This document shows, in pieces, positions 1 through 50,471 of a DNA stretch of 50,471 nt; within the stretch, counting starts at the first letter, position 1, and each line of letters opens with the position of its first letter. The stretch comes from Roseospira navarrensis (GTDB taxonomy: Bacteria > Pseudomonadota > Alphaproteobacteria > Rhodospirillales > Rhodospirillaceae). Made by a program: the position numbers and the translations under genes. The notes under the pieces are model-generated. The model saw nothing but the letters and a program-made list of their open reading frames with translations, did not search any database and was not told the origin of the DNA. Location of the stretch: NCBI RefSeq assembly GCF_009601025.1, contig NZ_WIVE01000031.1:1-50471 (forward strand). Direction: 5' to 3'.

Positions 1-191
<191 letters not shown>

Positions 192-206
192 GTTGATGAC
201 ACACTT

Positions 207-304
207 TTAATAGAGAGTGTCATCCTGAGCGCCCTACGGGCGCGAAGGATCTCGTGATGGGGCACGAACCATGACACCCCTGTCATCCGGATTCGCAGCC
301 CTGA
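207..304 (+). repeat. 98-bp dispersed repeat, second copy at 31229-31325
   Basis: The stretch beginning TTAATAGAGA and ending near AGCCCTG reappears at 31229-31325 with only a handful of differences. It carries a core of GTCATCCTGAGCG, a short hairpin (gcgccc/gggcgc) and GAAGGATCT, followed by a conserved tail (GTGATGGGGCACGAACC). The core also occurs without the tail at 8988-9021, 9069-9101 (reverse), 12181-12216 (reverse) and 12234-12267. It is therefore a REP-like palindromic element with a longer version present twice. Confidence 0.85.
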
Positions 305-382
305 ACGCCACCGCCCGGTCGATTGCCATTCCGGGAGCGGTATGACAAGCTGGTCTCACCCGCCACGCCCGGATCCTCCACC

Positions 383-973
383 ATGTCCGACACGCCCTGC
401 GAGGGCGGACCGCCGGTCCCGCTCGACGATCTGGACAAACAGTTCCTGCTGGAACAGTACAGGACGTTGCGCGAGGAAATCAAAGCCATCAAGCACCGCA
501 TCTTCGGCCTGACCTCGGGCACGGCGATCATCGTCCCGACCCTGAACTTCTTCTCGGTCCAGCGGGACTATATCGTGATCCTGATCCCGCTGCCGTTCAT
601 CATTGCGGCCCTGGCCCTCAACTACATGGCCGAACGCAATGCGGTCATCCGGGCCGGCTATTTCATCGCCCACCATGTCGAGACCCGCTTTCCTCAGGTC
701 CCCGGCTGGGAACGCTGGCTGGAGGCGGAGGCAAAGAACCGCGAGGTCGGCCGGTGGGAGAAGATCGGCTTTCTCAGTCTGTTCGTCATTCTGTATCTGC
801 TGGCCGCCGCCACCTCGTTGCAGACCATCTGGGAGTCCCGGATGTCCTTCCTCAGCCTGGAGAACATCCGCACCACGCTGTGCGCGGCGCTGGCGATTCT
901 TTATCTCTATGTGGGCTATCGGGTGGCCGGATTCTTCTCGCGCGGCATCAAGATCTCGACGACGACCTGGTGA
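383..973 (+). CDS. small multi-pass membrane protein, function unknown
   Basis: This 196-residue protein is not recognised. It starts with a polar, predicted helical stretch rich in Leu, Glu and Lys (residues about 15-42). Four hydrophobic segments follow, at about 44-58, 63-82, 130-150 and 165-187, with an amphipathic loop of about 45 residues between the second and third. The frame is also open upstream to a TTG at 323, but the ATG at 383 is preferred because the upstream part is proline-rich and lacks a good ribosome binding site. The gene converges with tlyA, whose stop codon is 10 bp away, and has no operon partner in the window. Codon use looks like that of neighbouring genes, so it is probably real; no enzymatic motif is visible. 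Confidence 0.7.
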   Translation: MSDTPCEGGPPVPLDDLDKQFLLEQYRTLREEIKAIKHRIFGLTSGTAIIVPTLNFFSVQRDYIVILIPLPFIIAALALNYMAERNAVIRAGYFIAHHVETRFPQVPGWERWLEAEAKNREVGRWEKIGFLSLFVILYLLAAATSLQTIWESRMSFLSLENIRTTLCAALAILYLYVGYRVAGFFSRGIKISTTTW

Positions 974-982
974 TCGTCGAGA

Positions 983-1750
983 TCACATATCCCGATCCAT
1001 CCGGGCGCCGATCAGGAATTCCACGTTGCCCTCGGGGCCGGTGATCGGGCTTTGGGTGATCCCCAGCACCGCCCAGCCCGGCAGGCTCTCCAGCCACGCG
1101 CGGATCGTGTCGCAGACCTCGGCGTGCAGGGCCGGGTCCCGGACCACGCCGCCCTTGCCCACACGCTCCCGGCCTACCTCGAACTGCGGCTTGATGAGCG
1201 CCACCAGCGCGCCGCCCGGCCGCACACGGTCCAGGGCCGCCGGCAGCACGGTGCGCAGGCCGATGAAGCTGGCGTCACACACCACCAGATCGACGGGATC
1301 GGGGATGGTTTCGGCCGTCAGGTGGCGGGCGTTGGTGCGCTCCATCACCACCACGCGGGCGTCGGTGCGCAGTGTGTGGGCCAACTGGCCATAGCCCACG
1401 TCCACGGCGTAGACCTTCGCCGCCCCCCGACTGAGCAGCACGTCGGTGAACCCGCCGGTGGACGCGCCCACATCCAGGCAGACGCACTCCGCCGGGCCGA
1501 GCCGGAAGGCGTCCAGCCCGGCGACCAGCTTCAGCCCGCCGCGCGAGACCCACGGATGATCCTGGCCCTTCAGGGTCAGCGGCAGATCCTCGGCCACCTT
1601 CTGGCCGGGCTTGTCCAGGCGGCGCGTCTCCGAGAACACCAGGCCCGCCATCACGAGGGCCTGGGCGCGCGCCCGGCTCTCCACAAGGCCGCGATCGACC
1701 AGAAGCTGGTCGAGCCGCAGCTTGCCGGGTTTGGCGGGACGCTCGGTCAC
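983..1750 (-). CDS. tlyA: TlyA/FtsJ-type rRNA 2'-O-methyltransferase (hemolysin A family)
   Basis: The 255-residue product has the two-domain layout of TlyA, which methylates ribose 2'-OH groups of rRNA with S-adenosylmethionine. Residues about 11-70 form an S4 RNA-binding domain (LRLDQLLVDRGLVESR at the start). A Rossmann methyltransferase domain follows, with the SAM-binding glycine-rich motif DVGASTGGFTD at 93-103. K74, D159 and K187 (in LIKPQFE) fit the K-D-K-E tetrad of FtsJ-like enzymes. The start is the GTG at 1750, which overlaps the dnaQ stop by four bases (GTGA), so translation is coupled. It is the last gene of the ppsR-maf-aroE-coaE-dnaQ-tlyA operon. Family membership is secure; the exact rRNA site methylated cannot be read from the sequence. 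Confidence 0.93.
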   Translation of the reverse strand: MTERPAKPGKLRLDQLLVDRGLVESRARAQALVMAGLVFSETRRLDKPGQKVAEDLPLTLKGQDHPWVSRGGLKLVAGLDAFRLGPAECVCLDVGASTGGFTDVLLSRGAAKVYAVDVGYGQLAHTLRTDARVVVMERTNARHLTAETIPDPVDLVVCDASFIGLRTVLPAALDRVRPGGALVALIKPQFEVGRERVGKGGVVRDPALHAEVCDTIRAWLESLPGWAVLGITQSPITGPEGNVEFLIGARMDRDM

Positions 1751-2463
1751 GCGCCCTCCGCTCCCGCCGCGTCCCGCATCCAGATCGGGTCCTTGAGGCC
1801 GGCGATGAAGGCGACGTGGGCCGCGCGCTCGGCGTCGGTTTCGCGGTGCGGGCGCGGTTCGCGATAGGGCCGGGGGATGCCGCCCGACAGCCCGCCAACC
1901 GCTCCGCCCCCGGCGTCCGCCGGATCGGCGGCCAGCCGCAGCCCCGGTTCCCGCCCACCGATCAGCTCCAGATACACCTCGGCCAGCAGCTCGCTGTCCA
2001 GCAGCGCCCCATGAAGGGTGCGGTGGGCGTTTTCGATCCCGAACCGGCGGCACAGGGCATCCAGCGAGGCGGGCGCGCCCGGATACTTTTTCCGGGCCAT
2101 CTGCACGGTGTCGATGGCGCGGTCAAAGGGCAGCGGATCGCGCCCCATGCGGGTCAGTTCCGCGTTCAGGAATTTCATGTCGAAGGCCGCGTTGTGGATC
2201 ACCAGCGGGGCATCGCCGAAGAACGCGAGCATCTCTTCGGCCACCTCGTGGAACAGCGGCTTGTCGGCCAGAAAGTCCAGGGTCAGGCCGTGGACGCGGG
2301 CGGCGTCCTCGGGCATGTCCCGTTCCGGGTTCAGATAGACGTGGAACGTCTGCCCGGTCGGCATGTGGTTGACCAGCTCCAGGGCGCCGATCTCGACCAC
2401 CCGGTGGCCTTCGTCCGGATTGAAGCCCGTGGTTTCCGTATCGAGCACCACTTCGCGGATCAT
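1747..2463 (-). CDS. dnaQ: DNA polymerase III epsilon subunit (3'-5' proofreading exonuclease)
   Basis: The 238-residue DnaQ removes misincorporated nucleotides during replication as part of the polymerase III core. All DEDDh catalytic residues are visible: D8 and E10 in LDTETTG, D95 in NAAFDMKFL, and H151 and D156 in HGALLDSELL. The C-terminal part beyond about residue 170 is low complexity (Gly/Asp/Arg-rich) and ends in a short tail that would hold the alpha-subunit contact. The start ATG at 2463 overlaps the coaE stop by four bases (ATGA), and its own stop overlaps tlyA by four bases. The coaE-dnaQ order is conserved in alphaproteobacteria. Confidence 0.95.
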   Translation of the reverse strand: MIREVVLDTETTGFNPDEGHRVVEIGALELVNHMPTGQTFHVYLNPERDMPEDAARVHGLTLDFLADKPLFHEVAEEMLAFFGDAPLVIHNAAFDMKFLNAELTRMGRDPLPFDRAIDTVQMARKKYPGAPASLDALCRRFGIENAHRTLHGALLDSELLAEVYLELIGGREPGLRLAADPADAGGGAVGGLSGGIPRPYREPRPHRETDAERAAHVAFIAGLKDPIWMRDAAGAEGA

Positions 2464-3059
2464 GCTTCGCCCTCCGCTCTCAACCGCCGCACCAGAGCGC
2501 GCACCTGCCGATAGGCCGGGGCCATGCCCCGCCCGGTGTTCACGACGACATCGGCCCGGCGGCGTTTCTCCGGCTCGGCCATCTGCTTCGCCCGCACCTG
2601 TTGCAGCCGCTCCGGCGTCATGCCGGGTCGGCCGAGCACCCGTTGCGCCTGGAGGAACGCGGGTGCTGTCACCAGAAGCACGGCATCACAGCGGCGCTCG
2701 CCGCCGGTCTCGAACAGCAGCGGCACATCCAGCACCACCAGCCGCCGCCCCGCCAGGGCCTGTCGACGGAGAAAGGCGTGTTCCGCCGTTCGCACGCGGG
2801 GGTGCAGAATGCCCTCCAGCCGACGCAACGCCGCATCATCGCCGAACACCTGGCGCGCCAGCACGGCCCGGTCCACCCGGCCATCCCGCACGGCGTCCGG
2901 GAACGCGGCGGCGATGGCCGGCACAGCCGCGCCGCCCGGTCCGGTCAGCGCGTGCACGGTGGCATCCGCGTCGTGGACCGGCACATGCAGCCGCCGCATC
3001 ATGCGGGAGGCGGTGCTCTTGCCCATGCCGATCGAGCCGGTCAGACCCAGCACCACCAT
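2460..3059 (-). CDS. coaE: dephospho-CoA kinase
   Basis: CoaE phosphorylates the 3'-hydroxyl of dephospho-CoA, the last step of coenzyme A synthesis. The 199-residue product begins MVVLGLTGSIGMGKST, which is the family's N-terminal beta strand and P-loop (residues 8-16). DADATVHAL (about 29-37) and LLFETG in the middle are the substrate-binding and lid segments typical of CoaE. The ATG at 3059 is chosen because it puts the P-loop at the usual distance from the N-terminus; the frame runs open much further upstream only because of the high GC content. The gap to aroE upstream is 71 bp and the stop overlaps dnaQ by four bases. Confidence 0.95.
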   Translation of the reverse strand: MVVLGLTGSIGMGKSTASRMMRRLHVPVHDADATVHALTGPGGAAVPAIAAAFPDAVRDGRVDRAVLARQVFGDDAALRRLEGILHPRVRTAEHAFLRRQALAGRRLVVLDVPLLFETGGERRCDAVLLVTAPAFLQAQRVLGRPGMTPERLQQVRAKQMAEPEKRRRADVVVNTGRGMAPAYRQVRALVRRLRAEGEA

Positions 3060-3130
3060 GCGCCGCCCGCCCAGGCGCGGCCCCGCCGGACGTCGCTGAT
3101 GCCGCCGGGACCGCCGCGCGGCGCCGATCC

Positions 3131-4027
3131 TCATGACGGGCCGTCCTCCAGCACCACCCGGCGAAGATCGTCCGTCACCTCGGGGGCCACGCCGAACCAG
3201 GCCTCGAACCCCGGCCGGGCCTGATGCAGCAGCATGCCGAGGCCGTCCACGACCGGGTTGCCCCGGCCGCGCGCCATGGCCAGCAACGGAGTCTCCAGGG
3301 GCGCATACACCAGATCGGTCACCAGCGCGTCCGTCGGCAGCGGCTCCAGATCCACATCCAGCGGCGGTTGCCCCGCCATGCCCAGCGAGGTGGTGTTGAC
3401 CAGCAGACCCGCATCCATCATGGCCCGGCTGCTTTCGGACAGGGGCGCGCAGACGATCCGTCCGTCCAGGGACCCGGCCAGCGCCTCGGCCCGGTCCATG
3501 CTGCGGTTGAGAAGGCGAATCTCCGGTGCGCCGGAATCCAGCAGCGCCACGCAGACCGCCCGCGCCGCGCCGCCCGCGCCCAGCACCACCGCCGGTCCGC
3601 GCGAGCCCCGCCAGCCGGGCGCACCCTGGCGCAGGTTCTCCAGGAAGCCGAAGCCGTCGGTGTTGTCGCCGTGCAGGGTGCCGTCCTGTTGCACCACCAG
3701 CGTGTTGACGGCCCCGATGCGCCGCGCCCGGTCGGTCAGGGTCTCGCAGGCGGCCAGGGCGGCTTCCTTGTGAGGCACCGTCACATTGGCCCCGACCAGT
3801 CCCAGGGCCGGCAGACCGGCGAAGGCCGCCGCCACCCGATCCGGGGGCACCGCCAGGGGCACGTAAGCCCCATCGATGCCGTACCACCGCAGCCAGGTGC
3901 CGTGCAGCCGGGGCGAGCGTGAATGCGCGACCGGCCAGCCGGCCACGCCCGCCACCCGGGTTCGCCCGGTCAGGAAGGGGGGAGCGGCGACGCCCGCCAG
4001 GGGCGCGTTGTCGTTGGCCAGGGTCAT
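3131..4027 (-). CDS. aroE: shikimate 5-dehydrogenase
   Basis: AroE reduces 3-dehydroshikimate to shikimate with NADPH in aromatic amino acid synthesis. In the 298-residue product the shikimate-binding motif SRSPRLHG is at 36-43. The catalytic Lys is K87 in NVTVPHKEA and the paired Asp is D124 in DNTDG. The NADP-binding glycine-rich turn GAGGAARA is at 150-157. The ATG at 4027 overlaps the maf stop by four bases (ATGA), which favours it over the GTG six bases upstream. The maf-aroE-coaE-dnaQ order is a common alphaproteobacterial operon. Confidence 0.95.
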   Translation of the reverse strand: MTLANDNAPLAGVAAPPFLTGRTRVAGVAGWPVAHSRSPRLHGTWLRWYGIDGAYVPLAVPPDRVAAAFAGLPALGLVGANVTVPHKEAALAACETLTDRARRIGAVNTLVVQQDGTLHGDNTDGFGFLENLRQGAPGWRGSRGPAVVLGAGGAARAVCVALLDSGAPEIRLLNRSMDRAEALAGSLDGRIVCAPLSESSRAMMDAGLLVNTTSLGMAGQPPLDVDLEPLPTDALVTDLVYAPLETPLLAMARGRGNPVVDGLGMLLHQARPGFEAWFGVAPEVTDDLRRVVLEDGPS

Positions 4028-4659
4028 GCGCACAACAATCCCTCGGTTCGAAGCAGGGCCAGCAGCGGCAGCAGCGGCAGGCCCAGGATCGTGAAATGGT
4101 CGCCGGTCACCGCGCTGAAGAGCTGCAGGCCCGGACCCTCGATCCGATAGCCGCCGACACTGGTTGTCACGGTGTCTCCCACGGCCTCCAGATAGGCGTC
4201 AAGAAAGGCCGGCGACAGAGGCCGCACCGTCAACGTGGCCGCGTCCGCGACCGCGCCGACCACCCGGCCGTCGCGAACCAGCACCGCCGCGCTGACCAGC
4301 CGGTGCGGCCGTCCCGCCAGCGCCAGAAGCTGGGCCCGGGCGGCCGCCCGGTCCACGGGCTTTTCCAGCCAGGCGCCGTCCTCGGTTTCCAGCATCTGGT
4401 CCGCGCCCAGCACCAGGGCGCCCGGGTGATCCGCCGCCACGGCCATCGCCTTGGCCTCGGCCAGGGCCTGGGCCGTCTGGTCGGTGGGTGTGCCGGCGCG
4501 GCGCGCCCGGTCGCGGATGGCGGCTTCATCCACGGGTGCGGCATGAACCCCGGCGAGCGGTACGCCGACCGCCGCCAGCATGGCGCGCCGGGTGGCGCTG
4601 CCGGACGCCAGAATGAGGGGCGGCCCGTCGGCGGCCGCCAGGATCGGGGCCGGACTCAT
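4024..4659 (-). CDS. maf: Maf-like nucleoside triphosphate pyrophosphatase
   Basis: Maf proteins hydrolyse non-canonical or canonical nucleoside triphosphates to monophosphates and help keep the nucleotide pool clean or delay septation. The 211-residue product has the N-terminal signature LILASGSATRRAML (15-28), the Lys of ALAEAKA (K70), the Asp of LGADQ (D87), and a later VGGYRIEG segment, all characteristic of the family. The substrate class (dTTP/UTP versus methylated nucleotides) cannot be fixed by eye. The gene lies between ppsR (gap 7 bp) and aroE (overlap 4 bp), so it is co-transcribed with them. Confidence 0.92.
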   Translation of the reverse strand: MSPAPILAAADGPPLILASGSATRRAMLAAVGVPLAGVHAAPVDEAAIRDRARRAGTPTDQTAQALAEAKAMAVAADHPGALVLGADQMLETEDGAWLEKPVDRAAARAQLLALAGRPHRLVSAAVLVRDGRVVGAVADAATLTVRPLSPAFLDAYLEAVGDTVTTSVGGYRIEGPGLQLFSAVTGDHFTILGLPLLPLLALLRTEGLLCA

Positions 4660-4666
4660 CCGCGTC

Positions 4667-5506
4667 TCATCCCCGCTGGCTCTTGGCCTGCTCGATGCGC
4701 TGCATGATGCCGGCCGCGACTTCCTCGATGGACTTGCGGGTGACGTCGATCACCTGCCACCCGCGCGAGGCGAACAGCCGCCGCGCCCGCGCCACCTCGT
4801 CGCGCACCAGCTCCTCGTTGGCGTAGTCGCTGTCGATGGGCTCGTGCATCACCCGCAGGCGGGTGCGGCGGATGTCGGCCAGGCTGCGCGGCTCGCGCGT
4901 CAGGCCGATGATGAGCGGCTTGGTGCCGGGCATGGCCATGACCACTTCCGGCACCGGAATCCCCGGAACCAGCGGGATGTTGACCGCCTTGTAGCCCTTG
5001 TTCGCCAGATACATGCAGGTTGGCGTCTTGGAGGTGCGCGAGACCCCGAGCACGATCACGTCGGCCTCGGCCAGTCCCTCCAGAAGCTGCCCGTCGTCGT
5101 GGGCCAGCGTGTAGTGAATGGCGTCGATGCGCTTGAAATAGGCGTCGTCCAGGGTGTGCTGCCGGCCGGGATCGGTGCGGAACTCCGCCTGGAAGTAGTG
5201 CTTCAGCATCTCCATCACCGGATCGAGCACGGAGACGCAGGGCACCCCCAGCTCGCGGCAGGAATCCTCCAGCACGGCGCGCACCTCGGGGTCCACCAGC
5301 GTGAACAGCACCACCCCGGGGTTGGCCTCGATGCCCTCGATCAGGCGGCGGATCTGCCCGGGCGTGCGCACCAGCCACCACATGTGCTGCTTGACGCGCG
5401 GAATCGAGTCGAACTGCACCAGGCAGGCGCGCACCGCGCTGCTCACCGTCTCGCCCGTCGCGTCGGAAACCAGGTGCAGATGATATTCGGTCACGGCGGA
5501 CCCCAT
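4667..5506 (-). CDS. ppsR: pyruvate, phosphate dikinase regulatory protein (DUF299 kinase/pyrophosphorylase)
   Basis: Members of this family switch pyruvate phosphate dikinase or PEP synthetase off and on by ADP-dependent phosphorylation and Pi-dependent dephosphorylation of a Thr next to the catalytic His. The 279-residue protein shows the N-terminal HLVSDATGET signature (11-20) and the P-loop-like nucleotide motif GVSRTSKTPT (154-163). An ATG at 5506 is taken as start; a GTG at 5494 is an alternative that also begins just before the conserved EYHLHLVSD. It is the first gene of the minus-strand housekeeping operon and is divergent from hemE across the candidate origin, the same arrangement as at the Caulobacter and Rickettsia origins. 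Confidence 0.93.
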   Translation of the reverse strand: MGSAVTEYHLHLVSDATGETVSSAVRACLVQFDSIPRVKQHMWWLVRTPGQIRRLIEGIEANPGVVLFTLVDPEVRAVLEDSCRELGVPCVSVLDPVMEMLKHYFQAEFRTDPGRQHTLDDAYFKRIDAIHYTLAHDDGQLLEGLAEADVIVLGVSRTSKTPTCMYLANKGYKAVNIPLVPGIPVPEVVMAMPGTKPLIIGLTREPRSLADIRRTRLRVMHEPIDSDYANEELVRDEVARARRLFASRGWQVIDVTRKSIEEVAAGIMQRIEQAKSQRG

Positions 5507-6086
5507 AAAGCGGGACGGAGCAAGACAGGGACACCACGCGGCGGGAGGCCCACCGCGCCGGCCGGCCGCGACGGCCAACCCGAGAGAGTCCGGGAACGGG
5601 ACCGGGGACATCCCTGTGGACGACTCCCGGCCAAGTGGGGATAACGGGCCGATCGGTCCGCGCCCGTGTTTTTTACCCCGGTTTGGAGCGCGGGTCACCC
5701 CTTGCCTGTCCCCATGGGGATGACGCCCGACGAAGAGCGGGCATCCCGGGGACAACCCGCCGCCACGGGCCCGCCATCCCCGCCATTCGGGCACAGCCCG
5801 ACGGATGCGCTAAAACCGTTTCAGACCAGGGCGTTACGCGAATATGCTCCCCCGTTTATCCCCAGGGTTCTCCCCCGGACGCCGAACCGGGCGTCCGGAT
5901 GCCCCCACGGCTGGGCATGACGATGGGGATGGCCGGGGATCCCCGGTTTTCCACCGCCCAACAACCTCTCCATCCCTTTTCTTTATTTCCTTAACTGTTT
6001 AGAAGGAGGGGCCGACGCGAACGCCCGGACCGGACCGGCCGGGCCCCGCATTCCGATCGATCGTCCCGCTTTCCGGAGTTGAGACC
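5507..6086. other. candidate chromosomal replication origin (oriC) between ppsR and hemE
   Basis: This 580-bp gap contains no convincing gene. It lies between divergent ppsR and hemE, the position of the experimentally defined Caulobacter origin. DnaA-box-like 9-mers are present: TTATCCCCA at 5856-5864 (+) and 5636-5644 (-), each one mismatch from TTATCCACA; TCATCCCCA at 5715-5723 (-); TCGTCCACA at 5615-5623 (-); TTTTCCACC at 5947-5955 (+). An AT-rich tract, unusual for this GC-rich window, spans about 5975-6006 just before hemE and would suit duplex unwinding. Two GANTC (CcrM) sites lie at 5586-5590 and 5622-5626. The hemE and ppsR promoters must also lie here. Synteny and motifs support origin function but do not prove it. 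Confidence 0.6.
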
Positions 6087-7157
6087 GTGTCCCAGACCCC
6101 TGCCGCGCCGTCCTCCAAACCGTTCCTGCGTGCCCTTGGCGGAGAGGCGGTCTGGCCGCCCCCGGTGTGGCTGATGCGGCAGGCGGGCCGCTACCTGCCG
6201 GAGTACCGCGCCACGCGGGCCGACGCCGGCGGCTTCCTTGACCTGTGCTACACGCCGGATTTCGCGGTCGAGGTGACGTTGCAGCCGCTGCGCCGCTACA
6301 ACTTTGACGCGGCGATCCTGTTCTCTGACATCCTGGTGGTGCCGCACGCCCTGGGCCAGCACGTCGCCTTCAAGCAGGGCGAGGGGCCGGTTCTGGATGC
6401 CCTGAAGGACGAGGCCGATCTGGCCAAACTGGACACCGGCCGCGTGCTCGATCACATGCGGCCCGTGCTGGAGACCGTCGCCGGCCTGTCGAAGGCCATC
6501 CCCGAGACCACGGCCCTGATCGGATTCGCCGGCGCGCCCTGGACCGTCGCCACCTACATGATCGAGGGCGGCGGCTCGAAGGACTTCGCCACCACCAAGG
6601 CCTGGGCCTATGGCCGGCCGGACCTGTTCGCCCGCCTGATCGACACCCTGGTGACCGCCACCGGCGACTACCTGATCGCGCAGATCGATGCCGGCGCCGA
6701 GGCGATCCAGATCTTCGACACCTGGGCCGGGGCGCTGCCCGAGGCCGACTTCATGCGCTGGGTGGTGGATCCGATCGGGCGCATCGCCGCGCGCATCCGC
6801 AGCGAGCGGCCGGGCGTGCCCGTGATCGGCTTCCCAAGAGGGGCCGGGGTGTTGTATCCCACCTTCGTGCGCGAGACCGGCGTGGTCGGCGTCAGCCTGG
6901 ACACCAGCGTGCCCTGCGACTGGGCGGTGGAGGCCGTGCAGCCGCTGGCCGTGACCCAGGGCAACCTGGATCCCATCCATCTGGTGGCCGGGGGCGACGC
7001 CCAGGATGCCGCGACGGATCACATCCTGCGCACGCTTTGCGGAAAGAATCCGCATATCTTCAACCTCGGTCACGGCATCGTACCCCAGACCCCGCCCGAG
7101 AATGTCGCGCGTCTGATGGAGCGAATTCGCAATGCCGCCCGTCCGGTGGAGGCGTAA
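6087..7157 (+). CDS. hemE: uroporphyrinogen III decarboxylase
   Basis: HemE removes four acetate carboxyl groups from uroporphyrinogen III to give coproporphyrinogen III. The 356-residue product contains the family's substrate-binding loop [11 protein letters not shown] at 31-41, the catalytic Asp D81 in LFSDIL, and the GFAGAPWT segment near 145-152. It ends with the conserved [16 protein letters not shown]. The start is a GTG at 6087 with a CCGGAG ribosome binding site 9 bp upstream. It leads the hemE-hemH-hemJ operon (gaps 60 and 42 bp), which covers three of the last four steps to protohaem. Confidence 0.96.
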
Positions 7158-7217
7158 ACAGACGGCCATACGGCCGGGTCCGGACCGGAGACCCGGCACG
7201 ATGGCGCGGGAGAGGTC

Positions 7218-8327
7218 ATGAGCCGACTGGCGGTCGTACTGTTCAATCTGGGTGGGCCGGACAGCCTTGATGCGGTCAAGCCCTTCCTGTTCAACCTGTT
7301 CAATGATCCGGCGATCATCGGCGCTCCGGCGCCGGTGCGCTGGCTGCTGGCGCGTCTGATCTCGGGGCGGCGCGCGCCAATCGCGCGCGCCATTTACGAG
7401 CAGATCGGCGGGCGTTCCCCGCTCGTGGCGCAGACCCAGGCCCAGGCCGATGCCCTGACCGAGACCCTCACGGCCCGGCAGCTGGGCAGCGAGGTCGGCG
7501 TGTTCATGGCCATGCGCTACTGGCACCCGCTGACCCGCGAGGCCGTGGACCAGGTCAAGGCGTTCAAGCCGGATACGGTGGTGTTGCTGCCGCTCTACCC
7601 GCAATACTCGGCCTCGACCAGCGGGTCATCGCTGAACATGTGGGTGAAGACGGCGAAGCGGCGCGGGCTCAAGGCCGAGACCCACACCGTGTGCTGCTAC
7701 CCGACCGAGCGCGGGTTCGTCACCGCGCTGGCCGAGCTGACCCGCGCCGGGTTCATCGAGGCCAGTGCCAAGGCCACGGGTGCGGTGCGACCGCGTGTGC
7801 TGTTCTCGGCCCACGGCCTGCCCAAGGTGAGCATCGAGCGCGGCGATCCCTATCAGAGCCAGGTGGAATTGACGGCCGCCGCCATCGTCGAGGAAATGGG
7901 GTTGCCCGACCTGGACTGGGTGGTGTGCTACCAGAGCCGCGTCGGCCCGCTGGAGTGGATCGGACCCGACACGGATTCGGAGATCGAGCGCGCGGGTCAC
8001 GACGGCGTGCCGGTGGTGGTGGTGCCGCTGGCCTTCGTCTCGGAGCACTCCGAGACGCTGGTGGAACTGGACATCGAATACGGCGAGCTGGCCGAGTCCA
8101 AGGGCGTGCCCGGCTATGTGCGCGTGCCGACGGTGCAGGCGCGGGGTGCCTTCATCGACGGGCTGGCCGATCTGGTCGAACGCGCGGTGCGTCCGGCCGA
8201 GGGCGACGGCTGCCTGATCGAGGCCGGCCCGGCCCGGGGCCGCCTGTGCTCCGAGGTGGGCGCGCGGGTGTGCGACGGGAAATGGGCGCAGTGTCCGCAC
8301 GTGCCGAACAAGACCACGGATTCCTAG
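7218..8327 (+). CDS. hemH: ferrochelatase with C-terminal cysteine cluster
   Basis: HemH inserts ferrous iron into protoporphyrin IX, the last step of haem b synthesis. In this 369-residue protein the catalytic His is H199 (FSAHGLPK), and the acidic pair lies in VSEHSETLVELD (273-284). The C-terminal tail holds cysteines 332, 344, 352 and 359, and an internal pair sits at 159-160. Alphaproteobacterial ferrochelatases such as that of Caulobacter carry a [2Fe-2S] cluster bound by similar cysteines, so a cluster is likely here, but the ligand set is inferred. The ATG at 7218 follows a GGGAGAGG ribosome binding site. It lies between hemE and hemJ. Confidence 0.95.
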   Translation: MSRLAVVLFNLGGPDSLDAVKPFLFNLFNDPAIIGAPAPVRWLLARLISGRRAPIARAIYEQIGGRSPLVAQTQAQADALTETLTARQLGSEVGVFMAMRYWHPLTREAVDQVKAFKPDTVVLLPLYPQYSASTSGSSLNMWVKTAKRRGLKAETHTVCCYPTERGFVTALAELTRAGFIEASAKATGAVRPRVLFSAHGLPKVSIERGDPYQSQVELTAAAIVEEMGLPDLDWVVCYQSRVGPLEWIGPDTDSEIERAGHDGVPVVVVPLAFVSEHSETLVELDIEYGELAESKGVPGYVRVPTVQARGAFIDGLADLVERAVRPAEGDGCLIEAGPARGRLCSEVGARVCDGKWAQCPHVPNKTTDS

Positions 8328-8369
8328 ACACCAATACCCTTAGCCAGAGGCAGAAGAAGGACGCGGCGA

Positions 8370-8828
8370 ATGGACTTTCTGGATTTCATGACCCTGTTCG
8401 GGCTGTGGGACTATTACCTCTGGATCAAGGCTTTGCATGTCATCGCCATCATTACCTGGATGGCCGGTCTGTTCTATTTGCCCCGCCTGTACGTCTATCA
8501 TGCCATGGAAGAGCCCGGAACGGCGATCTCCGAGCGCTTCAAGGTGATGGAACGGCGCCTGCTCAAGGCGATCATGAACCCGTCGCTGATCGTGGCCGTG
8601 GTCACGGGTCTGCTGCTGTGGGGACAGTTCCTGACCCAGGGGTGGTTTCACGTGAAGCTCTTGATGGTCGTCGGCCTGCTGGCCTGCCACGGCCTGTACG
8701 CCCGCTGGCGCAAGGATTTCGCGGCGGATCAGAACAAGCACTCGCACAAGTTCTATCGGGTGTGGAACGAGGTGCCGACGCTGATGATGCTCATCATCAT
8801 CCCGATGGTGATCGTCCGGCCGTTCTAG
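8370..8828 (+). CDS. hemJ: protoporphyrinogen IX oxidase, HemJ type
   Basis: HemJ oxidises protoporphyrinogen IX to protoporphyrin IX in the cytoplasmic membrane, replacing HemG or HemY in most alphaproteobacteria. The 152-residue protein has four hydrophobic segments (about 17-40, 70-90, 95-112 and 135-150). It keeps the conserved residues known to be essential in the family: H23 in KALHVIAIITWMAG and K96 in WFHVKLL. The usual opening, with a Trp-rich N-terminus, is also present. It follows hemH by 42 bp in the same operon. In many relatives rho follows directly, but here non-coding repeats begin at about 8850. Confidence 0.93.
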   Translation: MDFLDFMTLFGLWDYYLWIKALHVIAIITWMAGLFYLPRLYVYHAMEEPGTAISERFKVMERRLLKAIMNPSLIVAVVTGLLLWGQFLTQGWFHVKLLMVVGLLACHGLYARWRKDFAADQNKHSHKFYRVWNEVPTLMMLIIIPMVIVRPF

Positions 8829-8849
8829 GATCAATGGTGAGAGGGTCTG

Positions 8850-8966
8850 ATACCGCCCGGCCTATGACGTGACTTGAAAGGCCGGGCGGCTGGTGCGACT
8901 GCACCGGCGCCGCGAAACGGCGTCTGGCTTTTGCCCTGACGAGTCAGGACAAAAGCCGGCCAGTAT
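8850..8966. repeat. MITE-like palindromic element
   Basis: The ends ATACCGCCCGG (8850-8860) and, read on the other strand, ATACTGGCCGG (8966-8956) form imperfect 11-bp terminal inverted repeats. Inside are an 11-bp perfect stem (8853-8863 with 8879-8889) and a 14-bp stem with one mismatch and a CGAG loop (8926-8939 with 8944-8957: GGCTTTTGCCCTGA and TCAGGACAAAAGCC). The second hairpin is built like the one at 23372-23401. It could also act as a transcription barrier after hemJ. Confidence 0.6.
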
Positions 8967-8987
8967 GACGGTCGCGGCCCCTCTCGC

Positions 8988-9021
8988 GTCATCCTGAGCC
9001 GCTGAAGGCGGCGAAGGATCT
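8988..9021 (+). repeat. REP-like palindrome, core copy
   Basis: The core GTCATCCTGAGC, then complementary arms (gccgct/ggcggc type), then GAAGGATCT, is the same element as inside 207-304. An inverted, more divergent copy lies at 9069-9101, so the two form a convergent pair about 50 bp apart. Confidence 0.75.
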
Positions 9022-9068
9022 GGAGAGGCGAGGTGACTCAGGGTCGGGATTCGCACACGCCGGCCCGA

Positions 9069-9101
9069 GATCCATCAGCCGCTCCGCGACTTCAGGATGG
9101 C
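9069..9101 (-). repeat. REP-like palindrome, inverted divergent copy
   Basis: Read on the minus strand this is CCATCCTGAAGTCGCGG then AGCGGCTGATGGATC, a diverged version of the GTCATCCTGA...GAAGGATCT core. It faces the copy at 8988-9021. Confidence 0.6.
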
Positions 9102-9166
9102 GGTTCATCGCTGCATTGCGAGGCCGTAGGGTTGCGATACCCGGACTCCTCCCTCATTCATAAGCT

Positions 9167-9233
9167 ATCACGTTCACACTTTTTCGAAGGAAAGCGGCCG
9201 TCTTCGGCAAGAGGATGGACCACCAAGACACCA
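9167..9233 (+). repeat. 67-bp dispersed repeat, second copy at 31054-31119
   Basis: Starting ATCACGTTCACAC, through GCGGCCGTCTTCGGCAAGAG, to CACCAAGACACCA, the sequence is about 95 percent identical to 31054-31119. At the second site the tail is expanded into an 8-bp tandem array. It does not resemble a gene. Confidence 0.85.
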
Positions 9234-9368
9234 ATGTGCCGGACGGGTCTTGCAGCCCCGTCCGGACCGTTTCGCCCAAGGGATGGGGATGATAACGCTC
9301 CGGGCGGGAGTACAACTGCCGCCCGGCATCATCCAACGTGTCAGTCCGGCGCACCAAAAGCCTCGAAG

Positions 9369-9470
9369 AGCAAATCCCGAGCGATCTGGACCAGATCGCG
9401 ACGACGATTTGCTTCAATATCAATATTCTAGAGCATTTTGCGCGACCCAGGAGTCGTGCAAAATGCTCTA
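9369..9470. repeat. pair of long inverted repeats (structured element or terminator)
   Basis: Two consecutive palindromes are visible. The first nests AGCAAATC/GATTTGCT (9369-9376 with 9406-9413) around GCGATCTGG/CCAGATCGC (9381-9389 with 9391-9399). The second has 18-bp arms with a single G-T pair, TAGAGCATTTTGCGCGAC (9429-9446) and its complement at 9453-9470, around a 6-base loop. The A/T-rich lower stem gives it some terminator character between the converging transcripts. It may be another small mobile repeat family. Confidence 0.65.
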
Positions 9471-9555
9471 ACCCCCAACGGCATCTTCGAGTCCAGACAT
9501 GGCAAAGGCCCTGGACCGGCTCACGGTTCAGGGCCACTTGCGTGGCGACGGGTCC

Positions 9556-10260
9556 TTAACTTCCGGCGATGCGGGTCAGGGCCTCGACGTCGCAGGTATA
9601 ACGGTTGGGGCCGGTCTCGTTCAGGATCCCGGTGCGGCGGAACTCGGCCACGATGCGGCTGGTGGTCTCGGTGGTCACCCCCAGCATGGCGCCCATGTCC
9701 TCGCGGCCGAACAGGGTGCAGTCGCTGCCGTCCGTGCCGTCCAGCAGCAGCAGCAGCAGGCGCGCCACCCGCGCCTTGGCGTTGCCGGTGGACAGGCTGG
9801 TCAGCCAGGCGTCGGCCTGCTGGACCGAGCGCTGCCAGCGCTGCATGAGCTGGGCGTGCATGCGCGGGGTGCGCTCCGCCAGCCGGTTGACGATCTCGCG
9901 CGGAATGCGGCAGGTGCCGGTGGGGCGCAGCGCGATCGCCGTGTGCTCGTAGTTCAGGCCGAGCAGGCTTTCCATGCCGGCGGTGTCGCCCGGCCGCAGC
10001 AAACGCACGATGCGCTGGCCGCCGTCGGCCAAATAGCTGACCAGCTTGACCAGCCCGAAGCGGACGGTGAACACCGCCTGCCCGGGATCGCCCACATGAT
10101 ACAGCGCCGTGCCGGTCTCGAAATCGATCTCGTCGATGGGCAGGTGGATGTGGGCGAAGTCGTCTTCCTGGAGGTCCGCGAACAGCGCGGATTCCCGGAT
10201 GCCGCAAGCCAGGCATTCGACCTGACCCCGCCAGGCGGCTTCAATGGCTTTTCCCCGCAC
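9556..10260 (-). CDS. Crp/FNR-family transcriptional regulator (FNR-like, incomplete cysteine set)
   Basis: The 234-residue protein has a cyclic-nucleotide-type beta-roll (about 25-125), a dimerisation helix (about 125-160) and a C-terminal winged helix-turn-helix. The recognition helix TTETTSRIV carries E198-xx-S201-R202, the combination FNR proteins use to read TTGAT half-sites. Cysteines C16 and C19 (CLAC) and C117 (TCRIP) align with three of the four iron-sulfur ligands of E. coli FNR (C20, C23, C122). The fourth (C29) is Ala25. Further cysteines are at 181 and 223. The start is the GTG at 10260, preceded by a strong GGAGGGAG ribosome binding site. It is probably an oxygen or redox sensor; a non-cluster sensor is the alternative. 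The 32-residue membrane peptide lies 212 bp upstream on the same strand. Confidence 0.85.
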   Translation of the reverse strand: MRGKAIEAAWRGQVECLACGIRESALFADLQEDDFAHIHLPIDEIDFETGTALYHVGDPGQAVFTVRFGLVKLVSYLADGGQRIVRLLRPGDTAGMESLLGLNYEHTAIALRPTGTCRIPREIVNRLAERTPRMHAQLMQRWQRSVQQADAWLTSLSTGNAKARVARLLLLLLDGTDGSDCTLFGREDMGAMLGVTTETTSRIVAEFRRTGILNETGPNRYTCDVEALTRIAGS

Positions 10261-10471
10261 CGAGGAACTCCCTCCGACCCGCGTCAAGATCCGGTCATGC
10301 GGCCGGAGGAGGCTTGTCGGGCCGGGCGGTCCCTGACCGGCCGGCTCGGCCCGCATCCCACGCACCGGCACCCATGTCCTGATCGCACCCTACCGCAAGG
10401 CGGAGCGGGCGTCCAACGATCCCGGAGGCGAACCGACCGGAATGGGGTCGGGCGGGCCGGCCGGCGCGGGT

Positions 10472-10570
10472 CTATCCGACCAGGGCATGTCCGAGCACGG
10501 ACCACAGGATCAGAACGACGAACAGCATGGCGAGGGCGAGCCCTTCCCCGATCATGGCGGTCAGAGTCAT
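10472..10570 (-). CDS. 32-residue single-pass membrane peptide
   Basis: A frame of 32 codons starts at ATG 10570 with a GGGAGG ribosome binding site about 8 bp upstream (10577-10583 region) and ends at 10472. The peptide is an almost continuous hydrophobic helix (residues 8-30, core LALAMLFVVLILWSVLG) with a polar N-terminus and one His near the end. This layout resembles the small accessory subunits of respiratory complexes (CydX- or CcoQ-like) or other membrane microproteins, but no sequence match is recognised. It sits on the same strand as, and upstream of, the FNR-like regulator and is divergent from cobB. The good ribosome binding site and clean hydrophobic profile argue that it is translated. 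Confidence 0.5.
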   Translation of the reverse strand: MTLTAMIGEGLALAMLFVVLILWSVLGHALVG

Positions 10571-10732
10571 ACTGGAGCCTCCCGGTTGGGGGATCGGTCG
10601 GGACCGGCCGATCCTGTTCCTCCTATGTTCTGCTCCGAGGATGAGAACATCGGGCGAACACGCCGTCAAGTCGGTCCGTGACCGTTTTTGTCTCCCTCTC
10701 CGTCGCCCCATCGTCGTTGTGATCGAGGTTCC

Positions 10733-12181
10733 GTGTCGCTGTCCCCGTCCTCTCCCGCCTCCGCCCCGGGTCTCGTGCTGGCCGCGCCCGCCAGCGGGTC
10801 CGGCAAGACCACCGTGACGCTGGCTCTGATCCGGGCCCTGACCCGCCAGGGCGTGCGGGTCGGGGCCGCCAAGGTGGGGCCGGACTACATCGACCCGGCC
10901 TTTCACGCCGCCGCCGGCGGCCGGGCCTGCGTGAACCTGGATGGCTGGGCCATGCCGGATCCCCTGCTGGAGGCGCTGGCGGCCCGGCTGGCGGCCGACA
11001 CCGATCTGGTGCTGTGCGAGGGCGTCATGGGCCTGCTGGACGGGGCCGTGGCGCCGGGGCAGCCGGGCCACGATCCGCGCGCGGACGGCTCCACCGCCGC
11101 GCTGGCGGCCCGCCTGGGCTGGCCCGTGGTGCTGGTGGTGGACGCCAGGGGCATGGCGGCCTCGGCCGGGGCGGTGGTGCGCGGCTTCCGGGATGTCCGA
11201 CCGGACGTGACCGTGGCCGGCGTGATCTTCACCCGGGCCGGGCCGGGGCTGCACGCCGACACCCTGCGGGCGGCCGTGGCCGCGCTGGCCCCTGGGCTGC
11301 CCGTGCTGGGGGTGATCCCGCGCGACGCGCGGCTGGCGCTGCCGTCGCGGCATCTGGGGCTGGTGCAGGCGGGCGAGCATCCGGATCTGGACGCGTTCCT
11401 TGAGCACGCCGCCGATCTGGCGGCCGCGCATGTGGATCTGGCGGCGCTGCGGGCGCTGGCGCGGCTTGCCGTGTCGCCCTCGACGGTCCCCGACCGCGCG
11501 CCGCGGCTGCTGCCGCCGCCGGGCCAGCGCATCGCCATGGCCCGGGACGAGGCCTTCGCCTTCGTCTATCCCGCCCTCCTGGACGGCTGGCGGGCCGAGG
11601 GGGCCGAGGTTGTCCCGTTCTCGCCTCTGGCCGACGAGGCCCCGGCCGCCGACGCCGATGCGGTCTATCTGCCGGGCGGCTATCCGGAGCTGCACGGCGG
11701 GCGTCTCGCCGGCGCGTCCCGCTTCCTGGGCGGTCTGCGCGCCGCCGCCCACCGGGGCGCGGCCGTGTTCGGCGAGTGCGGCGGCTACATGGTGCTCGGG
11801 CGCGGCCTGGAAGACGCCGATGGGCGGCGCCACGCCATGGCGGGTCTGCTGCCGGTCGAGACCAGTTTCGCCCAACCGCGCCTGCATCTGGGCTATCGGG
11901 CCGCCGTCACCCTCGCCGAAACGCCGTTCGGGCCCGTCGGCACCCGCGTGCGGGCGCATGAGTTCCACTACGCCCGGGCGGTCCAGGAGGATCCCGCCGC
12001 CGGGGCGGTGTTCGCCGTGCGCGACGCGCGCGGCCGCGATCTGGGCACGGTCGGCCGTCGGGTGGGGTCGGTGGCGGGCTCGTTCATGCACCTGATCGCG
12101 AGGGAGGACCCGGGGATGTCAGGGGCACACGCTCACGGTTACAAGACGGCGCTTTCCTCACCATCGGAGCCCGCCTCTTGA
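10733..12181 (+). CDS. cobB: cobyrinic acid a,c-diamide synthase
   Basis: CobB/CbiA uses glutamine and ATP to amidate the a and c acetate side chains of (hydrogeno)byrinic acid in cobalamin synthesis. The 482-residue protein has an N-terminal ATPase domain with the P-loop PASGSGKTT (19-27) and the KVGPDYIDP motif. Its C-terminal type-I glutamine amidotransferase domain has the nucleophile C349 (GECGGYM) and the His H412 (EFHY). The GTG at 10733 with a GAGG site is preferred over the open frame upstream. The last 20 or so codons after SFMHLIARED are unlike the family and run into an inverted REP element, so the natural C-terminus has probably been extended. No other cob gene adjoins it; a cobW-like gene is at 45026. 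Confidence 0.93.
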   Translation: MSLSPSSPASAPGLVLAAPASGSGKTTVTLALIRALTRQGVRVGAAKVGPDYIDPAFHAAAGGRACVNLDGWAMPDPLLEALAARLAADTDLVLCEGVMGLLDGAVAPGQPGHDPRADGSTAALAARLGWPVVLVVDARGMAASAGAVVRGFRDVRPDVTVAGVIFTRAGPGLHADTLRAAVAALAPGLPVLGVIPRDARLALPSRHLGLVQAGEHPDLDAFLEHAADLAAAHVDLAALRALARLAVSPSTVPDRAPRLLPPPGQRIAMARDEAFAFVYPALLDGWRAEGAEVVPFSPLADEAPAADADAVYLPGGYPELHGGRLAGASRFLGGLRAAAHRGAAVFGECGGYMVLGRGLEDADGRRHAMAGLLPVETSFAQPRLHLGYRAAVTLAETPFGPVGTRVRAHEFHYARAVQEDPAAGAVFAVRDARGRDLGTVGRRVGSVAGSFMHLIAREDPGMSGAHAHGYKTALSSPSEPAS

Positions 12182-12216
12182 GATCCCTCGTCTCGCTCCG
12201 CTCGCTCGGGATGACG
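12181..12216 (-). repeat. REP-like palindrome, inverted copy downstream of cobB
   Basis: On the minus strand it reads CGTCATCCCGAGCGAGCGG, then AGCGAGACGAGGGATCT, a variant of the REP core. It begins at the cobB stop codon and faces the copy at 12234-12267, an inverted pair spaced by 17 bp that could form a large hairpin at the end of the cobB message. Confidence 0.75.
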
Positions 12217-12233
12217 AAACAAAACGGTAGGAT

Positions 12234-12267
12234 GTCATCCTGAAGCCGCGACGCGGCTGAAGGATCT
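12234..12267 (+). repeat. REP-like palindrome, direct copy
   Basis: GTCATCCTGAAGCCGCG, then the complementary CGCGGCT and GAAGGATCT, is a core copy of the same family as 219-252 and 8988-9021. Confidence 0.75.
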
Positions 12268-12395
12268 CGAGCGCGGGTCTCCAACCGGGCGCAAAGACCA
12301 GACCAGCGGGAGCGATCCCCTTCACCGGACCCTGTTGCCCTGGCGGGCGCGTGATCGCTCTTGCGCCCGGGCCCGCGATACGGCGGAATGGCGCC

Positions 12396-12935
12396 ATGAC
12401 CGCACCCGCCCACAGCCTGCGCCGCCTGCGCTGCCTGCTCGGAGAGCGGCGCGACCCCGCCCCCTCCAGGCGGGCCGCGCCCCTGCATCCGGACGACCCG
12501 TCGCGCCCGTTCTGGGAGCGCAAGACCCTGCGCCAGATGACGGAGGCGGAGTGGGAGAGCCTGTGCGACGGCTGCGGCAAGTGCTGCCTCAACAAGCTCC
12601 AGGACGAGGACACGGGCGCGCTGGCCTTCACCAACGCCGCCTGCAAGCTGCTGGACCGGCAGTCCTGCCGCTGCTCGGACTACGCCAACCGCTGGGACTT
12701 CGTGCCCGACTGCGTGAAGCTGGGGCCGTCGTCGGTCGGGCGGCTGGCGTGGCTGCCCTCCACCTGCGCCTATCGCCTGCTGGACGAGGGCCAGCCGTTG
12801 CCGTCCTGGCATCCGCTGCTGACCGGCGATCCGGAGAGCGTGCACCGCGCGGGCATCTCGGTGCGCGGGCGCGTGGTCTGCGAGACCTCGGTGGATGACC
12901 TGGAGGATCACGTCGTGGACTGGGAGGACCTGTAG
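12396..12935 (+). CDS. YcgN/UPF0260 family cysteine-cluster protein
   Basis: The 179-residue product carries the family's hallmark CDGCGKCCLNKLQDEDTG, plus the later conserved cysteines of ACKLLD, CRCSDY, PDCVKL and STCAY. These fit the cysteine-cluster (zinc- or iron-sulfur-binding) motif of the YkgJ/YcgN superfamily. Its biochemical role is unknown. The family usually starts about 10 residues before PFWERKTL; here the ATG at 12396 gives about 38 residues before it, and a GTG at 12351 would give more. The stop at 12935 is followed after 2 bp by the next start, so it is coupled to the metallopeptidase gene. Confidence 0.9.
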   Translation: MTAPAHSLRRLRCLLGERRDPAPSRRAAPLHPDDPSRPFWERKTLRQMTEAEWESLCDGCGKCCLNKLQDEDTGALAFTNAACKLLDRQSCRCSDYANRWDFVPDCVKLGPSSVGRLAWLPSTCAYRLLDEGQPLPSWHPLLTGDPESVHRAGISVRGRVVCETSVDDLEDHVVDWEDL

Positions 12936-12937
12936 CC

Positions 12938-13666
12938 GTGCGCCTGTGGCCGGCGCGGGCGGCGCCCGATCCGAAACCGGACGCGGTGGTGGTCGGCGAC
13001 CGCGCCGTGCCGCTGGTGGTGCGGGTGAACCCGCGCGCCCGGCGCGTGGCGCTGAAGGTGGATGCCGCCGCCGGGCGGGTCGTGCTGGTGATCCCGCACA
13101 AGCGCGACGAAAAGGCCGCGCGCCGCTTCCTGCACAGCCGCACCGACTGGCTGCACGCCGCGCTGGAGCGCCTGCCGCCGGCGATCGCGCTGACCGATGG
13201 GGCGTCCGTGCCGCTGGGTGGCGTGCCCCATACCGTCCGCCACTGCCCGGACGCCCGGCGCGGGGTCTGGCTGGAGGACGGGGAGATCCGCGTTTCCGGT
13301 CAGGCGGAACACTTGCCCCGCCGGCTGCGCGACTGGCTGAAGGGGCAGGCCCGCGCGGCCATCACGGCCCGCGTGGCGGTCCATGCCGAGGCGCTGGGGG
13401 TCACCCCCGGACGCATCACCGTCAAGGATACCCGCTCCCGCTGGGGCAGTTGCGCGGCCTCCGGCGCGCTGAGCTTTTCGTGGCGGTTGGTGATGGCGCC
13501 GGACTGGGTGCTGGACTACGTGACCGCGCACGAGGTCGCCCACCTGCGCGAGTTGAACCACTCGCCCGCCTTCTGGCGCCATGTGGAAACGCTGGCGCCC
13601 GGTCTGCGCGGCCCGGCCCGCGACTGGCTGCGCGACCACGGCGCGGCGCTGCACCGGGTGGGGTGA
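12938..13666 (+). CDS. YgjP-like M48-type zinc metallopeptidase (DUF45)
   Basis: The 242-residue protein has the zinc-protease motif H198-E-V-A-H202 inside TAHEVAHLRELNHS, preceded by the family signature DTRSRWGSCAASG that is diagnostic of the YgjP/WLM-like group. H208 is a further candidate ligand. No signal peptide or membrane segment is present, so the protein is cytoplasmic. The GTG at 12938 is two bases after the preceding stop, which indicates translational coupling. Substrates of bacterial YgjP proteins are unknown. It converges with the AsmA gene 31 bp downstream. Confidence 0.9.
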   Translation: MRLWPARAAPDPKPDAVVVGDRAVPLVVRVNPRARRVALKVDAAAGRVVLVIPHKRDEKAARRFLHSRTDWLHAALERLPPAIALTDGASVPLGGVPHTVRHCPDARRGVWLEDGEIRVSGQAEHLPRRLRDWLKGQARAAITARVAVHAEALGVTPGRITVKDTRSRWGSCAASGALSFSWRLVMAPDWVLDYVTAHEVAHLRELNHSPAFWRHVETLAPGLRGPARDWLRDHGAALHRVG

Positions 13667-13697
13667 GAGCGGCGGCCGTCGTCCGATCGTGCGAGGA

Positions 13698-16600
13698 CTA
13701 TTCCCGCGGGATCAGGCCGCGCAGCAGGTCATCAATGATCTGGTCGGGCGTCGGGGCGGCCGGCGGTGGCTCGGCCGGTGCCGGTGCCGCTTGGGTGTCC
13801 GTCGGTGGGGCTTCGGCGGGTTCGTCTCCGCCGGGTTCGTCCCCTCCCTCGGGCAGCAGGCCGCGCAGCAGGCGGCCGGCCTCGTCCTCCAGGGTGTCGC
13901 GGTCGAGCCGCAGCCGCCCGGTCTGCAGGGTCACGGTGGGCGCATCCAGATCGCCGCGCACGGCAATGGGCAGGGTGTCGGGCAGGCGGATCACCCGGCC
14001 CAGCGCGTTCTGCAGCGGGCTGTCCGACAGGTCGGCCACGCCCGAGGCGTCCACGGTCCAGCCGATCAGGTCCACGACACCGGAGAACTCGCCCTCATAC
14101 AGCGCGCTGACCAGCCGCAGCGGATCGAAGGCCAGCCGCCCGTCGTCGATGGTGAAGCGGCCATCCAGGTCGGCGAGGCGCTGGGCGCGGTCCAGGTCGC
14201 CCAGCACCGACCCGGCGAGGTCGTTGAGCGCCCCGATCGGCTCCAGCACACCCGCCAGCGCGGTGCCGCGCACCTGCCCGGCGCGCACGTCCAGGTCGGC
14301 CAGGGACAGCGTGCCGTCGCCCGTCACCGCGCGCACCAGATCGGCCATGCTGGTGCCCGCGCCGGCCAGATCCAGCACCAGCCGTCCGGTGCCGGCCGAG
14401 CCCACCGCGCCGTCCAGGCCGGGCAGGCGGCCCACATCGAAGCCGGAGACCTCCAGGTCCAGGTCGTAGGAGGCCGGCGACCCCGCCACCACGGTGAGCG
14501 TGCCGGACGCATCGCCGCCATAGAGCTGCCCCGTCAGGCGCTCCACCCGCAACACGCCGTCGGCGAGCCGCGCCGTGATGTCGGCGTTGTCCAGGGCCGT
14601 GCCGGCGTACACCAGGGCGGTGGAGCGCAGCGCGATGTCCGCATCCAGCAGGGTGAGGGCGGACAGGTCGATGGGCGCCGTGGACCACGCCACGGGCCGC
14701 GCCGCGGCGTCCGCCGAGGGGGCGGGGACGGCGGCCCGACCGACGAACGCGGCCGGGATGACCCGCGCGGCGCCGGGCGCGGGCGTCTCCGGCCGGCGGG
14801 CTTCGCGTCGGGGCGGCAGGAAGGCGTCAATCGGCAGCCGGGTGGTGCTCAGGCCCGCCGCCACGTGCGGCCGTCCGCCGCTCAGGGTCACCCGCGCCTG
14901 CCCGGTCACGCGGGTGTCGCCCACGCGCAGGTCCAACCCGTCGAGCGTGACCGTGTCCAGGTCGCCGCGCGCCTGGGTGGTCAGCGCCACCGGCCCCAGC
15001 GGGGCCCCGGCCGGGGCGTAGGCGGGGGCGAACAGGCGGACCAGCCGCACCGCCTCCGGGTGCCGCAGATCAATGGCGAGGTCATAGGTCGGCGCGGCGC
15101 CCAACGGGTCCTCGATCCGGCCGTTGGTGTCCAGGCCGCCGTCGGGCGTGCGGGTCGCCGTGGTGATGTCCACCGCCTGCGGTGTGCCGGTCAGGGTGAC
15201 GGACTGGGTGATGGCCCCCAGGTCGCGCAGCGCCGGGGGCAGCTCCGTGCGCAGCAGACGCGCCGAGCGGGTCGGGTCGTCCGCCGCCACGGTCACGGTC
15301 AGGGCGTCGGCCCGGGGGGTGCCGCCGAAGCCGGACAGGCTGCCCCTGGCGGTCACGCGGGCGGCCGCGACCCGCTCGATTTCAAACGTGGCCAGGGTCA
15401 GGCGGCCATCCACCAGCGACCCCTCGGCCCGCACCCCGGTGAGCGGCAGGGCGTCCACGGTCAGGGTGCCGAAGGACAGGCGGATGTTGGCGTCCACGTC
15501 GTTCAGCGGGGCGAGGGGCGCGAACGCGGCCTCCAGCGCCTGGGCGGCGCTCTGGGCGGGGGCGGTCTCTGCCGGAGCGCCATCGGCCGCCGGGTCAGCC
15601 TCCGCAGTTTCCGCAGGTTCCGCAGGTTCCGCCGCCGCCGCCGGCTGCGTGGCGGGGCGATAGGCATCCAGGTTCAGGGTGTCCACCGACAGGTTCACCC
15701 CCAGACCCAGCCGGTCGCCGGGCCGCAGCGCCAGCGCGCCGGTGGCCCTGGTGGTGTCCAGCGTCAGGTCCAGGTCGTTCAGACGCAGGGCGGCCGGGTC
15801 GCCCTCCACCTGGGTGGACAGGGAGAACGCGCGCAGGCGGTCGTCCGGCACGTCCTGCACCGGCACGCGCAGCCACGCCAGCACCTCGCGCAGGTTGCCG
15901 GCCGTGGCGGAGACGGTGGCCGAGACCGTCGGTCGTCCGTCCCGGGCCGTCAGCGTGCCGTCCATGCCCACCCGCGAGGCGCCGGGCAGGGCGGCGCCCG
16001 CCTCGGCCACGGTCAGCACGCCGTCGGTCAGGCGCGCGTCCAGGCTGATCTGGCGGACCACCTCGCCGCGCCAGGTCAGGGCGTCGGCCGTCAGGTTGAC
16101 GCGCGCGCTCAGGGCCGGGGGCAGGGCGAAGGCCGTCCCCGCCGGCGGTGAGGCGGGTTCGTCTGTCGGGGCCTCCGGCGGCTGAGTGGTCTCCAGGGAT
16201 GGCGCCGCATCCGGTTCGGCTGTTTCCGGAGCCGGGTCCGGGGCCGCCGCGAGCCACGCGTCCACATCCAGGGCCCGCAGCCGGATATGGGCGTCGATCG
16301 CGGGACCGCCGCCGGTCCCCTCCAGGGCCACCGACAGGGTGCCGCGCGCCTCCGCCTCGCCCAGGGCCACCTGCAGGTCGGAGAGCGTGCCCTCCGGCCC
16401 GCCCGACCCCACGGCCAGGGTCAGGGCGCCCTCGACCGAGAACGGCCGCCCCGCCAGCGCCGCCACGCGCGGGGGCAGGGCGTCGCCCCCGCCCAGCGCG
16501 GCCAGGGTGGCGGTCAGGGAGTCGCCGGCGGCCAGACCCTCGCCCGAGAACGTGGGCCGCGACCCGCCGAGGCCGGCGACCGATCCGCTCAGTTCCAGGG

Positions 16601-17342
16601 TGGCGGCGGTATCGGGCAGCAGAAGATTGGCCTGCAGCGAGGTGTCCCGGCCCGGGGAGACGGTGCCGGCCAGGATGTCGAAGGCCACCGGGGTGGCCGC
16701 CACCTCGGCATCGCCGGACAGCCGCACCGGCCCGCGCAGGCTTTCCGCCGACAGGTCCATGCGGATCGCCTCGGCGCGAAACTCGGCGCCGCTCGCCTGG
16801 TTCTTGAAGACCGCCAGACCGTTTTCGATGCGCACGCTGTCCAGGCGGACGGTCAGGCCGCCACCGGAGAGGCCGGGCGCCGCGCCGTCCTCACCCGAGC
16901 CTGCGCCCGAGGAGCCGGGCACGGCCGGGTCGGCGATGGCCGCGCCGTTGCCCGGTCCGCCGAAGGTCCAGTTGGCGCGGCCGTCCTGCAGCCGCTCGAA
17001 CAGCACGACCGGGTCGATCACCCGGATCGAGCGCACCCGGATCTCGCCGGAGAGCAGCGGGGCCAGGTCCACGGCCACCTTCAGCGCGCCGATGCGGGCC
17101 ATGTCGCGGGTGGAGCCGCCGGGGACGTTGCCCAGGCGCACGCCCTCCACCGACAGCGTGGGGGCGGGCAGAATCCGGAAGGACAGATCGCCGTCGATGC
17201 CCACGGGCCGGCCGGTGGCGGCGGCGATGCGATCGGCGATCCGTTCCCGCCACGGGTTCCAGTCGATGAACGACGGGGCCACCAGCGCGGCGCCCAGCGC
17301 CACGACCAGCAGGATCCCCAGGATCAGAAGCAGCCTCTTCAC
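13698..17342 (-). CDS. large AsmA-family protein
   Basis: This 1,214-residue protein has an N-terminal membrane anchor (residues 2-22, KRLLLILGILLVVALG) followed by the conserved APSFIDWNPWRERI and a DLSFRILPAPTLSVEGVRLGN segment that opens the AsmA domain. AsmA-like proteins (AsmA, TamB, YhdP) form long hydrophobic-grooved beta structures across the periplasm and are implicated in phospholipid transport to the outer membrane. The middle and C-terminus are repetitive beta-strand-rich units. An Ala/Pro/Glu-rich acidic linker encoded at about 15590-15660 contains 9-bp tandem repeats (TTCCGCAGG). The GTG at 17342 has a GGGAGAG ribosome binding site. The long open frame on the opposite strand is a shadow of this GC-rich gene. 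Confidence 0.9.
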   Translation of the reverse strand: MKRLLLILGILLVVALGAALVAPSFIDWNPWRERIADRIAAATGRPVGIDGDLSFRILPAPTLSVEGVRLGNVPGGSTRDMARIGALKVAVDLAPLLSGEIRVRSIRVIDPVVLFERLQDGRANWTFGGPGNGAAIADPAVPGSSGAGSGEDGAAPGLSGGGLTVRLDSVRIENGLAVFKNQASGAEFRAEAIRMDLSAESLRGPVRLSGDAEVAATPVAFDILAGTVSPGRDTSLQANLLLPDTAATLELSGSVAGLGGSRPTFSGEGLAAGDSLTATLAALGGGDALPPRVAALAGRPFSVEGALTLAVGSGGPEGTLSDLQVALGEAEARGTLSVALEGTGGGPAIDAHIRLRALDVDAWLAAAPDPAPETAEPDAAPSLETTQPPEAPTDEPASPPAGTAFALPPALSARVNLTADALTWRGEVVRQISLDARLTDGVLTVAEAGAALPGASRVGMDGTLTARDGRPTVSATVSATAGNLREVLAWLRVPVQDVPDDRLRAFSLSTQVEGDPAALRLNDLDLTLDTTRATGALALRPGDRLGLGVNLSVDTLNLDAYRPATQPAAAAEPAEPAETAEADPAADGAPAETAPAQSAAQALEAAFAPLAPLNDVDANIRLSFGTLTVDALPLTGVRAEGSLVDGRLTLATFEIERVAAARVTARGSLSGFGGTPRADALTVTVAADDPTRSARLLRTELPPALRDLGAITQSVTLTGTPQAVDITTATRTPDGGLDTNGRIEDPLGAAPTYDLAIDLRHPEAVRLVRLFAPAYAPAGAPLGPVALTTQARGDLDTVTLDGLDLRVGDTRVTGQARVTLSGGRPHVAAGLSTTRLPIDAFLPPRREARRPETPAPGAARVIPAAFVGRAAVPAPSADAAARPVAWSTAPIDLSALTLLDADIALRSTALVYAGTALDNADITARLADGVLRVERLTGQLYGGDASGTLTVVAGSPASYDLDLEVSGFDVGRLPGLDGAVGSAGTGRLVLDLAGAGTSMADLVRAVTGDGTLSLADLDVRAGQVRGTALAGVLEPIGALNDLAGSVLGDLDRAQRLADLDGRFTIDDGRLAFDPLRLVSALYEGEFSGVVDLIGWTVDASGVADLSDSPLQNALGRVIRLPDTLPIAVRGDLDAPTVTLQTGRLRLDRDTLEDEAGRLLRGLLPEGGDEPGGDEPAEAPPTDTQAAPAPAEPPPAAPTPDQIIDDLLRGLIPRE

Positions 17343-17695
17343 CGACAACGCTCTCCCGCGCGGTCCCCGGGCGCACGAAGTGCGCGCGGCGCCGGGGGGT
17401 GGTCCGGACAACACCGGGATGGTACCCGGATTTCCCAAGACGGCAAAAGTAGCCGGGACTCCGTGGCCACAGGGTCCCGGAGGCGTGGTTTTGGTGCAAC
17501 AGTCCCCCGCGTCAACCGGGCATCGGTCCGACCGGGTCGCCGGGGCCCGCCTTGTTCCCGCAGCAGACCATTTTCCGGTTCCGGCGGCGGGTGCGGCGTG
17601 ATAGACGCTGGGTCCCGCTTCGGGGGGCGGCCGCGTCGCCGGCCGGCCCGCCGGCGCGGCCCACCCGTTCCCTGACCGCACCGTGGGACGCCCCC
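17343..17695. other. 353-bp divergent intergenic region between the AsmA gene and accA
   Basis: No gene is supported. It must hold the promoters of both genes. One hairpin with arms CCGGGACTC-like and GGGTCCCGG flanks TGGCCACA near 17453-17480. No clear -35/-10 pair or riboswitch could be recognised. Confidence 0.5.
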
Positions 17696-18649
<954 letters not shown>

Positions 18650-18704
18650 CGCGGACGGGCCTGCCGGATCGGGGCCTGTTCCTCCGATCCGGAAAGGCCC
18701 CGCC

Positions 18705-19238
18705 ATGACCGAGACCCAGTCCCGCCCGGCCCTGTCCATCCTGGAGCGCCGCCGCATCGAGGCGGAGTTCGCCCGCGAGATCCATGACTCCATGGTCGCG
18801 CACGTGGGCGAAGAGGCCGCCCGGGCCATCCTGACCGATGCCGTCACCCGCATGGCCGAGCGCACCGGCGCCGCCATGGCGGCCGAGGACCGCGCGCACG
18901 GGCCGGTCACCCTGGAAACCTTCGCCGAGCGCCTGAAGCTTTGGCAGCAGGACGACGCCCTGTCGCTGGAGGTCCTTGACCGCGCACCCGACCGGCTCGA
19001 CTTCAATGTGGTGCGCTGCCGCTACGCCGAGCTGTACGAGGACCTGGGCGTGCGCGGCATCGGGGACATCCTGTCGTGCAATCGCGACGGGCAGTTCATC
19101 TGCGGCTACGATCCGCGCATGACCCTGACCCGCACCCAGACCATCATGAAGGGCGCCTCCCACTGCGATTTCCGGTACCGCATGGAGGCCATGGAGGCAG
19201 AGGACGCGCCCGCCAGCCCGAAGGAGGGGACCCGATGA
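18705..19238 (+). CDS. L-2-amino-thiazoline-4-carboxylic acid hydrolase-like protein
   Basis: The 177-residue product fits the L-2-amino-thiazoline-4-carboxylic acid (L-ATC) hydrolase family, which opens the thiazoline ring of L-ATC to N-carbamoyl-L-cysteine. Typical features are the mid-protein ALSLEVL.R....DFNVVRCRYAELY region, the CNRDGQFICGYDP segment and the C-terminal GASHCDFRY signature. A 9-bp perfect hairpin (18664-18672 with 18684-18692) precedes the ribosome binding site. The stop overlaps the start of the M20 amidohydrolase by four bases (ATGA). That coupling suggests a two-step route to cysteine or a related amino acid; the substrate is inferred. Confidence 0.75.
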   Translation: MTETQSRPALSILERRRIEAEFAREIHDSMVAHVGEEAARAILTDAVTRMAERTGAAMAAEDRAHGPVTLETFAERLKLWQQDDALSLEVLDRAPDRLDFNVVRCRYAELYEDLGVRGIGDILSCNRDGQFICGYDPRMTLTRTQTIMKGASHCDFRYRMEAMEAEDAPASPKEGTR

Positions 19239-20425
19239 CCCACACGGGACCGATCGACCGCATCGAGGCCCTGCGCCCCGAGATGCAGGCCTGGCGTCGC
19301 GACATCCACGCCCACCCGGAAATCGCCTATCAGGAGGAACGCACCAGCCGGTTCGTGGCCGAGCGACTCCGCGCCTGGGGCCTGGAGGTCCACACCGGCC
19401 TGGGCGTGACCGGCGTGGTCGGCACCCTGACGGGCCGCCAGCCCGGCGCCCGCGCCATCGGCCTGCGCGCCGACATGGATGCGCTGCCCTTGCAGGAGGC
19501 CAACACCTTCGAGCACCGCTCGCGCCATGACGGCCGGATGCACGCCTGCGGCCACGACGGCCACACCGCCATGCTGCTGGGCGCGGCCAAGGCGCTGGCC
19601 GAGGCGCCCGACTTCGCCGGCACCGTCCACTTCATCTTCCAGCCCGCCGAGGAGGGCGAGGCCGGCGCCCGCGCCATGATCGAGGACGGCCTGTTCCAGC
19701 GCTTCCCCGTGGAGTCGGTGTGGGGCCTGCACAACTGGCCGGGCCTGGACGTGGGCAGGTTCGACGTGCGGCCCGGCCCCATCATGGGCGCCACCGACAC
19801 GTTCAAGATCACCCTGACCGGCCACGGCGGGCACGGCGCCATGCCGCATCTGGGCACCGACGTGGTGGCGGCGGCGGCGGCCCTGGTGGGCTCGCTGCAG
19901 ACCATCGTCTCGCGCGCCATCAGCCCCATCGACGCCGGGGTGGTCTCGGTGACCATGATGCACGGCGGCGAGGCCTTCAACGCCATCCCGTCCACCATGA
20001 CCCTGGGCGGCACGGCGCGCGCGCTGACGCAGGACGTCCAGGACACCATCGAGCGGCGCATGGGCGAGATGGTCCACCACATCGCCGCCGCGCACGGGGT
20101 CAAGGGCGCGTTTCATTACCAGCGGCGCTACCCCGCGACGGTCAACTGGCCGGACGAGACCGCGCTCGCGGTCGAGGTCATGCGCTCCATCGTCGGCCAC
20201 GACAACGTGGATCCGGACGGCCTGCCGACCATGGGCGGCGAGGACTTCGCCTTCATGCTGCAGGAAAAGCCGGGCTGTTACGTCCGCCTGGGCGCGGGGC
20301 CGGGCCAGTCGGGCTGCATGCTCCACAACACCGGGTACGACTTCAACGACGACATCCTGACCCTGGGCGCGACCTATTGGGTGCGGCTGGTGCATCGCCT
20401 GCTGGGCGGAGACTCCGCGGGCTGA
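19235..20425 (+). CDS. M20D-family amidohydrolase (hippurate/N-acyl amino acid hydrolase type)
   Basis: The 396-residue enzyme has the metal-centre signature of M20D peptidases: RRDIHAHPE (21-29), DMDALP (80-85), HACGHDGH with C105 and H107, FQPAEEG with the acidic pair E139/E140, and H166 in GLHNWPG. The dimerisation/lid domain occupies about 185-295. Such enzymes cleave N-acyl groups from amino acids, and some act on N-carbamoyl compounds. A very strong AAGGAGG ribosome binding site (19221-19227) sits inside the end of the preceding gene. Coupling to the L-ATC-hydrolase-like protein suggests it acts on that product, but the annotation alone supports only a generic N-acyl-amino-acid hydrolase. 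Confidence 0.9.
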   Translation: MTHTGPIDRIEALRPEMQAWRRDIHAHPEIAYQEERTSRFVAERLRAWGLEVHTGLGVTGVVGTLTGRQPGARAIGLRADMDALPLQEANTFEHRSRHDGRMHACGHDGHTAMLLGAAKALAEAPDFAGTVHFIFQPAEEGEAGARAMIEDGLFQRFPVESVWGLHNWPGLDVGRFDVRPGPIMGATDTFKITLTGHGGHGAMPHLGTDVVAAAAALVGSLQTIVSRAISPIDAGVVSVTMMHGGEAFNAIPSTMTLGGTARALTQDVQDTIERRMGEMVHHIAAAHGVKGAFHYQRRYPATVNWPDETALAVEVMRSIVGHDNVDPDGLPTMGGEDFAFMLQEKPGCYVRLGAGPGQSGCMLHNTGYDFNDDILTLGATYWVRLVHRLLGGDSAG

Positions 20426-20782
20426 TCGCCCCGCCCCGACCCCGCGGAAGACCCGCCGGACCGGCGCGCGGCGGCGGGCGGTTCGGCGTCGCCGCGGGGC
20501 CGGCTCAGGCGGCTTCTGTGCGCACACCGCCAGCCCTCTGATTCCGCTGCCGAAATCGCCGTCAGGCGCGGCGGCGTGCACAAGACCCGATACGAAGTGT
20601 TGCGCCGCCGCCACGCCCCTTGCATTTGCGTGCTTCCTCGGCAGCACCAGCGTTGACGAAACCGGCTGCCGCATGGCTTTATCCGAATGCGAACCCGGCG
20701 AGACCGGCGGGAATTCTGCCTTTCGGTCCAGCTCCCAGATAAACTGGGCCGCAACAGTCAGGCGAGAGTGAGAGGAGAAGTC
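20426..20782 (+). promoter_or_regulatory. 357-bp leader region of the porin gene with a candidate promoter
   Basis: There is no gene here. A possible sigma-70 promoter is TTGACG at 20653-20658 and CTTTAT at 20677-20682, spacing 18, about 100 bp before the porin start; it is the best match in the gap but not compelling. An AGAGGAGAAG ribosome binding site precedes the ATG. Upstream sequence is GC-rich with several small palindromes. Confidence 0.35.
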
Positions 20783-21808
20783 ATGAAAAAGGTCCTTTTC
20801 GGCACGACGGCCCTGATTGCCGCTGCCTCCTTCGCGGGCTCGGCCTATGCGCAGCCGATTGAGCTGAGCATCGGCGGCAAGCAGGAAATGTTCTTCGGCT
20901 TCGGCGACGTGAACGACAACGCCGGTGAAGAGTGGTCCAACACCGGCATGGCCACCGACACCGAGCTGTACTTCACCGGCTCGACCACCCTGGACAACGG
21001 CATCACCGTGCGTGCCATCATCCAGCTCGAGGCCGAGGACAACGGCGACCGCAACGCCGACGAGCAGGCCATCCAGCTCTCCGGCGGCTTCGGCGCCCTG
21101 CAGATCGGTCAGCGTCAGGGCTACGTCGGCCAGATGCAGTACACCTCCCCGAACGCCGGCGGCGTCGTGGGCTGGGACGACTACGAAGGCTGGCTGGAGT
21201 TCAGCCGCAACGTCGGTGACAACTACTACACCGACGACGACCTGAGCGTGTCGTACGTCACCCCGTCGTTCTTCGGCTTCTCCGCGGCCGGCACCTACGC
21301 CCCGGACAGCTCCAACAACGACGACAGCGCCTTCGAAGAGTGGAACACCACGGGTTCCGCCTACAAGGACCTGATGGCCGTCGGTCTCGCCTTCGACAAC
21401 GAGTTCAGCGGCGTCGGCATCCACGCGGACGTGACCTACAACTACCAGTTCGGCCCGGGTGCGACCAACGATCGCCAGCTGGTCCGTGGTGGCGCGGCCG
21501 TGTCCTACATGGGCTTCGAGGTCGGCGGTGCGTACGGTCACTGGCTGGTTGACGGCACCGACAACGACGCCGAGTTCTGGAACGCTGGCGCCAGCTACCA
21601 GAACGGCCCGTACGGCGTGGCCTTCGTCTACCAGAGCGGCTGGTACGACGCCGGCAACGTGGATCAGGACAGCTTCCAGTTCTCCGGCAACTACGCGCTG
21701 GGTCCGGGCATCGACCTGGGCGCCGCCGTGTTCCACGGCAACGAGGAGCGCGCCGGTCCCGACCGTGAGACCACGGGTGCTCTGATGGCGATCGGCCTGT
21801 ACTTCTAA
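20783..21808 (+). CDS. outer membrane porin (Gram-negative trimeric porin family)
   Basis: The 341-residue protein starts with a clear Sec signal peptide (MKKVLFGTTALIAAASFAGSAYA, cleavage after about residue 23) and ends in LYF, with the terminal Phe that outer membrane porins need for assembly. The mature part is rich in alternating beta strands, aromatic girdle residues, and Asp/Asn-rich loops, as in alphaproteobacterial general porins. Codon use is strongly biased towards preferred codons (for example AAC, GGC, ATC), as expected for a highly expressed gene. It has its own leader and a strong intrinsic terminator, so it is monocistronic. Confidence 0.92.
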   Translation: MKKVLFGTTALIAAASFAGSAYAQPIELSIGGKQEMFFGFGDVNDNAGEEWSNTGMATDTELYFTGSTTLDNGITVRAIIQLEAEDNGDRNADEQAIQLSGGFGALQIGQRQGYVGQMQYTSPNAGGVVGWDDYEGWLEFSRNVGDNYYTDDDLSVSYVTPSFFGFSAAGTYAPDSSNNDDSAFEEWNTTGSAYKDLMAVGLAFDNEFSGVGIHADVTYNYQFGPGATNDRQLVRGGAAVSYMGFEVGGAYGHWLVDGTDNDAEFWNAGASYQNGPYGVAFVYQSGWYDAGNVDQDSFQFSGNYALGPGIDLGAAVFHGNEERAGPDRETTGALMAIGLYF

Positions 21809-21854
21809 GGCTGATGGACATCTGCGGGGATCCTTCGGGATCCCCGACCGGAAG

Positions 21855-21880
21855 GGAGGAGCCTCGGCTCCTCCTTTTTC
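21855..21880 (+). terminator. intrinsic terminator of the porin gene
   Basis: A 9-bp perfect stem (GGAGGAGCC at 21855-21863 and GGCTCCTCC at 21866-21874) with a two-base loop is followed by TTTTTC. A second palindrome, GGGGATCC/GGATCCCC, lies about 30 bp upstream. The hairpin lies 46 bp after the porin stop. Confidence 0.9.
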
Positions 21881-22037
21881 GTTTGCGCGGGGTTCGTTCG
21901 GGTGGGGTCGATCCGCCGGGGTGGCACCCAGGGCAACGGGCTCAGGGGAACGGCATCGCTCTTCCAGGTCTTTGCAGCGGGTCGGAGACCTGCGCGCGGT
22001 GCCAGATTTGAAGAATGGGCGCCCCAAGGGCGCCCGG

Positions 22038-22070
22038 GGCGGGTGAGTCGCACTCACCCGCCGTTGGTAT
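22038..22070 (-). repeat. solo end of the ATACCAACGGC MITE family
   Basis: Read on the minus strand it is ATACCAACGGCGGGTGAGT, then a CGC spacer, then ACTCACCCGCC. It is the same terminal module as the left ends of 23148-23296 and 26482-26644. The middle and other end are absent. It is preceded by a GGGCGCC/GGCGCCC hairpin at about 22017-22035. Confidence 0.75.
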
Positions 22071-22102
22071 AAAGCCGCCCCTCTGCTCAGCGCCGCTCCG
22101 GT

Positions 22103-23080
22103 TCAGCCGCCGGAGATCTGCGCGGCCTTGTTCACCAGGACTTCGGCCTGCTTGATCGAGGCGATGTCGATCAGCTTGCCATCCAGGGTCACCGCGCCCT
22201 GGCCGGCGCGCTTGGCGTCTTCCATGGCCTGCAGGATGGCCTTGGCCTTGCCGATCTCCGCCTCGGACGGCGAGAAGATGTCGTTGGCCAGGTCGATCTG
22301 GGTCGGGTGGATGGCCCACTTGCCCTCGCAGCCCAGCACCATGGCCCGGCGCGCCTGGGCGGTGTAGCCGTCCTGGTCCTTGATGTCGCCGAAGGGGCCG
22401 TCCACCGGGCGCAGTCCGTGGGCGCGCGCCGCCACCACCATGCGGGCGATGGCGTAATGCCACATGTCGCCCCAGTGATAGGCGCGGCTGCCGTCCTCCA
22501 GGGTGTCGGTCAGCACGCCGTAATTGGGGTTCGGCCCGCCGATGCCGACGGTGGCGGCCTTGGTCGAGGCCGCATAATCCGCGACGCCGAAGTGCAGGCT
22601 CTCGTTGCGCTTGGAGGCGGCGGCGATGGCGTCGATGTTGGCCATGCCGAGGGCCGATTCGATAATCATCTCCAGGCCGATGCGCTTCTTGGCGCCGGTC
22701 GCGGCCTCGATCTGCGAAATCAGGCAGTCCACCGTGTAGACATCGGCGGCGGTGCCCACCTTGGGGATCATGACGAGGTCCAGCGTGTCGGGCGCGCCCT
22801 CCAGCACCTCGACCAGGTCCCGATACATGTAATGGGTGTCCAGGCCGTTGATCCGCATGGAGATCGTCTTGCCGCTCCAGTCCAGATCGTTCAGGGCCTG
22901 GATGACGTTCTTGCGCGCCTTGGCCTTTTCGTCCGGCGCAACGGCGTCCTCCAGGTCCAGGAAGACCACGTCGGCGCTGCTCTGCGCGGCCTTTTCCAGG
23001 AAGCGGGGGCTGGACCCCGGCACCGCCAGTTCGGAACGGTTCAGGCGCGCGGGGGCCTGCTCGAAGACGGTGAAACTCAT
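22103..23080 (-). CDS. mcl1: L-malyl-CoA/beta-methylmalyl-CoA lyase
   Basis: The 325-residue protein is a CitE-like lyase. It has RSELAVPGSSPRFLEKAAQ at the N-terminus, DVVFLDLEDAVAPDEK with the metal-binding acidic residues, SMRINGLDT, and GLEMIIESALGMANID, which also contributes a metal ligand. The C-terminus has GCEGKWAIHPTQI. Length and sequence fit the malyl-CoA lyase that cleaves L-malyl-CoA and beta-methylmalyl-CoA to glyoxylate plus acetyl- or propionyl-CoA in the ethylmalonyl-CoA pathway of purple bacteria and in the serine cycle. A TTGGAGGT ribosome binding site precedes the ATG. No other pathway gene is adjacent; the IclR regulator lies divergently beyond a repeat region. Confidence 0.9.
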   Translation of the reverse strand: MSFTVFEQAPARLNRSELAVPGSSPRFLEKAAQSSADVVFLDLEDAVAPDEKAKARKNVIQALNDLDWSGKTISMRINGLDTHYMYRDLVEVLEGAPDTLDLVMIPKVGTAADVYTVDCLISQIEAATGAKKRIGLEMIIESALGMANIDAIAAASKRNESLHFGVADYAASTKAATVGIGGPNPNYGVLTDTLEDGSRAYHWGDMWHYAIARMVVAARAHGLRPVDGPFGDIKDQDGYTAQARRAMVLGCEGKWAIHPTQIDLANDIFSPSEAEIGKAKAILQAMEDAKRAGQGAVTLDGKLIDIASIKQAEVLVNKAAQISGG

Positions 23081-23147
23081 GACGGACCTCCAAGTTCTTG
23101 GCGGGCCGGAATGGCCGCCGGTCGGCCTCCGGTCCCCTGTTTGAATG

Positions 23148-23296
23148 ATACCAGCGGCGGGTGAGTGTGACTCACCCGCCCAGCGGCACCGGCCCTCTCC
23201 CCCACCCGGCTACCCACGACAGTATCCTTGGGGTGGCCGGGTGGGGGAGAGGGCCGGCTACGGACTACAACGGTCATCGTCAGATGCCGTTGGTAT
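23148..23296 (+). mobile_element. 149-bp MITE-like palindromic element, copy A
   Basis: The ends are ATACCAGCGGC (23148-23158) and GCCGTTGGTAT (23286-23296), which are inverted repeats with one mismatch. Inside are GGCGGGTGAGT/ACTCACCCGCC (11-bp arms, 3-base loop) and a longer stem with arms of about 18 bp beginning CCCTCTCCCCCACCCGG and ending GGGTGGGGGAGAGGG. Copy B at 26482-26644 shares ends and both hairpins. No transposase gene is encoded. Confidence 0.85.
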
Positions 23297-23412
23297 GACT
23301 CTGCATCCGACCCGTTGGGACGGGTGGGATGCAGCCGGCCCGACCGGGCCGGCGCGGCGCAGCCGCGTCACGCCTTGATCCTGACGGGTCAGGATCAAGG
23401 CAAACCAATATG
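23297..23412. repeat. palindromic element adjoining MITE copy A
   Basis: A 13-bp perfect stem, GCCTTGATCCTGA (23372-23384) with TCAGGATCAAGGC (23389-23401) and a CGGG loop, is followed by AAACCAATATGA. The hairpin closely resembles the one at 8926-8957 in loop and flanks. A GCATCC/GGATGC palindrome lies upstream (about 23303-23353). It may be the right half of a larger composite element. Confidence 0.6.
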
Positions 23413-23576
23413 AATGGCTTTTCCACCATATGGAAATGACGGCATCGGACCCGGGTCCGCTCCGCCTATGCTGGGCGCCCGCCGCCAGAGACGGAAGGAC
23501 TGCCCATGCTGCACTGCCAAAACGCGCCTGACTATCACAGAGTCCGCCACTGCGGAAAGGCTCCAGGGGGCCTCGG

Positions 23577-24386
23577 GTGACCGGCGCGCCCCGGACCGGC
23601 CGGAGGAGCGAGGGCGGCGGCGTGCAGTCCGTGCGCCGCGCCATCGCCGTGCTGAAGGCGCTGGCGACCGCCGATGAGGGCCTGACCCTGACGGAGGTCT
23701 GCCAGGGGGTCGGTCTGCCGGCCTCCACCACGCACCGTCTGTTGACCACGCTGCAGGACGAGCGCTTCGCCCGCGTCGATCCGGCGACCGGGCTGTGGTC
23801 GGTGGGGGTGGAGGCGTTCAGCGTCGGCAACGGGTTCCTCCGCGCCCGCGATCTGGTGGCCATGGCCCGGCCGGAGATGCGTCAGCTCATGTATGACAGC
23901 GGCGAGACCGTGAACCTGGCGGTCGAGGACGACGGCCAGGCCACCTATCTCGCGCAGGTGGAATGCCGGGAGATGATGCGCGCCTTCGCCAAGCCGGGCG
24001 CGCGGGTGCCGCTGCACTGCTCGGGCGTGGGCAAGGCGCTGCTGGCGGCCACGGACGGGGCGACGGTGCGCCGCCTGCTGGCCGAGCGACCGCCGGTGCG
24101 GGCCACCGCGCATACGCTGGCCGACGAAGGCCGGCTGCTGGCGGACCTGGAGGCGACGCGCGCGCGCGGCTACGCCATCGACGATCAGGAGCACGCCATC
24201 GGCCTGCGCTGTGTGGCGGCCGCGATCCGCGACGAGCACGGCGCGCCGATGGCGGCGGTCTCGCTGTCCGGTCCCGCGGCGCGCATCACCGATGCGCGCG
24301 TGCCCGCGTTGGGGGCGCTGGTGGGCCGGGCGGCGCGGGCGCTGACCCTGCGCCTGGGCGGGGTGATCCCTGACGCCCCGGCTTAA
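23577..24386 (+). CDS. IclR-family transcriptional regulator
   Basis: The 269-residue protein has the IclR layout. An N-terminal winged helix-turn-helix (about 17-75) contains LTLTEVCQGVGLPASTTHRLLTTL, and a C-terminal effector-binding domain contains HCSGVGKALLA and GYAIDDQEHAIGLRCVAAAI, both family signatures. IclR proteins bind small carboxylates or aromatic acids and often control an adjacent operon. The start is a GTG at 23577; a short non-conserved leader of about 15 residues precedes the SVRRAIAVLKAL helix. It is divergent from mcl1 with 496 bp between them, so control of malyl-CoA lyase is possible but not shown. Its stop overlaps the converging nuclease gene by three bases. Confidence 0.92.
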   Translation: MTGAPRTGRRSEGGGVQSVRRAIAVLKALATADEGLTLTEVCQGVGLPASTTHRLLTTLQDERFARVDPATGLWSVGVEAFSVGNGFLRARDLVAMARPEMRQLMYDSGETVNLAVEDDGQATYLAQVECREMMRAFAKPGARVPLHCSGVGKALLAATDGATVRRLLAERPPVRATAHTLADEGRLLADLEATRARGYAIDDQEHAIGLRCVAAAIRDEHGAPMAAVSLSGPAARITDARVPALGALVGRAARALTLRLGGVIPDAPA

Positions 24387-25201
24387 TCCTCTCCCATCAA
24401 CACGGTGAAGGGGGACCGGCGCCAGCCGTTGGCCTCGGCCGTGTCGTCGCTGCAATAGCGGGTCACCACCGCGTCGTCCGGAATGTCGGCGTACCCGGGG
24501 TCGAGCGGCACCATGTAGATGCCGTGGCCGTCCGGGTTCATCAGCGCCTTGATGGGGCAGGGCGGCGCGGCCTCGGCCACCGGGTCGTCCGGCAGCCGGC
24601 CGCCCTTGCGCCAGCCGTGCGGGTGCACGAAGTCGGTGCCCCACACGCCCAGGCCGCCGGCGCGGGCGCTCTCTTCCGCCTCGCGGTAGCGCGCCGGGGC
24701 ATCGGCGAGCGTGACCGCCAGCCCCTGCGCCAGCAGGACCAGCGCCAGATCCTTCTTCTCGTCCAGGGCGCAGTTGGCGAAGCGCTTGTCGCCGCCATCG
24801 GCGGCCGTGGACTCCACTTGCCGACAGATCGGCGGTGTCAGGGACAGGCCGAGCAGGCGGTGCAGCGCGAACGCCGCATCCTTGCCGCAGGGCATCCAGC
24901 GCCCGGCGCGGCGGCACCGCTGGCCCAGTTCCGGTGCGTCGATGCCGTGCAGATGATAGACGCCGTCGGGTAGCTGGATGGTGTCGCCGTCGATGACCAC
25001 GGCATCCGGGCCGGCGGCCCGGGCCGGCGGGACCAGTCCGGCGGCCCCCGCGACCAGGCCCGCCAGTGCGGCGCCGGCGGCCGTCAGACCCACGGCCAGG
25101 GCAAGGGCGCGGAGACTCCAGCGCCGCACCCGCGGTCCGCCCGGGGGCGTGCGGGCCGTACGAGGTCTGCCGCCCGCTTTTCCGTGTGCCCCCGTGTCCA
25201 T
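24383..25201 (-). CDS. membrane-anchored or secreted thermonuclease-like (SNase) protein
   Basis: The 272-residue protein has a basic N-terminus (about 35 residues), a hydrophobic segment (about 36-65, ending at an AxA-like site PARA), and a staphylococcal-nuclease-like OB fold. The nuclease motifs are VIDGDTIQL, LHGIDAPELGQRC and the later AEESARAGGLGVWG. Conserved Asp and Glu residues of the calcium site (DGDT and DAPE) are present. Extra cysteine pairs (CRRAGRWMPC, ICRQ, ANCALDE) are common in the alphaproteobacterial version. About 60 C-terminal residues past the nuclease domain, with PPCPIKALMNPDGHGIYMVP, look like an excalibur-type or other added module. The start ATG at 25201 has a GGGAG site. 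It converges with the IclR gene. Confidence 0.85.
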   Translation of the reverse strand: MDTGAHGKAGGRPRTARTPPGGPRVRRWSLRALALAVGLTAAGAALAGLVAGAAGLVPPARAAGPDAVVIDGDTIQLPDGVYHLHGIDAPELGQRCRRAGRWMPCGKDAAFALHRLLGLSLTPPICRQVESTAADGGDKRFANCALDEKKDLALVLLAQGLAVTLADAPARYREAEESARAGGLGVWGTDFVHPHGWRKGGRLPDDPVAEAAPPCPIKALMNPDGHGIYMVPLDPGYADIPDDAVVTRYCSDDTAEANGWRRSPFTVLMGED

Positions 25202-25457
25202 GATCGGCGTGCTCCCGTCGTCTTCGGTCCGGTCCCGTACCGGCGCGATCGGAAGGCGCGACTCCCGATCCGCAACCAATCTCCCACCCATGTGGTCACT
25301 TTAGGGCCGACATGGGGCGGCGTCCATAGACCCGCCGGGCGATTCGGGTGCGCGCCGGGGGTTTTCGCGCCGCCCGGCGCGCGGTACATGGTCCGGGTCC
25401 ATCGGGGCGGCGCGACCCGCTCGCCACGTCAGCCCACAGTCCGGAGGTGCCCCGCCC

Positions 25458-26477
25458 ATGTCCACCGAGTCGGCGCGTGAGCCCCGTCCCTGGCGCGCCA
25501 TCGCCTGGCGGGTCGGTCTGGCCGCCGTGGTCGTGGCCGGGCTTGCCGGCTGGCTGCTGGCGCAAGGGGCGACCGGGGATTTCGTAGAGGCCCTGGCGAC
25601 CACCGATCCCGTGATGGTGCTGCTGGCGATGGCGGTCTATCCCTTCATCACGGTCAGTCGGGCGCAGCGCTTCCGGGTCGCCCTGCGGCTGATGGCGCGG
25701 GGCGGCGCGCCGATTCCAGAGGCCTCGCTGTGGACCCTGGTGCGGGTGGCGGCGTTTCATTCCGTGCTGGCCTCGCTGGCGCCCATGCGGCTGGGCGAGC
25801 TGTCGCTGGTGCCGCTGCTCCACCGCATGGCCGGCGCGCCCATGACGGCGGGCTCGGCGCTGCTGATCCTGCTGCGGATGATCGATCTGCTGGTGGTGCT
25901 GTCGGCGGGGCTGGTGGCGCTGGCGCTGCTGCCGGGGGCGCGGGCGGCCGTGCCCGAGGCGGCGCCGATCGCCGGCGCGGTGGTGCTGGCGCTGCTGGGC
26001 GGCTTCGCGGTGGCGCCGCCCGTGGCGCGGCGGCTGGCCGGACTGACGCCGTTCGGTGGCGGCCGCCTGGGCCGCCTGTGGCAGGCGCTGATGGAGGCCA
26101 TGGCCAGCCAGACGCCGGGCCGCGTGCTGATCCAGATGGCCTGGACGGCGGTGATCTGGGCCCAGATCTTCCTGATGGCGTGGCTGTGCGCCAACGCCAC
26201 CCCGGCCGTGGTGGGGCTGGCGGGCGGCGTGGCGGGCGGCTGCGCCACGGCGCTGGCCTCGGTGCTGCCGGTGAGCACCTTCGCCAACGTGGGCACGTTC
26301 GAGGCGGCCTGGATGCTGGCCCTGGTCCCGGCCGGCCTGAGCCAGGCCGAGGCGCTGGCCACCGGCATCGTGTTCCACGTCGCGGGGCTGGCCGGGTCGC
26401 TGGCGTTCGGGCTGCTGGCCCTGGTGGGCGGTCGGCCGGTCGGGTTTCGCCGCGCCGACGTCACAGTCTCGCGGTAG
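25458..26477 (+). CDS. lysylphosphatidylglycerol-synthase-type membrane protein (UPF0104 flippase-like)
   Basis: The 339-residue protein is almost entirely hydrophobic, with seven or eight predicted membrane spans. It carries features of the LPG_synthase_TM family: the early FITVSRAQRFRVALRLM segment, LAPMRLGELSLVPLLHR (the family's R-x-GE motif) and a late PVSTFANVGTFEAAWML segment. Members without the MprF catalytic domain are thought to move lipids or polyprenyl-linked sugars across the membrane; the substrate cannot be read here. An isolated monocistronic gene, with a CGGAGG ribosome binding site; MITE copy B begins 5 bp after its stop. Confidence 0.85.
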   Translation: MSTESAREPRPWRAIAWRVGLAAVVVAGLAGWLLAQGATGDFVEALATTDPVMVLLAMAVYPFITVSRAQRFRVALRLMARGGAPIPEASLWTLVRVAAFHSVLASLAPMRLGELSLVPLLHRMAGAPMTAGSALLILLRMIDLLVVLSAGLVALALLPGARAAVPEAAPIAGAVVLALLGGFAVAPPVARRLAGLTPFGGGRLGRLWQALMEAMASQTPGRVLIQMAWTAVIWAQIFLMAWLCANATPAVVGLAGGVAGGCATALASVLPVSTFANVGTFEAAWMLALVPAGLSQAEALATGIVFHVAGLAGSLAFGLLALVGGRPVGFRRADVTVSR

Positions 26478-26481
26478 GTTC

Positions 26482-26644
26482 ATACCAGCGGCGGGTGAGT
26501 GTGACTCACCCGCCGAGCCGCACCGGCCCGCTCCCCCACCCGGCCACCCCCCATCCTTTTCCTTGGGGATACTGTCGTGGGTGGCCGGGTGGGGGAGCGG
26601 GCCGGCCACGGGCTTCAACGGGCATCCTCGGATGCCGTTGGTCT
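26482..26644 (+). mobile_element. 163-bp MITE-like palindromic element, copy B
   Basis: The ends are ATACCAGCGGC (26482-26492) and GCCGTTGGTCT (26634-26644). The internal GGCGGGTGAGT/ACTCACCCGCC hairpin and the long CCCCCACCCGGCC/GGCCGGGTGGGGG stem match copy A at 23148-23296; the central loop differs and carries extra CC-rich sequence. It ends 22 bp before the start codon of the next gene, so it forms most of that gene's upstream region. Confidence 0.85.
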
Positions 26645-26666
26645 GACAGAAGAGGAGACCGCGATC

Positions 26667-27332
26667 ATGCGTGCCCTGACTCCCTTGCCCCCGAAGGCCC
26701 TGCTGCCCGTCCTGGTTCTCATAGTGGGACTCGGTCTGGCGATGCCGGTGTGGGCCGACTCCGACCCGGAGTCCGGCGCCGACGACGCCCCCGGCGCGGC
26801 CTACTGCGCCGCCGTGGCGCGCGACTGCGGCGCGTCCTGCGCCGACTCCACCGAGCCGGGCAGCGCGGCCGCCGCCGCCTGTCAGGCCCGCTGCGCCATC
26901 GAGCGGGCGGCCTGCGACACCCGCGACAGCCTGTCCGGTGTCGAGCCCTGGCTGTCCGAGAAGGCGGACCGGATGGACCGCTTCATGGACGGCTTCCGGA
27001 GCCCGGACGACGAGGACGGCTCGGACGGGGGATCGGACGGGGGCGCCATGGCCGAGGCGTCCTGCGCGGCGCGCCACGACTCCTGCGAGATGCGCTGCGA
27101 GATCCGCCATGATGACGACGCCTACGGCCGCGCCGGCTGCGAGAGCAAGTGCGCCATCGACCGCGCCACCTGCGAGGCGGGCGCCGGCGTGGAGACCGCG
27201 CGGCCCTTCATCGAGCGCGAGGCCGAGCGGCTTCAGGACTTCTTCGGCGGTTTCCTGGAGGACGACGAGGCCGCGCCGCCGCCGCCGCCCGCGTGGGGCG
27301 AACCGAACCCGGACGGCACGATGGATCTTTGA
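26667..27332 (+). CDS. secreted cysteine-rich protein with two mirror-symmetric six-Cys repeats
   Basis: The 221-residue protein has a Sec signal peptide (hydrophobic core about 11-28, likely cleavage after VWA at 30). Two homologous modules follow. Module 1 has cysteines 47, 54, 58, 72, 76 and 83; module 2 has 133, 140, 144, 158, 162 and 169. Both have the spacing C-x6-C-x3-C-x13-C-x3-C-x6-C, which is the same read backwards. Each module is followed by an acidic amphipathic helix ending in FMDGF or FFGGF. A Gly/Ser/Asp-rich linker joins them and a Pro-rich tail ends the protein. I do not recognise the family. The spacing suggests helical hairpins closed by three disulfides in the periplasm. 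An AGAGGAGA ribosome binding site is present. Confidence 0.8.
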   Translation: MRALTPLPPKALLPVLVLIVGLGLAMPVWADSDPESGADDAPGAAYCAAVARDCGASCADSTEPGSAAAAACQARCAIERAACDTRDSLSGVEPWLSEKADRMDRFMDGFRSPDDEDGSDGGSDGGAMAEASCAARHDSCEMRCEIRHDDDAYGRAGCESKCAIDRATCEAGAGVETARPFIEREAERLQDFFGGFLEDDEAAPPPPPAWGEPNPDGTMDL

Positions 27333-27377
27333 GTCCGGGGGATTTGTGAGTCCGGGCGCCGGTCCGTCCCGGCCGGG

Positions 27378-27857
27378 TCAGCGCCGATCGGGGTCGGGGA
27401 CCGCCGGCCAGCCGTCCGTCTGGCGCAGCGCCTCGCCCGCCACCATCGCCGCCGCCGTGACCACGTTCAGCGAGCGCGCCCCCGCGGCCATGGGGATGCC
27501 CACCCGCAGGTCGGCCGCCGCGTGGATGTCGTCCGGCACGCCGGCGCTCTCCCGTCCCAGCAGCAGGATATCATCCGGTCGGTAGGCCGCCGCCGTATAG
27601 GAGACAGTCGCCCGCGTGGTCAGAAGGACCACCCGGCGCCCGGCCACGCCGGGGGCCGCGCGAAAGGCCGCCCAATCCGGGTGGCGCCGGGGCGGCGTCA
27701 CGGCGAGGTAATCCATGCCCACGCGTCGTAAACGTCGGTCGTCCCACAGGAATCCGCAGGGCTCGACCACCTCCACCGCCAGTCCGAGGCCCGTCGCCAG
27801 ACGGATCGCGGCCGCCGCATTCTGTGGAATGTCGGGTTGGAAAAGGGCCAGTCGCAT
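27378..27857 (-). CDS. trmL: tRNA (cytidine/uridine-34-2'-O)-methyltransferase
   Basis: TrmL methylates the ribose of the wobble base of tRNA-Leu isoacceptors. The 159-residue protein is a minimal SPOUT methyltransferase of the usual length. It has the N-terminal LFQPDIPQNAAAAIRLATGL, the central DDILLLGRESAGVP, and the knot-forming C-terminal VGIPMAAGARSLNVVTAAAMVAGEALRQ. It starts at ATG 27857, is divergent from the bc1 operon, and converges with the cysteine-rich protein gene. Confidence 0.93.
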   Translation of the reverse strand: MRLALFQPDIPQNAAAAIRLATGLGLAVEVVEPCGFLWDDRRLRRVGMDYLAVTPPRRHPDWAAFRAAPGVAGRRVVLLTTRATVSYTAAAYRPDDILLLGRESAGVPDDIHAAADLRVGIPMAAGARSLNVVTAAAMVAGEALRQTDGWPAVPDPDRR

Positions 27858-28180
27858 AAAAAAAGCCTGGATAGCGAGAGGGTTATGGGAATAGGCCGAC
27901 GTTTTTTATCCTTTTCATGGCTATGGATTTGGATTATACACCCCGAAAACCGCCGCTGCCCATGGGCCGCGTCCTCCCGCTTGGCGGGGGCCGACGTGGG
28001 GCAGACATGGCGGACCCTAATCCGTTCCCAGGTCGTTGCTGCCTGGCTCTCGTTCTGGTCGGGCCAGCACGAACGGATCATCACGACTGAGTTTGTCTGG
28101 CGCACGCCAATCCGGAGGGGGAGGGAGCGTGGATCGTCCCCTTTTGCGCTTTACAAACGTATTGAAGAGGTTGCTTCACC
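27858..28180 (+). promoter_or_regulatory. 323-bp upstream region of petABC with a candidate promoter
   Basis: No gene is supported here. The region is less GC-rich than its surroundings. TTTTCA (27912-27917) and TATACA (27935-27940), spaced 17 bp, form the best sigma-70-like pair, giving a leader of about 230 nt before petA. A poly-T stretch (TTTTTTATCC) lies at about 27902-27911. No FNR or RegA site was recognised with confidence. Confidence 0.35.
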
Positions 28181-28741
28181 ATGTCTCAAGCGGTTAATCC
28201 GGGCGGGAACGCTGACGGCGACAGCCGTCGCGATTTCCTGCTGTACGCCACGGCTACCGTGGGTGCGGTGGGAACTGCGCTGGCGGTCTGGCCCTTTATC
28301 GATTCCATGAACCCGGCCAAGGACGTCATGGCCTTGGCCAGCGTCGAGGTGGACCTGTCGCCGGTGGAGGTCGGTCAGGCCATCACCGTGGTCTGGCGCG
28401 GCAAGCCGGTGTTCGTGCGCCATCGCACGGAGAAGGACATCGAGCAGGCGCGGGCCGTCGACCCCGCGACGCTGCCCGACCCCGCCACCGACGACGAGCG
28501 GGCGATCCACAAGCCGGAATGGCTCGTGATGATCGGCATCTGCACGCATCTGGGCTGTGTCCCCAAGGGTCAGAAGCCCAGCGATCCCAAGGGGGACTAC
28601 AACGGCTGGTTCTGCGTCTGCCACGGGTCGCATTACGACACCGCCGGCCGCATCCGGAAGGGTCCGGCGCCGCTGAACCTGCCTGTCCCGGAATACGCCT
28701 TCCTGGATGACACCACCATCCAGATCGGTCAGGAGGCATAG
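28181..28741 (+). CDS. petA: ubiquinol-cytochrome c reductase, Rieske iron-sulfur subunit
   Basis: The Rieske subunit passes an electron from quinol to cytochrome c1 in the bc1 complex. The 186-residue protein has an N-terminal twin-arginine signal anchor ([17 protein letters not shown], membrane span about 20-40). Box 1 is CTHLGC (C121, H123, C126) and box 2 is CVCHGSHYD (C145, C147, H148). By homology C121, H123, C145 and H148 hold the [2Fe-2S] cluster and C126 pairs with C147. Box 2 reads CVCHGSH where CPCHGS is more common. It is first in petABC, 4 bp before petB. Confidence 0.97.
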
Positions 28742-28745
28742 GTTC

Positions 28746-29987
28746 ATGAGCAGCACACCGAGTCCCGTCTGGAGCAACCGGACCATCAAGTGGGTGGACC
28801 GCCGGCTGCCGATCTTCTCCATGATGCACAAGGAGTTGATCGTCTACCCGACCCCCCGCAACCTGAACTACTGGTGGAACTTCGGGTCCCTCGCCGGCAT
28901 CGCGCTGGTGATCCTGATCCTGACCGGGATCTTCCTGGCCATGTTCTACACCCCGCACGAGGACATGGCGTTCGCCTCCATCGAGCGCATCATGCGCGAG
29001 GTGAACTTCGGCTGGCTGATCCGGTTCATTCACATGAACGCCGTCAGCCTGTTCTTCCTGGTCGTCTACATCCACATTTTCCGCGGCATGTACTACGGCT
29101 CGTACAAGGCGCCGCGCGAACTGCTGTGGGGCATCGGCGTCCTGATCTATCTGGTCATGGTCGGCACGGCCTTCCTGGGCTACGTGCTGCCGTGGGGCCA
29201 GATGAGCTTCTGGGCCGCGACGGTGATTACCAGCCTCGTGACCGCCATTCCGGTGGTCGGCAACGATCTGGCGATCTGGCTGTGGGGCGGTTTCTCGGTC
29301 GATAACGACACGCTGAAGCGCTTCTTCGCCCTGCACTACCTGCTGCCGTTCGTGATCTTCGCGCTGGTCTTCCTGCACCTGTGGGCGCTGCACACGACCA
29401 AGTCGAACAACCCGACGGGCGTGGAAGTGAAGAAGCCGGCCGACACCCTGCCGTTCCACCCGTACTACACGATGAAGGACGCCTTTGGTCTGGGCGTTGC
29501 CCTGATCGTCCTGTGCTTCTTCGTGTTCTTCTATCCGAACTACTTCAACCACGCGATCAACTATGTGCAGGCCGACCCGATGGTCACGCCCGAGCACATC
29601 GTGCCCGAGTGGTACTTCCTGCCGTTCTACGCCATCCTGCGGGCCGTGCCCGACAAGCTGGGCGGCGTGGTGCTGATGTTCCTGGCGATTGCGATCTGGT
29701 TCATCCTGCCGCTTCTGGACACGTCCAAGACCCGCAGCGGCCGGTTCCGTCCGATCTTCAAGTGGTTCTTCTGGCTGCTGGTCGCCGACTTCGTCCTGCT
29801 GACCTACCTGGGCGCCATGCCGGCCGAAGGCATCTACGTCACCCTCGGCATGTGGGCCACCGGGTACTACTTCTTCCACTTCGTGGTCATCCTGCCCCTG
29901 CTGGGCTGGTTCGAGAAACCGTTGCCCGTGCCCGAGAGCATCAGTGCGGCCGTGACCGCCGGTCATGAGAAGGAGGCCGCAGCATGA
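28746..29987 (+). CDS. petB: cytochrome b of the bc1 complex
   Basis: The 413-residue integral membrane subunit carries haems bL and bH and both quinone sites. The first haem helix contains [19 protein letters not shown] and the second contains [20 protein letters not shown], each with two axial His residues. The Qo-site signature [12 protein letters not shown] is intact. At least eight membrane helices are visible and the protein is a full-length bacterial cytochrome b, not split as in b6/subunit IV. Its stop overlaps the petC start (ATGA), and AGAAGGAGG inside its end is the petC ribosome binding site. Confidence 0.97.
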
Positions 29988-30793
29988 GTACCCTGACCCG
30001 TATCGCGACGGCGGCCGCGGTGGCCGCCGGCCTCACCCTTGGTCTGGGCGCCGTCGGCGCCCAGGCGGCGGGCGGTGGCGAGGGCCCCGGCCTGAAGCGT
30101 CCGTACTGGAGCTTCGAGGGCGTCTTCGGCGGCTATGACGAACAGCAGCTTCGCCGCGGCTGGGAGGTCTACGCCCAGGTCTGCAAGTCCTGTCACGTGC
30201 TGGACTACATGCACTATCGGAATCTGGAGCAGATCGGCTTCACCGAGGACGAGGTGAAGGAGATCGCCGCCAGCTTCGAGGTCGAGGACGGTCCGGACGA
30301 GTGGGGCGAGATGTTCATGCGTCCCGCCACCCCGATGGACGAGTTCGCCAAGCCGTACGAGAACGACGCCATCGCCAAGCTGGCCAACGGCGGTGTGGTG
30401 CCGCCGAACCTGTCGGTGATGGCCCGGGCCCGTGACGGCGGCGCGGACTACATCTACAGCCTGATGCTCGGCTACCGCGACGAGGTGCCGGAGTGGGTTC
30501 TGGAACACGATCCCAACTTCGAACTGCCGGCCGGCAAGTCGTTCAATGCGTACTTCCCGGGCTATGCCATCTCGATGCCGCAGCAGTTGTTCGAGGGTAT
30601 TCTGGAGTACCCTGACGGCACGGAGCCGAGCGCCGAGCAGATGGCGCATGACGTGACGGCCTTCCTGCAGTGGGCCGCCGAGCCCGAGCTGGAAGACCGC
30701 AAGGCGCTGGGCCGCTACGTGCTGGTCTTCCTGCTGGTGCTGACGGCGCTGCTGTACGCCTACAAGCGCGAGATCTGGAAGGACGCGCACTGA
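29984..30793 (+). CDS. petC: cytochrome c1
   Basis: The 269-residue cytochrome c1 accepts electrons from the Rieske protein and passes them to a soluble or membrane cytochrome c. It has a Sec signal peptide (cleavage after about AQA, 28), then [19 protein letters not shown]. The haem c motif is CKSCH (C67, C70, H71) and the likely axial Met is M198 in [11 protein letters not shown]-terminal anchor ([21 protein letters not shown]) is typical of c1. It is the last gene of petABC and is followed by a strong terminator. Confidence 0.97.
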
Positions 30794-30837
30794 TCGGCTG
30801 ATCGGACGCAACCTCACCGGACGCCGATCCGGACCTT

Positions 30838-30869
30838 GGGCCGCCCATCTTGAGTGGGCGGCCCTTTTT
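30838..30869 (+). terminator. intrinsic terminator of petABC
   Basis: A 10-bp perfect stem, GGGCCGCCCA (30838-30847) and TGGGCGGCCC (30855-30864), with a 7-base loop is followed by TTTTTC, 45 bp after the petC stop. Confidence 0.92.
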
Positions 30870-31053
30870 CTTGGTTCATCGCGGAATTCCGGGGCGCGGA
30901 CGGTTCACGGCGGCGAGGGGGCCATGCTGCGCGGTCCAGGTCCCTCCTCTCCGGCGTTGCGGGTCACACCTGAACCCCCGCCCGACCTCCCCCATGACTG
31001 GGGGTGGAGTCTCGGTCCACCAGGGGCCGGCCGGACACGCTCCCCATGGAACC

Positions 31054-31119
31054 ATCACGTTCACACGTTTTCGAACGAGAGCGGCCGTCTTCGGCAAGAG
31101 GATGGACCACCAAGACACC
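31054..31119 (+). repeat. 66-bp dispersed repeat, partner of 9167-9233
   Basis: It runs from ATCACGTTCACACG to the first CACCAAGA units and is nearly identical to the copy downstream of hemJ. Confidence 0.85.
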
Positions 31120-31144
31120 AAGACACCAAGACACCAAGACACCA
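31108..31144 (+). repeat. 8-bp tandem repeat (CACCAAGA)n
   Basis: Four perfect CACCAAGA units (31108-31139) are followed by a partial unit and degenerate copies (CACCAGGACACAAAGG). At 9167-9233 the same site has a single unit and a partial one, so the array has expanded here. A minus-strand unit lies at 31414-31425. Confidence 0.9.
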
Positions 31145-31228
31145 GGACACAAAGGGGTCGCCGCCTTGACCAGGGCTCCGAACCCGGATGACCGTTCTGT
31201 GCCACTGATGGGGTCGAACCCACCCCCC

Positions 31229-31325
31229 TTAATAGAGATTGTCATCCTGAGCGCCCGAAGGGCGCGAAGGATCTCGTGATGGGGCACGAACCATGACACC
31301 CCCTGTCATCTGGATTCGGAGCCCT
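31229..31325 (+). repeat. 97-bp dispersed repeat, partner of 207-304
   Basis: It starts TTAATAGAGATT, contains the REP core (GTCATCCTGAGCG ... GAAGGATCT), and ends near AGCCCTG. It differs from 207-304 mainly in the hairpin loop and a few substitutions. Confidence 0.85.
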
Positions 31326-31522
31326 GGCGCCTTGACGGACCCGCAGGTCCCCTCCCGCACGATGATGGAGGGCGCGCCCCATGATCATTGCGCCGCGCTC
31401 CTGGGGGTCTTCGTGTCTTGGTGGTGAATGATCCGGCGCGGCCGGATCATCCAGCGCTCGCCCTGAAAACATGTGATTCCCATAGCCCGGTCCATGGATC
31501 GGGAGTCCGGCCGCCGCCCCGC

Positions 31523-32917
31523 CTACAGCACCAGCGGGCCGCCGCCGGGCGGGCCGTCGAGGATCTGGCGGACGATGGTCAGGCCCCGCGTCAGACGGGC
31601 CTCGTCCGGCTCGTGGCTGAGGCACAGCCGCACCGCCTCCGGGGCCTGGGCGGGATCGACCGCGAAGGCCGCCGCCTCGGTGACGCCCACGCCCCGGCTG
31701 GCCGCCGCCGCCCGCAGCGCATCCGCCGTCCAGCCCTCCGGCAGCGGCAGCCAGAGATGCAGCCCGCAGGGGTGGGCGCGCGCGTCCAGCCCCGCGAACA
31801 CCTGCGCGGCCCGCGCCTGCCGATGGCGCGCGACGGCCCGTTGCGCCTCGGTCAGGCGATCCGCCGTGCCGTCGGCGATCCAGCGGCCGGCGATCTCCGC
31901 CGTCAGCGGCGGCGGCATCCAGCACGACAGGGCCACCGCCCCGCGCAGGGCGGCCGCCAGCGTGGCCGGGGCGCGGGCGACTCCCACCCGCAGGCCGGGC
32001 GCGAGCGCCTTCGAGGTGCTGGAGAGATACACCACCCGGTCCGGGGCCAGCCGGGCCAGCGGCGGCGGCGCGTCGGGCACCAGCGGGCCGAACACATCGT
32101 CCTCGATCAGGACCAGGTCGTGGCGGGCGGCGACCGCGAGCAGGGCGCGGCGGCGCGACTCCGGCAGGATGGCGGCGGTCGGTGTCTGCAGGGTGGGCGT
32201 CAGGTACAGCAGGCGGGGCGCGCACCCGGCGCAGAGCGCCTCCAGAGCCTCCGGACACGGCCCGTCCGCGTCCAGCGGCACGCCGCGCACGGTCAGGCCC
32301 AGACGCGCCGCCATGGCCTTGAGGGGGGCGTAGGTCAGGGCCTCGGTCAGGATCAGGTCGCCGGGCCGGGTGAGCGCCAGCAGGCTGGCCATCAACGCGT
32401 GCTGGGCGCCCACGGTGACTGTGACTTCGTCCGCGGTGGCGGGCACGCCGACGCGCGCCAGCCACGCCAGGGCCACGGCGGCGGCGCGGTCCGGATCGGC
32501 CGCGTCCTGATAGTCCAGCAGGGCGTCCAGATCCGCGCCCCGGCCGAGCGCCCCCAAGGTCCGGGCCAATTGCGCGCCCGCCGCGCCGCGATTGGGCAGA
32601 TTGCGCGACAGATCAATCGGACCCGCCATCGTGCGGCGCAGATCGGCGTCCGTGTCCGACGCGTCCGATGCCCCGGGGGCGCGCACGAAGGTGCCGCGCC
32701 CCACCTCGCCCCGCACCAAAGCCCGCGCCACCGCCTCGGCATAGGCGCGGCTGGTGGTGTTGGGCGACAGGCCGAGGGCGTAGGCCAGCGCGCGGTGCGG
32801 CGGCAGGCGCGTGCCCGGGGACAGCGCGCCCGACGCGATCTCCGCCGCCAGCGCATCCACAATGGCCAGGTAGGCCGGGCCTCGGTGGCCGGTCAGATCC
32901 GGCACCCACATTGCCAT
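31523..32917 (-). CDS. MocR/PdxR-type PLP-dependent transcriptional regulator
   Basis: The 464-residue protein fuses an N-terminal GntR winged helix (about 12-80, with GTRLPPHRALAYALGLSPNTTSRAYAEA) to a fold-type I aminotransferase domain. The PLP-binding Lys is in YLSSTSKALAPGLRVG, and other aminotransferase motifs such as LLYLTPTLQTPTA and LIEDDVFGPL are present. MocR proteins use PLP or an amino compound as effector and usually control a divergent gene. Here the divergent partner is a DMT-family transporter 86 bp away, with repeated ATCAATG sites between. No catalytic aminotransferase role is expected. Confidence 0.92.
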   Translation of the reverse strand: MAMWVPDLTGHRGPAYLAIVDALAAEIASGALSPGTRLPPHRALAYALGLSPNTTSRAYAEAVARALVRGEVGRGTFVRAPGASDASDTDADLRRTMAGPIDLSRNLPNRGAAGAQLARTLGALGRGADLDALLDYQDAADPDRAAAVALAWLARVGVPATADEVTVTVGAQHALMASLLALTRPGDLILTEALTYAPLKAMAARLGLTVRGVPLDADGPCPEALEALCAGCAPRLLYLTPTLQTPTAAILPESRRRALLAVAARHDLVLIEDDVFGPLVPDAPPPLARLAPDRVVYLSSTSKALAPGLRVGVARAPATLAAALRGAVALSCWMPPPLTAEIAGRWIADGTADRLTEAQRAVARHRQARAAQVFAGLDARAHPCGLHLWLPLPEGWTADALRAAAASRGVGVTEAAAFAVDPAQAPEAVRLCLSHEPDEARLTRGLTIVRQILDGPPGGGPLVL

Positions 32918-32920
32918 CAG

Positions 32921-32979
32921 ATCAATGTTCTCCTTGAATCAGCGCAATAATGGGATCAATGGTCGGTGCATGCTCAATG
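32921..32979. promoter_or_regulatory. candidate MocR operator: repeated ATCAATG motifs
   Basis: Direct repeats of ATCAATG occur at 32921-32927 and 32955-32961, with CTCAATG at 32973-32979 and a weaker GCAATAATG at about 32944-32952. The first and second copies are 34 bp apart, close to three helical turns, and the second and third are 18 bp apart. MocR regulators typically bind spaced direct repeats in divergent promoters, so these are the likely operator. Confidence 0.55.
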
Positions 32980-33003
32980 CTATCACCGGCGGGAGGCCGT
33001 GTC

Positions 33004-33978
33004 ATGACCGAGAAAACCGCGAACCCCTCACAGGCCGTTGGCCGGGACCCCGCCACCGGCGTCGGTCTGGCGCTGGTGTGCCTGGTCGTGCTGGGCGTCA
33101 TGCCCGTGATCGCCGCCAGCCGTCCGGCCGACTTCGGGGCGCTGGGCTTCGCCGTGTTCCTGACGGTCTGGCAGGCGGTGGTGGCGCTGCCCCTGTTTCT
33201 GCGCGAACTGCGGGGACCGGACCGGGGCATTTTCGCGGCCGGGCTGGACCGGCGCGAGCGGCGCCGCCTGATCGGGGTCGGCCTGCTGACCGGGACCATG
33301 TTCGGGGCCTCGACCTATCTCTATGTGCTGGGCGTCGAGAAGGCGGGCGCGGTCAGCGCGGCCATCGCCATCCAGGCCTACCCGCTGTTCGCCATGCTGT
33401 GGGAGGCGCTGTTCCTGAAGCGCACCAAGACGCCGCTGGAACTGGCGCTGACGGGGGTGTTGATGGTCGGCCTGTATTATCTGGGCACGGGCGGCACGTG
33501 GCGGATCGGCGGTTTTTCGCCGTGGTTCCTGGTCGCGCTGGGCGTGCCGTTCCTGTGGAGCGTGGCGCACGTCATCATCAAGGAGGAACTGGGCCGCACC
33601 CCGATCACGCCGGTCCAGGTGACGTTTTTCCGGGTCACGGTCTCGACCGCCGTGCTGGTGGCCGTGGCCCTCGCCGTGGACCCCGGCGCGCTGGTCGCGG
33701 GTCTGTGTCGCTGGGACGTCCAGGCCTGGGCGCTGCTGATGGGGGCGGTCTATACCCTGGAGCTGATCGTCTGGTTCCACGCCGTGCGCTCCATCGATGT
33801 GTCGCTGGCCAGCTCGATCACCACGCCGTGGCCGGCGGTCACCATGGTCCTGGCCGTGGTCGTGCTGGGCGAGTCCGTCGCGGCGCACGAGATCGTGGCG
33901 TTCCTGATCGTGGCCGCCAGCCTTTACGGTCTGATCGGCGCGGGTCTGCGCGCAGCCCGGAGGCGGGGGCGATGCTGA
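33004..33978 (+). CDS. EamA/DMT-superfamily metabolite exporter
   Basis: The 324-residue protein has ten predicted membrane spans in two EamA repeats. The first repeat begins around VGLALVCLVVLGVMPVIAAS, and it contains YLYVLGVEKAGAVSAAIAIQAYPLFAMLWEALFL, the conserved end of the first half. DMT exporters carry amino acids, nucleobases or other small metabolites; the substrate is not visible. The ATG at 33004 follows a GGGAGG site at 32992-32997. Divergent placement next to a MocR regulator suggests its substrate is an amine, amino acid or vitamin B6-linked compound. It overlaps the following DUF1127 gene by seven bases. Confidence 0.88.
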   Translation: MTEKTANPSQAVGRDPATGVGLALVCLVVLGVMPVIAASRPADFGALGFAVFLTVWQAVVALPLFLRELRGPDRGIFAAGLDRRERRRLIGVGLLTGTMFGASTYLYVLGVEKAGAVSAAIAIQAYPLFAMLWEALFLKRTKTPLELALTGVLMVGLYYLGTGGTWRIGGFSPWFLVALGVPFLWSVAHVIIKEELGRTPITPVQVTFFRVTVSTAVLVAVALAVDPGALVAGLCRWDVQAWALLMGAVYTLELIVWFHAVRSIDVSLASSITTPWPAVTMVLAVVVLGESVAAHEIVAFLIVAASLYGLIGAGLRAARRRGRC

Positions 33979-34199
33979 GCGTTCTGGGGCGCGCCCTGCT
34001 GGAGGCGGCCCGCGTGCCGGCGATGGACACGGCCGCGCCGGGACGGTCCCGGCAGCGGACCGGGTCGAAAGAACGACGCCCCCGAACCCACAAAGACCTG
34101 GCCGGCCTCAGCGACCGGCTCCTGGAGGACATCGGGGTGACCCGCAGGGACACCCGGCGCGACCGCCCGGTGTTCCGGCTTCATACCAGCGGCGAGTGA
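33972..34199 (+). CDS. DUF1127 (YjiS-like) small protein
   Basis: The 75-residue protein carries the DUF1127 signature LSDRLLEDIGVTRRD near its C-terminus (about residues 47-61), preceded by a basic Arg/Lys-rich stretch. DUF1127 proteins in alphaproteobacteria are small Arg-rich factors; several affect RNA metabolism, phosphate or carbon responses. Its start lies inside the end of the transporter gene (seven-base overlap). The last codons (HTSGE and the stop) come from a solo MITE end at 34183-34222, so the natural C-terminus was probably altered by that insertion. Confidence 0.8.
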   Translation: MLSVLGRALLEAARVPAMDTAAPGRSRQRTGSKERRPRTHKDLAGLSDRLLEDIGVTRRDTRRDRPVFRLHTSGE

Positions 34200-34222
34200 G
34201 CCGAACGCCTCCGCCGCTGGAA
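34183..34222 (+). repeat. 40-bp minimal MITE of the ATACCAGCGGC family
   Basis: ATACCAGCGGC at 34183-34193 and GCCGCTGGAAT at about 34212-34222 are inverted repeats around an 18-bp spacer. It sits exactly between the DUF1127 and glk stop regions and supplies the DUF1127 stop codon. Confidence 0.7.
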
Positions 34223-35227
34223 TCACGCCCCCCGGGCGGTGGTCTCCGGCGGTGGGGTGCGCAGCAGCCGCACCAGCCCCAGAAAGGCCGGGTTGGGGTG
34301 GGTGACCACCCGGGTGGGCACGCCGGTCAGGTAGTCCCGGAAGCGGCCCTTGGCCTCGAACCGGGCGCGGAAGGGCGAGGCGCGGAACAGGTCCAGGGTG
34401 GCGGGGACGATCCCGCCCAGGATGTACACGCCGCCCAGGGCGCCCGACGTGAGCGCCAGATTGCCCGCCACGGTGCCGAGCATCGCATAGGCCATGTCCA
34501 GGGTGCGCCGGGCCAGGGGATCGGCGTCGCCCTCGGCCCCCGCGCTGATCCGGCGCGGATGGTCGTGGACGGGGGCCCGTCCCTCCAGGGCGCACAGCAT
34601 CCGGTACAGGGTGACCAGGCCCGGCCCGCAGATGAACCGTTCGGCCGAGACGTGGTCCCAGGTCTTCCAGGCCTCGGCGATCACGCGGGCCTCGTCGGCG
34701 TCGGCGGCGGCCAGGGTCACGTGCCCCCCCTCGGTGGCCTGCGGCCGCCAGCCGCCCCGCCCGTCGGGCATGAGCAGCGCCACGCCCAGCCCCGTGCCCG
34801 GCCCCAATGCGGCAATCACGCGGTCGGGCCGCCCCGGGACGTCCGGGCCGACACCGATCCAGTCCGCCGGGGTCAGTTCCGGAATGGCCATGGCGTTGGC
34901 GACGAAGTCGTTGACGACCGTCAGGGTCTCCAGACCCAGCGCCGCGCGGGCCTGGGCGATGGAGAACGTCCAGGGATGGTTGGTCAGGCTGACGGTGTCC
35001 CCCGAAATCGGAGACGCCACGCACCACGCCGCCCGGTCCGGGCTGCCGCCGGCGGCGCCGGCATGGCGGCCGAGCACCGCGCGGGCGGCCTCCACCGGAC
35101 CGGGGAAGTCCCGCGTGGCCAGCCGCTCGGACGCCAGCACCCGCCCCGCGTCGTCCACCAGGGCGAAGCGGGCGTTGGTGCCGCCGATGTCGGCGATCAG
35201 GCCGGGACGCGACGGGGGGAGGGTCAT
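34223..35227 (-). CDS. glk: glucokinase
   Basis: Glk phosphorylates glucose to glucose 6-phosphate with ATP. The 334-residue protein has the ROK-independent bacterial glucokinase layout: the phosphate-binding LIADIGGTNARFALVD (10-25), the glucose-binding TVVNDFVANAMAIP with the catalytic Asp, LGPGTGLGVALL, and QATEGGHVTLA. It is the last gene of the minus-strand trehalose cluster, 22 bp after otsA, so it would recapture the glucose released by phosphorolysis of trehalose. Confidence 0.95.
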   Translation of the reverse strand: MTLPPSRPGLIADIGGTNARFALVDDAGRVLASERLATRDFPGPVEAARAVLGRHAGAAGGSPDRAAWCVASPISGDTVSLTNHPWTFSIAQARAALGLETLTVVNDFVANAMAIPELTPADWIGVGPDVPGRPDRVIAALGPGTGLGVALLMPDGRGGWRPQATEGGHVTLAAADADEARVIAEAWKTWDHVSAERFICGPGLVTLYRMLCALEGRAPVHDHPRRISAGAEGDADPLARRTLDMAYAMLGTVAGNLALTSGALGGVYILGGIVPATLDLFRASPFRARFEAKGRFRDYLTGVPTRVVTHPNPAFLGLVRLLRTPPPETTARGA

Positions 35228-35249
35228 GGGGGCCGGGTCCGCCGTCGCC

Positions 35250-36671
35250 TCAGGCGCCGCCCGCCGAGGCGGCCCGCGCGCCCTTGACCGGCATCGGCGT
35301 CGGCACGGAGCGCAGCACCTTCAGGAAGCGTTCGCGCCAGGCCTCAAGCGAGTTCTCGCGCACCTTCTCCATCATGCTCTGCCAGCGCTCGCGGCGCTCT
35401 TCCAACGACATGACCAAGCCCTTGTTGAGCGCGGCGGCGACGCCGTCATGGTCGTAGGGGTTGACCAGCAGGGCGGCGTCGAGCTCCCGCGCCGCGCCCG
35501 CGAACCGCGACAGCACCAGCACGCCCGGATAGTTCGGGTCCTGGCTGGCCACGTACTCCTTGGCGACCAGGTTCATGCCGTCGCGCAGCGGCGTGACCAC
35601 GCCGACCCGCGACAGGCGGAAGAAGCCGGCCAGGGTCTCGCGCTGGAAGTTCTTGGTCAGGTAGTGCAGCGGCATCCAGTCGAAGTCGCCGTACCGGCCG
35701 TTGATGTAGCCGGCCAGCCCCTCCAACTGATCGCGGATGGCCTTGTACTCCGGCACCTCGGAGCGCGACAGCGGCGCGATCTGCATCATGGACACCTGGC
35801 CCCGGTGCGCCGGGTACTGTTCCATGAACCGCTCGAACGAGCGGAAGCGCTCCGGGATGCCCTTGGAGTAATCCAGGCGGTCCACGCCGATCATCAGGTT
35901 GCGGTTGTTCAGGGTGCGTTCCAGGCGCCGGGCCGCGCCCTGCTCGACCGCCGCTTCGGCCGCCGCCTCCATCTGGCCGCGCTCGATGCCGATGGGGAAG
36001 ACCTCGGTATGCACCAGCCGGCCGAAGGCGCGCACCGTCTGGTCGTCCAGCATTTCGCCCTTGGCCTCGTGGATCACATAGTCCCGGAAGGCGCGCAGGT
36101 CGTTCTCGGTCTGGAACCCCACCACGTCATAGGCGCACAGGGATTCCACCAGCAGGGCATGACTGGGCAGGGCCAGCAGCACCTCCATGGCGGGGAAGGG
36201 CGTGTGCAGGAAGAAGCCCATGGCCTGCCCGACGCCGCGCGCCCTCAGTTCGCGCCCCATCGGGATCAGGTGATAGTCGTGGACCCAGACCTGATCGTCG
36301 TCCTCGATCAGGGGGCGCAGCTTGTCGGCGAACAGACTGTTGACGCGCAGATAGCCGGTGTAGTTCTGGTGGCTGAACTCGGCCAGATCGAGCCGATAGT
36401 GGAACAGTGGCCACAGGGTGCGGTTGGCGAAGCCGTTATAGTACTCGTTGTAGTCCTTGCGGCCCAGGTCCAGGGTCGCATAGGTCACCGGGCCGATCTC
36501 GGTCATGGTGGGCTGTTCGGCGGTGTGCGCGGCGGTCTTGCCGCTCCAGCCGAACCAGATGCCGCCGTTGGTCTGCAGCGCATCGCGCAGGGCCACCGCC
36601 AGACCGCCGGTCGTGGCGGACTGCGCATCCGGAACGGCCACCCGGTTGGACACGACCACGAGACGCGACAT
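35250..36671 (-). CDS. otsA: trehalose-6-phosphate synthase
   Basis: OtsA, a GT20 glycosyltransferase, joins UDP-glucose and glucose 6-phosphate to trehalose 6-phosphate. The 473-residue product has the family's N-terminal SRLVVVSNRVAVP, the UDP-glucose-contacting GGLAVAL, VWVHDYHLIPMGRELR with the active-site Asp-Tyr-His, and GVDRLDYSKGIPERF. The C-terminal LRDGMNLVAKEYVASQ and LSRFAGAARELDAALLVNPYD are also conserved. It lies between the GH65 phosphorylase (152-bp gap) and glk (22-bp gap). Confidence 0.96.
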   Translation of the reverse strand: MSRLVVVSNRVAVPDAQSATTGGLAVALRDALQTNGGIWFGWSGKTAAHTAEQPTMTEIGPVTYATLDLGRKDYNEYYNGFANRTLWPLFHYRLDLAEFSHQNYTGYLRVNSLFADKLRPLIEDDDQVWVHDYHLIPMGRELRARGVGQAMGFFLHTPFPAMEVLLALPSHALLVESLCAYDVVGFQTENDLRAFRDYVIHEAKGEMLDDQTVRAFGRLVHTEVFPIGIERGQMEAAAEAAVEQGAARRLERTLNNRNLMIGVDRLDYSKGIPERFRSFERFMEQYPAHRGQVSMMQIAPLSRSEVPEYKAIRDQLEGLAGYINGRYGDFDWMPLHYLTKNFQRETLAGFFRLSRVGVVTPLRDGMNLVAKEYVASQDPNYPGVLVLSRFAGAARELDAALLVNPYDHDGVAAALNKGLVMSLEERRERWQSMMEKVRENSLEAWRERFLKVLRSVPTPMPVKGARAASAGGA

Positions 36672-36823
36672 GGGTTCTTCTCCTCCGGGGCCGCGCGGCC
36701 CCTCTCGTCATGACGGACGGCGCACCGCGCCCGCGATGCGCCGCCTTTCGCGTTAATTCGATCTTAAGGCATTCAGCATCCGAACGCCACCCGTCCCCGC
36801 CGGGACCGCATCCGGGGGCCGGG

Positions 36824-39271
36824 TCAGTCCGCCGCCGGGGCGTGCTTTTCGGCCTCGCTGTGGCCCAGGTTGAAGGTCAGGGACTCGCCGGGCTGCAACT
36901 CGCGGGCCTGTCCGCGCACGTTCAGCGGCAGCGGCCTGGTCCAGCCCTTTTGCGCCGTGACGGTCATCTCGTCCTGGCCCAGCACCACCTGCAGCCAGCG
37001 GCCCTGATAGCGCAGCTTGAGCGTCACCGTGCCCATGCGGTCGGTGAACACCGGATCGAAGTGCAGGGTGCCGTCCCGCACGTCCAGGCCGGTGAAGCAG
37101 CGCTGCACCAGGTCCACCGTGCCCGCCATGGCGCCCAGGTGGATGCCTTCCGGCGTGGTGCCGCCCTGGATGTCGTCGATGTCGCTGTGCAGGGCCTGGG
37201 TAAACAACTGCCACGCCTTCTCCGGGTGGCTGCGGGCCATGACGGCGGCGTGCACCATGTACGACAGCGTCGAGCCGTGCGAGGTGCGGGCCAGATAGTA
37301 GTCGATGTTGTGCTGCCACTGCTCCTCGGTCAGGGGCTCGTAGCCCAGGCGCTGGAACTGCTGGGACAGTTCCTCGCGCGAGAACAGGTAGAACAGCATC
37401 AGGACGTCGGCCTGCTTGGAGAGCTTGTAGCGGTCGGCGCTGTCCCCTTCGGCTTCAAGAATCCGGTCCAGGCGCTGGATGTCGCCGTACTTCTGCCGGT
37501 AGCCGTCCCAGTCGAACTCCATGAGGTTCTCGTAGCCCTCGAACTGGCTGATGATGCCGCCGTCGTGGAAGCAGACGGTCATCTTGCGGCTCATTTCGTC
37601 CCACAGCGTCAACTCGCGCTCGTCCAGCGCCAGCTTGTCCAGCAGTTCGTCGCGGTGGGTGGCGTCCAGGGTCGCCAGGGCGCGCAGGGCGACGCCGCAC
37701 AACCAGGATACCATGATGTTGGTGTAGGCGTTGTTGTGCAGGCCCGGTTCGTCGCTGTCCGGATAGGCCTCGTGGTACTCGTCCGGACCCATGACCCGGT
37801 GGATCTCATAGCGGCCCGTGTGGGTGTTCAGGTGCGCCAGAGAGGCGAAGAACCGCGTGATCTCCAGGATCAGTTCGGCCCCGCGCAGCTCCAGGAAGTG
37901 ATCGGCGCCGCTGATCTCGTAGTGGCGCCAGACGTTGTAGGCGATGGCCAGCGAGACGTGACGCTGGATCGAGCTGTTGTCCGGCACCCAGCGGCCCGAG
38001 CGCGGGTTGAGGTGGACCTTCTGGCTTTCCTCGCGGCCGTCGCTGCCCGACTGCCAGGGGAACATGGCGCCCTTCTTGCCGTCCTCGAAGGCGGCGCGGC
38101 GCGCCTCGGGCAGCCGGAGATGACGGTAGCGCAGGCACGAGCGCGAGATCTGCGGCAGGCGGAAGTTCAGGAACGGCAGGATGAACAGTTCGTCCCAGAA
38201 CACGTGACCGCGGTAGGCCTCGCCGTGCCAGCCGCGGGCCGGCACGCCCACGTCCAGGTCGATGGTGTTGGGCGACAGCGTCTGCAGCAGGTGGAAGATG
38301 TGCACCCGCAGGATCATCTGCGTGTTGCGTCCGTCGTCCAGTTCGATGTCGCAGCGGTCCCACAGGATGCGCCAGACGCGTTCGTGATCGTGGGCGAGGC
38401 GGTTGAACGACGGCGCGTGGGTCACGGCGTTGCGGGCGGCCACGCCCGGTTCGGAAATGGCCGTGTCGCGGGAGGTGAACAGGCTGGCCAGCTTCTCGAC
38501 CACCAGGGTCTCGCCGTGCTCCACCTGCGCCTTGACGAGCTGGCGGACGTAGCCTTCCTCGCTGTCGGCGCTGACCTTGGCCTCGAAGGCGTGGGGGTTG
38601 GAGACCACGCGGGTGCGCGCCGCCTGGGCCACACGCAGACGGGACTGCTTGGTCTCCGTCAGGATCTGGGCCATGTGCTCGCCGGTGTCCGGGTTCTGGA
38701 ACGTCTCGGCGGCGACCGGGTTGAGGTGCGAGCTGTTGAGATCGCGGTAGCGCTTCACACCCGCGTTGATGACCCGGCCGTCCAGTCCGGACTGGATCTC
38801 GACCGCGCCGGACCAGTTGTGCGCGGTCAGCATCATCTGGATGCCGGCCAGATGCATGTCGGCCATGCTGGCCAGCCGCTGGGTCTTCAGGGTGCTCTCG
38901 CGGTCCTGCTTGTCCCGGAAGCGGACCTCCACTTCCAGCAGGCCTTCCTTCATCTTCAGTTCCTGGCGGAACGACAGGATGGTCATGGCCTGGATGTTGA
39001 ACCAGTCCCCCCCGTCGATGCGGAAGGTCATGGCCGACCAGTTGGGCAGGTTGACCAGATCCTCGTTCTCGATGGTGCGGCCGGCGACCTCGGTCTGGGC
39101 GCGGTTGTAGCCGCCGGCCAGATAGGTCGCGGGATAGTGGGTCTCGTCGGCCATCACCCAACTGAAGGCGCCCCGGGTGACGAAATACCCGTTGCCGGTG
39201 GCGCACAGGGCCTCGCGGAGGCCCTGGTTCTTGGGGTCGAACTCTTCGTAGACCAGGGACCATTTGGACAT
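36824..39271 (-). CDS. glycoside hydrolase family 65 disaccharide phosphorylase (trehalose/kojibiose phosphorylase type)
   Basis: The 815-residue protein is a full-length GH65 enzyme. It has an N-terminal beta-sandwich (about 1-290), an (alpha/alpha)6 barrel with the general acid E498 in MGPDEYHEAYP, KQADVLMLFYL and the phosphate-binding RTSHGSTLSYMVHA, and a short C-terminal beta domain. GH65 enzymes split alpha-linked disaccharides with phosphate to beta-glucose 1-phosphate plus a sugar. Its place among otsA, otsB, pgmB and glk points to trehalose or trehalose 6-phosphate; kojibiose or maltose remains possible. The ATG at 39271 has an AAGGA site 9 bp upstream; a GTG at 39292 is an alternative. 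Confidence 0.92.
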   Translation of the reverse strand: MSKWSLVYEEFDPKNQGLREALCATGNGYFVTRGAFSWVMADETHYPATYLAGGYNRAQTEVAGRTIENEDLVNLPNWSAMTFRIDGGDWFNIQAMTILSFRQELKMKEGLLEVEVRFRDKQDRESTLKTQRLASMADMHLAGIQMMLTAHNWSGAVEIQSGLDGRVINAGVKRYRDLNSSHLNPVAAETFQNPDTGEHMAQILTETKQSRLRVAQAARTRVVSNPHAFEAKVSADSEEGYVRQLVKAQVEHGETLVVEKLASLFTSRDTAISEPGVAARNAVTHAPSFNRLAHDHERVWRILWDRCDIELDDGRNTQMILRVHIFHLLQTLSPNTIDLDVGVPARGWHGEAYRGHVFWDELFILPFLNFRLPQISRSCLRYRHLRLPEARRAAFEDGKKGAMFPWQSGSDGREESQKVHLNPRSGRWVPDNSSIQRHVSLAIAYNVWRHYEISGADHFLELRGAELILEITRFFASLAHLNTHTGRYEIHRVMGPDEYHEAYPDSDEPGLHNNAYTNIMVSWLCGVALRALATLDATHRDELLDKLALDERELTLWDEMSRKMTVCFHDGGIISQFEGYENLMEFDWDGYRQKYGDIQRLDRILEAEGDSADRYKLSKQADVLMLFYLFSREELSQQFQRLGYEPLTEEQWQHNIDYYLARTSHGSTLSYMVHAAVMARSHPEKAWQLFTQALHSDIDDIQGGTTPEGIHLGAMAGTVDLVQRCFTGLDVRDGTLHFDPVFTDRMGTVTLKLRYQGRWLQVVLGQDEMTVTAQKGWTRPLPLNVRGQARELQPGESLTFNLGHSEAEKHAPAAD

Positions 39272-39457
39272 GGCGGTCGGTCCTTTCTTCACGTCTGGCG
39301 CGGGGATCCCCGCAAAGGACGGCGGCGCGGCGAGGTCTGTCAGGGCGCGGGCGTCGCGTCGGCGGGGCCGGAAACTCGGGCGGTCGTGTGCGCGCAGGGG
39401 GTCAGCGGTCGGAAGGCGGATGGCGGCGCGCCGGCCGCCGGAACGCCGCGCGATCCC

Positions 39458-40282
39458 TCACGGCGTCAGGCGGCGCAGCAGGTCCAGCACCTGATCCGGG
39501 TCATCCACCCGGAAGTCGGCGGCGGAAACGCGGCCCTGGTCGCTGTCGCTGGCCGGGGCGGTCAGGACGCCGATGCCGTTCATGCCCTGCAGAGCCTTGA
39601 AGGCATCCTCGTCGGTCACGTCGTCGCCGAAGAACATGGGGGCGTGTCCGGGATCGTCCAGCCCCAAAGTGCCCAGAAGGGTGGCGACCGCCTTGCCCTT
39701 GTCCCAGTCGATGGCCGGCTGGATCTCGAACACCTTCTTGCCGGGCTTTTCCTTCAGGCCCGACACGGCGCCCATCAGCCGGTCCAGGACGCTGCGGAAC
39801 ACCGGGTATTCCTCGTCGGACACCAGCCGGTAGTGGGCGGCGACCGAAAACTTCTTGCGTTCCACCAGCGCCCCGGGGATGGGGTCCAGGCCGACCTTGA
39901 GCCGGGATTCGACCTCGTCCATCAGGGCCGTGTAGTCGCCCACGCCCTCCAGCGCCAGCACGCCGTCGGTCGGGGTGCGGATGTCGAATCCGTGGCTGCC
40001 GGCGAAGGTCAGCGTGTCGATGCCGACCAGCGTTTCCACGTCCGGCCGGTCGCGGCCGCTGACCACGGCGACGGGGCGCTTGCGGGCCAGGGTGTCCACG
40101 ACGGCGCGCCCCTCGGCGGACAGAATGGCGTCCTCGGGCCGGCTGACGATGGGCGTCAGCGTGCCGTCGTAGTCCAGGAAGATCGCCGGTTCGCGTCCGT
40201 TGAGAGCCGCCTCCAGGGTGTCGAAGGCCTCCAGGGCGTGCGGCAGGTCGCGCACGGGGCGCAGGCGAGGTTCAGTCGTCAC
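39458..40282 (-). CDS. otsB: trehalose-6-phosphate phosphatase
   Basis: OtsB dephosphorylates trehalose 6-phosphate to trehalose. The 274-residue HAD-family protein has motif I DYDGTLTPI (nucleophile Asp), motif II VVSGRD, the cap segment with GSHGFDIR, and motif IV FFGDDVTDEDAF. The start is a GTG at 40282 with a GGGAGA site, which overlaps the end of pgmB by 11 bp, so the two are translated together. The gap to the GH65 gene is 186 bp. Confidence 0.95.
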   Translation of the reverse strand: MTTEPRLRPVRDLPHALEAFDTLEAALNGREPAIFLDYDGTLTPIVSRPEDAILSAEGRAVVDTLARKRPVAVVSGRDRPDVETLVGIDTLTFAGSHGFDIRTPTDGVLALEGVGDYTALMDEVESRLKVGLDPIPGALVERKKFSVAAHYRLVSDEEYPVFRSVLDRLMGAVSGLKEKPGKKVFEIQPAIDWDKGKAVATLLGTLGLDDPGHAPMFFGDDVTDEDAFKALQGMNGIGVLTAPASDSDQGRVSAADFRVDDPDQVLDLLRRLTP

Positions 40283-41030
40283 CAAGAAAATCTCCCAAAT
40301 CCTTGACCACCACATGGGCGCCGTTGTCACGCAGGTCGTCGGTGCCGGCGCCGCGATCGATCCCGATCACCAGGCCGAAGCCGCCGTCCCGGCCGGCCTG
40401 GACGCCGGAGATGGCGTCCTCGACCATGATGCAGGCGGCCGGTGCGATCCCGACCAGACGAGCGCCCTCGATGAAGGTGTCGGGGGCGGGTTTGCCGGGC
40501 AGCCCCTTTTCGGTGGCATAGATGCCGTCCACCTGGGCCTCGAACAGATCGGACAGGCCGGCGCTGGCCAGCACCGGCCCGCAGTTCTTCGACGACGAGA
40601 CCACCACCGCCCGCAGGCCCTCGGCGCGCAGGCGGCGGATCAGCTCCACCGCGCCGTCGAAGCGGGTGGCGCCGTCACGCTCGATGATCGCGTTGAATTC
40701 CAGGTTCTTCCGGTTGCCCAGACCGCAGACGGTCTGCTCATCCGGACCGTCGTCCGGGGTGCCCTCGGGCAGCGTGATGCCGCGCGAGGCCAGGAAGGTC
40801 CGCACGCCGTCGTACCGCGGCCGGCCGTCCACGTGCTGGAGGTAGTCCTGCTCGGTGAAGGGCACGAAGGGGGTGCCCTCCCGCGCGGCGCGCGCCCTCA
40901 GCACCCCGTCGAACAGCGACTTCCAGGCGGCGGCGTGCACGGCGGCCGTGTCGGTCACGACGCCGTCCAGGTCACAGATGATCGCCTTGAAGCCCTTGCC
41001 GTCCCAGGGCCGCGCGGTGGGGTGGGTCAT
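40272..41030 (-). CDS. pgmB: beta-phosphoglucomutase (HAD family)
   Basis: PgmB interconverts beta-glucose 1-phosphate and glucose 6-phosphate and is the usual partner of inverting GH65 phosphorylases. The 252-residue protein has CDLDGVVTDTAAVHAAAW (nucleophile and acid-base Asp of the D-x-D motif, with the HxxAW that distinguishes beta-PGM), VVSSSKNC, and KPAPDTFIEGARLVG followed by MVEDAISGVQAG. The ATG at 41030 follows an AGGAAAGGGG site. It is the first gene of the minus-strand trehalose operon. Confidence 0.92.
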   Translation of the reverse strand: MTHPTARPWDGKGFKAIICDLDGVVTDTAAVHAAAWKSLFDGVLRARAAREGTPFVPFTEQDYLQHVDGRPRYDGVRTFLASRGITLPEGTPDDGPDEQTVCGLGNRKNLEFNAIIERDGATRFDGAVELIRRLRAEGLRAVVVSSSKNCGPVLASAGLSDLFEAQVDGIYATEKGLPGKPAPDTFIEGARLVGIAPAACIMVEDAISGVQAGRDGGFGLVIGIDRGAGTDDLRDNGAHVVVKDLGDFLGDD

Positions 41031-41462
41031 CACGCCCCTTTCCTGCTGGATCGGGGGCGCGTTGCCCGTCCTGACGGGCCGCGCCCCATGAGGACACCGT
41101 ACAGTGAACACACCGTACATTACGGCCGCGCGTGACCCCGTGTCCGGTCCGCGCGGTCGTGTGCGGGGGGATCGGCCGCGACCGGGCCGACCCACGAAGA
41201 TATGCCATCATAGCGGCAATGATGGCGCAAGGTCACCCCCTCACGGCTCGAAAAGCCGTGACGGGTCTGTGTCATGCGGGCCGGTGCGCGCGCGCCGGGG
41301 CCCCCTTTCGGACCATTCCGCCCTTGCATTCATGGGGCGCGGGGCGCACCTTAGGGGGAGTTTTCGGGGTCCGTTCGAGGGGACCTCATCCGGATGAACG
41401 ACACGCCGGCCCGCTGATGGAGCCCCTGGCCCTCAGACACCTGCCCGCGCAGTGGGAGGCCC
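41031..41462. other. 432-bp divergent intergenic region upstream of pgmB
   Basis: No gene is supported. Two direct repeats of ACACCGTACA (41094-41103 and 41110-41119, 16 bp apart) lie 64-89 bp before the pgmB start and may be an operator of the trehalose cluster. A hairpin CACGGCT/AGCCGTG lies at about 41241-41259. A 97-codon frame at 41104-41397 has the composition of random GC-rich sequence. Confidence 0.45.
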
Positions 41463-41906
41463 ATGGCCATGTTTCCCTTCTTTCCTTTCGGGCCGGTCCC
41501 GCCGGTTCCGTTCCTGTTTCCCTTCGCGGCGATGGCCGGTCTGTTTCCGCGCCCGGCGCCCGACGATGGGGAGGCCGGGGAACGGTCCACGCCGTTCGGC
41601 GGCATGGCCCCGTCCATGATGGGGCTCGCCATGATGCCGGCCATGGCGCCGTTCGCCCTGAGCGGCCGCCTCGCGCAGGTGGTCGAGGACGCCGGACAGG
41701 TCGCCGCCCAGGTGCGGGACTCCCTGGCCCGCGACGAGGGGCCGGTCCATGTGATGGTGGGTGATCCCGACGGACCGCTGGGGCTGGCCATCGGCCTGAC
41801 CTTCATGACCCGGGGCCAGACACCGGCGCTGCCCGGCGCCGGCGAGGCGGAGGCGGCCCCGCGCCTCGGCCCGATGGTGGACGTCACGCCCGCCGGCGCG
41901 GGCTGA
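41463..41906 (+). CDS. small hydrophobic Met/Pro/Phe-rich protein, function unknown
   Basis: The 147-residue protein is not recognised. Its first 30 residues are aromatic and Pro-rich (FPFFPFGPVPPVPFLFPF), then there is a Met/Ala-rich stretch (about 50-65), a helical acidic segment (LAQVVEDAGQVAAQVRDSLARD), and a VHVMVGDPDGPLGLAIGLTFM strand-rich part. GGGAGG at 41453-41458 suits either the ATG at 41463 or, with better spacing, the ATG at 41469. It converges with rlmJ and lies near phaC; the Pro/Phe-rich N-terminus would fit a surface-binding or granule-associated protein, but that is speculation. Confidence 0.55.
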   Translation: MAMFPFFPFGPVPPVPFLFPFAAMAGLFPRPAPDDGEAGERSTPFGGMAPSMMGLAMMPAMAPFALSGRLAQVVEDAGQVAAQVRDSLARDEGPVHVMVGDPDGPLGLAIGLTFMTRGQTPALPGAGEAEAAPRLGPMVDVTPAGAG

Positions 41907-41918
41907 GCCCGGCCGGTT

Positions 41919-42764
41919 TCAGTCCTCTCCGCGCAGCCAGTCCACCTGCCAGCGACCGGCGCCGGGCTCGACCTCCAGCCGCGCGGCCAGCCAGGGCAGG
42001 GCGTCGCGCAGGGTCTCGTCCAGACGCCAGGGCGGGTTGACCAGGATCAGGCCGCAGCCGGCCATCCCGGCGAGCCGTGTCGTGGGTCGCACCGTCAGGT
42101 CGACCGCGAGCACGCGCGGGATGCCGCTGTCCTCCAGCATCTGGTGCAGCATGGCCACCGCGCCCGGGTCCTTGATCGGGTACCACAGCAGGAACACCCC
42201 GGTGGCGAAGCGCCGGTGGGCGCGCGTCAGGGCGGCGGCCATGGCCTGATATTCCGCCCGGTCCTCGAACGGCGGGTCCATCAGGATCAGCCCGCGCCGC
42301 TCGGGCGGCGGCAGCAGGGCGGTCAGGGCCGCATAGCCGTCGCCGTCCCGCACCGTCACGCCGGGGGCGCGCCCCAGCAGGTCGTCGAGCGCGGCATGCT
42401 CCTCGGGATGGCGCTCCACCGCCACCAGCCGGTCGCCCGGCCGCAGCAGGCGCGCCGCCAGCAGCGGCGAGCCCGGATACATGGTCGGCCCGAACTCCCC
42501 CTGCACCGCGCCCACCTGATCCAGATAGGCCCGCACCGCGTCCGGCGCGCCCGGCGCGCCCAGCAGGCGGCCCAGCCCGCCGCGCCATTCGCCGGTGCGG
42601 CTGGACGCCGGTCCGGCCAGATCATAGGCTCCGGCGCCGGCGTGGGTGTCGATCACGGCGAAGGGCTTGGCCTTGGCGCGCAGGTGCGCCAGCACCTGGA
42701 TCAGCACCATGTGCTTGAGGACATCGCCCACGTTGGCGACGTGGAAGGCGTGGCGGTAGTTCAT
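41919..42764 (-). CDS. rlmJ: 23S rRNA (adenine(2030)-N6)-methyltransferase
   Basis: RlmJ methylates A2030 of 23S rRNA with S-adenosylmethionine. The 281-residue protein begins MNYRHAFHVANVGDVLKHMVL, the invariant N-terminus of the family. It has DTHAGAGAYDL (SAM-binding motif I) and the catalytic LILMDPPFEDRAEY. WYPIKD and the C-terminal NPPW segment are further family hallmarks. It lies 19 bp downstream of phaC on the same strand and may be co-transcribed. Confidence 0.95.
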   Translation of the reverse strand: MNYRHAFHVANVGDVLKHMVLIQVLAHLRAKAKPFAVIDTHAGAGAYDLAGPASSRTGEWRGGLGRLLGAPGAPDAVRAYLDQVGAVQGEFGPTMYPGSPLLAARLLRPGDRLVAVERHPEEHAALDDLLGRAPGVTVRDGDGYAALTALLPPPERRGLILMDPPFEDRAEYQAMAAALTRAHRRFATGVFLLWYPIKDPGAVAMLHQMLEDSGIPRVLAVDLTVRPTTRLAGMAGCGLILVNPPWRLDETLRDALPWLAARLEVEPGAGRWQVDWLRGED

Positions 42765-42783
42765 GCCGAAGGACCGTCCCCGC

Positions 42784-44550
42784 CTATCGCATCATCACAT
42801 AGGCCCCGGGGGCGTCCTCGATCACCGACAACGCGCCGTCGCCGGGCGTGCGGGCGGGCACGCGCGCGTCCGTGTTGTGCGCCGCCAGCCAGTCGGCCCA
42901 CAGCGGCCACCACGAGCCCTCGGTGTACGTCGCCTCCGAAAGCCAGGCCTCCGGCGTATCCGGATGGTCCGCGCGGGTCCAGTAGCCGTACTTGGGCGGG
43001 TCGGCCGGCGGATTGATGGCCCCGGCGATATGTCCGGAGCCGCCCAGCACGAACAGCACCTCGCCGCTCAGCAGGCCGGTGGTGGGATAGACCGAGCGCC
43101 AGGGCGCGATGTGGTCTTCCTTGGTCGCCAGCACGAAAAACGGCGTCTCGATGCGGTGCAGGTCGATGGGTGTGCCGTTCAGCGACAGATAGCCCGGCTG
43201 GCGCAGGCCGTTCTCGATGTAGATCTTCTCCAGGTACCAGGTCAGCATGGCCGCCGGCAGCCGCGTCGAGTCGCTGTTCCAGAACAGCAGGTCGAAGGCC
43301 GGCGGTTTCCTGCCCATCAGGTAGTTCATCACATGGAACGACCACACCAGATCGTTCTCGCGGATCATCGAGAACATGTCCTGCAGGTGGTGGTTCTCCA
43401 GATAGCCGGTCTCCTTCATGTGCTCGCGCAGCACCTTGACCCGGTCGTTGTCGATGAACACGCCGATCTCGCCCACGTCGGTGAAGTCCACCATGGTCGC
43501 CAGCGTGGTCGCCGTGCCGATGCGGTCGGCCTCGCCGCGCGCCGCCAGATAGGCCAGCGTGGCCGTCACCAGAATGCCGCCGATGCAGAAGCCCAGGATG
43601 TTGGTGGTCCGCGCCCCCGTGGCCTGCTCGATGGCCTCCAGCGCGGCCAGCGGGCCGTCGGTCATGTAGGCGTCGAAGCCCTTGTCCGCGTGCTCCGAGC
43701 CCGGGTTGACCCAGCTGATGACGAACACCGTGTGGCCGTGGTCCAGGGCGTAGCGCACCAGGCTGTTCTTCGCCCGCATGTCGAAGATGTAGTACTTGTT
43801 GATCCACGGCGGCACGAACAGCAGCGGCCGGGCGTGCTGGGTTTCCGTCCGGGGCTGGTACTGGATCAACTGCATCATGGTGTTCTGGAACACCACCTTG
43901 CCCGGCGTGGTCGCCAGATCGCGCCCAACCACGAAGGCCGTCGGGTCGTTGGTGGCGATGTCCAGGCGGCCGTCGCCCCGGTCCAGGTCGTCCAGCAGGT
44001 TCTCCAGGCCGTCCAGCAGGCTTTCCCCGCCGGTCTCCAGGAAGCGCGCGCGGGCCGCCGGGTTCAGGGCGAGCATGTTGCTGGGCGACAGGGCGCTGAG
44101 GATCTGGCGGGTATAGAAATGCACCCGCAGTTGTTCCTTCGTGCCCTTGGGCAGGGTCTCCAGCATGGCCTGGGTGGCGTCCTCCAGCGCCAGATGAGCA
44201 TCGCGCAGGGCCCGGCTGAACGGATCGGCGGTCCAGCCCGGATCCCGGAAGCGGCGGTCGCGGGCGGCCGGGTCTTTCTCGGGCGGGGGCGCGGTCCAGG
44301 CCGTCCACCACGCCTGCGACACCTTCAGCCAGGCGTTCTGCTGGAACGCCACCAGATCGGCCGGGCGCTGCGCCAGGTCGGCCCACGCCTTCATGAAGGC
44401 CGTGTTGACCGACTTCAGATCGACAATGGAGAACTCGCCGCCCGTCGCCTTGGCCGCCGCCCGCTCCTGGGCGCGCGCGAACAGCCGCTGGGCGCGCTGC
44501 ACCAGAGCGCCGTAGCGGGCCCACTGGTCGGTCGAGATCTCCTGCGTCAT
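42784..44550 (-). CDS. phaC: class I poly(3-hydroxyalkanoate) synthase
   Basis: PhaC polymerises (R)-3-hydroxyacyl-CoA to storage polyester on granule surfaces. The 588-residue protein has the class I length. The lipase-like box GFCIGG holds nucleophile C322. Other conserved segments are FVPPWINKYYIFDMRAKNSLVRYALDHGH, VNPGSEHADKGFDAYM, the catalytic Asp in ATKEDHIAPW and the His in GGSGHIAGAINPP. No phaA, phaB, phaR or phasin gene adjoins it. A 26-bp perfect palindrome and three 13-bp repeats lie in its upstream region. Confidence 0.96.
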   Translation of the reverse strand: MTQEISTDQWARYGALVQRAQRLFARAQERAAAKATGGEFSIVDLKSVNTAFMKAWADLAQRPADLVAFQQNAWLKVSQAWWTAWTAPPPEKDPAARDRRFRDPGWTADPFSRALRDAHLALEDATQAMLETLPKGTKEQLRVHFYTRQILSALSPSNMLALNPAARARFLETGGESLLDGLENLLDDLDRGDGRLDIATNDPTAFVVGRDLATTPGKVVFQNTMMQLIQYQPRTETQHARPLLFVPPWINKYYIFDMRAKNSLVRYALDHGHTVFVISWVNPGSEHADKGFDAYMTDGPLAALEAIEQATGARTTNILGFCIGGILVTATLAYLAARGEADRIGTATTLATMVDFTDVGEIGVFIDNDRVKVLREHMKETGYLENHHLQDMFSMIRENDLVWSFHVMNYLMGRKPPAFDLLFWNSDSTRLPAAMLTWYLEKIYIENGLRQPGYLSLNGTPIDLHRIETPFFVLATKEDHIAPWRSVYPTTGLLSGEVLFVLGGSGHIAGAINPPADPPKYGYWTRADHPDTPEAWLSEATYTEGSWWPLWADWLAAHNTDARVPARTPGDGALSVIEDAPGAYVMMR

Positions 44551-44576
44551 GCCGTTGGTCCGCCTTCCCCCTGAAT

Positions 44577-44602
44577 GGTCCCCGGGCGCGCGCCCGGGGA
44601 CC
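44577..44602. promoter_or_regulatory. 26-bp perfect palindrome upstream of phaC
   Basis: The half site GGTCCCCGGGCGC is followed immediately by its exact complement, 27 bp before the phaC start codon. It could be an operator or, transcribed, a stable hairpin in the phaC leader. Confidence 0.5.
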
Positions 44603-44627
44603 GTTGCATACCCAAGCCGATCCCAAA

Positions 44628-44667
44628 GGGCCAGGAAAAAGGGCCCGGAAAATGGGCCGGGGAAAAA
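44628..44667. repeat. three 13-14-bp tandem repeats (GGGCC..GGAAAAA)
   Basis: The units GGGCCAGGAAAAA, GGGCCCGGAAAAT and GGGCCGGGGAAAAA follow one another in the gap between phaC and the tRNA gene. The strong purine bias of the plus strand is unusual for the window. Confidence 0.6.
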
Positions 44668-44755
44668 GGGGTTGCCAACCGCCCGGCCAGGGTCTAGGAA
44701 TGCGTCCGCGCCGCCCCGGCACCCTTTGGGCCGACGGGGCGGGTTTGCTTGATGG

Positions 44756-44830
44756 GCCGCCGTAGCTCAGGGGTAGAGCACACCCTTGGTAAGGGTGGGG
44801 TCGGGTGTTCAATTCACCCCGGCGGCACCA
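44756..44830 (+). tRNA. tRNA-Thr (anticodon GGT)
   Basis: A complete cloverleaf is visible. The acceptor GCCGCCG pairs with CGGCGGC, the D arm is GCTC...GAGC, and the anticodon stem ACCCT/AGGGT holds loop TTGGTAA with anticodon GGT. The T arm contains GGTGTTCAATTCACC-type sequence with the TTCAATT loop. The discriminator A is at 44827 and CCA is encoded (44828-44830). A run of six T follows, which may help termination. Confidence 0.95.
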
Positions 44831-45025
44831 TTTTTTCCCCGGACTCCCATACGCCTGACGCCGCCAGCGCGGTCGAGGATTCGACCCGCGCCGATGGCGC
44901 GTGGGCCGGCGTCCGCGCCGTCATGAACGCCCCCCGCTTGCGCCCCCCGCCTTGCGCCCCCCCTGCGGCCGTGCCTACATGCGCTCCACCCGTCCCCCGG
45001 TTCCGCGCCTGAAGGAGGTCGCCGC

Positions 45026-46111
45026 ATGGCTCTGTCCCGCCCCATCCCCGTCACCGTCGTCACCGGCTTCCTGGGCGCCGGCAAGACCACGCTGATCCGC
45101 CACCTGATGGCCCATGCCGGTGGGCGGCGCATCGCGCTGGTCATCAACGAGTTCGGCGACCGGGGCATGGACCGCGAGATCCTGACCGCCTGCGGGATCG
45201 AGGGCTGCGGCGACGACGACATCGTGGAGCTGGCCAACGGCTGCCTGTGCTGCACGGTGGCGGACGAGTTCCTGCCCACCATGGAAGCCCTGATCCACCG
45301 CGCCGAACCGCCGGACCACATCGTGATCGAGACCTCGGGCCTCGCCCTGCCCAAGCCGCTGGTCAAGGCGTTCACCTGGCCCGAGATCCGCTCGCGCGTC
45401 ACCGTGGACGGCGTGGTCGCGGTGATCGACGGCCCGGCGGTCGCGGCCGGTCTGTTCGCGGATGATCCGGCGGCGGTGCAGGCGCTGCGGGCCGCCGACG
45501 CGGCGCTGGACCATGACAACCCGCTGGAAGAGGTGTTCACCGACCAACTGCTGTGCGCGGACATGGTGATCGTCAACAAGGCCGACCTGATGGACGCCCC
45601 CGCCGCCGAGGCCGCGCGCGAGACGGTGCGCGCCGGGGCCCGGGCCGGCGTGCCGATCGTGCCCGCGCACCACGGCGCGGTCGATCCGGCGGTGCTGCTG
45701 GGGATGGGCATGGCGGTGGAATCGGACCTGGACGGCCGCCCGACCCATCACGACGGCCCCGACGGCCACGACCACGACGACTTCGAGAGCGTTGCCCTGC
45801 CCATGCCGCCCGTGGGCGGCGGCCATGCGGGACCGGATGCCCTGGCCGAGGCGCTGGCGCCGGTCGTGACCGCCCATCGGGCGCTGCGGGTCAAGGGCAC
45901 GCTCGCGGTGCCCGGCCGGCCCATGCGGCTGCTGGTGCAGGGGGTGGGGCCCCGGGTGCAGGCCCGCTACGACCGGCCGTGGCGCGCCGACGAGCCCCGC
46001 GACGGCCATCTTGTGGTGATCGGTCTGAAGGGCCTGGATGCGGCCGGCCTCGCCCGCGATCTGGCGGCGGCCGTGGCCGGCCCGTCGGAGGCCGTGCGCG
46101 AAGCGGGTTAG
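45026..46111 (+). CDS. cobW: CobW/COG0523-family GTP-dependent metallochaperone
   Basis: The 361-residue protein is a G3E GTPase with the P-loop TGFLGAGKTT (13-22), the metal-binding GCLCC motif (C73, C75, C76), IVIETSGLALP (switch region), and the NKAD guanine-specificity motif. A His/Asp-rich loop (HHDGPDGHDHDD, about 237-248) precedes the C-terminal CobW domain, as in members that handle cobalt or zinc. A role in cobalt delivery to cobalamin synthesis is suggested by family and by cobB elsewhere in the window, but a zinc chaperone role (ZigA/YeiR type) cannot be excluded. No riboswitch was recognised in the 195 bp upstream. Confidence 0.88.
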   Translation: MALSRPIPVTVVTGFLGAGKTTLIRHLMAHAGGRRIALVINEFGDRGMDREILTACGIEGCGDDDIVELANGCLCCTVADEFLPTMEALIHRAEPPDHIVIETSGLALPKPLVKAFTWPEIRSRVTVDGVVAVIDGPAVAAGLFADDPAAVQALRAADAALDHDNPLEEVFTDQLLCADMVIVNKADLMDAPAAEAARETVRAGARAGVPIVPAHHGAVDPAVLLGMGMAVESDLDGRPTHHDGPDGHDHDDFESVALPMPPVGGGHAGPDALAEALAPVVTAHRALRVKGTLAVPGRPMRLLVQGVGPRVQARYDRPWRADEPRDGHLVVIGLKGLDAAGLARDLAAAVAGPSEAVREAG

Positions 46112-46205
46112 CGGCCTTCGCCCTGGCCCTGGTGCGCCTCCTCTTGTGGGCCGGACCGTCCTGCGGTACCCGTAGGATCGGACGCGGAATGGGGAGGGTC
46201 GCGCC

Positions 46206-47227
46206 ATGGATACACGCAACCGAGGGAGACACGCCCGCGGCCTGAGTCGGCGCGGGGTCGCGATGCTGCTGGCGCTGGGGCTGGCGGGGCTGCCGCTCGC
46301 CGGGGCGATGGCCGGGGCCGAGACGCCGTGGCGCCCGGACGGGCCGGTGACCCTGATCGTGCCGTGGAGCGCGGGCGGCGGCACCGACGCCACGGCGCGC
46401 CTGATCGCCCGGCGGCTGACGTCCGACCTGGGCGTGCCCGTGCCGGTGGTCAACCGCACCGGCGGATCCGGGGTGATCGGACACGCGGCCATCGCGGACG
46501 CCGCGCCGGACGGCCGCACGATCGGCATCGCCACGCTGGAGATCGGCACCATGCACGCCATGGGTCTGACCGATCTGGACCACACCGCCTACACCCCCAT
46601 CGGACTGTACAACGCCGACCCGGCGGCCCTGTTCGTGCGCGCGGACTCGGCGCACGGCACGGCGGCGGACCTGCTGGACGCCCTGGATGCCGCGCCGGAC
46701 CGGGCCCTGAAGGCCTCGGGTTCGACCCAGGGGGGCGTGTACCATCTGGCGCTCGCCGGCATGCTGCGGGCGGCGGGGCTGCCGGTCGCGCGGGTCGCCT
46801 GGTGCCGTCCGAGGGCGCCGCGCCCGGCCTTCAGGAACTGGCCGCCGGCGGCGTGGACATCGCCGTGGCCTCGCTGCCCGAGGCGGCGGCGCTGATGGAC
46901 GCGGGCCTGGTCCGCCCGCTGGCCGTGTTCGCCGAGACTCGGCAGGCGGGTGCGCCCGCCGTGCCGACCTTCGCCGAGGCCACGGGGCACGCCTTCACCC
47001 TGGGCACGTGGCGCGGGGTGGTCGCGCCGAAGGGCCTGCCCGCCGCCGTCGCGGACTCGCTGACGCGGGCGGTCGAGGCCGCCGTGCGCCATCCCGACAC
47101 GCTGTCCTTCCTGCGCGCCCGGGGCTATGACGCGCGCTGGGTGCCGGGGGCGGACTTCGCCGCCTTCATGCGGGAGTCGGACGCCACCCTGGCCGAGAGC
47201 CTGCGCGCGGTCGGACTGGCCCGATGA
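46206..47227 (+). pseudogene. tripartite tricarboxylate transporter substrate-binding protein TctC, frameshifted
   Basis: TctC proteins bind carboxylates in the periplasm for the TctAB permease. The first frame (46206 to about 46802) gives a signal peptide with a twin Arg (SRRGVAMLLALGLAGLPLAGAMAGA) and the start of the mature protein, with the family motif PVTLIVPWSAGGGTDATARLIA and the GGSG and DGRT segments. At about 46801 the conserved VPSEGAAPGLQELAAGGVDIA continues in the +2 frame, up to the stop at 47225-47227, with FAEATGHAFTLGTWRGVVAPKGLP. One G appears to be missing in TGG(G)TGCCG. This is either a true frameshift or a sequencing error. Its stop overlaps tctB by four bases. Confidence 0.85.
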
Positions 47228-47691
47228 CGCTGCCCGACAGCCTGCTCGGCCTGCTGGTCGCCGCGCTGGGCGGCGGGGTGCTGGTCACGGCGCTGGGCTG
47301 GCCCGCCCTGCCCGGCCAGCCCATCGGCCCCGGGACGGCGCCGGGCGTGCTCGGTGTCCTGCTGATGGGCGGGGGCGCGCTGCTCGCGGTCTCGGGCATA
47401 CGTTCCGGCGATCGGCCCCGGGTCCGGGTCCACCCCGGGTGGCGTCGGCCGGAGCGGCTGGCGGCCGGCCTGCTCGCCACGGGTGGGGTGCTGGGGCTGG
47501 CGGCGGCGTTCGAGACCGTGGGCTTTCCCCTGGGGGTCGGCGTCCTGGCGGTGGCGCTGCTGTGGCTGTCGGGGATGCGTCATCCGGGATGGTCGGCCCT
47601 GGCCCTGATGGGGGTGCTCGGCCTGCACCTGCTGATGACTCGCCTGCTGTCCGTTCCGCTGCCGGCGGGACCGTTGCGGGGTGTGATGTGA
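47224..47691 (+). CDS. tripartite tricarboxylate transporter small membrane subunit TctB
   Basis: The 155-residue protein has four hydrophobic spans (about 5-25, 38-55, 77-97 and 103-145) and the loosely conserved layout of TctB, the small subunit of TTT-type secondary uptake systems. The ATG at 47224 overlaps the end of tctC (ATGA). Its last 36 bp, including the stop, belong to a 40-bp sequence that is repeated immediately before tctA (47814-47853), with a 118-bp insert between. Confidence 0.88.
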   Translation: MTLPDSLLGLLVAALGGGVLVTALGWPALPGQPIGPGTAPGVLGVLLMGGGALLAVSGIRSGDRPRVRVHPGWRRPERLAAGLLATGGVLGLAAAFETVGFPLGVGVLAVALLWLSGMRHPGWSALALMGVLGLHLLMTRLLSVPLPAGPLRGVM

Positions 47692-47853
47692 CTCCGTGCG
47701 GCAAGAGGGGGGACCGTTTCGGCGCCCGACCGGCGCGACGGCGCCGGCGGGCCGAAGGCCCGGAGCCGCGCGCACCGAAGGGGCGCTGCGGCGATCAAGA
47801 CAAACAAAAGGTCCCGCTGCCGGCGGGACCGTTGCGGGGTGTGGTGTGACTCC
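47656..47853. mobile_element. 118-bp palindromic insert between tctB and tctA, flanked by 40-bp direct repeats
   Basis: The 40-bp sequence from CCGCTGCCGGCGGGACC to GTGACTCC occurs at 47656-47695 (end of tctB) and again at 47814-47853 (just before the tctA ATG) with one mismatch. Between them, 47696-47813 is GC-rich and palindromic (CGGCGCC, GGGCCGAAGGCCC). Its part 47761-47804 is homologous, in reverse orientation, to 50259-50302 (44 bp, about five differences). This looks like insertion of a small mobile repeat with duplication of the target. Confidence 0.75.
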
Positions 47854-49350
47854 ATGATCCCGCTGGAGACGCTGACGGGCGCGTTGGCGCTGGTGCTGAC
47901 CGCCGATGTGCTGCTGGTGATCCTGGCCAGCGCGGCCTATGGCCTCGTGCTGGGGGCGGTGCCGGGCCTGTCGGCCACCATGGCCACGGCCCTGCTGGTG
48001 CCGCTGACCGTGTTCATGGCGCCGGTGCCGGCCATGGCCGCCATCGTGACCACGGCGGCGATGGCCATTTTCGCATCCGACATTCCCGCCGCCCTGCTGC
48101 GCATTCCCGGCACGCCCGCGTCGGCGGCCTATGTGGACGACCTGTCGGCGCTGGCCCGGCGGGGGCGCGTGGGCCGGGCGCTGGGGCTGTCTTTGACCGC
48201 CTCGGCGCTCGGCGGCGTTCTGGGGGCCTTGGCGCTCATGCTGGCCGCGCCCCGCCTCGCGCTGGTGTCGCTGCAATTCACCTCGTTCGAGTATCTGTGG
48301 CTTGCCCTGCTGGGTGTGTCGGCGGCCGTGCTGCTGGGCCGGGGCTCGGTGCTGAAGAGCCTGATCGCGCTGGGACTCGGGCTGCTGCTGGCCTGTGTCG
48401 GCCTGGACACCACGGCCGGACTGCCGCGCTTCACCTTCGGCGAGCCCGCGCTGCTGGGCGGGATTCCCCTGGTGCCGGCGCTGATCGGCCTGTTCGCCGT
48501 GCCCGAGCTGATCCGCACCCTGGTCCACCGGCCGGCGGTGCCGCCCGTCGCGCCCGTCCTGCACCCCGCCCGCCTGTTTCGGGGCCTGCCGGGCGTGCTG
48601 TGGCGGCGCAAGGCCAGCCTGCTGCGCAGCGGGGTCCTGGGCACCGGCGTGGGCATCCTGCCCGGGGCCGGGGCCGACATCGCAGCCTGGATCGCCTACG
48701 CCGTCTCAAAGCGCGCGGCGCGCCGGCCCGAGTCCTACGGCGCGGGCAGCGAAGAGGGCGTGGCCGACGCCTGCGCGGCCAACAACGCCGCCCTGTGCGG
48801 CGCGCATGTGCCCGCCATGGTGTTCGGCATTCCAGGCGACAGCATCACGGCCATCGTCATCGGCGTGCTGACGCTGAAGGGGCTCAACCCGGGGCCGACC
48901 GTGTTCCTGACCCAGCCCGAGACCATGACCGCCATCTTCCTGGTGTTCGTGCTGGCCAACCTGCTGATCGTGCCCCTGGGTCTTGTGGCGATCGCCCTGT
49001 CGGCCCAGGTGCTGCGGGCGCCCCGGCTGGCGCTCGCGCCGCTGATCCTGGCCGCCTGCGTGGCCGGGTCCTATGCCATCGACGCCTCGGCGTTCGGCAT
49101 CGCGGTCATGGTTGCGCTGGGCGGGCTGGCCTATGTGATGGAGGAGACCGGATTTCCCGTCGCCCCCGCCGTGCTCGGGCTGGTCATGGGGCCGGTGCTG
49201 GAGCGGGCCCTTGTGACCTCGCTCATCAAGGCGGACGGCGACCCGCTGGCCTTCGTGGACCGCCCCATCGCGGCGGGGCTGGCGGTGGTGGTGGCTCTGG
49301 CCTGGACAGCGCCCCTGCTGGCGCGGCGCCGTCGGCGGATGACTTTCTGA
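47854..49350 (+). CDS. tripartite tricarboxylate transporter large permease TctA
   Basis: The 498-residue permease has about 11-12 spans and TctA motifs: AAYGLVLGAVPGLSATMATALL (the family's G-x-x-x-G-x-x-P-G-L start), GTGVGILPGAGADIAAWIAYAVSKR and the AANNAALCGAHVPAMVFGIPGDSITAIVIGVL segment. With TctB and TctC it would take up a tricarboxylate or related carboxylate driven by an ion gradient. The ATG at 47854 follows the duplicated 40-bp sequence, which supplies its original upstream context. The GntR regulator follows 89 bp downstream. Confidence 0.93.
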   Translation: MIPLETLTGALALVLTADVLLVILASAAYGLVLGAVPGLSATMATALLVPLTVFMAPVPAMAAIVTTAAMAIFASDIPAALLRIPGTPASAAYVDDLSALARRGRVGRALGLSLTASALGGVLGALALMLAAPRLALVSLQFTSFEYLWLALLGVSAAVLLGRGSVLKSLIALGLGLLLACVGLDTTAGLPRFTFGEPALLGGIPLVPALIGLFAVPELIRTLVHRPAVPPVAPVLHPARLFRGLPGVLWRRKASLLRSGVLGTGVGILPGAGADIAAWIAYAVSKRAARRPESYGAGSEEGVADACAANNAALCGAHVPAMVFGIPGDSITAIVIGVLTLKGLNPGPTVFLTQPETMTAIFLVFVLANLLIVPLGLVAIALSAQVLRAPRLALAPLILAACVAGSYAIDASAFGIAVMVALGGLAYVMEETGFPVAPAVLGLVMGPVLERALVTSLIKADGDPLAFVDRPIAAGLAVVVALAWTAPLLARRRRRMTF

Positions 49351-49439
49351 ACTGGAGCCGAGGGGCCGGGCCGTGGCATTCTGTGGGGAGAGTCCTGGTC
49401 GCCGCATGGGCGGGCGGCGCCGCTTGGGGATGCACGGGC

Positions 49440-50186
49440 ATGGCCGAACCGCATGACTCGTCTGACACGTCACCGGAGCGTCCGCCGGAGGCCGCCGGGT
49501 CCGCCGGTCGCGCGGACCGGCGGCGGCGCTCGCTGACCGATCAGGTGATCGCGCGCCTGCGCGCCGCCATCATCGACGGCGAGTTGAAGCTGGGCGAAAA
49601 CATCTCGGAGGAGCGGCTGGCCACGGCCTACGGCATCAGCCGGACGCCGGTGCGCGACGCGCTGGCCGCGCTCCAGTTCCAGGGGCTGGTGACGGTCCGG
49701 CCGAAGCGCGGCAGCTACGTGTTCTCGCCCACGGCGAAGGACGTGGCCGACCTGTGCGACTATCGCAAGATGCTGGAGCGCGAAGCCCTTGTGCTGTCCA
49801 TGGCCCACCGCCCGGACGACCTGTTGGACAGATTGGAGCGTCTGGTCGCGGACATGCGCTCGGCCCGGGCGGCGGATGACCATGCCGGCTACAATCGCGC
49901 CGACACCGCGTTCCACCGGGCCTTTTTCGCCACCTGCGACAACGGGCTGGTGTGCCAGGCTTACGATCTGGCGGAGGCGCGCATCGCCGCCGTGCGGACC
50001 TCGCTGATCTCGCCCTACCGGGACCGGATCGAGACCAGCTACACCGAGCACACCATGATGCTGCAAAGCCTGCGCAAAGGCGATGTGGATGCGGCCTGCG
50101 AAGTGCTGGGCGAGCACATCGACCGCACCCGCACCCTGATCCTGCTGGACCTGGACCGGACGCGGGTGCTGGATCCGTCGGGGTGA
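49440..50186 (+). CDS. GntR-family transcriptional regulator, FadR/FCD subfamily
   Basis: The 248-residue protein has an N-terminal winged helix (about 30-95; LKLGENISEERLATAYGISRTPVRDALAALQFQGLVTVRPKRGSYV). An all-helical FCD ligand domain follows, with AFHRAFFATCDN and YTEHTMMLQSLRKGDVDAACEVLGEHI providing the usual metal/carboxylate-binding His and Asp residues. FCD regulators sense carboxylic acids, so it probably controls the tct operon it follows. The ATG at 49440 is the most likely start; the upstream open frame is antisense-like read-through of tctA in another frame. Confidence 0.92.
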   Translation: MAEPHDSSDTSPERPPEAAGSAGRADRRRRSLTDQVIARLRAAIIDGELKLGENISEERLATAYGISRTPVRDALAALQFQGLVTVRPKRGSYVFSPTAKDVADLCDYRKMLEREALVLSMAHRPDDLLDRLERLVADMRSARAADDHAGYNRADTAFHRAFFATCDNGLVCQAYDLAEARIAAVRTSLISPYRDRIETSYTEHTMMLQSLRKGDVDAACEVLGEHIDRTRTLILLDLDRTRVLDPSG

Positions 50187-50454
50187 GGGGCGTGCGGCGG
50201 GACGATGACGATGACTCCTTAGACGGAGGCTCGCCTTGGCGACCTGTCGGGATGAGTCTTTGTTTTTGTCGCCGCAGCGCCCCTTTGGGGCGCGCGGCTC
50301 CGCCGCCCCGGCCGCCCAAGGGCGGCCATCTGTAGAACGGCGCCGCGATGCGGCGCCGAGGGCGCCGGCCCCCCAAATTGTTTTGGCTCAAATAGCGTTC
50401 GCTATGCATTCCCGGATTTGGTATCATGAAGGATACCGAACGCGGGAGGCGGGC
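50187..50454. promoter_or_regulatory. 268-bp intergenic region with a mobile repeat and an inverted-repeat operator candidate
   Basis: 50259-50302 is homologous to the repeat inserted between tctB and tctA (reverse orientation). GC-rich palindromes follow (ggcggccgcc-type near 50300-50330 and GGCGCCG/CGGCGCC near 50340-50358). ATAGCG/CGCTAT (50391-50404) and GGTATC-N6-GATACC (50420-50437) then precede the start of the next gene. The second palindrome has the form of a GntR-type operator. Confidence 0.5.
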
Positions 50455-50471
50455 ATGGATCGGGACACGTT
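50455..50471 (+). CDS. start of a gene cut by the window end
   Basis: The ATG at 50455 (MDRDT...) follows GGGAGG at 50444-50449 and an inverted-repeat operator candidate. Only five codons are inside the window, so nothing can be said about the product. Confidence 0.4.

Follow-up and report, generated by a model that had tools for sequence, protein, structure and literature searches.

What kind of fold, and what role, should be assigned to a small exported protein of the alphaproteobacterium Roseospira navarrensis in which the same palindromic six-cysteine pattern occurs twice? The gene lies in a 50,471-nucleotide stretch (contig NZ_WIVE01000031.1 of assembly GCF_009601025.1, hereafter the window), where an ATG at 26667 opens a 221-residue ORF on the forward strand (26667-27332, with the stop ending at 27332). 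A mechanical ORF list extends the same frame upstream to a GTG at 26577 (251 residues). The protein is divided as follows.

26667..26756, + strand: Sec-type signal peptide, residues 1-30 (from hydropathy; without a lipobox)
26805..26915, + strand: module 1, Cys47-Cys83, C-x6-C-x3-C-x13-C-x3-C-x6-C (motif and full-length model)
26916..26996, + strand: predicted amphipathic segment, residues 84-110, with EPW inside and FMDGF at its end (family alignments and model)
27063..27173, + strand: module 2, Cys133-Cys169, spacing as in module 1 (motif and AlphaFold2 model)
27174..27254, + strand: predicted amphipathic segment, residues 170-196, with FFGGF at its end (alignments and model)
27255..27329, + strand: acidic Pro-rich tail with NPDGTMDL at its end (family C-terminal statistics)

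Gene layout and the cysteine motif

The preliminary description called the protein secreted, in agreement with the Sec-like signal peptide found at residues 1-30: the maximum 12-residue hydropathy is 2.99 at the N-terminus, compared with 1.18 elsewhere in the protein, and the leader ends in PVWA, with cleavage likely after Val-Trp-Ala (site placed by eye). A hydrophobic leader is present in all 24 family proteins checked, with start codons picked by eye. Reading by eye, without a predictor, found no twin arginine in the window leader, and RR occurs near the start in a few relatives. The mature protein contains exactly 12 cysteines, all in the two modules, and from the first module on has a net charge of -22 and a pI of 4.2.

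Both modules have exactly the spacing originally reported (6-3-13-3-6, the first cysteine being residue 47), and the mirror symmetry is exact, since mirror-paired cysteines sum to 70, 70 and 70 in module 1 and to 242, 242 and 242 in module 2 (mature numbering). The segment following each module does end in a conserved Phe/Gly motif as claimed, but this motif is F-x-x-G-F (FMDGF, FFGGF) and not Phe-Gly-Phe. In relatives the ending approximates [FL]-x-x-[GD]-[FL] by eye, and an [AK]PW position is also conserved in the family alignments.

Cysteine conservation in homologues had been set beforehand as a refutation test, and conservation is what was found. In six species of the genus every one of the 12 cysteines is invariant, as against 52 of the 179 other mature residues, and dN/dS against the window copy is 0.36-0.48. 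The pattern 6-3-n-3-6 (n = 10-17) is present in all 22 BLAST loci with E<=5e-6 (the window's included), which were picked by E-value and not by cysteine pattern, and in none of the eight weaker loci fetched (E 0.003-0.11). The invariance within the genus and the presence of the motif in all strong loci argue that it is not a product of chance. These alignments show a genuine gene whose cysteines are under more constraint than any other part of it. In the family the loop length varies (10-17), while the 6-3 and 3-6 arms are fixed.

Family extent and genomic neighbourhood

A single-protein scan of genome contigs returned no relative, while BLAST over 60 genomes (R. navarrensis included) gave some match at E<=1 in 33. 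A six-row alignment profile retrieved ten named loci, including Caenispirillum, Novispirillum, Roseospirillum and MAGs (one labelled Rhodospirillum), and a profile of eleven single-module relatives (A1) matched 34 of 199 genomes sampled from the order. The larger profile A6 (51 modules) matched 61 of 317 genomes of the order at E<=0.01 and 53 at E<=0.001, counts that hold partly by construction, since A6 includes many of the sequences it finds and its members were chosen by motif. By taxonomic family, A6 matches are found in 26/73 genomes of the window's own, 15/48 of a second and 6/6 of a third.

Sampling the whole class gave matches in 5 of 385 genomes, of which two already belonged to the family, one (L116) was judged a chance match, and two, L115 and the probable lipoprotein L114 (judged by eye), carry 6-3-13-3-6 and have little else in common with the family. 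A phylum-wide sample gave 7 of 398: two already known, three resembling copper storage protein 1 (Csp1-type) and two judged chance (L119, L120). Eight weak matches within the order, when fetched, comprised two that bear the motif, two that are Csp1-like by eye and four without the motif. The secreted-looking proteins L214 (6-3-14-3-6) and L215 (6-3-13-3-6, followed by a proline-rich stretch) carry the motif in other contexts. L216 and L217 resemble Csp1-type proteins, by eye only. Single-module, two-module and, in one genome, three-module (L200) proteins are seen, so the module exists in one, two or three copies. A module tree with too few columns gives the d1/d2 split a support of 32/0, which neither establishes nor rules out one shared duplication for all two-module proteins.

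The C-terminus shows a bias of its own. Of the 44 family ORFs, 27 have I or L as their last residue and 7 have T, compared with 5.9% (I plus L) and 1.6% (T) in a background of 185 neighbouring ORFs; the family sequences share ancestry, and the background ORFs come from mechanical calling. Within the genus, the tail ends in PDG...D[LI]. That the free C-terminus is conserved after a proline-rich linker that varies suggests docking, a speculative assignment. Charge from the first module on is net negative in 34 of the 44 ORFs, neutral in 4 and positive in 6.

The window copy sits between an LPG_synthase_TM gene, which precedes it, and an opposite-strand gene for a SpoU-type methylase, beyond which a Rieske protein is encoded; glmS is absent beside it. 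In relatives, positional linkage to glmS is clear: 17 of 41 loci have a same-strand glmS no more than 4.4 kb upstream, and at 8 of the 41, spread over four taxonomic families, the start of the hairpin gene (longest ORF used) lies -1 to 12 bp past the glmS stop. At 24 of the 41 loci, some on short contigs, no upstream glmS was seen. NCBIfam names one GlmS and one GlmU representative, and in relatives the hairpin gene often comes after glmU-glmS. At four loci (L074, L005, L077 and L083, two of them within the window's genus) a glutathione-disulfide reductase-type gene begins 39-194 bases beyond the last codon of the hairpin gene, in the same orientation; this identity comes from one cluster representative (L099) over the NCBIfam cut-off. 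A functional link between the hairpin gene and glmS is speculative, and the order of glmS, hairpin gene and gor may be no more than an inherited arrangement. Genomes without a match had been expected to hide a relative behind glmS. In 30 genomes with no or weak BLAST matches, reading by eye of same-strand ORFs of at least 60 codons with at least four cysteines found no motif within 900 bp after glmS, some contigs ending earlier; two of these genomes carry the motif elsewhere (G019, and G010 with L215).

In the third taxonomic family (f17), an 86-117-residue ORF lies 21-106 bases past the last codon of the hairpin gene on the same strand at 6 of 6 loci (L097:9565-9837, with equivalents in L091, L099, L101, L105 and L106). 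A Pfam scan of one copy (L097) gave no match. In the window, a near-perfect palindrome with G+C-rich arms of ~26 bases lies upstream of the gene (26520-26610; RNA fold -97.3 kcal/mol, z -7.75). It looks REP-like and is dispersed, with 83 matches listed over both genome strands, hence about half as many places, and with a second copy in the window at 23186-23262.

Predicted fold and disulfide pairing

Structure prediction had been proposed as a check on the hairpin reading and did not refute it: AlphaFold2 gives a helix-turn-helix for each module, with cysteines on both helices. For module 2, aligned with 13 other modules, helices are predicted at 2-20 and 25-74 (mean pLDDT 87.8; 89-98 in ten-residue blocks over the cysteines, down to 57 at the end). 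For the full mature protein they are predicted at 12-31, 37-80, 95-117 and 122-171, with an unreliable arrangement of the two modules (pTM 0.39; linker 85-91 with pLDDT <50). In module 1 the helices 12-31 and 37-80 hold Cys 17, 24, 28 and Cys 42, 46, 53, respectively (mature numbering), and the segment after the module is modelled as a continuation of the second helix. Each module is therefore very probably a helical hairpin, as judged from these models. The predicted turns (21-24 in the module 2 model; 32-36 and 118-121 in the full-length model) fall 1-2 residues from the centres of cysteine symmetry (24, 35 and 121) in each model.

At 100 degrees per residue, the 6-3 spacing puts three cysteines within 40 degrees of each other, and of 81 tested spacings only 3 are so tight and none is tighter. 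Searching all collected loci with A6 (hmmsearch) gave 85 distinct segments, of which 12 lack the six-cysteine core. Reading assigned these to helix-only fragments of members (4), Csp1-type proteins (3), matches judged chance (3) and relatives with fewer cysteines (2). One of the last two, an ORF near the three-module gene of L200, lacks C3 and C4 together, while in L211 the first module is without C1 and C6 and the second is complete (6-3-6-3-6). Both thus miss nested partners, in two weak matches (E 0.0007 and 0.004) to a profile that, being built from six-cysteine modules, under-detects cysteine losses. Both the position of the turn near the symmetry centre and the joint absence of nested partners fit disulfides 1-6, 2-5 and 3-4, which probably form in each module. 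The R. navarrensis genome has six matches to the DsbA family (PF01323), which also covers enzymes other than DsbA.

Known hairpins and candidate roles

The statement that no named family has this pattern holds for the libraries searched: the window protein has no Pfam or NCBIfam match at E<=10, ten relatives give nothing over either cut-off (best E 0.0099; NoBody, BSMAP, Syntroph_Cxxx and other near-misses all fall under their cut-offs), and 14 modules give nothing significant against PHROGs (best E 0.074). A single-sequence PDB search with the window protein was empty. A6 against the PDB (E<=10) gave six sub-threshold matches: EcAMP1 (0.099), Tim10/DDP (0.19), SP15 (0.4), Prp3 (1), a vicilin fragment (4.8; presumably alpha-hairpinin-like) and a designed inhibitor (9.7). 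Both EcAMP1 and Tim10/DDP form helical hairpins carrying a twin CX3C, and it is this spacing that aligns with the profile; with the longer A1 profile, twin-CX3C proteins were not found in the PDB. Foldseek with both models gave no significant match and nothing with E <2; for module 2, nemertean neurotoxin B-IV (PDB 1vib), which we take to be a helical hairpin, ranks second (TM 0.53 by target, E 4.7, non-significant).

Plant alpha-hairpinins (EcAMP1, PDB 2L2R; the six-cysteine nigellin-1.1, PDB 2NB2) are helix-loop-helix peptides with a CX3C on either side and two disulfides, and the disulfides of the six-cysteine members are nested. Their four-cysteine motif is given as CX3C-X4-20-CX3C and their six-cysteine motif as CX3CX3C-X4-20-CX3CX3C, palindromic with three cysteines per helix (PMC11591084, excerpt). 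The window module is likewise predicted to be helix-loop-helix, and its inner four cysteines fit CX3C-X13-CX3C, while the outer pair lies at x6, outside the six-cysteine motif. The family further differs in being spaced 6-3 instead of 3-3, bacterial, exported and mostly acidic, with an extended amphipathic segment behind the hairpin and a conserved C-terminus, and its sequence similarity to alpha-hairpinins is non-significant (the EcAMP1 match). Small Tims (twin CX3C) and CHCH proteins (twin CX9C) are helix-loop-helix proteins that reside in an oxidising compartment and have an outer and an inner disulfide (PMC3759932, excerpt). They have four cysteines, two rungs and Mia40 oxidation, whereas the window protein has six cysteines per module and a signal peptide. 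The earlier comparison to these folds as similar in idea is supported by the hairpin model and by twin-CX3C proteins heading the PDB matches, which are however non-significant.

Other proteins share parts of the spacing. Csp1 is helical and exported and has a first hairpin of C-x6-C-x3-C-x13-C-x10-C, but lacks C5 and has a further Cys-rich half with other spacing and, according to an excerpt of PMC7558416, a Tat signal. Aphid BCR3 is palindromic, CX3CX6C-X(21-25)-CX6CX3C (PMC9604261, excerpt), with 3 outside and 6 inside. Extracellular loop 1 of connexins reads CX6CX3C (PMC9062032, excerpt) and loop 2 reads CX4CX5C. BCR3 and connexins are animal proteins in contexts unlike that of the window protein.

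We consider it probable that the protein is an exported periplasmic scaffold of tandem hairpins with nested disulfides and a C-terminal docking tail, perhaps serving the envelope, the docking role and the envelope link being speculative. After export to the periplasm, two alpha-helical hairpins would form in tandem, each locked by disulfides 1-6, 2-5 and 3-4 through a DsbA-type system and each running on into its amphipathic segment. The hairpins would provide a rigid, protease-resistant scaffold, and a flexible Pro/Asp/Glu-rich linker would carry a docking residue, Leu or Ile (Thr in one clade). The amphipathic segment and the free C-terminus may bind a periplasmic partner, perhaps at a PDZ-like site. 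Because the gene often follows glmU-glmS in relatives, an ancestral match to the supply of cell-envelope precursors is conceivable.

The cysteines might instead bind Cu(I) or another soft metal in the periplasm, lining a helix core as in Csp1, with the two hairpins forming a four-helix bundle. The phylum-wide profile picked up three Csp1-type proteins (L118, L121 and L122, E 1e-4 to 9e-4), of which L121 matches copper storage protein 1 (PDB 5fjd) at 5e-17 and has a first hairpin of 6-3-13-10, the window spacing without C5. Comparison of A6 with a Csp1-type profile (A8) by hhalign gives E 3.3e-4 at a probability of 38.5%, which is weak, and Csp1 is absent from the A6-PDB matches up to E 10, where twin-CX3C hairpins are present. 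Csp1-type proteins have Tat signals (PMC7558416, excerpt), while the window leader lacks a twin arginine, so that the protein would meet DsbA unfolded. The strict mirror symmetry, the even number of cysteines and the absence of cysteines in nested pairs fit disulfides, and no copper gene is found among ten neighbours scanned with Pfam, making metal binding unlikely. (In Pfam, none of L118, L121 and L122 finds a match below E 0.07.) More doubtful again is a holdase resembling small Tims, in which hairpins and amphipathic helices assemble to shield clients en route to the outer membrane. The compartment is topologically comparable, amphipathic segments follow the hairpin, and complex formation by small Tims, which are helix-loop-helix proteins, depends on their disulfides (PMC3759932, excerpt). 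The sub-threshold Tim10/DDP match (E 0.19) is however non-significant and rests on the CX3C spacing, with no Pfam match to that family at E<=10, and a patchy presence, 26 of 73 genomes in the window's own taxonomic family, ill suits a general chaperone.

The most improbable of the readings considered is a secreted alpha-hairpinin-type peptide with a role in antimicrobial action or competition. Export, patchy distribution and fast evolution outside the cysteines would suit it, as would the fold class shared with the plant peptides (PMC11591084, excerpt). Antimicrobial peptides have a positive surface charge in common (same excerpt), whereas most family ORFs, the window's among them, are net negative. 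No immunity or bacteriocin-export gene is found among ten neighbours scanned with Pfam. Co-location with glmS is, to our knowledge, not typical of bacteriocins.

Helical hairpins with nested disulfides are best known from eukaryotes, in small Tims, CHCH proteins, plant alpha-hairpinins and venoms. Disulfide-pinned helical hairpins are a known kind, including palindromic six-cysteine ones in plants (PMC11591084, excerpt). As far as the libraries and literature searched go, this family of bacterial proteins appears new, as do its cysteine spacing, its linkage to glmS and its C-terminal bias; no description of the family was recognised among the matches listed from open-access PMC literature. A further reading, quite improbable, takes the module as an alphaproteobacterial equivalent, in the periplasm, of the twin-cysteine hairpins of the mitochondrial intermembrane space, with DsbA in place of Mia40 as its oxidant. 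It would recur in one to three copies and in secreted proteins that are otherwise unrelated, including a likely lipoprotein from outside the order, and may serve the envelope as an adaptor or carrier. If true, this may show that the fold was present in the lineage from which mitochondria came. Returning to the preferred scaffold reading, the symmetric three-rung family would offer a clean test case for Dsb-dependent folding and the window hairpin a possible ultra-stable scaffold. The family is also an uncharacterised candidate envelope factor, positionally tied to GlmU-GlmS in relatives, and C-x6-C-x3-C-x10-17-C-x3-C-x6-C can serve as a search motif for unannotated secreted proteins.

A variant arrangement is seen at L019/L088, where two paralogues among three tandem genes have an extra cysteine before and another after the hairpin (8 cysteines); this extra pair may form a fourth bond that anchors the segment after the hairpin to the hairpin itself.
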